Shown piece by piece: positions 1 to 40,510 of a stretch of 40,510 bases of DNA. Positions within the stretch are counted from its first letter, which is position 1. Every line of letters begins with the position of its first letter. A model generated the notes under the pieces. It was not told where the DNA came from, searched no databases, and saw only the letters and a program-made list of their open reading frames with translations. The position numbers were made by a program, and so were the translations under genes. This stretch comes from a virus: IMG/VR virus record IMGVR_UViG_3300032523_000245, positions 1-40,510 of that record, one strand, 5' to 3'.

Positions 1-1
1 C

Positions 2-379
2 GACGTATTAGAAGTTATGGTTGATGAACCTGATTTTGCAAAAATGCTAGGTGACCTTAAAGGATTTTTCTCAGAGACACTGAGCAAGGTTTCAGAAGCA
101 AATGCAGCACAAGTTTCAACAATCAAAGATACTGTTGAGGCGTTCAGCAAGAGCGTAGATGGCCGAATCTCAGAGTTAGCAGAACAACACACAGCACTTT
201 CAAGCGCTGTAGAAAATATCAAGAACACGATTGATGGTGTAGAAAAGCGTGTCGATGCAGTAGAATCAGAGACTGCAATTAAGAAGTCCTCAGACCTTGG
301 CGGGTCTCAGGAAGTAGTAATGAAAAAATCAAAATGGAACGGTTCTTTCCTCGGTTCCGTAAACGAACTATTTAACTAA
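2..379 (+). CDS. Scaffold-like capsid assembly protein, C-terminal part (5' truncated by window edge)
   Basis: The reading frame is open from the window edge, so the start lies upstream; the internal ATG at 17 need not be the real start. The visible 125 residues are helical and strongly coiled-coil-like, with a repeated pattern of V, I and L among A, E, S and K, and end in a short conserved-looking tail, W-x-GSFLGSVNELF. Position directly before the major capsid gene and this make-up fit the scaffold domain of a prohead protease/scaffold protein, which would help the capsid assemble and then be removed. No protease catalytic residues are in view. The scaffold role is inference from context and composition. 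The stop is 18 bases before the capsid start. Confidence 0.55.
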   Translation, partial: DVLEVMVDEPDFAKMLGDLKGFFSETLSKVSEANAAQVSTIKDTVEAFSKSVDGRISELAEQHTALSSAVENIKNTIDGVEKRVDAVESETAIKKSSDLGGSQEVVMKKSKWNGSFLGSVNELFN

Positions 380-397
380 AGGGTAGGTGAAATATAA

Positions 398-1447
398 ATG
401 AGCAATGAAACATTAGAAAAGGCAGTGGCAGCAAATACCACAGCAACAGCAACTTTTGGATCCACTACAGGTGGAACAGGAGTACATCGTCAGTCAGAAT
501 CTGGCAACGGTGGTCTGTTAAATCCAGAACAATCAGCTCGCTTTTTAGACTATATATTCGACGCAACCGTAATTGGAAAAGTCGCACGTACAGTTCGAAT
601 GAAGTCAGACACAACAGAAATTGATCGCATGTCAGTTGGCGAGAAGCTTATGAAGCTTGCTACTGAAGCAGATGATACTGCAACTAACGGCGCAGTAACT
701 TTCTCAAAGATCTCTTTAACAACTAAGAAACTTCGCATGGATTGGGAGCTTTCAACAGAGTCTCTAGAAGACAACATTGAGGGTGCAGATCTAGAAGATC
801 ATATTGCACGTTTGATGGCAACACAAGCAGGTAACGATATTGAAGATGTAGTTCTTAACGGAGATACATCTCTAACATCAGACAATCTTTACAAGTCATT
901 TAATGGCGTAGTAAAGAAGGCAAAGACATCAGGTCGCGTCGTTGACGCAGCTGGAGCCGCAGTAAGTCGTGCTGTATTTAATAGCGCCCTTAAGGCAATG
1001 CCACGTAAGTACAAGCAACGTCGTGGAGACCTTCGCTTCTTAGCAGGATCAAACCTAATTCAGGACTTCCTATTTGCTAACAGCATTGGTACAAACCAGA
1101 CAATTCCACAAGATATCGCATCAAGCGTTATCCGTGGCGCAGTTGCACCTCTAGGTGGACCTGCAGGATATGTGGCACCATTCGCATTCGGTATTCCGAT
1201 CATCGAAGTTCCACTTCTAAATGAGACACAGACTGGTGATTATTCAGCAGCAACTGGCTCACACGGAGATATCCACTTGTCATTCCCAAATAACGTAGTT
1301 ATCGGAATCAAGCGTGATGTAACCGTCTACAGGTTCTTTTGGCCTCGTAAGGACTCAGTAGAGTACACAATGTATACTCGCGTTGGCGTCCAGATCGAAC
1401 AAGCAGATGCTTGGATTGTTGTGAAGAACGTAAAAGTAGCTTCATAA
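398..1447 (+). CDS. Major capsid protein (HK97 fold)
   Basis: This 349-residue protein builds the icosahedral shell. Residues ~40-60 (LLNPEQSARFLDYIFDATVI) and the long acidic helix at ~128-150 leading into a V-V-L-N-G-D turn (residues 151-156) match the N-arm and spine helix of HK97-type phage capsid proteins. The length is typical. Start ATG 398 follows a purine-rich GGTAGGTGA. Arginine is mostly encoded by CGT/CGC/CGA here, unlike most neighbours, which use AGA; this fits selection for very high expression. A rho-independent terminator follows at 1470. The gene lies between a scaffold-like frame and the connector genes, the usual place for the capsid gene. Confidence 0.92.
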   Translation: MSNETLEKAVAANTTATATFGSTTGGTGVHRQSESGNGGLLNPEQSARFLDYIFDATVIGKVARTVRMKSDTTEIDRMSVGEKLMKLATEADDTATNGAVTFSKISLTTKKLRMDWELSTESLEDNIEGADLEDHIARLMATQAGNDIEDVVLNGDTSLTSDNLYKSFNGVVKKAKTSGRVVDAAGAAVSRAVFNSALKAMPRKYKQRRGDLRFLAGSNLIQDFLFANSIGTNQTIPQDIASSVIRGAVAPLGGPAGYVAPFAFGIPIIEVPLLNETQTGDYSAATGSHGDIHLSFPNNVVIGIKRDVTVYRFFWPRKDSVEYTMYTRVGVQIEQADAWIVVKNVKVAS

Positions 1448-1469
1448 TAGGATTTAATCCGCAAGAGAG

Positions 1470-1500
1470 GCCCCCAATTAATTTTGGGGGCTTTTCATTT
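1470..1500 (+). terminator. Rho-independent terminator after the capsid gene
   Basis: GCCCCCAA at 1470-1477 pairs perfectly with TTGGGGGC at 1484-1491 (8 bp, 6-base loop), followed by TTTTCATTTT. This would end most capsid transcripts and uncouple capsid dosage from the connector genes. The T-run overlaps the likely -35 of the next promoter. Confidence 0.9.
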
Positions 1501-1520
1501 TAATTTAATAATGCTATAAT
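1492..1520 (+). promoter_or_regulatory. Sigma-70-like promoter for the connector block
   Basis: TATAAT at 1515-1520 is preceded by TG at 1512-1513 (TGC, extended -10). A weak -35, TTTTCA, lies 17 bases upstream at 1492-1497 inside the terminator T-run. Predicted start is near 1527, about 18 bases before the ATG at 1545, which has the ribosome site GAGGAG. Confidence 0.65.
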
Positions 1521-1544
1521 TAAATAACCTAACAGAGGAGAAGT

Positions 1545-1946
1545 ATGTCATTTGACACATTAAAAGTAGCAGAGCTTAGAAAAATTGCAGAGGACTTTGC
1601 AGTTGACACAGAAGGCTTAAAAAACAAAAACGATATTGTTGCCGCTTTGGCGGAAGAAGGCGTAACTTGGTCTGTATATAACAAGACCATTAACAAAATA
1701 GAAGAAGAGACAGAAGATATGCTAGAAGAGACTCTACCGAAGTTTGATCCAAAAGCAGAACAACCTGAGAACACCGTATTAGTAAGAATGACTAGAGATA
1801 ACTTTAGGTATGATATTATGGGATTTACGTTCACAAAAGAACACCCATTCGTTGCAATGGTTTCAGATAAGGCTCAAGAAATTTTTGATAAGGAGGAGGG
1901 TTTTAGGTTAGCTAATCCAAAAGAAGTGCAGGATTACTACAACTAA
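1545..1946 (+). CDS. SAP/HeH-domain protein, head-tail region
   Basis: A 133-residue protein. Residues 1-40 (LKVAELRKIAED...LKNKNDIVAALAEEGV) look like a SAP/HeH or Rho-N helix-extended-helix fold, a small nucleic-acid or protein-binding module. An acidic linker follows (EEETEDMLEE), then a beta-rich C-terminal part. Proteins of this plan often sit right after the major capsid gene in phages, where they are assigned to the neck or left hypothetical. The start is supported by GAGGAG seven bases upstream. Its exact role in the particle is unknown; a link between capsid and connector is an inference from position. Confidence 0.7.
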   Translation: MSFDTLKVAELRKIAEDFAVDTEGLKNKNDIVAALAEEGVTWSVYNKTINKIEEETEDMLEETLPKFDPKAEQPENTVLVRMTRDNFRYDIMGFTFTKEHPFVAMVSDKAQEIFDKEEGFRLANPKEVQDYYN

Positions 1947-1961
1947 TTTAACCCTTTTATT

Positions 1962-2942
1962 ATGGCAGAGATATTAATAGGTTCACAATCTCCTATAACA
2001 CATCAGGTGTTTTGGAACGGAGAGGTTGCAACCACAGACTCTCTGCCAACAGTCAAAGTATATGATGTTACAAACGATCCACTAGTAAGCCCTGCCGTAC
2101 TTCCAACAACTTTATTGGTAACTCTAACATCTGTTTTAGACGAAAATAATCCAGGAACGTATTCAGTAAGCATTCCATACTCATTAACAAATAGAAATAA
2201 AACTTTAAACGTAAAATGGGAGTATGCTGTGGGCGGAGTTGCAGTTATTAAATCTTATGAGATTTATGTAATTACTCCGTATATAAATTTTAATAATATT
2301 GAAGATCTAGATTTTAGTACAGATCCTTCTGACCCAAACTATAAATCTTACAAGCAATTAATAAAGGCTGAGAGATATGCAAGAAAATTAATAGATCAAT
2401 ATACTGGACAAAATTTTTATTTAGAAGACAAGCTGTATGCAGTATATGGATACGACTCAGACACACTTCCTTTGCCAGCTAAAATAAATTCTTTACATAG
2501 TCTTTATGCAAACGATATCCTGCTAGTAAATGAAATTACTAATGTTGATAATTGGAACTATCCAGTTCAGATATCTGAAAGCGGATACGGAATTAGAATT
2601 AACAGATCAGCACTATTAGACAACACGGTTTATACAGCAAACGGTATGGTTCCTCCTGACATTTATGATTATTCAGGTGCATTTCAATCAGGAGTTTGTT
2701 ATAAAGTTTCTGGTAGATTTGGCTGGGACAAGGTGCCAGATAATGTTAAGTTAGCCACAACAGAGTTAATGAAAGACTATTTTTCAAAAGAAACTACTTG
2801 GAAAAATAAATACGTAAAGTCTATCTCTACCTTTGACTGGGACTTTGAATACACAGGAAATGCATATACTGGTACAGGTAACGCATTTGCCGACAACTTA
2901 TTAGCAGAATACGTCTTAACAAATAAGGTAGAAATTATATAA
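1962..2942 (+). CDS. Head-tail connector (adaptor) protein, gp6-like
   Basis: This 326-residue protein has two parts. The N-terminal ~110 residues are beta-rich and immunoglobulin-like. The C-terminal ~200 residues carry the pattern of phage gp6-type head-tail adaptors: a helix YKQLIKAERYARKLIDQYTG, a beta domain, then V-S-G-R-F-G-W-D-K-V-P-D-N-V-K and a final helix. Such adaptors form a ring under the portal. No Shine-Dalgarno is visible before ATG 1962 and the preceding gene stops 15 bases earlier, so translation may be coupled. The extra N-terminal domain is unusual for gp6-type proteins and may be a capsid or neck decoration. Confidence 0.75.
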   Translation: MAEILIGSQSPITHQVFWNGEVATTDSLPTVKVYDVTNDPLVSPAVLPTTLLVTLTSVLDENNPGTYSVSIPYSLTNRNKTLNVKWEYAVGGVAVIKSYEIYVITPYINFNNIEDLDFSTDPSDPNYKSYKQLIKAERYARKLIDQYTGQNFYLEDKLYAVYGYDSDTLPLPAKINSLHSLYANDILLVNEITNVDNWNYPVQISESGYGIRINRSALLDNTVYTANGMVPPDIYDYSGAFQSGVCYKVSGRFGWDKVPDNVKLATTELMKDYFSKETTWKNKYVKSISTFDWDFEYTGNAYTGTGNAFADNLLAEYVLTNKVEII

Positions 2943-3373
2943 TGAATAGCATCATAGATTCTGTTCTGTCTATGAATTTAGATGTTTACAGACAGTCTGA
3001 AATTCAAGACGCAGATACTGGAGCACTTGTAAAAGAATTTAATTATTATAAGACCATAGCCTGTCATGCCAAGGGAATTATTAGCAATACATCCTCTTTA
3101 ATTGGTGGGGGAAACAAGCAAAGCTTTTCTAACAAATATGCAGACGAACAGGTTATTCAAGTAAGAACAGCAGAAAAACTAACCGCTAGAGAAAAAGTTA
3201 CTAACATCAGAGATGCAGATAATAATGTAATCTGGAATGAAATAAACTACCCCAGCGACACCCCAACCGTTTTTGAAGTAATGGGAACAACTCCTATCAT
3301 AGATCCATTTGGTCGTGTAATAGCCTACAACTCTTCTATGAAAAGATCGGAGAACCAGAAAATTGGACTATAG
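2942..3373 (+). CDS. Probable head-closure (stopper) protein
   Basis: A 143-residue beta-rich protein beginning at a TAATG overlap with the adaptor gene. Size, order (adaptor, stopper, neck protein, terminator) and the small-barrel appearance match the head-completion or stopper proteins that close the connector after packaging. No catalytic motif is seen. The assignment rests mainly on position and is an inference; the residues themselves do not identify a family to me. Confidence 0.55.
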   Translation: MNSIIDSVLSMNLDVYRQSEIQDADTGALVKEFNYYKTIACHAKGIISNTSSLIGGGNKQSFSNKYADEQVIQVRTAEKLTAREKVTNIRDADNNVIWNEINYPSDTPTVFEVMGTTPIIDPFGRVIAYNSSMKRSENQKIGL

Positions 3374-4151
3374 CAAACCTTTACTCCAAGCAGCCAGTAG
3401 CCTTGAAAGGTTAATGATTGGAAGCGGACAAAACAATCACATAAAGGATAGTAATGTGGCTCAGATATCTGCTGCAATTTATTACCAAGCAAATGTGATA
3501 GCTAAATTAACTTCAAGCAAAAAGTTTAAAGACAAATTTAAGTCTGTTATATTTTCTCAAATATTAAAGGATTTTGGAAACTATGTAGACTCTCAGGCTA
3601 GATCTAAACCTAGGGCTCTTCATCACATGTATGAGTGGAAAAGAACTGGAGACGCTGACGCCAGACTTTTTGATTTAAAGATGATTGATGGTCAGGGCAT
3701 TTCTTTTAAAATAAGATATGACTATAAAAACTCTACATCTTTTGTTCCGACCAAGGAAAGCAAGAGAAAGCACGTTTTTGTAAGTAAGGCGTCTATCATG
3801 GAAGCTGGGATGCCTCTAAAAATCGCTCCACGCCATTCTGAGAGGCTAGTATTTGAATCTGATGGTATTACAGTCTTTATGCCTAAAGGGGCCTCAGTGA
3901 CCGTACAGAGGCCTGGAGGAAGCGGTGTAATGAATCAGTTTAAGATAAGACACAGCATATTCTTTAGAGGTCAATTAGTTAATCAATCTATTAAGTCTTC
4001 TGGGTTTCAAAAGATATTTAATTCTTCTCTTACTAAAGCACTTAAATTACCCCCTTCAATTAAAAAGGTTCAGTATTCATTCAGCGCAAATTCAATTAGG
4101 TCTATGGCGGACTCATCAGTAGAATCAGCATTTGGAGGTTCAATGATATGA
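3363..4151 (+). CDS. Neck or tail-completion protein, unassigned family
   Basis: A 262-residue basic protein starting at TTG 3363, which overlaps the previous gene by 11 bases; GGAG at 3349-3352 supports this start. It has an N-terminal helical part (~1-80) and a middle section rich in aromatic, H and K residues (HHMYEW, ~86-91; KRKHVFV). The place in the operon is that of HK97 gp10-type neck proteins, but it is nearly twice their usual length. Structural role is inferred from order only. Confidence 0.55.
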   Translation: MDYSKPLLQAASSLERLMIGSGQNNHIKDSNVAQISAAIYYQANVIAKLTSSKKFKDKFKSVIFSQILKDFGNYVDSQARSKPRALHHMYEWKRTGDADARLFDLKMIDGQGISFKIRYDYKNSTSFVPTKESKRKHVFVSKASIMEAGMPLKIAPRHSERLVFESDGITVFMPKGASVTVQRPGGSGVMNQFKIRHSIFFRGQLVNQSIKSSGFQKIFNSSLTKALKLPPSIKKVQYSFSANSIRSMADSSVESAFGGSMI

Positions 4152-4660
4152 CAGCTAACTATAAATTAGATGCAATGCTAGAACTTAGAAAGTTTTTATG
4201 GAGCAGTCTAAAAACCGCAGGCATATTTGATGACGAAGATTATTATAGCGATAATCTAAATGAAAGCATAGTTCCAATTATTCCAGTTCAACAGGCAGCA
4301 GAAATGAATCAATTCTTAAGCGGTAAAAAGCATATCGTCTATGACAAGATAGGAATGTCATATGAGGACAACTGGGCAATATGTTGCGAACAGATGCTCT
4401 TCACCATATATGCTACTGAGATTTCAGATATAAATGAGATTAGAAACTTTATGACAGATCAATTTAGAAGAATGGATGATTCAGCTAGAGACGTAAATCA
4501 ATTTGCAACCCTATCTAACAAGTTTAGGTTTCACAGCATCTTTATAGCAGACATCTCCCCAACAGAGCCTTCCGAGGAAATCCAGGGGTTCTTTTCAGCA
4601 GATGTCATACTTGAGGTCAAATACTCTAGGGTATTGGACTCCGTAGGCAGATTTTTGTAA
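4148..4660 (+). CDS. Probable tail terminator protein
   Basis: A 170-residue alpha/beta protein starting in a 4-base ATGA overlap. Its length, acidic nature and position immediately before the major tail protein match tail terminator (tail-completion) proteins, which cap the tail tube and join it to the neck. Segments W-A-I-C-C-E-Q-M-L-F-T-I-Y-A and F-F-S-A-D-V-I-L-E-V-K-Y would be the paired beta strands of that fold. No decisive motif; the call is contextual. Confidence 0.6.
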   Translation: MTANYKLDAMLELRKFLWSSLKTAGIFDDEDYYSDNLNESIVPIIPVQQAAEMNQFLSGKKHIVYDKIGMSYEDNWAICCEQMLFTIYATEISDINEIRNFMTDQFRRMDDSARDVNQFATLSNKFRFHSIFIADISPTEPSEEIQGFFSADVILEVKYSRVLDSVGRFL

Positions 4661-4661
4661 T

Positions 4662-4690
4662 TTGCCTTAAAGCCCCTTATAGACTAAAAT
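4662..4690 (+). promoter_or_regulatory. Possible promoter for the major tail gene
   Basis: TTGCCT at 4662-4667 and TAAAAT at 4685-4690 are 17 bases apart, both 4-5 of 6 to the sigma-70 consensus. Transcription would start near 4697, giving a leader of about 59 bases before ATG 4756. The major tail protein is needed in large amounts, so its own promoter would make sense. No other clear signal lies in the 95-base gap. Confidence 0.4.
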
Positions 4691-4755
4691 TAGACTAGAG
4701 GAAAAGGCCTAGCCAGCCAACATTTTTTTAGAAACCACAGGAGGTGGAAATAAAT

Positions 4756-5487
4756 ATGGCAATTCAAAATACAGGTAATGCCAGAAACATTCTAGTAGGA
4801 GCATCACCATTGTTCCTTTCAAGTGAAGACATTACAGAGTCAACATATGTTGAGAACGCAGAGCCAAATTATGGATCAGCAACATCAACAGTAAAGGTAC
4901 CGTCATTCGCATCAGGAGTTTCATACACAACTACACTAAACGGATCAGTAGATATAACAACAAATCTAGATGGTGTATTCTACTATCGTAACGTAGGATT
5001 TACAAATAATGGTCTTCAAATTACTTACAATCCAACATTCGATTCAGTAACCGTAGATCAGTTACTTGATACAGCAAAACTGTTCAAGTCTGCAATGGAG
5101 GTTATGATTGCAACAGAAATGTCAGAAGGCACACTAGAGAACGTTCAAGTAGTTTTCGGACAAAAAGCAAGTACATTAACTTCAGCAGGCACAGGCGTAA
5201 CAGCAACAAAGAGCCTAGGTCTTGAGGCAGGTGCACTTGGTGCAGCCCCAACAGAGCGTCAATTAATCGCAGTTGGACAATCTCCAACAACAGCAACAAA
5301 TACATCAACAGAGCGTGTATATTACGCACGTCGAGTTTTGTCTGTTCAGCAATCAGCTTTCTCTCTAGCACGAAGCGCAGCAACCACATTTCCAGTAACC
5401 TTCCGTCTTCTTCCATCAGGTAGCTCAAGCTACGTTGGATCAGAGTACGGCAAGATTATTGACCGTGTACTAACAGTAACAGCATAA
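4756..5487 (+). CDS. Major tail (tube) protein
   Basis: A 243-residue beta-rich protein with many T, S, V and A residues that would polymerise into the tail tube. I start it at ATG 4756 rather than the in-frame GTG at 4744, because GTG 4744 overlaps the ribosome site AGGAGG (4739-4744). The spacing from AGGAGG to ATG 4756 is 11 bases. The N-terminus MAIQNTGNARNILVGA and the segment NGLQITYNPTFDSVTVDQLL are typical of actinophage tube proteins. Arginine codons are CGT/CGA-biased like the capsid gene, as expected for an abundant structural protein. A terminator follows at 5512, and the tail chaperone and tape measure genes come next. Confidence 0.82.
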   Translation: MAIQNTGNARNILVGASPLFLSSEDITESTYVENAEPNYGSATSTVKVPSFASGVSYTTTLNGSVDITTNLDGVFYYRNVGFTNNGLQITYNPTFDSVTVDQLLDTAKLFKSAMEVMIATEMSEGTLENVQVVFGQKASTLTSAGTGVTATKSLGLEAGALGAAPTERQLIAVGQSPTTATNTSTERVYYARRVLSVQQSAFSLARSAATTFPVTFRLLPSGSSSYVGSEYGKIIDRVLTVTA

Positions 5488-5511
5488 TAATTTAATTAAA
5501 TTATTACCAGG

Positions 5512-5535
5512 GCCCCCAGAAATGGGGGCTTTCTG
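5512..5535 (+). terminator. Rho-independent terminator after the major tail gene
   Basis: GCCCCCA at 5512-5518 pairs with TGGGGGC at 5523-5529 across a GAAA loop, followed by TTTCTGCTT. The hairpin is nearly the same as the one after the capsid gene, suggesting the two abundant virion genes are isolated in the same way. Confidence 0.88.
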
Positions 5536-5536
5536 C

Positions 5537-5565
5537 TTGTGTTAGAAAATTAAGGTTGCTATAAT
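5537..5565 (+). promoter_or_regulatory. Extended -10 promoter for chaperones and tape measure
   Basis: TATAAT at 5560-5565 with TG at 5557-5558 (TGC, extended -10). TTGTGT lies 17 bases upstream at 5537-5542. Predicted start near 5572, about 20 bases before the TTG start at 5592, which has AGGAGG at 5581-5586. Confidence 0.65.
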
Positions 5566-5591
5566 AATTAAGACTATCCAAGGAGGATAAA

Positions 5592-5930
5592 TTGGCTACA
5601 ACAGTATATAACGTAGAAGAAATCACCCTACAAAGCGGTGACAAGGTTAATCTAAAGCCTTTAACAATTAAAGCGCTTAGAAAATTTATGACAGTTATTG
5701 CAAAAACTTCATCCTCAAAAACAGAAGATGAAACACTAACAATTTTAATGGAAGCCTGTGCAGTTGCGATTGAATCACAACTACCAGAGCTAGCAGCTGA
5801 TATGGACAAACTTGAAGGAGCATTAGACATGCCAACCATCAACAGAATCCTTGAGGTGTGCGGCGGAATTAAACTTGACGACCCAAACCTGGGAGCGGCA
5901 GCAGTTCTAGCTGGTCAGAACTCGATCTAG
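5592..5930 (+). CDS. Tail assembly chaperone, short form (gpG-like)
   Basis: A 112-residue helical acidic protein starting at TTG 5592, six bases after a strong AGGAGG. Its place between the major tail protein and the tape measure, and the overlap with a second frame in the -1 register, match the gpG/gpGT pair of lambda and most long-tailed phages. The short form coats the tape measure during tail assembly and is absent from finished virions. Residues 1-99 are shared with the frameshifted long form; translation without slippage continues to TAG 5928. Confidence 0.85.
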   Translation: MATTVYNVEEITLQSGDKVNLKPLTIKALRKFMTVIAKTSSSKTEDETLTILMEACAVAIESQLPELAADMDKLEGALDMPTINRILEVCGGIKLDDPNLGAAAVLAGQNSI

Positions 5931-5934
5931 CCGC
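5882..5934 (+). promoter_or_regulatory. Programmed -1 ribosomal frameshift site with stimulatory stem
   Basis: The heptamer C-CCA-AAC at 5882-5888 is in the correct zero-frame register (CCA, AAC) for simultaneous -1 slippage. Six bases downstream, GCGGC at 5895-5899 can pair with GCCGC at 5930-5934, and inside it AGTTCT at 5903-5908 with AGAACT at 5917-5922. The zero-frame stop lies inside this structure. The -1 frame is open from 5879 to 6250. Seen in sequence; function is by analogy to tail chaperone frameshifts. Confidence 0.82.
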
Positions 5935-6250
5935 CTTGGAGGGCGAAGTATTTCTTTTGGGTAATTGGAAAAATTACCAAGAACTAGAAGAAAATATTTC
6001 GATGCCAGAGTTAATTCAAACTTTTAAGTCTATGCAGAAAACAGAAGAAGAAAAAAGAAAATTCTTAGCTTCTCTTCAAGGCGTAAACTTAAATGAAGAA
6101 GTACAGGAAGAGGGTCCCACCTTCGAAGATATAAAAAGAAGAGCTCTTGGAATATCAGCATCAGAAAACGATGTTGTTTCATTACAAGGACCTTACGCAG
6201 CAAGTGCTGGGTTTGGTATCGGAGAAGGATTAGGATACTCTAAGGAGTAA
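5888..6250 (+). CDS. Tail assembly chaperone, frameshift extension (gpT part of gpGT)
   Basis: This frame has no good start of its own: the first candidate, TTG 5936, has no ribosome site at a usual distance. Reading -1 after CCCAAAC joins residue 99 of the short chaperone to P-G-S-G-S-S-S-S-W, then a helical acidic domain of about 105 residues, for a fusion of 219 residues encoded by 5592-5888 plus 5888-6250. In lambda the T part binds the major tail protein while the G part binds the tape measure. The extension ends ten bases before the tape measure gene. Confidence is high for the frame and good for the mechanism. Confidence 0.8.
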   Translation, partial: PGSGSSSSWSELDLAALEGEVFLLGNWKNYQELEENISMPELIQTFKSMQKTEEEKRKFLASLQGVNLNEEVQEEGPTFEDIKRRALGISASENDVVSLQGPYAASAGFGIGEGLGYSKE

Positions 6251-6259
6251 AATAGTTAA

Positions 6260-9200
6260 ATGGCTGATGAACAAATAGTAACGAATATAGTCGCTACTTC
6301 TGATTTTTCAAATCTTATTGTAGATCTCAATAAGGTTTCATCAGCATTAACTAAATTACAAGATAAATTACAAGCCACCAATAAGACTTTAGCCGCTCAA
6401 GTTGCGGTGATGAATAGGTCATTTGCCGACACAATAAGAAGTACTGGCCAGTTCTCAACACACTTCGTTAGCCTAACATCAGACGTAGATAAGTTTGGAC
6501 AACAGTTAGACAAGGGCCAAATGAAGTTGGGCCAGTTCTTCAGAACATATGCCTCTCATGCAAAAACTAATGGCGGATTAGTCAGAGACCTAGCAAAACA
6601 ACAAGTTCAATTACAGAATTCTATTCTGCAACCATTAGGAAGAAACGCCGAAGGTTTAATGCAGTACAACGTACATATTCCAAGAGGATTAGACGTAGTA
6701 AAAAATAAGACAGCAATTGCAAGACAAGAGTTAATGATCATGAACAAGATGGTTCAAGAGGGCGCAAACTCTTTAATTAACTTTGGTAAGAATACACAGT
6801 GGGCAGGTAGGCAGCTAACTATAGGATTAACAGTTCCAATAGTAGCATTTGGAAAAGCCTCAGCCGATGCGTTTAGATCTGCAGACGAGCAGCTAGTTCG
6901 TTTAACAAAAGTTTATGGCGGAATAAGTCAGACATCAACTTCTGAGTTATTAAAAGTAAGAAAAGACGTTGTAGAAACTGCAAGACAAATTTCTAAATCT
7001 ATGGGAGCTGGATTTAATGAAACAATTGGCTTGGCGGCAGATATTGCGGCAACAGGTAAGACAGGAAACGAATTATTAAAGTCAGTTCAAGAAACAACTA
7101 GACTTGCAGTACTTGGTGAAGTAGATCGTCAAGAAGCAATGAAAGCAACATTAGCAATTCAATCAGCGTTTAAACAAAATACAGAAGAGCTAACTGAAAC
7201 AATCAACTTCTTGAACGCAGTTGAAAACCAGACATCAACTACTCTTAATGACTTAGTAGAAGCAATTCCAAAAGCAGGTCCTATTATCAAGGGCCTTGGA
7301 GGAACTGTTCAAGACTTAGCTTTATATTTAACAGCAATGAGAGAAGGCGGAGTCAATGCTTCAGAAGGAGCAAACGCTCTAAAGTCAGCACTAGCCTCTC
7401 TAATCAACCCGACAAATGTTGCTAAAGATAAGTTCTTGTCATTTGGAATATCTTTAGAAAATATTGTAAATCAAAATGCTGGTAATACCACAGCAACAAT
7501 ATTAGAACTACAATCAGCCCTAGATACTTTAAACCCATTACAGAAACAACAGGCGCTAGAGCAATTATTTGGTAAGTTCCAGTTTGCTCGTATGAACGCT
7601 TTGTTTGAGAACCTTGGAAGACAGGGAAGCCAAACTCTTCAGGTATTAGATTTAATGAAAGCAAGTAGCCAAGACTTAGCTAATTTGGCAGGACGAGAAT
7701 TATCTCAGGTAACAGAGTCTGCTTCTGGTAGATATCGTAGAGCGTTAGAAGGACTTAAAGCTGATTTAGCGGCAGTGGGAGATCAATTCTTAACTATTAA
7801 TACACACCTTATTAACTTTGTTGATGGCATTATAAAATTTGTTAATAGACTTCCAGATCCAATAAAGAAAGTACTTGGAATATTGGGAATGTTTACAGCC
7901 GTAGCAGGACCTTTAATTATGTTAACTGGTGTACTTGCAAACTTCTTTGGATATATAATAAAGGGCGTCTCTCATATGAGAGCTCTGTTTAAAGGTGGAG
8001 AAGGATTTAAACTTCTAACCCCAGAAATTTTAGCTGCCCAAAGAGCGGGAGATTTAGTAGAGAAAACATTCTACAGTGACGCTAAAGCAGCCGCAGTATT
8101 AAAGCAATCAATTGCTGCCTTATCAGCAGAATTTACTCTTCTGCAACAGAGAGCAAACTCAGCAGCCATTTCAGTTAATCCAGCAATATCTACAGCAGCA
8201 GGAAATGTTATTATTGGTGGTCAAAGAGTTGTAGATCCTAACAATCCACTTGCTGGAAAAATGGGAACAAGAGCTGCGGGACACCATAATCCAGTTTCTA
8301 TTATGGATGCAAATGCTAGAGTTAATCAAACAATCCACTCTTTTACTCCACAACCAATACCTGTAAATAGAAAAATTGGTGCTGTTCCACAAATATTTGC
8401 AGATGGAGATTTACCAAGCATTGAAGGCTTAACAACTTCTAGAGGTGTTTCAACAGGAATAGTTGCGGGAGAAGCTGCAAAGCATCATGCTCTTATGGGA
8501 ACTCTATCCATGCTTTCAAAAAGAGAAACTACAGAATTAAAACATCAAATTAAAACAACTGGGTCTTTTAGCACAGAAATAAACACTACCTTTGCTGCAC
8601 TTGTTCCAGAGATGACTAAGTTAACTACTAATGCAGCAAGACAATCGGCTGCCATAGTTCAACAACTTCAAGCAGGAAAAATTACAATGGAAGCAGCTCG
8701 TGCAAAAATTATTGCAATAAATGCACAACTAGAAGCCATGATGGGACAGGCAACAACCCAACTTGCAACAAGTTTAGGAAGAACAGCTAATTTAACTCAA
8801 GTTCCTTTAATTAATCAGCCTATTGTTAGCCCTAAGGGCAAGGCCAATATGAAAGAAATATTTAGGTCAGGAAGACCTGGATCTGGAATAATTGATAGAA
8901 TTGCAAGAGTACTAGGCGTAAAAACTTACGGAGCAGGATACTCAACAGAGACAACAATTCCTAAGATGAATAGCGGTGGAAACGTAGTCCCAGGACCAAA
9001 TGTAAATGCAGATGTTGTTCCAGCCCTATTAACTCCAGGAGAGTTTGTTGTTAATAGAGAAGCAACGGCAGCCAATTTGCCATTACTCACAGCATTAAAT
9101 AATAATAGAGGATCAAATGGGCCTGGGTATAATACTGGTTCTAGAAAAGAAATTAGAAGTTCCGTAAGATCAATGCTTGAGGGAAGACAGATGTCTCATT

Positions 9201-12200
9201 TAGATGAAGGATTTAGATCTTCAAGCAGACCAGATCTTCATAGTCAATTAATGTCTGATTATGGAATAACACAACAACAAGCTTCAGATCCAAGAACTTC
9301 TGTTAAGAGCGGCCTACTTGCTGCCTATCATAAATTTTTTAATCAAGGAACTGCAAGAGGTACGTTGCCAATAGATGCAGCTATAAGTTATTTAAGTGGA
9401 GAACCAGTTTCTGTTTCTGGGAAAGGGTTATACGATCCTTCTAGCAAAAATTCCGTAAGACATGATCCTTTAATTGCATATGGACCACTCATGGATGATC
9501 TAGGAATTAGAGGAAGAAGCAGGATAGAGTTTGCTGCAGATTTAGATAGACAAATGGTTGAGGATTTAAATTTGCAAAAAAGTAGAGGAAAAATATTTTT
9601 ATCAGATGAAATTTCTGGAAAGAATGCTTCTGGGCAAGCAAGGTCTTCTATACTTGGAAGATCAGTTGGTTCTGTTTCACAAAGATATGGTAATTCTATA
9701 AGAAGAGCATTTAATGCATTAAGTGAACCTCAAGAGGTACGTGTTGCAAGAGAAAGATCTGCTGGAGATATAGCAAGTGGTCGTGGGGCAAGTACAAACA
9801 GAATATTTAGAAGGAATGAATCTAGAGTTACATCTGCGGTTTCTGCTATAAGAGCTGGAAGAGGAGTTCCTACTTTTGGCGGCAGAGCTCTTGAGTTTGC
9901 AAGTAAAGCCATAAGAAGAAGAAATGCTGGCGGATATATTGAAATGAATGCTGGAGGAATGGTTTCAATGCCACCAGCACTTCCAATCCCACCACAAAAT
10001 GGAAAATACAATATGGGCGGAATGGTTCAAGGATATAACCGTGGTGGAATGATTGCACAAATGTTACTTCCAATGCTTGGATACATGGGTGGGCAATCAA
10101 TAGGAACTCAAGTTGGTGGCGCTGGTGGAGGTTTCACTGGCGGAATGATTGGATCAATGATTCCTTCAATGCTTATGGGAGGCATGGGGTCAGCTAGAAC
10201 TAAAACGGCTCCAGGCTCTGATGAGGCTTATGATAAATATGCAAACAGGGTAGGCAAATCAACCTTAGCAAATAATAAATTTTCATTATCCTTAGCTAAC
10301 TCAGCGGCACAAGGATCTAGAGTGTCTGGAGTTCTTACTACTCTTATAGGAGGACTAACTAAAACAAATCTTGTAGTAGCTGGAGTAACAACTGTCTTAG
10401 CAGCTGGATACTCAGCATTTAAAAATTATCAAGAAGGCGTTAAACTAAATGTATCTACATTTGGCCTTACCGCTGAAGCTGCAGAAAAAGCTGGACTAAA
10501 AGTAACAGATTACAATTCGGCTATTAAAAATTCTACCGATACAATAAATGCAACTATTGAAAGAAATAAAATGCTTTACGATAGCATGAACTCTGCTGGA
10601 ATTCCAATTAAGATGACTATTGAAGAATACAAAAAATTAAAAGAAGAAGTTAAAAGCAGCATGGGCGAGTCTATTCAAGCAATTAATAGAATGAAAGAAA
10701 CAGATCTAAAAGATTATGCAGAAAGACTAAAGGCCCAAATGATTGCAGCTGGATCTTCTGCAGATGACGCTGCTAAAAAAATATATGCAGCATTTGCCTT
10801 GTCTAACAAAGCTGAATTGGCGGGAGCTTCAACAGTAGGTAATATTGGATTTAATAAAATACAAGACGGAATAACAGCAGCAATAGAAGCCTATCAAGTA
10901 TTTAATGATACGGTTAAAAATGAAAGCGCAGCCGCTCAGGGAATGGCTTTAACAACATCTATGGAGGCAGCCAATAAAGCTGTAGAAGAAGCAATTGCTC
11001 TTAGCCAAAAGAAAGCTGATGCGGACAAGACTGGCAAGACCGCATTAATATCTAGATCTCAAGCAGAACTTCAAGTTTATGATGTAATAAAATCTAAAGT
11101 TTCTGAACAAGCAAATGTTTCTCAAGGCCTGTTAGATAATATTTTTGCTCAAAATAGAGAAGCAAAAAAATTCCTTTCATTACAAGATACTTCTTTAAGC
11201 ATATATCAAAAATTAAGACTTCAAGCTCAGGGCTACACAGGAGACTTAGCAAAAGGTGCCATAGAGGCAGATCGACTGTTTTCAATGAGAACCGCAATTG
11301 AATCTAGCGTTACATCATTTTCTACTTCTCAAGGTGGACCACTGTTTGGAATATCTCAAAAACTAATAGCAGCCGAAAAACAATATAAAAAATTACAAGC
11401 GGCATCTAAAGGCGCTAGCGCTCAACAGCAAATAGACTCAAGAAAAGCTGGCGAAGCAATTGATGAAAGAATTAAAAAGATTAAAGAAGAGGCTGATGCA
11501 AGACGTAAAGCCCTAACTCAAACACTACAAGATGAGGATTTCTTAACTGAGATTAAGAAAAAACAATTAGAGTATCAAGATGCCTTGGCCTCTGGAGATA
11601 TGTCAAGGGCGGCTCAGGCACAGCTTGACATTCAGTCATTAAATAGAAAACAGCAAACCAACAAAGCAATGGACGCAATTGATGAAAAAGAAAAATCTGA
11701 TCTTAAGCCACTAGAGGCTCAAAGAAAAGCGCTTTCAGATGCTAATCAAAAACTTTCAGACTCAGCTTCATTAGCTGGCAATGGCTTACAAAAACTTGCA
11801 GCAGATATAGAAAAATACAAAACACAAATGTCTGGATTCACTAATGCTTTAACTAACTTCCTTGCATTTATAAATGATAAAGATAATAAGGGTAAAAGTG
11901 CAGCAGGACCAGCAGCAGCATTGGTAGACGCATCTAAAGCAATTGGATTTGATATGCCAAGTAGTTTTTCTGGCCCAAGACCAAAGGGAACTACTGAGAT
12001 AGCGCAAGAAATTGCTTCAAGATTCCCAGAGTTATTAAAAACTATAAATGCAGATTCAGCTGTTATTAATGTGAACTCAGCAATAATTGATGAGAAAAAA
12101 ATTGCAGACATAAAAAATGTTAGACCTATGGGAACTACTGGAAGAGGAGGATCTGGATTTATACCAAGACCTTCAGCAACTACTGTTTATGGAAAAGATC

Positions 12201-12532
12201 CAGTAGTAGTACCAAGGTATCAAACAGGAAGTACCTATACTTATAGTGCTCCAGTGGCTCCTGTTAAAAAATCAATGGGTGGATTAATTAAAATGTCTAC
12301 CTTTCCTAAAATGTCTTCTGGTGGACCAGTAATAAATACCGTTCCTAAATATAATTCAGGGGGATTTGTTAATCGTTCAAGTAGCTCATCTTCTTCTTCG
12401 GTAAACATAGGCACTATAGCGGTAACAATGACATCAACACCAGATAATCCTAAAAAGTTTTTTGCTGATCTTAAAGAAATAGCAAGACAAGAGGGAGCCA
12501 AAGTAAGCCCTGGAGGTAAAAAAGCACAATGA
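6260..12532 (+). CDS. Tail tape measure protein
   Basis: At 2090 residues this is the largest protein; it sets tail length and is ejected into the host. The N-terminal 150 residues are coiled-coil. Residues ~180-520 resemble the TP901-type tape measure core (GGVNASEGANALKSALASL). Hydrophobic segments lie at ~531-570 and ~1369-1385. Glycine-rich loops such as PGEFVVN (926-932) and repeated G-G-M-V/G-G-F-V motifs are typical. Between about 961 and 1220 lies a distinct basic section unlike a coiled coil, perhaps an inserted domain. Residues ~1700-1840 are again coiled-coil. It follows the chaperone pair that should coat it. Start ATG 6260 follows AAGGAG. Confidence 0.93.
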   Translation: MADEQIVTNIVATSDFSNLIVDLNKVSSALTKLQDKLQATNKTLAAQVAVMNRSFADTIRSTGQFSTHFVSLTSDVDKFGQQLDKGQMKLGQFFRTYASHAKTNGGLVRDLAKQQVQLQNSILQPLGRNAEGLMQYNVHIPRGLDVVKNKTAIARQELMIMNKMVQEGANSLINFGKNTQWAGRQLTIGLTVPIVAFGKASADAFRSADEQLVRLTKVYGGISQTSTSELLKVRKDVVETARQISKSMGAGFNETIGLAADIAATGKTGNELLKSVQETTRLAVLGEVDRQEAMKATLAIQSAFKQNTEELTETINFLNAVENQTSTTLNDLVEAIPKAGPIIKGLGGTVQDLALYLTAMREGGVNASEGANALKSALASLINPTNVAKDKFLSFGISLENIVNQNAGNTTATILELQSALDTLNPLQKQQALEQLFGKFQFARMNALFENLGRQGSQTLQVLDLMKASSQDLANLAGRELSQVTESASGRYRRALEGLKADLAAVGDQFLTINTHLINFVDGIIKFVNRLPDPIKKVLGILGMFTAVAGPLIMLTGVLANFFGYIIKGVSHMRALFKGGEGFKLLTPEILAAQRAGDLVEKTFYSDAKAAAVLKQSIAALSAEFTLLQQRANSAAISVNPAISTAAGNVIIGGQRVVDPNNPLAGKMGTRAAGHHNPVSIMDANARVNQTIHSFTPQPIPVNRKIGAVPQIFADGDLPSIEGLTTSRGVSTGIVAGEAAKHHALMGTLSMLSKRETTELKHQIKTTGSFSTEINTTFAALVPEMTKLTTNAARQSAAIVQQLQAGKITMEAARAKIIAINAQLEAMMGQATTQLATSLGRTANLTQVPLINQPIVSPKGKANMKEIFRSGRPGSGIIDRIARVLGVKTYGAGYSTETTIPKMNSGGNVVPGPNVNADVVPALLTPGEFVVNREATAANLPLLTALNNNRGSNGPGYNTGSRKEIRSSVRSMLEGRQMSHLDEGFRSSSRPDLHSQLMSDYGITQQQASDPRTSVKSGLLAAYHKFFNQGTARGTLPIDAAISYLSGEPVSVSGKGLYDPSSKNSVRHDPLIAYGPLMDDLGIRGRSRIEFAADLDRQMVEDLNLQKSRGKIFLSDEISGKNASGQARSSILGRSVGSVSQRYGNSIRRAFNALSEPQEVRVARERSAGDIASGRGASTNRIFRRNESRVTSAVSAIRAGRGVPTFGGRALEFASKAIRRRNAGGYIEMNAGGMVSMPPALPIPPQNGKYNMGGMVQGYNRGGMIAQMLLPMLGYMGGQSIGTQVGGAGGGFTGGMIGSMIPSMLMGGMGSARTKTAPGSDEAYDKYANRVGKSTLANNKFSLSLANSAAQGSRVSGVLTTLIGGLTKTNLVVAGVTTVLAAGYSAFKNYQEGVKLNVSTFGLTAEAAEKAGLKVTDYNSAIKNSTDTINATIERNKMLYDSMNSAGIPIKMTIEEYKKLKEEVKSSMGESIQAINRMKETDLKDYAERLKAQMIAAGSSADDAAKKIYAAFALSNKAELAGASTVGNIGFNKIQDGITAAIEAYQVFNDTVKNESAAAQGMALTTSMEAANKAVEEAIALSQKKADADKTGKTALISRSQAELQVYDVIKSKVSEQANVSQGLLDNIFAQNREAKKFLSLQDTSLSIYQKLRLQAQGYTGDLAKGAIEADRLFSMRTAIESSVTSFSTSQGGPLFGISQKLIAAEKQYKKLQAASKGASAQQQIDSRKAGEAIDERIKKIKEEADARRKALTQTLQDEDFLTEIKKKQLEYQDALASGDMSRAAQAQLDIQSLNRKQQTNKAMDAIDEKEKSDLKPLEAQRKALSDANQKLSDSASLAGNGLQKLAADIEKYKTQMSGFTNALTNFLAFINDKDNKGKSAAGPAAALVDASKAIGFDMPSSFSGPRPKGTTEIAQEIASRFPELLKTINADSAVINVNSAIIDEKKIADIKNVRPMGTTGRGGSGFIPRPSATTVYGKDPVVVPRYQTGSTYTYSAPVAPVKKSMGGLIKMSTFPKMSSGGPVINTVPKYNSGGFVNRSSSSSSSSVNIGTIAVTMTSTPDNPKKFFADLKEIARQEGAKVSPGGKKAQ

Positions 12533-12987
12533 CACATTTAACTCTACCAGTAGGATCTATCCTATATTTAAACTCAAACATTAAACTATCAGAGCACAAC
12601 AGACAGCCAATTGCTATATCAAAAACAAGAATAGAGCAAAGCAAGAGAATGTCTAATGGAACATTCCGTAAATTCTTTATTGCAGATAAAGAGGGTATTT
12701 CTGTATCCTGGAATATGCTCCCTTCTTTTTCAACCTTTACTATAGATGGAGGATACGGTGCAGTAGACTTAAAAACATTTTATGAAGGAACAGCCGCTAA
12801 AGCCGCAGGCGCATTATCTGGACAATCAACATTTGACGTATCAATAAATTACGGAGGAGCAACAAGACAAATAGAGATGGTGTTTACAAGTTGCTCGTTT
12901 GAAATTGTACGAAGAAACGTAAAAGAAAATGTAGGAAATACCCCGCAGGAGTTCTGGAACGTATCCATATCAATGGAACAAGTGTAA
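12529..12987 (+). CDS. Distal tail / minor tail protein
   Basis: A 152-residue beta-rich protein starting in an ATGA overlap with the tape measure gene. It lies between tape measure and hub, where distal tail (Dit-like) or small minor tail proteins are found. The segment W-N-M-L-P-S-F-S-T-F-T-I-D-G-G-Y-G and the C-terminal W-N-V-S-I-S-M-E-Q-V look like strands of a barrel. It ends in a TAATG junction with the large hub gene. Role by position; fold not proven. Confidence 0.62.
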   Translation: MTHLTLPVGSILYLNSNIKLSEHNRQPIAISKTRIEQSKRMSNGTFRKFFIADKEGISVSWNMLPSFSTFTIDGGYGAVDLKTFYEGTAAKAAGALSGQSTFDVSINYGGATRQIEMVFTSCSFEIVRRNVKENVGNTPQEFWNVSISMEQV

Positions 12988-15900
12988 TGATAACAGCCTC
13001 CGAATCTTTAAAAAATATATTTAAGCAACAAAAGTCTATTAAGGCCGACGTTGGTTGCGAAATAGAATACAACATGAACTCTTTGATTGATGGGATAACA
13101 GTAGTTTCTGCAACAGCAGACTCTACCTATACTTCTCAAATATCTGGGTGGCCTTCAGGTAAAGCAAATCCATATAAGAAATTGTTTCCAATTGATTCTA
13201 TTTTAAAACCTTTTAGGCCAACACAATCTGGAATTAAATATTTTGTTTTTTTACCCAATGATACAGTTGCAAATAGCTTTTCTTCATATAGGGCATTACA
13301 GTATCCAGGAACTCAACCTAGACTTTATTACCCTGGAGTAACAACACAATACAAATATTGGCTAAGCGCAAAAGATGCTAATGTTAATATAACAGTTAAC
13401 TATCTAACAACAGGGCTGCTTGGCAATAAGAGTGCTCTATCAAATAAAATTATTGTTAGGTTTGAGAAGTACCACACCTTACCAACCACATACTCTTTAG
13501 TAATTACTAAATCAGATAACAGTACCCAGTCAGTCGGACCTTTCTCTACGCCAACAGACGGCAACGTAGAATTAAACTATAATGGAACTTCATGGACCCA
13601 AGGAGCTTTATCTGAGCCCGTATCCTATGCAACACCAATATTAATTAAATCAATTAACTTAACTGCAATTAATCCTGGCGGGGGCAAAGTAATAGGAGTA
13701 ATTGAAGTATCTGCCAGACTAGTAAAAGACATATCTTCTGATATCGTTAAGATAGATATTCAAAAAGAATCCTCATCTTCAGCAGAAGACATATTACCAG
13801 TTGGATTCGTTAGCGCAAACAGCATAAACCTTGAGCTCGTTAAATACAACCAGTCAACCATGCAGACAGTTCCATACAATAGGTTGTCCACATCCTTTGA
13901 CTCATCTTTAATTTACATGTCTAAAAATGCAGAGATTAGACCATACTTTAAAATATATCATTCTGGTGCAACCACAGTTGCTGGATCATATGATAAAGTA
14001 AAGCAAGGCATGTTTTATGTTAATGATTTTAACATCAGCGCATATGGGGAGACCACAGTATTTGCTCTAGATGGATCTAAGTATTTAATGGACACTCTGT
14101 GCCCAGACGTAATTTGCGAGAACTATCCAGTTACTGCAATATTAAGAAGGCTGTTAGATTCAGTAGGATTTGCAAATTATAATTTTAATTTAAATACAAC
14201 TTCAGAGGTCTCTATTCCTCAAATAGATTACTGGTGGACAGATGATTCTAAAACTGTATGGGAATCAATTCAAGAGCTATGCAGAGATATTCAAATGAAC
14301 GCCTTCTTTGATGAAAACAATGTTCTTCAATTTTACAGCAGAGACTATATATACGATAACACAAGAACTAGCCAATGGGATTTTTATAGCGAGCCAGAAG
14401 GATCTACGCTTCCTAACATTATAGAGTTTGTTCAAAAAGATATTGTCGGGGCCAACTTTGTTAAAGTTTTATGGGATGCGGCTATAACCTCTAACTACAC
14501 TGGAACCTCAGGAGATCTATGGAGAGCGCCAACAACATTTTTAAGCGCTGGCGGACTCTTGACTTCCCTGACAGAATCAGACGACACCTATCTAACAATA
14601 GATACTAAGTCTTTAGATGTTTATGCTCAACAACAATCCTTTTACAATTTTGCAGGATTCGTTTTAATTGATTCAGAAATTATAGAGTATGATGGAATAG
14701 AGTATGACCTAACCCTACTAAATGGAACAAAAGAAACTCAATTAATAAAATCATCTTCTGATGTTAACAAGTATAGGGCTTTATCTAAAGCAGGATATGC
14801 TGACGAAACAAATCCAGCAGATACCGCATATTTTAAACCTAGCGGTCGTTATAAGATTAAAAAAAGAGGAGCTCTAGGAACCGTAGCAGCAGCACACTCT
14901 GCACAATCAGCTAATTTAAATAACTGGACCCCAGTAAATGTTTCATGGAATTCTAAGCAGCCATCTACTTCTGGAACATCAGTAACTGCATCAGGACTAG
15001 ATCTTTACTATACATTAAGACCAAAGCAAATATCTCTTACTAGCGTAGAACTAGATTTTGTTGTACCATCAATTGCTCCAACACACTATTTAGTATCCGT
15101 TCAATTATTAAATTCTGACAACTCTAACGATGGCCCAGCAATTGCTTTAGCACAATATACAAATCAGATCCCATTGGTAGTTACAAACCTGTCCCCTGGA
15201 GAAAAATATACTTTTAGAGTTACTCCTAAAAATGGCGCAGATACATTTGGAAACTCTATGACAAGTCCTATATTTACTATGAGCGAGACTTCATCTGGAG
15301 GAGGCATATCTTCTAGTTTTATAAATTCAGCAACCATAGTTCCGCAAAAATCTTATTTTAAATTAACAAACAGCACAAGCGATAAAGATAAGTATGTAAT
15401 GGCATATAGAGATTTTCAAGGAATTACTCTGGCTTCGGCAACAGTTAATGGTAGCTACGCTCCTTATTCTTATCCAACAAACAATTATTCTTTATCCTAC
15501 TACTCTTTTGGGACTAGCGTATTTTTAGATGCAGATGATAGATCAAAAGGATCTTCTGCTGGACTAGGATTTTTTGTAAACGATTTAGGAAAGACAGGAT
15601 ATTTTGTAGTTGTAGAAACAACCAAGTCTTCTACTTTAAAAGAAACAAAATCTGTTAGAATCTTAAAGGCAGACGGAGTTGGAGTACGTGTGCTAGCAGA
15701 TTCTCAAAGAACTGCTTCTTCTACTTTTGAAGGTGTGTTTGGAGGAACTCAGTATAATATTGATGCAAGAGTTAAGGTTGATGGAAGCTCTGTAACAATT
15801 AATGTTTCTATTAATGGATATAAAATTAATGCCACAGACACTAACTCTAATCTTAATGCTAAAGAAACTAATAAGATATTGGCTCCAACCAAATCAGTTG

Positions 15901-16646
15901 CAATTGTTTGCGGGAACGGATCCGTAGCTTTTGATTATGCTTATGGCACTAATATGACAGAGACTAAGTATCAAGAATCTCTAGTTGATCCAAACTTATA
16001 TCTAGCACAGTATTCAAATGACTTGCTTGACATGTCCTTTGGGGACCTATTCTATGACGCAAACAACTCAGACAATACTCTAAAAAGCCAGACAGTAGAT
16101 GACTTTGGTACGGTAGTCAGAGAAATTTATTATGTAAAAACTAAGTTAAACGCCAGACCCGCCTTCCCAGTAAGATGGTCTACATCAGACAATAGGTCTG
16201 TAAATTTAATAGGCCAGAAGTTTTCTAACTTTGAGGCAGAAGCATATGTTTTAAATAATACGTCTACCACTATTCCATTAAGTGACGGAGGCAAAGCCTC
16301 TCTATATATATTTGGCAATGAGATAAATTCATCTGGAACCCTAGAGTATTCTACAGATGATAGTCCCGAGTATGTTAATAAAGAGCCAGTAATTTTTGAA
16401 TCAAGGTGGTTACAGAATCAAAAAGATGTTCAAAATCTAGCCAATTTTATAAAAACTAAAGCTATTAACAAAGGTAAGGTTATTGATATAGATATATTCG
16501 GCAACCCGTTGCTTTCAATAGGGGACATAGTGTCTATAAAGTATACCTATCAAGGCCTCCTGGGTACCGAAAAAATGATAATTACAAACATATCACAATC
16601 TTTTGAGGAAGGAATAAGTACCTCCATTAAGTGTAGAACCATTTAG
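12987..16646 (+). CDS. Large tail hub / minor tail protein with FnIII-like and lectin-like domains
   Basis: A 1219-residue tail-tip protein. Residues ~270-480 and the C-terminal ~150 residues look like a tail hub: W-E-S-I-Q-E-L-C-R-D-I-Q-M-N-A-F-F-D-E-N, and near the end LLSIGDIVSIKYTYQGLLG, resembling hub proteins that plug the tail and hold fibres. Inserted between are a fibronectin-III-like domain (~678-760, with N-L-S-P-G-E-K-Y-T-F-R-V) and a concanavalin-like beta-sandwich (~782-987) that could bind surface sugar. Starts by TAATG overlap. The stop lies within an inverted repeat upstream of the next promoter. The hub call is well supported by context; the sugar binding is inference. Confidence 0.75.
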   Translation: MITASESLKNIFKQQKSIKADVGCEIEYNMNSLIDGITVVSATADSTYTSQISGWPSGKANPYKKLFPIDSILKPFRPTQSGIKYFVFLPNDTVANSFSSYRALQYPGTQPRLYYPGVTTQYKYWLSAKDANVNITVNYLTTGLLGNKSALSNKIIVRFEKYHTLPTTYSLVITKSDNSTQSVGPFSTPTDGNVELNYNGTSWTQGALSEPVSYATPILIKSINLTAINPGGGKVIGVIEVSARLVKDISSDIVKIDIQKESSSSAEDILPVGFVSANSINLELVKYNQSTMQTVPYNRLSTSFDSSLIYMSKNAEIRPYFKIYHSGATTVAGSYDKVKQGMFYVNDFNISAYGETTVFALDGSKYLMDTLCPDVICENYPVTAILRRLLDSVGFANYNFNLNTTSEVSIPQIDYWWTDDSKTVWESIQELCRDIQMNAFFDENNVLQFYSRDYIYDNTRTSQWDFYSEPEGSTLPNIIEFVQKDIVGANFVKVLWDAAITSNYTGTSGDLWRAPTTFLSAGGLLTSLTESDDTYLTIDTKSLDVYAQQQSFYNFAGFVLIDSEIIEYDGIEYDLTLLNGTKETQLIKSSSDVNKYRALSKAGYADETNPADTAYFKPSGRYKIKKRGALGTVAAAHSAQSANLNNWTPVNVSWNSKQPSTSGTSVTASGLDLYYTLRPKQISLTSVELDFVVPSIAPTHYLVSVQLLNSDNSNDGPAIALAQYTNQIPLVVTNLSPGEKYTFRVTPKNGADTFGNSMTSPIFTMSETSSGGGISSSFINSATIVPQKSYFKLTNSTSDKDKYVMAYRDFQGITLASATVNGSYAPYSYPTNNYSLSYYSFGTSVFLDADDRSKGSSAGLGFFVNDLGKTGYFVVVETTKSSTLKETKSVRILKADGVGVRVLADSQRTASSTFEGVFGGTQYNIDARVKVDGSSVTINVSINGYKINATDTNSNLNAKETNKILAPTKSVAIVCGNGSVAFDYAYGTNMTETKYQESLVDPNLYLAQYSNDLLDMSFGDLFYDANNSDNTLKSQTVDDFGTVVREIYYVKTKLNARPAFPVRWSTSDNRSVNLIGQKFSNFEAEAYVLNNTSTTIPLSDGGKASLYIFGNEINSSGTLEYSTDDSPEYVNKEPVIFESRWLQNQKDVQNLANFIKTKAINKGKVIDIDIFGNPLLSIGDIVSIKYTYQGLLGTEKMIITNISQSFEEGISTSIKCRTI

Positions 16647-16664
16647 GTTCTAAAATGGTATAAT
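16636..16664 (+). promoter_or_regulatory. Extended -10 promoter with overlapping inverted repeats, leaderless start
   Basis: TATAAT at 16659-16664 preceded by TG at 16656... in the context AATGGTATAATAATAAAA (16654-16671), identical to the box before recA. Six bases separate the -10 from ATG 16671, so the predicted mRNA begins at or next to the A of the start codon. Two competing hairpins precede it: GAACC 16636-16640 with GGTTC 16646-16650, and ACCATTT 16638-16644 with AAATGGT 16653-16659. Confidence 0.62.
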
Positions 16665-16670
16665 AATAAA

Positions 16671-17477
16671 ATGACAAAAAGCTCAGTGCCAAAAAGAATT
16701 AAGAGTAAAGATGTTGTTCCTAAGGGATCGATAATCTTAAAAAGCACCAGCCCAGATCTACTTTGGGTAGGAGCTAACCCAAGCGTAGTAACTTATGATG
16801 ATACTGGATATGAGCTTAATAAATATTTAGGTGGACCAGTAGAATCAGAAACAGCAAGCGATGAATTAGAATTAGAAAACTTATCGGTACAAGGAAGTCT
16901 AGAACTTTCAGAAATAGATACTGTAGATATGACAGATATTGAAAATGTAACCTTTGAAGAATATTTTGACTTATCTACTAAAATTACCAAGTATAATGTT
17001 TATATTAAAATAAGAAATGGTAGTTCAAAATCAGCATCCGTTGCTGGCGTAGACGCAAGAATTTATGATGCCGCCGCTTCTTCATATGCACCTAGCTCTA
17101 CTCCAGTATATGAAAACCCTGCATCTTTTATAACACCAACACCAAGCATACCGTCCGTAATATTTAAAAGAGATGGGACAGCAATTGCTTGGGGATGGGA
17201 TGACTCATCTGACTTTGGATCATATTCATCAATATATTACGAATGGATAATTACAACATTAAAATCTGGAGGAACTACAATTAGCGAAGGTTCTTCCGCT
17301 TACCCTTCTTCATCAAGTTATGCAATTGGCAGTAGCGGTAAAACAAAAAAGTATAGAGTTAGTTCTTCTCAAGGAGATACGCCATCTAGCGCTTCAGAAA
17401 GATGGCTTAAAGTTAGAACAGTAGTTGTTGGAACAAATAGTAAAAAATACTATTCAGCATACTCTACTGCAATTTAA
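16671..17477 (+). CDS. Minor tail protein, unknown family
   Basis: A 268-residue protein. The N-terminal ~55 residues are basic, then acidic (E-S-E-T-A-S-D-E-L-E-L-E at ~57-68). Residues ~155-265 form a S/T/Y-rich, immunoglobulin-like section (IAWGWDDSSDF, YYEWIITTL) of the FnIII type seen in tail decorations. No ribosome site precedes ATG; a TATAAT ends six bases upstream, so translation is probably leaderless. It lies in the tail-tip block, between the hub and another minor tail protein, so a virion role is likely but not proven. Confidence 0.6.
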   Translation: MTKSSVPKRIKSKDVVPKGSIILKSTSPDLLWVGANPSVVTYDDTGYELNKYLGGPVESETASDELELENLSVQGSLELSEIDTVDMTDIENVTFEEYFDLSTKITKYNVYIKIRNGSSKSASVAGVDARIYDAAASSYAPSSTPVYENPASFITPTPSIPSVIFKRDGTAIAWGWDDSSDFGSYSSIYYEWIITTLKSGGTTISEGSSAYPSSSSYAIGSSGKTKKYRVSSSQGDTPSSASERWLKVRTVVVGTNSKKYYSAYSTAI

Positions 17478-17486
17478 AGGAGAAAA

Positions 17487-18626
17487 ATGATAAAAGGCAC
17501 ATACATATTTTACCAAGACGGAAAAGAGATATACCGTTCTCCTAATATTATAACTAAATTTGGAAAAAGATATTTTACTAGATACCTAGCAGGTCTTATT
17601 GAATCAGGATCAAAGGACATTGTTTTTGGAATTAGCGAAGATAAATTAATTTCTTCTGTCTCTGCAACCAGTGGAACTATAACCTATACAACATTTTCTG
17701 CCCACGGGTTATCTGCAGGCAATAAAGTTAGCATGGTAAACATAAACCCTAGTGCATACAATTTATTAGATGTTACTGTAAACGCTACTACAAGTACAAC
17801 CTTTACAGTTATAAATTCAGCTTCAGGAACTTATGTGTCTGGAGGAAATGTAGTTTCAGATGTAGACACACGCCTAGGATTTGAAATATACAGAACGCCA
17901 GTTTTACTTGGAAGCAGCGATATCCAAATTGAAAATGATATTGCTAAGTATTCAATTGTTTATAAATCTACTATACCTAAAGATGTTTCTGGTGTAATTT
18001 CAGAAATTGGCATATACCCTTCAACAAGAACATCTGCCAATAACTTTGACGGTAAATTTATAGCGGACTTTGATAAATATTTTGATTGGGTAGATGGTAG
18101 CGGATACAGCCCAACCCTTTCTACAGTAGGGGCAAAGGTCGGCGGTAACGTGTTAAGCATGACATCTAATGTTTCTGCTTCGAATGAATACAAGGCAAAC
18201 ATATCTTTGGATTTAGAGGGATACAGCAATTTAGATTCCTTAAGCCTAGCCTATTATAAAAACGATACAAATTTAAACACAATAAGAATAAAATTATATA
18301 GCTCAACAGGAAACTACTATTATGTAAATGTAACCCCTAAAAGCGGTACTGGAGCTAAAATTAACTCAGACATAATGCTGAGCACATTATTTTCAAATGT
18401 TGTTGGGTCTCCAATAAAATCACAAATAAGTTTAATTGGAATAGAGGTAATTCCTAATACGTCAACTACTACAACTGTCGGACTAGACGCATTAAGAATT
18501 AATGACGAGGACACGTTTGACCCAAACTTTGGACTACTTAGCAGATCAATTTTAGATACACCGTATTTAACAAAGGTTGCGGGAAGACAGATAGACGTAG
18601 AGTATAGATTAGATTTGAGTTTCTAA
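17487..18626 (+). CDS. Minor tail protein
   Basis: A 379-residue protein whose N-terminus (IKGTYIFYQDGKEIYRSPN, then ITKFGKRYFTRYLAG) is of a kind often found in phage tail-fibre-adjacent proteins. Residues ~57-123 form a small beta domain with F-S-A-H-G-L-S-A-G-N-K-V and T-T-F-T-V-I-N-S, resembling the H-G-L-x-x-G-D-x-V domain repeated in viral fibre proteins. Residues ~185-345 look like a jelly-roll, possibly sugar binding. AAAGGAG precedes ATG 17487. The stop directly abuts the next start (TAA then ATG). Virion role by context. Confidence 0.62.
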   Translation: MIKGTYIFYQDGKEIYRSPNIITKFGKRYFTRYLAGLIESGSKDIVFGISEDKLISSVSATSGTITYTTFSAHGLSAGNKVSMVNINPSAYNLLDVTVNATTSTTFTVINSASGTYVSGGNVVSDVDTRLGFEIYRTPVLLGSSDIQIENDIAKYSIVYKSTIPKDVSGVISEIGIYPSTRTSANNFDGKFIADFDKYFDWVDGSGYSPTLSTVGAKVGGNVLSMTSNVSASNEYKANISLDLEGYSNLDSLSLAYYKNDTNLNTIRIKLYSSTGNYYYVNVTPKSGTGAKINSDIMLSTLFSNVVGSPIKSQISLIGIEVIPNTSTTTTVGLDALRINDEDTFDPNFGLLSRSILDTPYLTKVAGRQIDVEYRLDLSF

Positions 18627-20735
18627 ATGGCATATCAAGATCTACTAAAGGATACATCTAAACCAGATCCAAGCAACAAGGACTACTTTCTTGTAACGCT
18701 AACCGACATAGAGGTAAGTCAATCCTATCCAATTCAATTTAGATGGAAATATAATGATGGAACTTTTTCTCCATGGTCAGCAGTTAAAGTTGTAACAACG
18801 CCTGGAGAATCAAGTCCTAACACACCCTCTACTTTAACAGTTGTTGGAGGCGCTGGATTTTTAACAGTAACATGGGATGGGAATATCTCAACAGGTGCAG
18901 CTCTAACTAATTTTGATCGAGTAGATATTTATGTAAACGGGGCACCATTTAACGGCAGTAAACCAGCAGACTCATTTTTTTCAGCAGGCACAAAAACAAT
19001 TACTGCTCCAGCAGGCACATATATAGTTTCATCTTATGCAGTATCAAAATCTGGAAAATCATCAGCAATGAGTGCTGCAGTAACCAGAACAGTAACAGCT
19101 AACGTTCCCGCGGCATTGCCATCATTAACCCCATCTACGCCAACAGCTTCTTCTGTTTTAGGTGCTATACAATTATCTTGGAATGGAAAAACTTCAACAA
19201 ATACAGATCAGCCATACGGATTTAATGCAGCAAAAGTATATGTCGGTACGAGTGCAGGGTTTACTCCAATTAATACTGGAACTGCAGGCGCAAACCAAGT
19301 AGACGTTTTAAATTTTGCAAATGGCCAAAATACTTTAAATATTGGATTAGGAACACTTGTTAATGGAGTTGCTTTAGATCACGGTATTGATTACTACATT
19401 AAAATTGCTACAACTAATGGCACAGATACTTCAACAGCAGTTTCTGCAACTGGAAATCCAGTGCGGGTAGGACAAGTTCAAAATGGAAGTTTGATTACTG
19501 TGACTGCAGATAAAATCGATACAGGAACGTTGTCTTCTGGATCAATAATAACAGTTGGCTCAACTGCAGGAAAACATGTTAAATTATCTGGAACTGGAGA
19601 TCCTCTTACTATTTATGGAAGTGGCGGAACTGCTAATCCAGTATTAAGTTTTAATGGAGCTAAATTATCTATTGTAGGAGATGGAACATTTAGTGGAAAC
19701 TTAGTTATTGGATCTACATCAACTGCATCAGTATTCAAAGCAGAGCCTGCAACTGGAATATGGCTTGGAGATCAGTCTTATTCGTCTGCTCCATTTAGCG
19801 TAGCAGTAAACGGGGTTATTAAAGCTAACTCTGGAACTATTGGAGGATGGACATTAGGTTCAAGTTTTTTGCAAGGAAGCAACTTTGAAATAAATAGCTC
19901 TAACTCAACAATATATGTAGGCCCAACAAGTGGGTCACATATTAGAATAAGTGCGTCTAATGGTATAGCAACATACAATGGCGGAACTCAAACTAGCGGA
20001 TTTAATTTAGCAACAAATGGAACCTTAAGCTTATCTGGGGCAATTACTGCTACTTCTGGTAGTTTTACTGGATCTGTAATTACTTCAAATATATTAGCAA
20101 CAGGAGGAACTGTCGGAGGATGGACACTTTCACCTACATCTATATCTGCTGGAGGAACTACTTTATCTTCAAATGGATATTTAAGTTTTACTAATGCAGG
20201 TCCAGGAGCCCTTGTTTTAAATCAAGCAACTATATTTGAATCAGCTGGAACAGCGGGAACACCAGCAGGCTCATTAACTTTTAGCACAAGTAATAGTCCA
20301 AGGCAGATACATTTTTTTGATCAAAATGATCTTTCTGGAATTGTTTCAATAAATAAACAATTAAATTACCCTGGAATATCAACTGGAACAGGATCTACCG
20401 TTGTATATCTATCATCTAGCGGAAGAATAGGATACACAACATCTTCAAGAAAATTTAAAAATAACATACTTCAATTGCAATCTGGAACTTATGTAGATAA
20501 AGTTATAGAATTAGATCCAGTCTCTTTTGATTGGATAGACCAGCCAGAGGACATGCCCTATAAAATGAATTATGGCTTAATAGCTGAAGATGTCAGTGAA
20601 ATTCCAGTCATGGACAGTATAGTTAATTATAATGAAAATAATGAGCCAGTTAGCATATCTTATGAAAGACTCACCCCATTTTTGGTCATGGCTATAAAAG
20701 AAATTGCAGCAAGGCTTGACGCCCTTGAAGGGTAA
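18627..20735 (+). CDS. Tail fibre / spike with C-terminal S74 self-cleaving chaperone domain
   Basis: A 702-residue fibre. The N-terminal ~270 residues hold FnIII-like repeats (Y-P-I-Q-F-R-W-K-Y-N-D-G; L-T-V-T-W-D-G). The middle is a long run of G/S/T-rich short strands like a beta-helix shaft. The last ~97 residues are an intramolecular chaperone of the S74 family: S606-S607-R-K-F-K-N-N-I, then D-P-V-S-F-D-W, Y-G-L-I-A-E-D-V and a terminal helix A-I-K-E-I-A-A-R-L. In the family the domain trimerises the fibre and is released by Ser-Lys self-cleavage just before this serine. Host recognition is the likely role. Confidence 0.85.
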   Translation: MAYQDLLKDTSKPDPSNKDYFLVTLTDIEVSQSYPIQFRWKYNDGTFSPWSAVKVVTTPGESSPNTPSTLTVVGGAGFLTVTWDGNISTGAALTNFDRVDIYVNGAPFNGSKPADSFFSAGTKTITAPAGTYIVSSYAVSKSGKSSAMSAAVTRTVTANVPAALPSLTPSTPTASSVLGAIQLSWNGKTSTNTDQPYGFNAAKVYVGTSAGFTPINTGTAGANQVDVLNFANGQNTLNIGLGTLVNGVALDHGIDYYIKIATTNGTDTSTAVSATGNPVRVGQVQNGSLITVTADKIDTGTLSSGSIITVGSTAGKHVKLSGTGDPLTIYGSGGTANPVLSFNGAKLSIVGDGTFSGNLVIGSTSTASVFKAEPATGIWLGDQSYSSAPFSVAVNGVIKANSGTIGGWTLGSSFLQGSNFEINSSNSTIYVGPTSGSHIRISASNGIATYNGGTQTSGFNLATNGTLSLSGAITATSGSFTGSVITSNILATGGTVGGWTLSPTSISAGGTTLSSNGYLSFTNAGPGALVLNQATIFESAGTAGTPAGSLTFSTSNSPRQIHFFDQNDLSGIVSINKQLNYPGISTGTGSTVVYLSSSGRIGYTTSSRKFKNNILQLQSGTYVDKVIELDPVSFDWIDQPEDMPYKMNYGLIAEDVSEIPVMDSIVNYNENNEPVSISYERLTPFLVMAIKEIAARLDALEG

Positions 20736-20744
20736 TGGTACTAT
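20716..20744 (+). promoter_or_regulatory. Promoter for the three small genes after the fibre
   Basis: TTGACG at 20716-20721 and TACTAT at 20739-20744 are exactly 17 bases apart; TG at 20736-20737 adds an extended -10. The -35 lies inside the end of the fibre gene. Predicted start near 20751, 16 bases before ATG 20767. Confidence 0.62.
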
Positions 20745-20766
20745 TAGTCTCTATTAAGGGAGAACT

Positions 20767-20922
20767 ATGGCTAACAAAGCAGAATTAGTTGTTGCCGCTT
20801 TGCAACAACGTATAGGAGAAATCGTATCAACTTATGAAACTCAAATTGCAATTTTACGTGCAGAAATTACACAACTTGTTGAAAAAGATCAGGAAAAAAA
20901 CTCAACCTCAGACTCTAACTAG
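20767..20922 (+). CDS. Small coiled-coil protein, 51 residues
   Basis: ATG 20767 is preceded by AGGGAG at 20757-20762 and a consensus-like promoter. The product is one long amphipathic helix (residues ~5-40, I-G-E-I-V-S-T-Y-E-T-Q-I-A-I-L-R-A-E-I) and a polar tail. The stop TAG is at 20920-20922. A longer frame in another register (from 20834) overlaps it, but the promoter, ribosome site and coiled-coil pattern favour this one. Function unknown; its position behind the fibre suggests a virion accessory or fibre assembly protein. Confidence 0.7.
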   Translation: MANKAELVVAALQQRIGEIVSTYETQIAILRAEITQLVEKDQEKNSTSDSN

Positions 20923-20929
20923 TCCAGTA

Positions 20930-21277
20930 ATGCTGCCGTCAGGATTGGCAGTAAAGACAGACAGTGGAGTTTATTGGGTAAAAGACGATAAAAGGTTTAA
21001 GCTTATATCTAATCGTGCCGCTAAGTCCTGGTCATTTCCAACCGTTTTAGCAACCGATAAAGCAGTTGCTGGAATAAAGATAGTTGGAAAGCTAGGGTTC
21101 AGAGACGGTACTTTGATAAAGAACATAGCCGATGGTAAAATATATTTAATATCGCAAAACAAACGTAGACATATTGTAAGCCCAGATTCTTTTGAAAAGT
21201 ATGGTCTTAATAGATCTGATATCGTTGAGGTTAGTGATTCAGAAGTTAATATGCATGACCTAGGAGAAAACTTATAA
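20930..21277 (+). CDS. Hypothetical beta-repeat protein
   Basis: I choose ATG 20930 (115 residues), eight bases after the small coiled-coil gene, over an in-frame ATG at 20834 whose first 32 residues would overlap that gene. Two related segments are seen: V-K-D-D-K-R-F-K-L-I-S-N and I-A-D-G-K-I-Y-L-I-S-Q-N-K-R-R-H-I-V, then S-P-D-S-F-E-K-Y-G-L. Such 'G-x-x-x-x-I-x-x-x-x-x-F-x-x-x-G' beta repeats recur in extracellular and phage tail proteins, often in lysin- or wall-linked proteins. Function unknown; a virion role is inferred from position. Ends in a TAATG overlap. Confidence 0.65.
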   Translation: MLPSGLAVKTDSGVYWVKDDKRFKLISNRAAKSWSFPTVLATDKAVAGIKIVGKLGFRDGTLIKNIADGKIYLISQNKRRHIVSPDSFEKYGLNRSDIVEVSDSEVNMHDLGENL

Positions 21278-21669
21278 TGGCCGATTTAATACCAGTTACC
21301 TTTAATGAGGGAGAGCCCCTAGACGTTAGCAAGTTAAATAATCTTAGACTTAACCAAGTAACCACATATCAGATTGCTTCAAGTTTACAGAACTCAACAA
21401 TAGATGGTAAAACAGTTCCAATGATAGATTATGGATCAGTAAACGTAGTTACTAAACTAGGATCTTCTGCTGCAGTAAGTTTGCCAATTAATCCTAATTT
21501 TACTGGAACCCCCACATTTATTGTTTCAATAGGTGGTGGATCAGTTGGATCAGCAATTGCTATCCCACGTGTAATTGGACAATCTGGAAGCAACCCTCAG
21601 GTGGTAGTTAACTCTACAAAAGAAGTAGGAACAATACAAGTAAATTATATAGCAATACAAAACAAATAG
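21277..21669 (+). CDS. Hypothetical virion-associated protein
   Basis: A 130-residue beta-rich protein. The N-terminal third (P-V-T-F-N-E-G-E-P-L-D-V-S-K-L-N-N-L) resembles the linker that begins many phage fibre or appendage proteins; the rest is G/S/V/I rich and could form a small jelly-roll. It starts in a TAATG overlap and is the last gene of the structural block. The next signal is the promoter of the replication block, beginning 14 bases after its stop. A receptor-binding or appendage role is possible but not shown. Confidence 0.6.
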   Translation: MADLIPVTFNEGEPLDVSKLNNLRLNQVTTYQIASSLQNSTIDGKTVPMIDYGSVNVVTKLGSSAAVSLPINPNFTGTPTFIVSIGGGSVGSAIAIPRVIGQSGSNPQVVVNSTKEVGTIQVNYIAIQNK

Positions 21670-21682
21670 ACTCAACCAGTAC

Positions 21683-21710
21683 TTGACACCCCAATCAAAT
21701 ATGTTACAAT
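21683..21710 (+). promoter_or_regulatory. Strong promoter of the replication block with operator-like repeat
   Basis: TTGACA at 21683-21688 (perfect -35), 16 bases, TACAAT at 21705-21710, with TG at 21702-21703. This is the closest match to the sigma-70 consensus in the window. ATGTTAC at 21701-21707 and GTAACAT at 21717-21723 form a 7-bp inverted repeat with a 9-base centre spanning the -10 and the start point, so a dimeric regulator could block the promoter. Confidence 0.75.
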
Positions 21711-21719
21711 TACCTTGTA

Positions 21720-21754
21720 ACATTAAAGTCACAATTTTGTGACTTTTTTAATGT
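21720..21754 (+). terminator. Terminator-like hairpin in the leader of the replication block
   Basis: AAAGTCACA at 21725-21733 pairs with TGTGACTTT at 21738-21746 across ATTT, followed by TTT. The stem can extend to ACATT/AATGT at the base (21720-21754) if three T are bulged. It can end structural transcripts but also lies inside the leader from the promoter at 21683, a possible attenuator. AAGGA follows at 21755-21759. Confidence 0.68.
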
Positions 21755-21765
21755 AAGGATATTAA

Positions 21766-22581
21766 ATGTCTAACGACTTAAAATGGATGCTGTCTTCAGA
21801 TCAACAGTTTCCATATCAAGATGATAAAATGATCGAGCTTTGGTTTAAGGTTATGAAGTGGTTTAAGCCAGACGTAGTAGATTATCTTGGCGATACAGAT
21901 GATCAGGCTTGCTACAGTAGATTCACAGAGGGAAAGCCAACAGAATTTTTAAAAGCGTATAAGAATGATGATGTAACAAACGATTTAGAATTAATGCTAA
22001 AAGACATGAAGTTTGAAGCAAGTGGTGCTCGTGAATTTTATGAAAGAACAAGAAAGATGCTTCCTAATGCACAACTGTTTTCAGCCTTAGGAAATCATGA
22101 TATTAGAATTTTTGATTATTTAGATAAGAAAATTCCTGAGTATGCAAAGCACGTTACTCCAGAAGCTTTATGGAGTTTAGACTCATTAGGATATGACTAC
22201 ATTTATTATAACGAATTACCTAAGCGCCGTTTTGGAGATATCCATGTTCACCACGGAATGTCAATTGCAGCCACAGGTTCTGCTAGAAAAGATATGGAAG
22301 ACATGCAGGTATCTTTAATTAGAGGTCACTCTCACAGAATTGCTTCGCACATGGTTACCTATGAACTTAGAAATAAGGGCAAGGGAGAAACTCTTCGTGG
22401 ATATGAGATTGGACACATGTGTGATGAAAAAGGTCCAGGAATGAAGTATACTCAACATCATGACTGGCAAAAGGGATTTGCTATTGCTCATATAGAGAAC
22501 GGAAAGTATCCTCATGTTAACATGATTCATGTATCTCCAGACTATACTTGTGTTGTAGATGGGAAAGTGTTTAAACTATAA
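21766..22581 (+). CDS. Calcineurin-like metallophosphoesterase
   Basis: A 271-residue protein with the metal-site motifs of the family in order: D12 (S-S-D-Q-Q), G42-D43-T-D-D, G109-N110-H111-D112, H162-H163-G164 and G187-H188-S189-H190. The first motif lacks the usual second histidine (D-x-H is D-Q here), which also occurs in some phage members. These enzymes cleave phosphoester bonds using two metals; the substrate (DNA ends, nucleotides, signalling molecules or protein phosphate) cannot be told. It is the first gene after the strongest promoter and uses many CGT codons, so it is probably made early and abundantly. Confidence 0.87.
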   Translation: MSNDLKWMLSSDQQFPYQDDKMIELWFKVMKWFKPDVVDYLGDTDDQACYSRFTEGKPTEFLKAYKNDDVTNDLELMLKDMKFEASGAREFYERTRKMLPNAQLFSALGNHDIRIFDYLDKKIPEYAKHVTPEALWSLDSLGYDYIYYNELPKRRFGDIHVHHGMSIAATGSARKDMEDMQVSLIRGHSHRIASHMVTYELRNKGKGETLRGYEIGHMCDEKGPGMKYTQHHDWQKGFAIAHIENGKYPHVNMIHVSPDYTCVVDGKVFKL

Positions 22582-22766
22582 TGCAGTGTCAAAAATGTAC
22601 GGGCAGGGTTTTTGTGGACAGAGTTTTTTCACAGAAACTACATATAGAACTTTTTTGCATAATGTGTGGAAAAAGGTGGATGATAAACAAAGAGACGAAT
22701 GCGTTTGCTAAATGGTTAGAGAAAAAAGACAGGGACCACGCAAAAAGTTACTCTATTTCTTCTTAA
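22581..22766 (+). CDS. Small zinc-ribbon protein
   Basis: A 61-residue protein with C3-x2-C6 and C26-x2-C29, the two knuckles of a zinc ribbon, followed by a basic aromatic segment (GKRWMINKE) and a polar tail. It begins in a TAATG overlap with the phosphoesterase gene, so the two are probably co-translated. Zinc ribbons of this size commonly bind DNA, RNA or a partner enzyme. The specific role is unknown. The last 55 bases overlap the next gene. Confidence 0.72.
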   Translation: MQCQKCTGRVFVDRVFSQKLHIELFCIMCGKRWMINKETNAFAKWLEKKDRDHAKSYSISS

Positions 22767-23194
22767 ACGAAAAAATACATAAAGTAATTAAGTCCTCAAA
22801 AGCTAAGGACGAATTGATTGCCTGGTGCTACCCAGACAAAAAAAGAGTTCTATATTCCTACTCACAAGTAAAGAGCAACATGTCTGGCGCATATTCAGTT
22901 ATACAAGTAGCTAAAATGTTAAACCGTACACGTGTTAGCATACAGAGATATATACTAGATGGTAAAATTTCTCAACCTCAAAAGCTATATTCAATTGGCA
23001 ACCCAGACGGACCATGGAGCAAGATCATGCTTAGCGAGTCCGATATATACCAATTGCACCAATTTGTCCTAGAGGCAGGGTATACAAAAGACTTTCCTTC
23101 ACGTGCAGAGCTGACGGCTCTTCTCAAACACAACTTAATATTGTATACTAAGACAGAAGAAGGTAATTTTGTACCCATATGGAAGGCGGAATAA
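22712..23194 (+). CDS. Helix-turn-helix DNA-binding protein
   Basis: A 160-residue basic protein. Residues ~61-92 (Y-S-V-I-Q-V-A-K-M-L-N-R-T-R-V-S-I-Q-R-Y) match an excisionase/MerR-type helix-turn-helix, with the recognition helix V-S-I-Q-R-Y and the wing containing I-S-Q-P. The N-terminal 60 residues are basic and the C-terminal half is helical. No clear ribosome site precedes ATG 22712, which overlaps the zinc-ribbon gene by 55 bases, so reinitiation is likely. It could be a regulator of the replication block or an origin-binding protein; both are inferences. Confidence 0.68.
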   Translation: MVREKRQGPRKKLLYFFLNEKIHKVIKSSKAKDELIAWCYPDKKRVLYSYSQVKSNMSGAYSVIQVAKMLNRTRVSIQRYILDGKISQPQKLYSIGNPDGPWSKIMLSESDIYQLHQFVLEAGYTKDFPSRAELTALLKHNLILYTKTEEGNFVPIWKAE

Positions 23195-23403
23195 TGTCGG
23201 AGACAAGAGTCAAGGTGGACTTGTCATTCACACGCAATCTAGGAAACTATGAAAGCATTAGAATTAATATAGGCGTAGAAGACGATATTCGTCATGGAGA
23301 AAACGTAGACACAGCAACCGAAAGAGTATATAAGTTTGTAGAGAGTAAGCTAATTGAAAAAACTCGTGAGGTTGAGCAGGAATTAAAAAATGTCAAACAG
23401 TAA
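23194..23403 (+). CDS. Small conserved-looking protein of the replication block
   Basis: ATG 23194 is chosen over ATG 23179 because it forms a TAATG overlap and has GGCGGA at the right distance. The 69 residues hold a beta-rich N-terminal half (V-K-V-D-L-S-F-T-R-N-L-G-N-Y-E-S-I-R-I) and a long C-terminal helix (A-T-E-R-V-Y-K-F-V-E-S-K-L-I-E-K). Small proteins of this plan are frequent near phage replication genes, but I do not recognise a named family. No catalytic motif is visible. It overlaps the following gene by 14 bases. Confidence 0.6.
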   Translation: MSETRVKVDLSFTRNLGNYESIRINIGVEDDIRHGENVDTATERVYKFVESKLIEKTREVEQELKNVKQ

Positions 23404-23710
23404 AGAGCCATATATTTTGTTAACTCATTATCACAATTTATATAAAACAAAATATGGTAAGGCTCCTGTTATAAATAAGTTTAGAGAAAAATGGGGAATG
23501 CAGGACGTGATAGATAGCGTAGGGTTTGACAGAACAAAAAGTTTATTAGATTACTATTTTACAACTGGTAAAAACGGACACCCGTTACAGTTTTTCTATT
23601 ATAATTTTGACAAGATAGATCAGGTTAATAAAGAAGCTGAAAAAGACAAAGAGAATAGAAAAAGATTAAGAGAAGCTACTAAAAAAATGGTGGAAGAAGG
23701 AGTAGAGTGA
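23390..23710 (+). CDS. Hypothetical protein upstream of helicase, possible loader
   Basis: A 106-residue protein, basic and mainly helical, with F-R-E-K-W-G-M-Q-D-V-I-D-S-V-G-F at ~32-46 and a highly charged C-terminal helix (K-E-A-E-K-D-K-E-N-R-K-R-L). It is directly upstream of, and overlaps by GTGA, the DnaB-type helicase gene. Helicase loaders or replisome organisers often occupy this place in phages, so a loader is a reasonable guess. No ATPase motif is present, so it would not be a DnaC-type loader. Function unproven. Confidence 0.6.
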   Translation: MSNSKEPYILLTHYHNLYKTKYGKAPVINKFREKWGMQDVIDSVGFDRTKSLLDYYFTTGKNGHPLQFFYYNFDKIDQVNKEAEKDKENRKRLREATKKMVEEGVE

Positions 23711-24945
23711 ATACAGAAGCAACCCTAATATCCGCTGTATGTAAAAACAAAGACATAAGCACCCTACTTGCAGATAACGTAGATGAACTATTTACTTCTC
23801 ATAGAGATATTTGGGAAGGCCTAAAGTCCTATTACTACAAGTTTAAAGCAGTGCCAGAGGTGGGAGTACTGCAAGATAAGTTTAAAGACTTTGAGCCAGA
23901 CTCTAATATAAAAGCCGAAACAGGTTATTACTTAGATACACTAAAGAATGAATACCTGTCTGCTAGACTTAAAAGCATTATGCTTAAGGGCGGATCTTTA
24001 TTAAAAGAAGAGGCTGCCTCAAGAGTTCTTTCTCAAATGCAGATTCAATTAGCTGGTCTTTCTAAATTTACCAACAATGTTCGTGACTTAGATGTTATAG
24101 ATTTAGAATCAGCAGAGAGACACTTTCAGTCAGTAAAAGAACGCTCTGCGGTAATGGGAGGAAGTCCAGGAATATTAACTGGGTTTAAAGCAATCGATGC
24201 TGCTTATCCTACGGGTATGGCACCAGGACATTTAATTGTTGCTATTGGTTGGCCAGGAAAAGGAAAGACATGGTTTACATCTTATTTAGCATGCAAGGCT
24301 TGGGAGCAAGGATTTAAACCAATGATCGTATCCCTTGAAATGTCTCCAGAAAATATGCGTGACCGTATTTATACAATGCTTGGCTCTGGTCTATTCCGTG
24401 CCAGCGATCTATCTCGTGGAGATATAAACATAGATACTTTTAAATCATGGGGTAAAGAAAAGTTTGAAGGAAAGAACTCATTCGTACTTGTTTCAAACGA
24501 AGGAACCTCAGAAGTAACTCCTGCAACTATTCAGGGAAAGATAGATCAGCATAAGCCAGACTTAGTTATCCTTGACTATCACCAATTATTTAATGATAAT
24601 AAGCGAAGCAACTCTGAAGTAGAGCGTAACCGTAACATATCTCGTGAGTTTAAACTACTTGCAGTATCTAACAACATTCCAGTAATTGATATTACTGCAG
24701 CAACTGCAGATGATATATCTGATCAGGATAATCCGCCAATGATGAGTCAAGTAGCTTGGTCAAAGGCAATTGAGTACGATGCTGATATGGCTATGGCAGT
24801 TCACAGATATCCAGGAACTAACATGATTGAAATTGTAAGTAGAAAGAATAGACATGGACACGAGTTTGATTTCTACCTAGATTGGGATATCAATAAAGGA
24901 ATTATTAAAGAATTGTACGATTATGTACCAACACAGACAAATTAA
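23707..24945 (+). CDS. dnaB: DnaB-like replicative DNA helicase
   Basis: A 412-residue RecA-fold helicase starting at GTG 23707 in a GTGA overlap. The N-terminal ~120 residues match the small helical DnaB domain. The motor domain has Walker A G181-W-P-G-K-G-K-T188, the glutamate after beta-2 (V-S-L-E211-M), Walker B I-L-D-Y-H at ~285-289, and R-x-R-H-G near 380 for the arginine finger region. It would form a hexamer unwinding DNA ahead of the phage polymerase and recruit the primase encoded just downstream. Slightly shorter than cellular DnaB (~450-470), as is usual in phages. Confidence 0.92.
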   Translation: MNTEATLISAVCKNKDISTLLADNVDELFTSHRDIWEGLKSYYYKFKAVPEVGVLQDKFKDFEPDSNIKAETGYYLDTLKNEYLSARLKSIMLKGGSLLKEEAASRVLSQMQIQLAGLSKFTNNVRDLDVIDLESAERHFQSVKERSAVMGGSPGILTGFKAIDAAYPTGMAPGHLIVAIGWPGKGKTWFTSYLACKAWEQGFKPMIVSLEMSPENMRDRIYTMLGSGLFRASDLSRGDINIDTFKSWGKEKFEGKNSFVLVSNEGTSEVTPATIQGKIDQHKPDLVILDYHQLFNDNKRSNSEVERNRNISREFKLLAVSNNIPVIDITAATADDISDQDNPPMMSQVAWSKAIEYDADMAMAVHRYPGTNMIEIVSRKNRHGHEFDFYLDWDINKGIIKELYDYVPTQTN

Positions 24946-25228
24946 AAAGTTTCAAATATCTGTTAATTTTTTAGATGACTCAGATATGATTAGGATAAGG
25001 AATCAGTACGAAAATTTATTAGTTGGCAAAATGAAAGAGCAGGGCTACGTTAGAGTGCTTGACATAGACACTGCATTTTCTGTAGAATTTACTGGCGAGA
25101 CCTGGCAGTTTCTTATGACTATTCAGGGCATATATGTAGGAAGGAGGAAAGCATGGCAATCAGAGGGAGTTACACAGGGAAAGTTAATTCCACGCAATAC
25201 ACCCAAGGTCACATCAAGTCGGTCTTAA
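24923..25228 (+). CDS. Hypothetical protein between helicase and primase
   Basis: A 101-residue protein whose ATG lies within the last 23 bases of the helicase gene and whose end overlaps the primase gene by 76 bases. The first ~75 residues look like a real domain: Q-I-S-V-N-F-L-D-D-S-D-M-I-R-I-R and F-L-M-T-I-Q-G-I-Y-V-G-R-R. The last 25 residues are polar and are read in a different frame from the primase start, probably tolerated because the primase N-terminus is also flexible. No family recognised. Confidence 0.55.
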   Translation: MYQHRQIKKFQISVNFLDDSDMIRIRNQYENLLVGKMKEQGYVRVLDIDTAFSVEFTGETWQFLMTIQGIYVGRRKAWQSEGVTQGKLIPRNTPKVTSSRS

Positions 25229-26151
25229 AAGAGATAGGCTTAGATATATCTGGAGAAACGTCTAATGACTTTTTATGCTATTGCCCCTTTCATTCCAATA
25301 GACATACTTCAAGCTTTAGCGTAAGCAAAGAGTACGGCGCATTCATATGCTTTAATCCTGCATGTGGAGAGTCAGGAACATTAATAGAGTTAATAAAAAG
25401 AGTTTTAAACAAAAATGACTTTCAGGCTATGAGGCTTGTGTTCTCTAAACAAGAAGAGGCTCTGGATAACTTTGAAGAAATTATGGCGGAGATGTTTAAA
25501 GATAAGCCAGACTTTGTTGAGTTCCCACAATCTAAAATAAATGAATTATCTACTAGCCTTACATTAAACAAGGTGGCAAGAGATTACTTTGTGTCTCGTG
25601 GTATTAATGAATTATCAATGTCTCATTTCGAACTTGGGTATTCAGAAAATCAGAACATGGTTACTGTACCAGTTCACACGCTAGACGGATTACCAATTGG
25701 TTTAGTTGGTAGATCTATAGAGGGAAAGTCTTTTAAGAATAGTACAAACCTGCCTAAGAGCAAAACGCTATTTAATATTCACCGTGCTAAAAAAATAGGA
25801 GACCATGTAATAATTGTAGAGTCAAGCTTTGATGCAATCCGCGTTCATCAGGCTGGCTTCCCAAACGTAGTGGCTACCCTAGGCGGATTCTTGTCTACCG
25901 ATCAGCACAATTTGCTGAACAGACATTTTAATAAAATAACTATTATGACGGATAATGACCTAGCTGGAAGAGAGCTTGGTTCGGGAATAGCCTACAAGTT
26001 AAAGAATAAAGACATCTTGTGGAGTTCTTTTGAATATGGTAAGATATATCCTCATGATGCAAAAGATGCAGGCGACATGACTGATGAAGAAATTAAAACC
26101 TGTGTTAAAAATTCTGTATCCAATATAGAATACAGATCTTGGAACTCGTGA
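25153..26151 (+). CDS. dnaG: DnaG-type DNA primase
   Basis: A 332-residue primase with a strong AGGAGG at 25142-25147 before ATG 25153. The zinc-binding domain is at ~42-75: C44-P-F-H47 and C66-F-N-P-A-C71-G. The TOPRIM domain holds the metal-binding E223 (V-E-S-S-F-D) and D267-N-D269. It is much shorter than cellular DnaG (~600) because the C-terminal helicase-binding domain is missing or reduced, as in many phages. It would make RNA primers for the DnaB helicase and polymerase encoded on each side. Confidence 0.9.
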   Translation: MAIRGSYTGKVNSTQYTQGHIKSVLKEIGLDISGETSNDFLCYCPFHSNRHTSSFSVSKEYGAFICFNPACGESGTLIELIKRVLNKNDFQAMRLVFSKQEEALDNFEEIMAEMFKDKPDFVEFPQSKINELSTSLTLNKVARDYFVSRGINELSMSHFELGYSENQNMVTVPVHTLDGLPIGLVGRSIEGKSFKNSTNLPKSKTLFNIHRAKKIGDHVIIVESSFDAIRVHQAGFPNVVATLGGFLSTDQHNLLNRHFNKITIMTDNDLAGRELGSGIAYKLKNKDILWSSFEYGKIYPHDAKDAGDMTDEEIKTCVKNSVSNIEYRSWNS

Positions 26152-26157
26152 TATGAT
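26129..26157 (+). promoter_or_regulatory. Extended -10 promoter for the ssDNA-binding gene
   Basis: TATGAT at 26152-26157 with TG at 26149-26150; weak -35 AATACA at 26129-26134 with 17-base spacing. The leader (from ~26164) has a small hairpin GATGG 26167-26171 / CCATC 26179-26183, then AAGGAG at 26191-26196. A separate promoter would suit an abundant ssDNA-binding protein. Confidence 0.45.
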
Positions 26158-26205
26158 AAAACTACAGATGGATTTATACCATCAACTACAAAGGAGAATA
26201 TATAA

Positions 26206-26877
26206 ATGAGTATAGTAAAGGGTCTAAAGGACCTAAACAAGGCACTAGATAAACCTACCTACAGTGGTGGGGATGAAAACAAAGGTCGCTGGCTTAAAAT
26301 TGAAGACGGCGAAAGCGTAAAGATTAGATTCCTTCAAGAGTTGGATGCAGACTCACCAAACTACAATGATAAACTTGGTTGCGGATTTATCGCCCTAGAA
26401 CATACAAATCCAAAAGATTACCGTCGTAAAGCTTTGGACACAATGGAATCTGATGGCCGTGACTGGGCAAACGAACAACATCGTAAAGATCCAAAGGCTG
26501 GCTGGAAAGCAAGAACACGTTTATACATTAACGTATTGGTTGACGATGGCAAAGAGGAGCCATATGTTGCAATTCTTTCACAAGGAACTAGCGGTAAAAC
26601 AATTACTCCTACATTAATTGAATACGCTGGAGAGATGGGAAGCATCTCAAATCTTATGTGGCGTATTAAGCGTAACGGAACAAAGACAGACACAAGCTAC
26701 ACAATTATTCCTTTAGCTAAGGATGAAACACCGTTTGATTTTTCTAGCCTAGAGTTGCATGACTTAGAAAAAACTGCGGTTAGACACGTACCATATGCAG
26801 AGCAAGAAGCTTTTTACATGGGCGAAAATGTTGAAAAAGAATCAGTATCTGCTGCTAGTAGCAGCGTAGACTGGTAA
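26206..26877 (+). CDS. Single-stranded DNA-binding protein, gp32-like
   Basis: A 223-residue protein. The N-terminal D-E-N-K-G-R-W-L-K-I-E-D-G-E-S-V-K-I-R-F-L is typical of gp32/T7-like OB-fold ssDNA-binding proteins of phages, followed by aromatic and basic residues suitable for DNA stacking. The C-terminus is E/S-rich and ends in V-D-W, an acidic-aromatic tip of the type used to contact replication partners. It lies between primase and polymerase. Strong AAGGAG upstream, a clean terminator downstream and CGT-biased arginine codons all point to high expression. It would coat single strands at the fork and in RecA-mediated recombination. Confidence 0.78.
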   Translation: MSIVKGLKDLNKALDKPTYSGGDENKGRWLKIEDGESVKIRFLQELDADSPNYNDKLGCGFIALEHTNPKDYRRKALDTMESDGRDWANEQHRKDPKAGWKARTRLYINVLVDDGKEEPYVAILSQGTSGKTITPTLIEYAGEMGSISNLMWRIKRNGTKTDTSYTIIPLAKDETPFDFSSLELHDLEKTAVRHVPYAEQEAFYMGENVEKESVSAASSSVDW

Positions 26878-26887
26878 TATTAAATTC

Positions 26888-26920
26888 ACAGGGGCAGTCT
26901 TGACTGCCCCTGTATTATTT
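26888..26920 (+). terminator. Terminator hairpin after the ssDNA-binding gene, carrying a -35 box in its loop
   Basis: ACAGGGGCAGTC at 26888-26899 pairs with GACTGCCCCTGT at 26902-26913 (12 bp), followed by ATTATTT. It is the longest perfect stem in the window, though the T-run is weak. Its tip contains TTGACT (26900-26905), the -35 of the next promoter. Confidence 0.82.
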
Positions 26921-26928
26921 AGTAAAAT
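26900..26928 (+). promoter_or_regulatory. Promoter for the leaderless gene at 26935, built into the terminator
   Basis: TTGACT at 26900-26905, 17 bases, TAAAAT at 26923-26928, then six bases to ATG 26935. No ribosome site precedes that ATG, so the mRNA probably starts at the start codon. Confidence 0.58.
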
Positions 26929-26934
26929 TTAACT

Positions 26935-27141
26935 ATGACTACATATGATATACCAGATCCATTTCAAACATTTGTGTCTAATAAGTATAAGAATTATGTA
27001 GGAGCAGTATACGACTTTTTTGCCAGAGAGTGGCACATGAAATGCGGATGCTGCAAGATTGATATATACGCACCAACAAAAAAGATATTAACCAAGATTC
27101 GGTTATATCATACTAGAAACGAATGTCAAGGCGGATACTAA
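26935..27141 (+). CDS. Small Cys/His protein, probable zinc finger
   Basis: A 68-residue protein with C37-x-C39-C40 and H59-x4-C64, enough for one zinc site, in a basic context (K-I-R-L-Y-H-T-R-N-E-C). It ends in a TAATG overlap with the polymerase gene and would be co-translated with it. No Shine-Dalgarno is present and a promoter ends six bases before the ATG. A role as a polymerase accessory or as a regulator is possible; nothing in the sequence decides. Confidence 0.65.
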   Translation: MTTYDIPDPFQTFVSNKYKNYVGAVYDFFAREWHMKCGCCKIDIYAPTKKILTKIRLYHTRNECQGGY

Positions 27142-30100
27142 TGAACTTTACACACCTGCACGTTCATTCATACTATTCATTAATGGATGGTCTTAATTCT
27201 CCTGCCGATCTAGTAAGGGCAGCAAAAGACGCAGGTCAAACATCTTTAGCAATTACAGATCACGGCACCCTGTCCTCACATAGAGAAATGCAGATAGCCT
27301 GTAAAGAACAAGGCATAAAGCCTATACTTGGAGTAGAAGCCTACTTATCTCCAACAGATAGATTTGATAGATCTTCCTCAACCGATAAAAGCATACAAGC
27401 ATACAATCACATAATCCTACTTGCCAAAAATAAAAAGGGATTAGAGAACATTAATATGCTGCAGGAGCTTGCCTGGAATGAAGGGTTCTACCATAAACCA
27501 AGAATTGATAGAGAAATATTGTTTTTATACAAAGAAGGAATAATTGTTTTGTCTGGTTGTATGAACGGAATTATGGCAAAATGTATCGCAAGGGGTAGCA
27601 TGGATGAAGCAAGGCTGCTACTAAAAGAATTTAAAGCACAGTTTAAAGAAGATTTCTATGTAGAAATTCAGGCGCATAATGATAAGGAAGTTAATGACGG
27701 GTTAATAAAACTGTCAGATGAATTAGGAATTAAAATGGTTGCAACTAGCGATGCTCATTATGCCAAGGAGGAGGACAGAGTATTAGAAGAAGCAATGCTC
27801 ATCCTATCCACTTCACCAAAATCAGACAAAGAAGCAAGCTTTGAAATGTCTCGTGAGATAAAAGACATGATGGAAAGATTTAATTACCTGTATCCAGAAA
27901 GAAAGATATCCTTTCAAAACTATAATCTATTTATTCAGTCTCGCCAACAGATCGAAGAAGACTTTAATAAGATTGGTATCGTTAGAAAAGATATATATGA
28001 GAATACATTAGAGATATCCAATAAAGTCCTAGAATACGATTTTAAGAGGGGGCTAGACCTTCTGCCAGTCCCTAAGACCAACGCAGACCAGCAACTCTCC
28101 CAGATGGCCTTTGACGGCCTAGAAAGGCTACGCCTTAGAGAGAACTGGCTAGGAAATGACGTATATGATCAAAGACTTATTGAAGAGCTAGAGATAATTA
28201 AATCTAAGAACTTCGCTTCGTATTTCTTAGTTGTAGCAGATATGGTTAATTGGGCAAAAGAAAATAATATTATGGTGGGTCCAGGTCGTGGCTCTGCCGC
28301 TGGTTCGTTAGTCTGCTATGCGCTTGGTATCACAGATGTAGATCCAATTGAATATGACTTGTTATTCTTTAGATTTATTAACGAAGAGAGAAACGACTTT
28401 CCAGATATAGACACAGATTTTGAAGACGGCAGAAGAAAAGAAGTTAAGGACTACCTTAAAAATAAATTTAAATATGTTGCTTCTATCTCTACATTTACTT
28501 ATTTTAAAGATAAAGGTGTTATCAGAGATGCTGCTCGTGTATTTATGGTTCCACTTTCAGATGTTAATCGTGCCATGAAGTCTATAGATACTTTTGAAGA
28601 GTTTGTAGATTCTCCTAACACAAAAGAGTTTAGAATGAAATATCCAGAAGTGGTCTGGCTTGCAGAAAAGTTGCGTGGAAAGATTAGATCTGTGGGAGTT
28701 CATGCTGCAGGAGTAGTTGTTGCAAAAGATGATCTTAGGAACTATGCTCCAGTTGAATCTAGAGCTGATGCAGATGATGATGTTTCTGGAAGAATTCCTG
28801 TTGTTGCATACGACATGGATACGGTTGCAGATATAGGCCTTATCAAACTAGATGCACTAGGACTTAAGACCTTATCTGTAATATCCGATACATTAAAGAC
28901 TATTAAAAAACAATCTGGAAAAGAAATTCATCTTTCTTCTTTAGAATTCAATGATGCAAATGTTTATAAAATTTTAAGCGATGGATATACCAAGGGAGTG
29001 TTTCAGGCCGAAGCAACCCCCTATACAAATTTACTTATGAAAATGGGTGTGAACAAGTTTGAGGATCTTGCCGCATCTAACGCTCTTGTAAGACCAGGAG
29101 CCATGAATACAGTGGGATCTTCTTATATTAAGAGAAAAAATGGCGAAGAGGCAGTCAAATACATTCATCCAATTATGCAACCTTTTACCGAGAATACATA
29201 CGGTGTTATTATATATCAAGAGCAGGTTATGCAAGCCTGCGTACACTTAGGTGGTATGACTTGGTCAGAGGCTGATAAGGTCCGCAAGATTATTGGAAAG
29301 AAAAAAGATGCAACAGAGTTCAACCAGTTCAAGGATAAATTTATTGACGGGGCTTCAAAACACATTTCTAAAAAACAAGCCGAGACCCTTTGGCAAACTT
29401 TTGAAGCTCACGCAGGTTATTCTTTTAATCGTTCTCACGCTGTTGCTTATTCTATGCTTAGCTATTATACTGCCTGGCTTAAGACTTATCACCCTCTTGA
29501 ATTCATGTTTTCAATTCTTAAAAACGAAAAAGATAAAAATGCTAGGACCGAATATTTAATTGAAGCTAAAAGACTTGGCGTTAAAGTTTTACTTCCTCAC
29601 ATTAACGAATCAGATGTTTATTTTTCTTTGCAAGGTGGCGGTGTAAGATTCGGGCTTGCAGAAATAAAGTTTATATCAGACGGTATAGCAAACAAAATTA
29701 TTGAAAAGAGACCATATGCCACTTATTCCGATTTCATACAAAAAGCCTCTGCGAAAGGTAGCGGGATTAATAGTAGGGCTGTATCTGCTCTTAATGCTAT
29801 TGGTGGTGCTGCTTTTGAGGACAATGTCAGAGGCGGTAAGGAAAAAGAATCGTACTACGAGTACTTAGGAATTCCAACATTTAATTTAGACTTACCTCCA
29901 AGAATTAAAGCGCAGGCTAGACCCATACAAGACTTTGATGATCTAGGATCTTTTGTTATGTTTGGAATGGTTAAGTCTATTAAAAGAGGAACTGGCTGGG
30001 CAAGAGTAGAGATAGTAGATGAAACTGGATCCGTTGGCCTGTTTCACAATGAGCAAACTCAAATTGAAACAAATCAGATGTACTTCATTCTTGTGGGAGA

Positions 30101-30419
30101 TAACAGAATAGCTAAATACATTAACGTAAAAGATGTGGACCCAAACAGCACAGATATCTTTGTAGATTATTTATACAGAAAAGAATACGATATGGAAGAA
30201 GATGAATTTTTAGTTATCAACTTTACTCCTTATAGAACAAAAGCTGGAAAGACTATGGCCCACATAGTATTTTCTGATAAGAATAAAGTTTTAACTAGAG
30301 CAATTGTTTTCCCAACAATGTACGGCAAGGCGGTAGGAAAAATGCGTGAAGGAATGACTTGTAAAATGGTTCTGTCTAAACTGGATGACGGAACGCTTAT
30401 GGTTAAGGAGATAAAATGA
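27141..30419 (+). CDS. dnaE: DNA polymerase III alpha subunit (DnaE-like) with PHP domain
   Basis: A 1092-residue family C polymerase. I use ATG 27141 (TAATG overlap, N-terminus MNFTHLHVHS) rather than the in-frame ATG at 27123. The PHP domain starts with H5-L-H7-V-H9-S and keeps the metal ligands typical of DnaE. The palm has G-R-G-S-A-A-G and the catalytic D422-I-D424-T-D-F, with the third aspartate at D571 (K-L-D-A-L-G-L). V-H-A-A-G-V-V-V and the fingers region follow; the C-terminal ~150 residues resemble the OB and tau-binding end. It would be the phage replicase; no separate clamp or proofreading subunit is visible here. Confidence 0.94.
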   Translation: MNFTHLHVHSYYSLMDGLNSPADLVRAAKDAGQTSLAITDHGTLSSHREMQIACKEQGIKPILGVEAYLSPTDRFDRSSSTDKSIQAYNHIILLAKNKKGLENINMLQELAWNEGFYHKPRIDREILFLYKEGIIVLSGCMNGIMAKCIARGSMDEARLLLKEFKAQFKEDFYVEIQAHNDKEVNDGLIKLSDELGIKMVATSDAHYAKEEDRVLEEAMLILSTSPKSDKEASFEMSREIKDMMERFNYLYPERKISFQNYNLFIQSRQQIEEDFNKIGIVRKDIYENTLEISNKVLEYDFKRGLDLLPVPKTNADQQLSQMAFDGLERLRLRENWLGNDVYDQRLIEELEIIKSKNFASYFLVVADMVNWAKENNIMVGPGRGSAAGSLVCYALGITDVDPIEYDLLFFRFINEERNDFPDIDTDFEDGRRKEVKDYLKNKFKYVASISTFTYFKDKGVIRDAARVFMVPLSDVNRAMKSIDTFEEFVDSPNTKEFRMKYPEVVWLAEKLRGKIRSVGVHAAGVVVAKDDLRNYAPVESRADADDDVSGRIPVVAYDMDTVADIGLIKLDALGLKTLSVISDTLKTIKKQSGKEIHLSSLEFNDANVYKILSDGYTKGVFQAEATPYTNLLMKMGVNKFEDLAASNALVRPGAMNTVGSSYIKRKNGEEAVKYIHPIMQPFTENTYGVIIYQEQVMQACVHLGGMTWSEADKVRKIIGKKKDATEFNQFKDKFIDGASKHISKKQAETLWQTFEAHAGYSFNRSHAVAYSMLSYYTAWLKTYHPLEFMFSILKNEKDKNARTEYLIEAKRLGVKVLLPHINESDVYFSLQGGGVRFGLAEIKFISDGIANKIIEKRPYATYSDFIQKASAKGSGINSRAVSALNAIGGAAFEDNVRGGKEKESYYEYLGIPTFNLDLPPRIKAQARPIQDFDDLGSFVMFGMVKSIKRGTGWARVEIVDETGSVGLFHNEQTQIETNQMYFILVGDNRIAKYINVKDVDPNSTDIFVDYLYRKEYDMEEDEFLVINFTPYRTKAGKTMAHIVFSDKNKVLTRAIVFPTMYGKAVGKMREGMTCKMVLSKLDDGTLMVKEIK

Positions 30420-30610
30420 CAGACGATATACAGGGGCTAGTTACTTCAATTAGCTTAAATCAAGTTTTAGTAGCTATATTAGAAGAGCATACTAAATTAA
30501 CTGTTCCAACTTCAAAGTTTTTAGAGGCATCTTCTGAAGAAAAAGAGCTTGTTATTGACTATGACGAAAATAATTTGACATTTACCTTTAGCTTAAGGCT
30601 TAAAGACTAA
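30416..30610 (+). CDS. Small acidic hypothetical protein
   Basis: A 64-residue acidic protein starting in an ATGA overlap with the polymerase gene. It appears to have a helix (I-S-L-N-Q-V-L-V-A-I-L-E-E-H) followed by two strands (L-V-I-D-Y-D; L-T-F-T-F-S-L-R-L). The tight coupling suggests it is made with the polymerase. No family recognised, no motif. Confidence 0.6.
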   Translation: MTDDIQGLVTSISLNQVLVAILEEHTKLTVPTSKFLEASSEEKELVIDYDENNLTFTFSLRLKD

Positions 30611-30612
30611 TG

Positions 30613-30641
30613 AAGACAGGCTCTATTTTTAATGGTATAAT
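30613..30641 (+). promoter_or_regulatory. Extended -10 promoter for recA
   Basis: TATAAT at 30636-30641 with TG at 30633-30634; AAGACA at 30613-30618 gives a 17-base spacing. The 18 bases 30631-30648 are identical to those at the promoter of gene 16671. Predicted start near 30648, 18 bases before ATG 30666. Confidence 0.65.
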
Positions 30642-30665
30642 AATAAAAAGAGAAAAGATAACTAA

Positions 30666-31670
30666 ATGACAATTGTATTAAATGATATATTAGCAAAACT
30701 GGATCCAAAAACTAGGGCAAGAGTTCGATCTGCTCAGGATGTTGAGATTCATAAACAGCCTACTCCAAGCATTGGATTAAACATGGCTCTTCGTGGGGGA
30801 CTTCCCTATGGAAGACAGGTGCTTGTATGGGGAAATAAATCTTCTGGTAAATCTTCCTTTTGCTTGCAGATTATAGCCCTAGCCCAAAAAGAAGGAAAGA
30901 GTTGTGCATGGATTGATGCGGAAGCATCTTATGATCCTAAATGGGCAGAAGAGTTGGGAGTAGATTCTTCTAAACTAATTTACTCAACCGCAAAAACTGT
31001 AAACGATATGGTAGATGTTGCTACAAAATTAATGGACGCAGAAGTAGATTTAATTGTTGTGGATTCAATATCAGCTTTACTACCTGCAATCTATTTTGAA
31101 AAAGATGGAAATGAAATGAAAGATTTACAAGACACTAAACAGATAGGCGCTGAAGCAAAGGATATGACCCACGCAGTCAAAATGTTAAACTATGCAAACA
31201 AAAACACATTACTTATTCTCATCTCACAACAACGAAATCAATTTGGATCTATGCATGCTAGCCACATCCCCACGGGCGGAATGGCAGTTAAATTTTTTAG
31301 CAGCACGGTCATTAAACTCTGGTCTTCTGAAGCTGAGGCTAATGCTATTAAGGCTGGTATTAAAGTTGGCGACAAGATTATTGAGCAAAGGGTCGGCAGA
31401 CCAGTTAATTGGATTGTTGATTACAGCAAAGTCTCACCCCCAAATTTATCGGGACAGTATGACTTTTACTACCAAGGGGAATCTATTGGTGTAGATAGAG
31501 TAGGAGAAACTCTAGACGTTGCAGAGATGTGCGGCATTATTGAAAAAGGCGGAGCTTGGTATACCGTAAACGAAGAAAGATTCCAAGGCAGAGCAAAGGC
31601 AGTTCAATATCTACGTGATAACCCAAAGGTTATGGAAAAGCTTATAAAGGAAATTAATGCCAAGTCTTGA
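30666..31670 (+). CDS. recA: RecA-like recombinase
   Basis: A 334-residue recombinase with Walker A G56-N-K-S-S-G-K-S63, catalytic glutamate in I-D-A-E86-A, Walker B L-I-V-V-D133-S, and the Q-Q-R-N-Q-F-G-S loop for DNA contact. T-G-G-M-A-V-K-F-F-S-S matches the second DNA-binding loop of RecA. It lacks the long C-terminal acidic tail. It would pair homologous strands for repair and recombination-dependent replication, together with the ssDNA-binding protein, the nuclease at 32712 and the resolvase at 33759. Overlaps the next gene by 14 bases. Confidence 0.9.
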   Translation: MTIVLNDILAKLDPKTRARVRSAQDVEIHKQPTPSIGLNMALRGGLPYGRQVLVWGNKSSGKSSFCLQIIALAQKEGKSCAWIDAEASYDPKWAEELGVDSSKLIYSTAKTVNDMVDVATKLMDAEVDLIVVDSISALLPAIYFEKDGNEMKDLQDTKQIGAEAKDMTHAVKMLNYANKNTLLILISQQRNQFGSMHASHIPTGGMAVKFFSSTVIKLWSSEAEANAIKAGIKVGDKIIEQRVGRPVNWIVDYSKVSPPNLSGQYDFYYQGESIGVDRVGETLDVAEMCGIIEKGGAWYTVNEERFQGRAKAVQYLRDNPKVMEKLIKEINAKS

Positions 31671-31845
31671 TGAATTTATAAATAAACCAGAGAAAGTTTA
31701 CAAAGCAGAACTAGAAAGAATTGGTGGAGCAAAGCCGTGCTCAAAATGTGATAAAGATTCTGTTGAATACTTTTGGAATGCAGTAGAAACTACTATGTCA
31801 TGGGAGTGTCCAGACGGACATAAGAATACGTTTGTGATTAAGTAA
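31657..31845 (+). CDS. Small zinc-ribbon protein
   Basis: A 62-residue protein whose ATG lies inside the end of recA. It carries C28-x2-C31 and C51-x3-H55, a zinc-ribbon-like set, after a helical N-terminus (L-D-E-F-I-N-K-P-E-K-V-Y). Its end forms a TAATG overlap with the next gene. A nucleic-acid-binding helper of recombination is a reasonable guess from position; not proven. Confidence 0.68.
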   Translation: MPSLDEFINKPEKVYKAELERIGGAKPCSKCDKDSVEYFWNAVETTMSWECPDGHKNTFVIK

Positions 31846-32156
31846 TGTCAGAAAAATCAGAAGTAAAACGTGACGGGGCAAAGGCTCAAAAAAACAGCGG
31901 TCGAGGAGACTACCAAAAGGGCGATGCTAAATGGAACAAGTTCCTTGTAGATTACAAAGAAGCCTCTTCCTCGTTTACTTTAAATAAAACCGTATGGTCA
32001 AAAATATGTACAGATACATTTAAGGTAAGCAGAGATATGCACCCAGCTTTAAAGATTATTATAGGAACTGATTCCAAGGTCCGTCTTGGAATTATCGAGT
32101 GGTCAGTTTTAGAAGAACTGATCGTATCTTGGGAGAAAAATAATGGGATCAAATAA
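31845..32156 (+). CDS. Hypothetical protein downstream of recA
   Basis: A 103-residue protein with a basic, disordered-looking N-terminus (K-R-D-G-A-K-A-Q-K-N-S-G-R-G-D-Y-Q-K-G-D) and a helical C-terminal part (F-K-V-S-R-D-M-H-P-A-L-K-I-I-I-G; I-E-W-S-V-L-E-E-L). G-R-G-D-x-x-K-G-D recalls the basic N-terminal patches of small nucleases, but no catalytic set is evident. It lies in the recombination block and overlaps the next small gene by 14 bases. Confidence 0.6.
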   Translation: MSEKSEVKRDGAKAQKNSGRGDYQKGDAKWNKFLVDYKEASSSFTLNKTVWSKICTDTFKVSRDMHPALKIIIGTDSKVRLGIIEWSVLEELIVSWEKNNGIK

Positions 32157-32274
32157 TAAAATACCTTTTAACCCTACCGTTATTAAAGACGGAAGGATTG
32201 TCAGGATTAGAAAAGATGGTACCGTAAAGGCAGATTTAGGCCCTTACAAGTTAAAGAGTAAGAAGGCAAACTAA
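32143..32274 (+). CDS. 43-residue basic peptide
   Basis: ATG 32143 (TAATG-like context, preceded by GGGAG at 32131-32135) opens a 43-codon frame rich in K and R (G-R-I-V-R-I-R-K-D-G-T-V-K-A-D-L) with two short strand-like segments. It fits between neighbours by 1-14 base overlaps at both ends, which supports a real gene. Function unknown; the small basic beta pattern could bind nucleic acid. Confidence 0.55.
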   Translation: MGSNNKIPFNPTVIKDGRIVRIRKDGTVKADLGPYKLKSKKAN

Positions 32275-32384
32275 TGGAGATCTTTTTATTTAGTGGTATA
32301 GCAATAGGGTTTTTAATAGGATACCCAATTGGATTATTCATAGATAATTTAAATAAGAAAGAAAATAAAAAAAATGGCAGATGA
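32274..32384 (+). CDS. 36-residue single-span membrane peptide
   Basis: ATG 32274 overlaps the previous stop (TAATG). The product is one hydrophobic span (residues ~3-23: I-F-L-F-S-G-I-A-I-G-F-L-I-G-Y-P-I-G-L-F) with a small-residue G-x3-G spacing, then a basic polar tail (N-K-K-E-N-K-K). The charge pattern predicts the C-terminus in the cytoplasm. It could be a superinfection-exclusion or membrane-anchor peptide; it is too isolated from any lysin to call a holin. Confidence 0.6.
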   Translation: MEIFLFSGIAIGFLIGYPIGLFIDNLNKKENKKNGR

Positions 32385-32712
32385 TAAAAACACTTTAGAG
32401 TTAATCAATTCTATTACTGAGTTTAACGATCTTTCCGAATACATGAAAGATGATCAGTTAGATAAAGCATTAGCAATTATTGTTAAGCTTCTGATGAATC
32501 CAGATGTGCCTTCGGCAAAGGCTCCGTATTTAATTATAGAGCTGCAAGCAATGTCTACTAAGTTTTCCATGATGGCCTCAGTGTATTCTACTATTGCAAA
32601 GGACAAGGCTGGAACCGTAAACAATAATAAGAAAAATATATACTATTCAGCAAAGGAGTCCATAGACAAACTTGTAGATGCACTTAAGTATGTCGTTAGG
32701 TACAATTCATAA
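32374..32712 (+). CDS. Helical protein, possible UvsY-like recombination mediator
   Basis: A 112-residue, mostly helical protein. Helices at ~28-42 and ~48-70 (A-P-Y-L-I-I-E-L-Q-A-M-S-T-K-F-S-M-M-A) and a C-terminal helix I-Y-Y-S-A-K-E-S-I-D-K-L-V-D-A-L-K-Y. Size, helical plan and position between recA/ssb functions and the nuclease recall the T4-type recombination mediator UvsY, but the residue match is weak and I see no definitive motif. Function should be treated as unknown. Confidence 0.6.
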   Translation: MADDKNTLELINSITEFNDLSEYMKDDQLDKALAIIVKLLMNPDVPSAKAPYLIIELQAMSTKFSMMASVYSTIAKDKAGTVNNNKKNIYYSAKESIDKLVDALKYVVRYNS

Positions 32713-33497
32713 TGGGTAGAAAAATAGTAAAGAATCTAAAGTTTAAAAAACATAGCGGAAAGCACTTTGATCCAGAGAAGTTTGCTTCTTTACTAGATGA
32801 GTCATATTTAAAAATAAAACGAGCTGACGGGGAAATGACAAAAAAGTCATTTAGCCCAAGCTCTTTGGGATATGGTCATGGAAATTGCCCTAGGTATTGG
32901 TACATGGCCTTTAGTGGTGCTATGTTCATAGATGATAACGATTCAGTCGCAGTTGCTAATATGGCACAAGGAACTCAGGCTCACGAAAGATTACAGAACT
33001 TAATTAAAACTATGCCAGAATTTAGATCAGAAGAAGAAGAGATCCTAAATGATTATCCTCCAGTAAAAGGCTTTGCAGACTTGGTCATGGAGTATGATAA
33101 CGAAATGGTCATTGGAGAAATAAAGACAGCCAAGCAAGAAGCATGGGATGCCAGACAATCAGAAATGAAATCTACCCCAAATCATTTACTTCAACTGCTT
33201 ACCTATATGAAAATTAAAAAAGCTAAAGAGGGATTCTTCCTTTATGAGAATAAGAATACGCAAGAAATAATTGTTATTCCTATATCTATGAATGAAAAAA
33301 ATACTAAAATTATTGAAGATACTTTTTCTTGGATGTGCGAAGTTTGGGATAACTTTAAAGACGGAGATCTGCCAATGAGGCCTCCTGGTGCTTCTAAGTC
33401 TAAGCTTCCCTGTACTTACTGTCCAGTTAAAAAAGAATGTTATTCTGGATTAACAGGAACTGTTCAAATAGAGATGTTGGATATTTCTAATTTATGA
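32712..33497 (+). CDS. Cas4/RecB-like PD-(D/E)XK exonuclease with probable Fe-S cluster
   Basis: A 261-residue nuclease. Nuclease residues in order: H91, D123 (G-F-A-D), E136-I-K138 (E-I-K-T-A) and Q161-x3-Y165. Cysteines C59, C234, C237 and C243 are placed like the four ligands of the 4Fe-4S cluster of Cas4/AddB enzymes. These process DNA ends to give single strands for recombination. It is not near any CRISPR array, so a role in phage recombination or replication, with RecA upstream and RuvC downstream, is more likely than spacer capture. Confidence 0.87.
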   Translation: MGRKIVKNLKFKKHSGKHFDPEKFASLLDESYLKIKRADGEMTKKSFSPSSLGYGHGNCPRYWYMAFSGAMFIDDNDSVAVANMAQGTQAHERLQNLIKTMPEFRSEEEEILNDYPPVKGFADLVMEYDNEMVIGEIKTAKQEAWDARQSEMKSTPNHLLQLLTYMKIKKAKEGFFLYENKNTQEIIVIPISMNEKNTKIIEDTFSWMCEVWDNFKDGDLPMRPPGASKSKLPCTYCPVKKECYSGLTGTVQIEMLDISNL

Positions 33498-33772
33498 AAT
33501 GTGCAAATAAAGAATGTGCTATAGAGTTTAATCCTAAAACTCATAATCAAAAATATCATAACGATGAGTGCTGTAGGGTTGCCACCAATAGAAGAATCAT
33601 GGAAAAATATTATGAAAAAAAGGCAATTAGGGGTGGCTCTGTAAGAAATTGTGAGAACTGCAAAACTCTTTTAAGTAGATACAATCAGAAAAATATTTGT
33701 TCTGCGTGTGAGAAGAACAACAAAATTACAAATAAAAAAATGCTTTTAGGGATATTAGATGAAATTGGGTGA
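33494..33772 (+). CDS. Double zinc-finger protein
   Basis: A 92-residue basic protein with two metal sites: C3-x4-C8 with H22-x3-C26, and C53-x2-C56 with C69-x2-C72. The first resembles the FCS-type finger often seen in phage proteins near endonucleases (x-F-N-P-x3-N-Q-K-Y-H). It overlaps the nuclease gene by 4 bases and the resolvase by 14, so all three are likely co-translated. Probable nucleic-acid-binding helper; enzymatic residues are absent. Confidence 0.7.
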   Translation: MKCANKECAIEFNPKTHNQKYHNDECCRVATNRRIMEKYYEKKAIRGGSVRNCENCKTLLSRYNQKNICSACEKNNKITNKKMLLGILDEIG

Positions 33773-34325
33773 GTTAATTAAACTAAAAGCCAGCAGAGTC
33801 TTGGGGATAGATGCCTCAACAAACTCAATAGCATTTTGTTTAATGGAAGATAATCATCCCCTTAAATGGGGAAAGGTAGACCTAGTTGGATCAGATATAT
33901 ATGAGAAGATATACGATGCCAAAGTTAAGATGAATGTTATGCTAGATGAATTAAAGAGCGATTACATTGCGGTAGAAGGGGCTATACTTGTCAGATCACC
34001 TGATGCTGTGATAAAATTATCATATGTTTATGGAGTTGTCATTGCCGAGCTTATGTCTACTGGCTCTCGTGTCATTACTATATCTCCAAGTTCTTGGCAA
34101 GCATATATTGGCAATAAGAACCCAACCAAAGAAGAAAAAGCGGACATTAGATTAAAGAATCCAGGCTATGCAGATTCTTGGTACAAGACCCAGCTTAGGA
34201 ATATGCGTAAACAAAGAACTGTAGATTATTTCAATAGTAAATATAAAATAAGTTTAGATGATTTTGATGTAGCAGATTCATTTGGTATTGCTCATTATGC
34301 CAACAAGGTGTTAACAGAACGATGA
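33759..34325 (+). CDS. RuvC-like Holliday junction resolvase
   Basis: A 188-residue RNase H-fold nuclease with the acidic set D18 (L-G-I-D-A-S), E73 (A-V-E-G), D170 and D173 (D-F-D-V-A-D-S-F-G-I-A). I-T-I-S-P-S-S-W-Q-A-Y-I is the strand-helix that precedes the last acidic motif in the RuvC family. It would cut four-way junctions made by RecA and clear branches before packaging. Starts inside the zinc-finger gene, ends by ATGA with the next. Confidence 0.87.
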   Translation: MKLGELIKLKASRVLGIDASTNSIAFCLMEDNHPLKWGKVDLVGSDIYEKIYDAKVKMNVMLDELKSDYIAVEGAILVRSPDAVIKLSYVYGVVIAELMSTGSRVITISPSSWQAYIGNKNPTKEEKADIRLKNPGYADSWYKTQLRNMRKQRTVDYFNSKYKISLDDFDVADSFGIAHYANKVLTER

Positions 34326-34468
34326 AGTTATATCAGAGCAAAGAATGGCTGCATAGAAGGTATGTAGTTCAAAAGAAAACAGTTACAGAGATAGCCAAGG
34401 AGTGTAATGTTTCTGCTATGACTATACAGAGATACCTAGATCAGTTTGGACTAATTAAAAAACGATGA
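34322..34468 (+). CDS. 48-residue helix-turn-helix protein
   Basis: ATG 34322 overlaps the resolvase stop (ATGA), and its own TGA overlaps the methyltransferase start. The 48 residues are nearly all one helix-turn-helix: T-V-T-E-I-A-K-E-C-N-V-S-A-M-T-I-Q-R-Y-L-D. The recognition helix ends in T-I-Q-R-Y, like S-I-Q-R-Y of the protein at 22712. Basic tail K-K-R. A stand-alone DNA-binding module; site unknown. Confidence 0.68.
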   Translation: MKLYQSKEWLHRRYVVQKKTVTEIAKECNVSAMTIQRYLDQFGLIKKR

Positions 34469-35016
34469 GCAAAGACGTATGGCTAGGAGCCAATAAAGAA
34501 ACTGCAGGAGATTTAATACTCAGCGGATATTCTGGAGAGCTTAAAGATATGCCAGTATATAGTGAGGTCAAAGCGCTGTTCAGAAACGGAGCAACAGCAT
34601 TAGATTTTGGTTGCGGGGTAGGAAGAAACTCAGTAGCACTTGCAGAAACATATGACAAGGTAATCTCTTTTGATTTTCCAAATATGATAGATCTAGTCCC
34701 AGAAGAAAATAAACTAAGTAACATATCATACACAACAGACTGGGAGCATGTCAAAGGATTTAAATTTGATACAGTATTGGCAAGCCTAGTATTCCAGCAT
34801 ATTGAAGATTCAGAGTTAGATTCATATCTAAATGATTTGTCTCAAATAGTGGACAGATTAGTTATCCACAGCAGAACATGGATTGATCATTCGGCCTCAC
34901 AGGTATTGCCAATTATAGAAAAATATTTTATAATTGACAGTATAGAGTATTCAAGAGATCCCAACAATCCCGTTGACGATCATTTTATTGCAATATTAAA
35001 TAAAAAGGTGGACTAA
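34465..35016 (+). CDS. SAM-dependent methyltransferase
   Basis: A 183-residue class I methyltransferase with motif I A-L-D-F-G-C-G-V-G-R-N (45-55), the acidic end of beta-2 at D70 (I-S-F-D), and motif IV-like F-D-T-V-L-A-S-L-V-F-Q-H. No D/N-P-P-Y/F motif for N6-adenine or N4-cytosine methylation is visible, so a DNA base methylase is not supported; small-molecule, protein or modified-base precursors are possible substrates. It is followed in a TAATG junction by a modification-associated-like gene. Confidence 0.82.
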   Translation: MSKDVWLGANKETAGDLILSGYSGELKDMPVYSEVKALFRNGATALDFGCGVGRNSVALAETYDKVISFDFPNMIDLVPEENKLSNISYTTDWEHVKGFKFDTVLASLVFQHIEDSELDSYLNDLSQIVDRLVIHSRTWIDHSASQVLPIIEKYFIIDSIEYSRDPNNPVDDHFIAILNKKVD

Positions 35017-35339
35017 TGCTAAAGCCAGTATTTCAAGATACAGATGTATTTGCTTATAATGATCTTTATCTTCACGCAATATCCGCCCCAGCAGGGCATA
35101 AGATATTAAACACATGTCTTGAAATAGCTCAGATGCTAATTGATAAAAATATTTCATACGGCAACTCAGCCCTTGAGCCTGTAAGAATATTTTCAACGGC
35201 GGATTCCACAGAGCAATTAAAGGTAAGAATAGACGATAAACTAAATAGAGTAAAGAATAATCAAGGATATGCTGGAGATAATGATATAGATGATCTCATA
35301 GGCTATCTAATGCTGTATAAAATAGCTAAATCAGGTTGA
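35016..35339 (+). CDS. Nmad1/DUF1599-like protein
   Basis: A 107-residue helical protein with I-L-N-T-C-L-E-I-A, K-N-I-S-Y-G-N-S-A-L-E-P, R-I-F-S-T-A-D-S, V-R-I-D-D-K-L-N-R and D-I-D-D-L-I-G-Y-L-M-L-Y-K-I-A. This order of Y-G-N, R-I-D-D-K-x-x-R and D-D-x-I-G-Y matches the 'nucleotide modification associated domain 1' (DUF1599) family, which is often found with base-modification genes in phages. Acidic residues could bind metal and a nucleotide, as in MazG-like folds. Reaction unknown. Confidence 0.62.
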   Translation: MLKPVFQDTDVFAYNDLYLHAISAPAGHKILNTCLEIAQMLIDKNISYGNSALEPVRIFSTADSTEQLKVRIDDKLNRVKNNQGYAGDNDIDDLIGYLMLYKIAKSG

Positions 35340-35364
35340 TTTTTTAGTCGACTAAGAGTATAAT
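35336..35364 (+). promoter_or_regulatory. Promoter of the packaging block with central palindrome, leaderless start
   Basis: TTGATT at 35336-35341, 17 bases, TATAAT at 35359-35364, then six bases to ATG 35371. The spacer holds the 12-base perfect palindrome TTAGTCGACTAA (35344-35355), a candidate operator between the -35 and -10. Confidence 0.7.
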
Positions 35365-35370
35365 CTAAAC

Positions 35371-35910
35371 ATGTCTGAGATAGAGTTATCCGCCCATTTT
35401 GACCGAATGAACAGAGTAGTGTCAGAATTACTAAAAGGAAGCAATCCCACCCAAATCGCCGCTATAACGGGTTTTAAGAGGGGTGACGTAGTTGACCTTA
35501 TAGATGACTGGAAAAATGTTATTCATAACGACACAGGGGCACGTGAGAGGGCTAAAGAGGCTATCTCAGGAGCAGACCAGCATTATGCAATGCTAATCAA
35601 GGAAGCTTGGAAGACCGTAGAGGATGCCGATCAGGCGGGACAACTAAATGTTAAGGCTACATCCCTAAAGCTAATTGCAGATATTGAAGGCAAAAGAATT
35701 GGAATGCTTCAAGAGGTAGGCCTGCTAGACAATGCCGAACTTGCAAATCAAATTGCAGACACAGAGCGTAAGCAAGATATCCTAGTAAAGATATTAAAAG
35801 AAGTTACAGCGTCTTGCCCTAAATGTAAAATAGAGGTGGCAAAAAGACTTTCACAAATTACTGGAATTGTAGAACCAATTGAGATAATTGAGGAAGTAAA
35901 TGGACCTTAA
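35371..35910 (+). CDS. Terminase small subunit
   Basis: A 179-residue protein just before the large terminase. Residues ~20-50 (N-P-T-Q-I-A-A-I-T-G-F-K-R-G-D-V-V-D-L) form a helix-turn-helix, as in small terminases that bind the packaging site. The middle is helical (oligomerisation), and a C-S-P-K-C-type pair (C-P-K-C, ~150-153) is near the end. No Shine-Dalgarno precedes the ATG; a promoter ends six bases upstream. Overlaps the large subunit by 11 bases. Confidence 0.78.
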   Translation: MSEIELSAHFDRMNRVVSELLKGSNPTQIAAITGFKRGDVVDLIDDWKNVIHNDTGARERAKEAISGADQHYAMLIKEAWKTVEDADQAGQLNVKATSLKLIADIEGKRIGMLQEVGLLDNAELANQIADTERKQDILVKILKEVTASCPKCKIEVAKRLSQITGIVEPIEIIEEVNGP

Positions 35911-37690
35911 TTTTAATGATTTAATTGATATATTAGATGGAGCAGAGTTTGAAGAAACCCCAGTAGATCTAAGAACATTTGTGGTAAATCCAGAGTATCT
36001 TTCTCTGCCCCCACTTTCAGAATTGCAATACCAGCTAATTGAAAAGAGTTCTCAGATATATAAAGAGTCTAGTCTTATTAAATTATTTGGAGAAAAAGAT
36101 GGACAAAGAATATTTAAACAAACATGTAACGAAGTTATAGCACAACTAGGAAAAGGTTCAGGAAAAGATTACTGCTCTACCATATCAGTTGCTTACATTG
36201 TCTACCTGCTTCTTTGTTTGAAAGATCCCGCAGCATATTATGGCAAACCCCCAGGTGACTCAATAGATATCTTAAATATTGCTATTAACGCACAGCAAGC
36301 AAGCAATGTGTTTTTCAAAGGATTTAAAACTAGAATTGAAAGATCTCCATGGTTTGTTGGAAAGTATGAGGCTAAGGCTTCAGAAATGAAATTTGATAAA
36401 GGAATAACAGTTCATTCTGGACACTCAGAAAGAGAAGCATTTGAAGGATATAACGTAATAGCCGTAGTCCTTGATGAGATATCAGGATTCGCAATTGAGA
36501 GCACAAGCGGCAACGATCAGGCTAAAACAGGAGAAGCTATCTATGATATGTATAGAGCCTCAGTTGCATCCCGTTTCCCAGATTTTGGTAAAGTAATACT
36601 TCTTTCTTTCCCAAGATTTAAAAACGATTATATTCAGGCACACTACGAATCAGTAATTGCAGAAAAGGAAGTTGTTATTAGAAGTGAAACAATGAAGATG
36701 GATGACGATCTGCCAGACGGAACGGATGGTAATGAGGTTACTGTTCAATGGGAAGAAGACCATATTAAATCATATCTATACCCAAAAACATATGCTATTA
36801 AAAGACCAACATGGGATGTTAATCCTACAAAAAAAATACAAGACTTTAAAGTAGACTTTTATAGAAACTACATGGACGCCTTAGGTAGATTTGCCTGCAT
36901 GCCACCAGAAGCCGTAGATGCTTTTTTTAAATCAAGAGAGAAAATAGAAAAAGCTTTTAATAACATGAATCTGCCAGTAGATAATTTTGGAAGAATGGAA
37001 GATTGGTTTCAGCCAGAAAAAGATAAAGAATATTTTATTCACGTAGACTTAGCTCAGAAGCACGACCATTGTGCAGTTGCAATGGCACATGTAAATAGAT
37101 GGGTAAATGTAAAAGTAACTAATGAATATTCTCAACCTGCTCCTGTTGTAGAGGTAGATGCAGTAAGATTTTGGACTCCAACTGCAGATAAGTCAGTTGA
37201 CTTTACTGAAGTAAAAGATTACATCTTGTCATTAAAGACAAGAGGATTTAATATCAAGGTGTGCACATTTGATAGATGGAACTCCCACGACATGATGCAG
37301 CAATTGAAACAGTACGGAATTAATACGGAGCTGCTATCTGTTGCTAAAAAACATTATGATGATATGGCAATGATTGTTTCAGAAGAAAGAGTCTCTGGCC
37401 CAGCAATTAAATTATTAATTGATGAGCTATTGCAATTAAGAATTACAAGAGACAGGGTTGACCACCCAAGAAAAGGCTCAAAGGACTTGGCGGATGCAGT
37501 TTGTGGATCAATTTTTAATGCTATAAGTAAATCAAAGCAGGACAAACAAAAAGAAATTCAGATTCATACCTATGATTCTATGAATGATGATAACGATCAG
37601 AAGGATGAAGAGGTTGTTCTTAATATGATTAGAGCACCTAGAATACCGACAGACCTACAAGAAGCAATGGAGAATATGCAAATAATATGA
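35900..37690 (+). CDS. terL: Terminase large subunit
   Basis: A 596-residue packaging motor. ATPase domain: Walker A G84-K-G-S-G-K-D90, Walker B V-V-L-D192-E193. Nuclease domain, RNase H-fold: D383 (H-V-D-L-A), D458 (F-D-R-W-N) and an acidic group near 530 (D-L-A-D-A-V). It cuts concatemers and drives DNA into the prohead. Its location downstream of replication and far from the capsid genes implies that the window is cut at an arbitrary point of a circularly permuted or terminally redundant map, with portal genes beyond the end. Confidence 0.93.
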   Translation: MDLNFNDLIDILDGAEFEETPVDLRTFVVNPEYLSLPPLSELQYQLIEKSSQIYKESSLIKLFGEKDGQRIFKQTCNEVIAQLGKGSGKDYCSTISVAYIVYLLLCLKDPAAYYGKPPGDSIDILNIAINAQQASNVFFKGFKTRIERSPWFVGKYEAKASEMKFDKGITVHSGHSEREAFEGYNVIAVVLDEISGFAIESTSGNDQAKTGEAIYDMYRASVASRFPDFGKVILLSFPRFKNDYIQAHYESVIAEKEVVIRSETMKMDDDLPDGTDGNEVTVQWEEDHIKSYLYPKTYAIKRPTWDVNPTKKIQDFKVDFYRNYMDALGRFACMPPEAVDAFFKSREKIEKAFNNMNLPVDNFGRMEDWFQPEKDKEYFIHVDLAQKHDHCAVAMAHVNRWVNVKVTNEYSQPAPVVEVDAVRFWTPTADKSVDFTEVKDYILSLKTRGFNIKVCTFDRWNSHDMMQQLKQYGINTELLSVAKKHYDDMAMIVSEERVSGPAIKLLIDELLQLRITRDRVDHPRKGSKDLADAVCGSIFNAISKSKQDKQKEIQIHTYDSMNDDNDQKDEEVVLNMIRAPRIPTDLQEAMENMQII

Positions 37691-37941
37691 GCGACTACCA
37701 AGATAAAGCAAAAGAGTGTAAATGTTGTGGAAAACACGTTCCGCTTCCAATAGTTCTTAAAGAATATTTTGGAAACACGGTCTGCCCTACTACATTTGCA
37801 AACATCGTAGAGTATAAAAGAATGTGGATTAGCCTAGGCAAAAGACCACAAGGCAATATCAGAAAGCATTTTTCTGACTATGTTCAACAAATAGTAGAAC
37901 AAACAATTGATAAAAAAGAAGACGGAAGCCTACAGAGCTAA
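37687..37941 (+). CDS. Small Cys-rich protein after terminase
   Basis: An 84-residue protein with C11-x-C13-C14-x2-H17 and C33, a possible zinc site, then a basic aromatic stretch (V-E-Y-K-R-M-W-I) and a charged helix. It starts in an ATGA overlap with the large terminase and so may be made with it. Role unknown. Confidence 0.65.
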   Translation: MSDYQDKAKECKCCGKHVPLPIVLKEYFGNTVCPTTFANIVEYKRMWISLGKRPQGNIRKHFSDYVQQIVEQTIDKKEDGSLQS

Positions 37942-37947
37942 TTGCTG

Positions 37948-37953
37948 TATAAT
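37948..37953 (+). promoter_or_regulatory. -10 box for the gene at 37976
   Basis: TATAAT with no clear -35. Predicted start near 37960, leaving a 16-base leader with GAAGG at 37966-37970 before ATG 37976. Confidence 0.5.
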
Positions 37954-37975
37954 TATATGCAGAAAGAAGGTTGCT

Positions 37976-38308
37976 ATGTTTGAAGATGAGTATGAGGACG
38001 AGCAAGACGGACAGGATCTTTCTGTCTACATGGAAATGGGAGTCATAGAGTTAGAAGGAATGGACGAAAACGGAGAAGCAATTTTCTCTATAAACGAAAG
38101 CGCTAAAATTTTAGCCCCACACTTATGGCAATCTCATATAGACTATGTAGATAAATCTTTAATAGAATTATACGAAGCTGGTTTAGTTAAGGTTGAGTAC
38201 AACGAAGACTTAGAGGCAACCTTTCTTTTGTCCCCAGAAGGACACGCCCTTGCAAAAGAAAAGGGACTAATTGAAATGGATATTAATAGGAATATTCCGA
38301 ACGACTAA
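37976..38308 (+). CDS. Winged-helix-like acidic protein
   Basis: I start at ATG 37976 (110 residues), with GAAGG six bases upstream and a TATAAT before it; an in-frame ATG at 37907 lies inside the previous gene and upstream of the promoter. The N-terminal ~40 residues are acidic (E-D-E-Y-E-D-E-Q-D). The rest, H-I-D-Y-V-D-K-S-L-I-E-L-Y-E-A-G-L-V-K-V then F-L-L-S-P-E-G-H-A-L-A, resembles a winged helix whose 'wing' is L-V-K-V-E-Y. Could be a regulator or DNA mimic; function not shown. Confidence 0.65.
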   Translation: MFEDEYEDEQDGQDLSVYMEMGVIELEGMDENGEAIFSINESAKILAPHLWQSHIDYVDKSLIELYEAGLVKVEYNEDLEATFLLSPEGHALAKEKGLIEMDINRNIPND

Positions 38309-38334
38309 AAAAGACCAAGAGAACAAAAAAATAG

Positions 38335-38340
38335 TATAAT
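38335..38340 (+). promoter_or_regulatory. -10 box for the structured RNA and nuclease
   Basis: TATAAT ends three bases before the first stem of the structured RNA, so the RNA would start at about 38346-38348, within the 5' arm. The -35 is weak: AAGACC at 38311-38316 (18-base spacing). Confidence 0.6.
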
Positions 38341-38343
38341 AAG

Positions 38344-38426
38344 AACCTGCACCCCTTCATCGGGGAGTCGCAGGTTATTCGGGTCGCTACCCGAAGGATG
38401 GACCTGAGTACGTCCGCAAACTGCTC
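38344..38426 (+). ncRNA. Structured RNA or leader element, unassigned
   Basis: An 83-base stretch with 49 G/C in an AT-rich genome and no reading frame. Stems: AACCTGC 38344-38350 with GCAGGTT 38370-38376, enclosing CCCC 38352-38355 / GGGG 38362-38365; TTCGGGT 38378-38384 with ACCCGAA 38389-38395 (loop CGCT); GGAC 38400-38403 with GTCC 38412-38415. The first loop, UCAUC 38357-38361, can pair with GAUGG 38397-38401, a possible pseudoknot. A -10 box precedes it and the nuclease gene follows 21 bases later. No match to a riboswitch or tRNA I know. It is either a cis-acting leader or a small RNA. Confidence 0.72.
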
Positions 38427-38447
38427 ATTTAAAATTTAAGGAGAGTT

Positions 38448-38855
38448 ATGTTCGAGTACAGAGTTAAACAAATTACAAAGGTAGTAGACGGAGACACTAT
38501 TGATGTTGATATTGATTTAGGATTTAGTATTTCTTACTCTCAAAGATTAAGATTAGCTGGCATAGATACACCAGAATCTAGAACAACAGATAAGCTTGAA
38601 AAAACTTTAGGCCTTGAATCAAAAGAGTATCTTAAGTCTAAATTTAAAAATGCTGTATCAATAATTGTAAAAACAGAAAAGCCAGACAGTACAGAGAAGT
38701 ACGGTCGTATTCTTGGATGGGTATACCTTGATGGAAATACAAAGTCTGTTAATGAACAAATGATTGAAGACGGATACGCCTGGGGATACATGGGCGAAAC
38801 TAAGGTTAAAGACTTTGTAGCCTTAGCAGAAAAGAGAAAGAAGAGCGGTAAATAG
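38448..38855 (+). CDS. Staphylococcal-type (thermonuclease) nuclease
   Basis: A 135-residue SNase with all key residues: D21, R35, D40, E43 and R87, the same numbers as in mature staphylococcal nuclease, in V-D-G-D-T-I-D-V-D, L-R-L-A-G-I-D-T-P-E and Y-G-R-I-L-G. It cuts DNA and RNA with calcium. No signal peptide, so it acts in the cell or is packaged; host DNA breakdown or end processing are plausible. AAGGAG at 38438-38443 gives the start. It lies behind a structured leader and is coupled to an FmdB-type protein. Confidence 0.92.
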   Translation: MFEYRVKQITKVVDGDTIDVDIDLGFSISYSQRLRLAGIDTPESRTTDKLEKTLGLESKEYLKSKFKNAVSIIVKTEKPDSTEKYGRILGWVYLDGNTKSVNEQMIEDGYAWGYMGETKVKDFVALAEKRKKSGK

Positions 38856-39037
38856 TGCCGAATTACGAATACTCATGTTCATCCTGCAACAAATCTACAG
38901 AAGTTAACAGAAAGTTTGATGATAAAGAAATAATCCCTCCTTGCCCTTCCTGTGGATATAGAATGACAAGATCCTATGGTGCAGTTGGAGTACAGTTTAA
39001 AGGGTCTGGGTTTTACAAAACAGATAATCCTAAGTAA
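38855..39037 (+). CDS. FmdB-like zinc-ribbon protein
   Basis: A 60-residue protein starting at GTG 38855 in a TAGTG overlap with the nuclease stop. C8-x2-C11 and C30-x2-C33 form the zinc ribbon; M-P-N-Y-E-Y-S-C and the C-terminal S-G-F-Y-K-T-D match the FmdB/CxxC-CxxC regulatory family. Members are thought to act as small regulators or nucleic-acid binders. It is likely translated with the nuclease and may modulate it; that link is inference. Confidence 0.83.
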   Translation: MPNYEYSCSSCNKSTEVNRKFDDKEIIPPCPSCGYRMTRSYGAVGVQFKGSGFYKTDNPK

Positions 39038-39062
39038 CTAAACTAATTTAAATATACATACG

Positions 39063-39098
39063 TGATATAATCTTCATGTAACAAAAATTTTGTTGCAT
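39063..39098 (+). promoter_or_regulatory. Extended -10 promoter and leader hairpin of the secreted protein
   Basis: TATAAT at 39066-39071 with TG at 39063-39064. The predicted start (~39078) lies within ATGTAACAA (39076-39084), which pairs with TTGTTGCAT (39090-39098), one T-G wobble. GGAG at 39099-39102 follows, then TTG 39109. The repeat resembles the one at 21701-21723. Confidence 0.55.
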
Positions 39099-39108
39099 GG
39101 AGACCCAA

Positions 39109-40510
39109 TTGAGTAGAAAGATAAAATTATTTCTGGCTGGCCTGTTTGTAACTGGTTGGCTATTTTTTATAGGCCCAACTTATGCGTGGGCGACAGAGCA
39201 AGGCGGACAAGAACAAGTAGTAGTAAGTCCAGCGCAAGTGGCGGTAAATACAACCATTGCAACAGCCACCACTGAAGTTGCACAAGCAGTATCAGCATCA
39301 GAGTCTGCAACTGCAATAATTGCAACTGCGGTTCAAGCAGTAACAACATCTAACACGGCCGTATCAGCAGCAAACACTGCAGTCACTGCAGCAACTATTG
39401 CGGTAGCAGAAGTTCCTTTGCTTATAGAAACAGCAACTACTTTAATTCAATCAGCACAAACATCAGTAGAGTCAACCGCAGCAACTGTATCGGCAGCAAA
39501 TACTGCGGTGGTAGCAGTATCTCCAGCCCTAGCAGAGGCTCAAACACAATTAACTCAGGCAAACGTTGCAATTAATACTGCTCAAGATGCAGTAAATGAT
39601 TTGGTAGCTACAGTTGGCACAACATCAAATGTTTTAGCAAATACAGATGACGCAGGAATTCTTATGAATTTACCATTTAATTTACAATTAGGTGGAGTTA
39701 CATATTCAAATGTTTATGTTAGTTCTAATGCAACAATAACTTTTGGTGTCAATGAAGGACAAAACTACTCTTCTACACCTAATGCTCCTTCAATTTCTGT
39801 GGCAGGTTACGATTGGACTACGTGGAGCAATGGCTCTGGTATTACTTATTCAACAACAACTAACACCCTGTCTATTGCTTGGGATGTTCGTGTATTTCCT
39901 TTAACAACAGCAGAAACACAGATGACTCAAATTAGATTTAATGCAGATGTAAATCCATCAGACAGTGCTTGGTCAGCAGACATAAGTGTTACTGGACCAA
40001 TACCAAACGGAACAAGATTCAACGTAAGAGAAGTTGCTGGCGGAGCAATAACTAATACTCCAGATACAAATGCTGGTTCTGGATATAACGCAACAATTAG
40101 TCAAGGCGCTGCATTTATCCCTACCCCCGATCCAGACAATGCAACGGTATTGGCAGCAATTGATACAGCAAATGCACAAATTGCTGCGTTAAACTCAGCA
40201 ATTACAGCAGTTGTTGCAACAAATACAGCAAATACAAATACAGCTATTGCACCAATAGCAACTGTTTCACAAAATATTTTAACTGCATTATCGACAGCAG
40301 CTACATTCTTAGCCACAAAGTTAGCAGAGGTAGCACCGCCATCTTTGGTTTATACTGCACCAACACCACCTGAGCCACCCGCAGAAGAGCCACCAGTAGT
40401 AGAGCCACCCGCAGAAGAGCCACCAGTAGTAGAGCCACCCGCAGAAGAGCCACCAGTAATAGAGCCACCTGCAGAAGAGCCACCAGTAATAGAGCCACCT
40501 GCAGAAGAGC
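39109..40510 (+). CDS. Secreted Ala/Thr-rich protein with proline repeats (3' truncated by window edge)
   Basis: The frame is open from TTG 39109 to the window end (467 residues seen). GGAG six bases upstream supports the TTG. Residues 1-28 are a signal peptide: basic S-R-K-I-K, a hydrophobic stretch, and A-W-A before T29. Residues ~30-185 and ~345-405 are alanine/threonine-rich with N-T-A-V repeats and look helical. Residues ~187-340 form a beta-sandwich with Y-S-N-V-Y-V-S-S-N-A-T-I-T-F-G, similar in style to nidogen-like modules. The end is a run of P-P-A-E-E-P-P-V-V-E repeats suited to span a wall. It may act at the host surface; the missing C-terminus is needed to tell. Confidence 0.78.
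   Translation, partial: MSRKIKLFLAGLFVTGWLFFIGPTYAWATEQGGQEQVVVSPAQVAVNTTIATATTEVAQAVSASESATAIIATAVQAVTTSNTAVSAANTAVTAATIAVAEVPLLIETATTLIQSAQTSVESTAATVSAANTAVVAVSPALAEAQTQLTQANVAINTAQDAVNDLVATVGTTSNVLANTDDAGILMNLPFNLQLGGVTYSNVYVSSNATITFGVNEGQNYSSTPNAPSISVAGYDWTTWSNGSGITYSTTTNTLSIAWDVRVFPLTTAETQMTQIRFNADVNPSDSAWSADISVTGPIPNGTRFNVREVAGGAITNTPDTNAGSGYNATISQGAAFIPTPDPDNATVLAAIDTANAQIAALNSAITAVVATNTANTNTAIAPIATVSQNILTALSTAATFLATKLAEVAPPSLVYTAPTPPEPPAEEPPVVEPPAEEPPVVEPPAEEPPVIEPPAEEPPVIEPPAEE
40375..40510 (+). repeat. 30-base coding tandem repeat (PPAEEPPVVE)
   Basis: Four full 30-base units at 40375, 40405, 40435 and 40465, and a partial fifth at 40495 cut by the window end. Units differ at two sites: CCC to CCT (silent) and GTA to ATA (V to I), showing recent duplication with a gradient along the array. 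Confidence 0.95.

Follow-up and report, generated by a model that had tools for sequence, protein, structure and literature searches.

The window analysed here, a viral record of 40,510 bases, carries capsid, tape-measure, DnaE-like and RecA-like genes and, near its end, an SNase gene. The leader between the SNase gene and an upstream uncharacterised ORF (ending at 38308) is G+C-rich, with 49 G/C in the 83 nt at 38346-38428, exactly as an earlier sequence-only reading of this DNA had counted, while the window overall has 37.2% G+C; at least 49 G/C are reached by 41 of the 40,428 overlapping 83-nt windows of the record. The folding energy of 38330-38450 is -38.1 kcal/mol (shuffled mean -27.81, z -2.98), a value reached by none of 200 dinucleotide shuffles. 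The three stems described in that reading are present, namely AACCTGC/GCAGGTT with CCCC/GGGG (hairpin A), TTCGGGT/ACCCGAA (hairpin B) and GGAC/GTCC (P1 of the core), as is its TATAAT, and its statement that no terminator follows the leader agrees with the position of the nearest downstream terminator-like site on the + strand, at 39823. A tRNA/tmRNA search found none and Rfam 15 returned no match in the window at gathering score; at E<=10 just two Rfam matches to the window element appeared, both eukaryotic and implausible. The features of the locus are as follows.

38335..38340, + strand: -10 box TATAAT, read from the sequence; conserved before hairpin A and the core in relatives
38344-38350 x 38370-38376, with inner CCCC/GGGG 38352-38355 x 38362-38365, + strand: hairpin A, the 5'-terminal hairpin of the leader
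38378..38395, + strand: hairpin B, TTCGGGT-CGCT-ACCCGAA; other hairpins substitute for it in some relatives
38400-38426, + strand: core H-type pseudoknot of 27 nt, from covariation, a free-position P2 test and a hold-out model
38400-38403 x 38412-38415, + strand: P1 of the core, GGAC/GUCC
38406-38410 x 38422-38426, + strand: P2 of the core, GAGUA/UGCUC
38404-38405, 38411 and 38416-38421, + strand: bridge CU, bridge C and loop GCAAAC of the core
38427..38439, + strand: G-free A/U tract of 13 bases running into the Shine-Dalgarno sequence, read from the sequence
38438..38443, + strand: Shine-Dalgarno sequence AAGGAG, read from the sequence; kept in the A2 leaders
38448..38855, + strand: SNase gene, 135 aa (Pfam SNase, E 1.3e-16)

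A transcript starting about 6-9 nt past the TATAAT would, judging from the sequence, begin at the foot of hairpin A. A sigma-70 consensus scan of the region returned 10 sites against 14.2 expected in shuffles and omitted the 38335 box owing to its lack of a good -35; the promoter assignment therefore rests on the conservation of the -10 box. Each of the 77 exact copies of hairpin A in the form found in the relatives has a TATAAT at most 24 nt upstream, and the core follows hairpin A in 71 of the 73 exact copies with enough sequence, the remaining two having a GGCTC variant of the P2 strand. Among the upstream sequences of SNase relatives (the best 80 of 589 from IMG/VR), hairpins A and B are exchangeable modules and the last stretch of the leader is constant, reading NNAC-CUGAGCAN-GUNN-NN-AAACUGCUC. 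Of 81 SNase starts (these best 80 relatives plus the window), 41 have the core at most 70 nt upstream, and at 39 of these a TATAAT is found 31-95 nt before the core.

The A2 alignment is restricted to 18 leaders selected for having hairpin A as well as hairpin B, and excludes those built from other modules. In these, 95.5% of the cells pair, and both sides change in 9 of 25 pairs (4.0 in shuffles, with none of 500 as high). The outer pairs of hairpin A covary while its inner letters are near-invariant, and double-sided change occurs at four of the six pairs counted in hairpin B. Compensating base changes, as opposed to drift alone, were thus what the homologues displayed. The loop-to-strand pseudoknot that had been proposed between 38357-38361 and 38397-38401 has to be abandoned, the 38360-38398 pair failing in 15 of the 18 rows; the conserved pseudoknot pairing is instead that of 38406-38410 with 38422-38426. 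Leader modules like those at the SNase gene also precede zinc-ribbon-like and P-loop kinase-like genes (by eye), and the core adjoins unrelated genes. Control of a toxic nuclease as the sole purpose of the leader is rejected because other genes follow the same leader. What stands of the sequence-only reading is therefore a structured RNA that follows a conserved -10 box, is oriented like the SNase gene and has compensatory changes in its stems; its pseudoknot and the nuclease-specific purpose are not supported, and the processed small RNA that it offered as an alternative would be a minor possibility.

In L028, L054, L174, L185, L193, L210 and L214 the gene upstream of the element ends in a ..KPKTIKIK-like sequence, which we take to resemble the tail of small heat-shock proteins, and the gene downstream varies (SNase, zinc-ribbon-like or kinase-like); these loci are a possible hot spot of gene exchange. 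In L015 and L033 the SNase gene is directly preceded by a 3' remnant of the element alone (..CTGCTC plus the A/U tract, by eye), which suggests recent deletion or recombination.

Fold and distribution of the core pseudoknot

The element consists of a 4-bp P1 of free sequence, an invariant CU, a 5-bp P2, one bridging base and an NN-AAAC loop. The loop GAGCA pairs with UGCUC in relatives, the window having the version GAGUA/UGCUC. For the A1 alignment, 147 sequences were taken from 223 non-redundant rows, these being the first 150 in order after removal of L228, L229 and L230 for poor pairing or a position within ORFs. Standard pairs occupy 97.3% of its pair cells (23-43% in slid controls), double-sided differences are found in 201 cells against 59.6 in shuffles and at all four P1 pairs, and the covariation score of 0.405 (0.109 in shuffles) was equalled in none of 500 shuffles. 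Neither the number of pairs with double changes (51 of 500 shuffles as high) nor the number of pair types (333 of 500) clearly exceeds shuffles. The initial exact-pattern scan fixes the C-G pair and one further P1 base in anchor hits, neighbouring copies in the loci not being selected in this way; without any demand on P1, at least three P1 pairs form at the expected place in 207 of 216 copies.

The regular expression used for A1 fixes most of P2, whose pairing there is by construction, and P2 was tested separately with free positions for this reason. Scanning IMG/VR with two positions per P2 strand free gave 19 new loci among the matches listed; both free pairs are complementary in 18 of these, as nine AA/TT, eight GG/CC and one GA/TC, the exception being CG/CC, and the third P1 pair is kept in all 19. 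Across all loci examined there are 27 linker-4 sites with P2 letters different from AG/CT, and 26 of these are complementary; by chance, two free standard pairs would be expected in about 14%. With the linker mis-set to 2-3 the sites were mixed, both helices being kept in 36 of 64 and the third P1 pair broken in 20 of 64. Individual variants include a 6-bp P2 (GAGCCA/UGGCUC) in a copy from a Rhizobium phage, and in the copies of two Chaseviridae phages the third P1 pair is a G-A mismatch. In 1.08 Mb of viral loci, most of which had been collected for bearing the motif, a relaxed structural pattern was found 155 times, and in five Markov-resampled sets not once. A hold-out model was built from 65 sequences (A3) hand-picked from L099-L236, none fetched via an SNase gene; the pair counts of A3 are not an independent sample, and the model's score for the window element is 40.4 bits (E 3.5e-12), the only hit in the window, which contains a single copy of the core. 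Many loci are related, and the counts given here do not represent independent events. The pseudoknot structure of the core is near certain.

The exact pattern was found in at least 120 stretches of IMG/VR and in 68 stretches of a genome collection (257 Gb by its description), some of the latter within ORFs, e.g. in Pseudomonas, and some in CRISPR spacers. Model R1 matched 23 of 25 records at E<=0.05, these having been chosen as known or suspected carriers, with up to seven matches per viral record. Seventeen named phage records were picked via BLAST hits, eight of their copies belonging to R1, and 12 of them score at least 36 bits: Roseobacter SIO1, Lentibacter ICBM2, Escherichia flopper, Erwinia Berlingot, the crAss-like cr7_1 and cr8_1, Lactobacillus phig1e and KC5a, Synechococcus S-H35 and S-RIM4, Mycobacterium Labelle and Paracoccus ParKuw1. 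Three (Bacillus Page, Silicibacter DSS3phi2 and Rhizobium Y65) match weakly and two (Lactococcus GE1 and Prevotella Lak-A1) have no R1 match. The carriers thus include phages of Alpha- and Gammaproteobacteria, Lactobacillus, Synechococcus and Mycobacterium, plus crAss-like phages; a search of E. coli genomes with one 30-nt query, a weak test, gave no match. Rfam 15 applied to 15 element-bearing loci returned just three tRNA and one tmRNA matches, elsewhere in those loci, and no match in the L003 leader. Among the titles listed in full-text searches of a PMC library none describes the element, though an unnamed prediction may exist elsewhere. The 38400-38426 segment is a member of a widespread, so far unnamed phage RNA element.

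The pseudoknot sequence also occurs in CRISPR arrays. Five of 139 spacers in one array of Ignavibacteria CP054675 (L511:754, 3770, 4883, 5024 and 7922) contain it, all in one orientation and with adjoining Cas1, Csm5 and Card1-like genes (type III), as does one of 119 spacers in another phylum (L288:924, Poribacteria OX639973). That such spacers might mark a discrete stable RNA acquired through a reverse-transcriptase Cas1 was considered and rejected, there being no RVT_1 match in that genome and the offsets varying.

Gene context and 3' tail of the element

Placement was assessed with crude gene calls (ORFs of at least 60 or 70 aa), and placement and tail counts include only copies with at least three P1 pairs, a filter absent from the 216-copy P1 count. 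Of the 208 elements in viral loci 17 overlap a gene call, and for the remaining 191 the next gene lies on the same strand in 157 cases and on the opposite strand in 19, none being called in 15. At control gene ends, counted where the gap is at least 50 nt, the neighbour is a same-strand gene in 667 cases and an opposite-strand gene in 321. Among 217 non-redundant elements the distance from the stop codon to the CUG is below 9 nt in three, 9 nt in 21 and 10 nt in 23, a sharp lower bound at 9-10 nt that often places the beginning of P1 5-6 nt past the stop. The mRNA entrance of a terminating ribosome would sit at about this point, and with such spacing the fold could therefore persist during ribosome termination. 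A called stop is found within 16 nt in 85 of the 217 elements and is not in 132. In same-strand gaps of at least 200 nt (63 elements), 22 lie within 16 nt of the stop against 1.7 expected under even placement, and none lies 8-24 nt ahead of the next start. The SNase group differs in that its core is near the start codon and tied to the promoter, not to a stop.

The element is not SNase-specific, its core adjoining unrelated genes in many phages, and it lies for the most part in the sense orientation between two genes of one strand. Some copies directly precede a tRNA, or a Shine-Dalgarno sequence and start codon (by eye), and transcription must therefore pass through them. In one large-contig group (L114, L144, L149, L173, L178, L186 and L196) inspection by eye places the copy only some bases ahead of a tRNA-like sequence, and Rfam confirms a tRNA in L178.

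The tail following P2 is poor in G, which in the viral copies occupies 1-7% at positions 1-7, 9% at position 8, 14% at position 9 and 23% at position 10; a tail with no G among its first nine bases was seen in 62.5% of the 208 elements, the figure for 951 control positions being 14.1%. C is not depleted, which would favour an unpaired tail over a merely weak RNA-DNA hybrid. The T content of the tail does not differ between elements with and without a gene soon after (3.49 and 3.48 of 9). A tRNA-like 3' end, with ACC after P2, was also considered and discarded, ACC starting just 28 of 217 tails.

Possible functions of the element

The reading preferred here, to which we accord somewhat less than an even chance, is that the element serves as a barrier to mRNA decay or processing at cistron boundaries, placed at the SNase gene in a promoter-proximal leader. 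The pseudoknot would constitute a mechanical barrier in the phage mRNA that requires no dedicated protein, would fold just outside the ribosome terminating the upstream gene, and would halt exonucleases moving 3'-to-5' from the tail, or 5'-to-3' where the host has such enzymes, and segments of a polycistronic phage message would then decay at differing rates. In the window, where the leader runs from hairpin A through hairpin B, the pseudoknot and the A/U tract to the Shine-Dalgarno sequence, the barrier would be built in, and may prolong the life of the SNase message or let the leader persist as a short RNA. The covariation in both helices, stop-linked placement, same-strand next genes and G-poor tail count for such a barrier, as do the copies through which transcription must pass and the predominance of UAA as the upstream stop (64 of 96 stop-adjacent cases). 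As the neighbouring genes are unrelated no single-gene explanation fits; together with the very different hosts they argue against one specific ligand, the spread across phages of such hosts favouring a universal partner or none. Against a barrier count the SNase group, tied to promoter and start codon and not to a stop, the avoidance of G in the tail, which an exonuclease block does not need, the resemblance of the U-rich subset to terminators and the 132 of 217 elements without a called stop within 16 nt. The terminator, readthrough and metabolite-sensor readings fit poorly, and as neither readthrough nor a general terminator placement is supported, a decay or processing barrier was adopted.

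A broader reading, possible if doubtful, is that this phage-enriched pseudoknot class across bacterial phyla represents a portable, host-independent mRNA barrier, i.e. a general exonuclease-resistant RNA of DNA phages that sits just outside the terminating ribosome and is joined to exchangeable hairpins in promoter leaders. An element of 27 nt that covaries strongly, occurs in multiple copies and in many phage lineages and has no Rfam 15 match would be a common, overlooked part of phage gene expression, and if it blocks decay it would provide a compact, host-independent mRNA stability part. Escherichia phage flopper, a coliphage grown on E. coli K-12, carries a copy.

It is unlikely that the element is a pseudoknot terminator or pause signal, folding in the RNA exit channel while the tail of about nine bases forms the RNA-DNA hybrid, with partial termination, a pause between cistrons or attenuation in the SNase leader as the outcome. 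The tail length is near that of the hybrid, TTTT occurs within 12 bases in 25% of 208 elements (7.6% of controls), and a few copies, e.g. L109 and L104, have a U-run and then a promoter-like site. Terminators should, however, favour junctions with an opposite-strand gene, which are scarce among the elements, and the 50 U-rich copies are unexceptional in this respect (48 same strand, 2 opposite). Nor is a downstream promoter-like site clearly linked to a U-richer tail (3.84 vs 3.39 T in 9, for 19 vs 176 elements), and the retention of C in the tail also speaks against a terminator. The G+C-rich stem with U-run of intrinsic terminators is seen in the U-rich subset only, whose members may be terminators; the window copy has no U-run and no terminator-like site is listed there.

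The best rival in anatomy for the SNase leader is, on the arrangement of its parts, a protein-bound translational operator of the T4 gene 32 type, in which a phage protein (e.g. SSB) would bind the pseudoknot and spread over the A/U tract and Shine-Dalgarno sequence; for the element as a whole this is quite unlikely. According to PMC3014915, the gene 32 mRNA leader of T4, T2 and RB69 has an H-type pseudoknot followed by a UUAA(A)-rich tract over the ribosome binding site, an order shared by the SNase leaders with their pseudoknot, UUUAAA-rich tract and Shine-Dalgarno sequence, the likeness being one of anatomy. A pseudoknot upstream of the ribosome binding site is found in the SNase leaders and is not general for the element, and A+U-rich repeats over the binding site are seen by eye in the SNase leaders only (AUUUAAAAUUUAAGGAG). 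Outside this group the element is linked to the upstream stop rather than the next start, the downstream genes are unrelated and some copies stand ahead of tRNAs. The gene 32 operator belongs to one gene of T4-type phages and is the target of the phage SSB, a repressor of its own gene, whereas the 27-nt core has unrelated genes as neighbours, in many cases follows a stop, occurs in up to seven copies per record, and in the window precedes an SNase rather than an SSB gene.

That the SNase leader is itself a small RNA, with the pseudoknot determining where it ends on the 3' side, appears very unlikely. The -10 box just before hairpin A, the core regularly following it and the exchange of modules as units would suit such an RNA, yet a Shine-Dalgarno sequence and start codon stand conserved close behind, no terminator-like site occurs before 39823, and copies without a promoter are left unexplained. 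A recoding or termination signal, with the fold stimulating stop-codon readthrough or acting otherwise on the terminating ribosome, is highly improbable: the 5-6 nt between stop and P1 is typical of recoding pseudoknots, but for readthrough, the one such activity examined, in-frame extensions of at least 20 codons follow 24 of 96 stops against 36% of 6,286 controls, and 64 of the 96 stop-adjacent cases have UAA as the stop codon.

Known counterparts and further leader modules

The exoribonuclease-resistant RNAs of RNA viruses, known from flaviviruses and plant RNA viruses and characterised by halting a processive exoribonuclease unaided by protein cofactors, are likewise compact viral pseudoknotted folds, whereas the present carriers are DNA phages and the exonuclease block is a proposal. 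The STAXI motif (RF01728) is, like the present element, a bacterial pseudoknot motif; PMC2864571 describes it as having an unknown function and as occurring in Enterobacteriales in 2-3 tandem repeats with UUCG loops. Its model gave no hit over cut-off on five element-bearing records (best 7.7 bits, cut-off 40.5). In the preQ1-I aptamer the loop of a short hairpin pairs with an A-rich tail, a design that the present element resembles; the latter differs in lacking an Rfam match and in being present many times per phage, next to genes that are unrelated.

A second leader module, AGTCGGGGGAGACAGCGACT..TTAAATAAC, was observed at L003:4921-4938 and in 12 other loci. A 29-base stretch similar to it (86%, E 0.6; L220:3387-3415) occurs in 33 phage records. 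All but two of the 33 are Escherichia phages (31), which in the cases seen belong to the Chaseviridae and carry the stretch about 0.9 kb from their pseudoknot. Escherichia phage flopper contains two stretches of about 1 kb without annotated genes (L220:1640-2860 and 3247-4224), in which the pseudoknot, the second module and tRNA-like pieces can be recognised by eye. The flopper pseudoknot is seemingly enclosed by a longer helix, GTAACCTAA/TTAGGTTGC.
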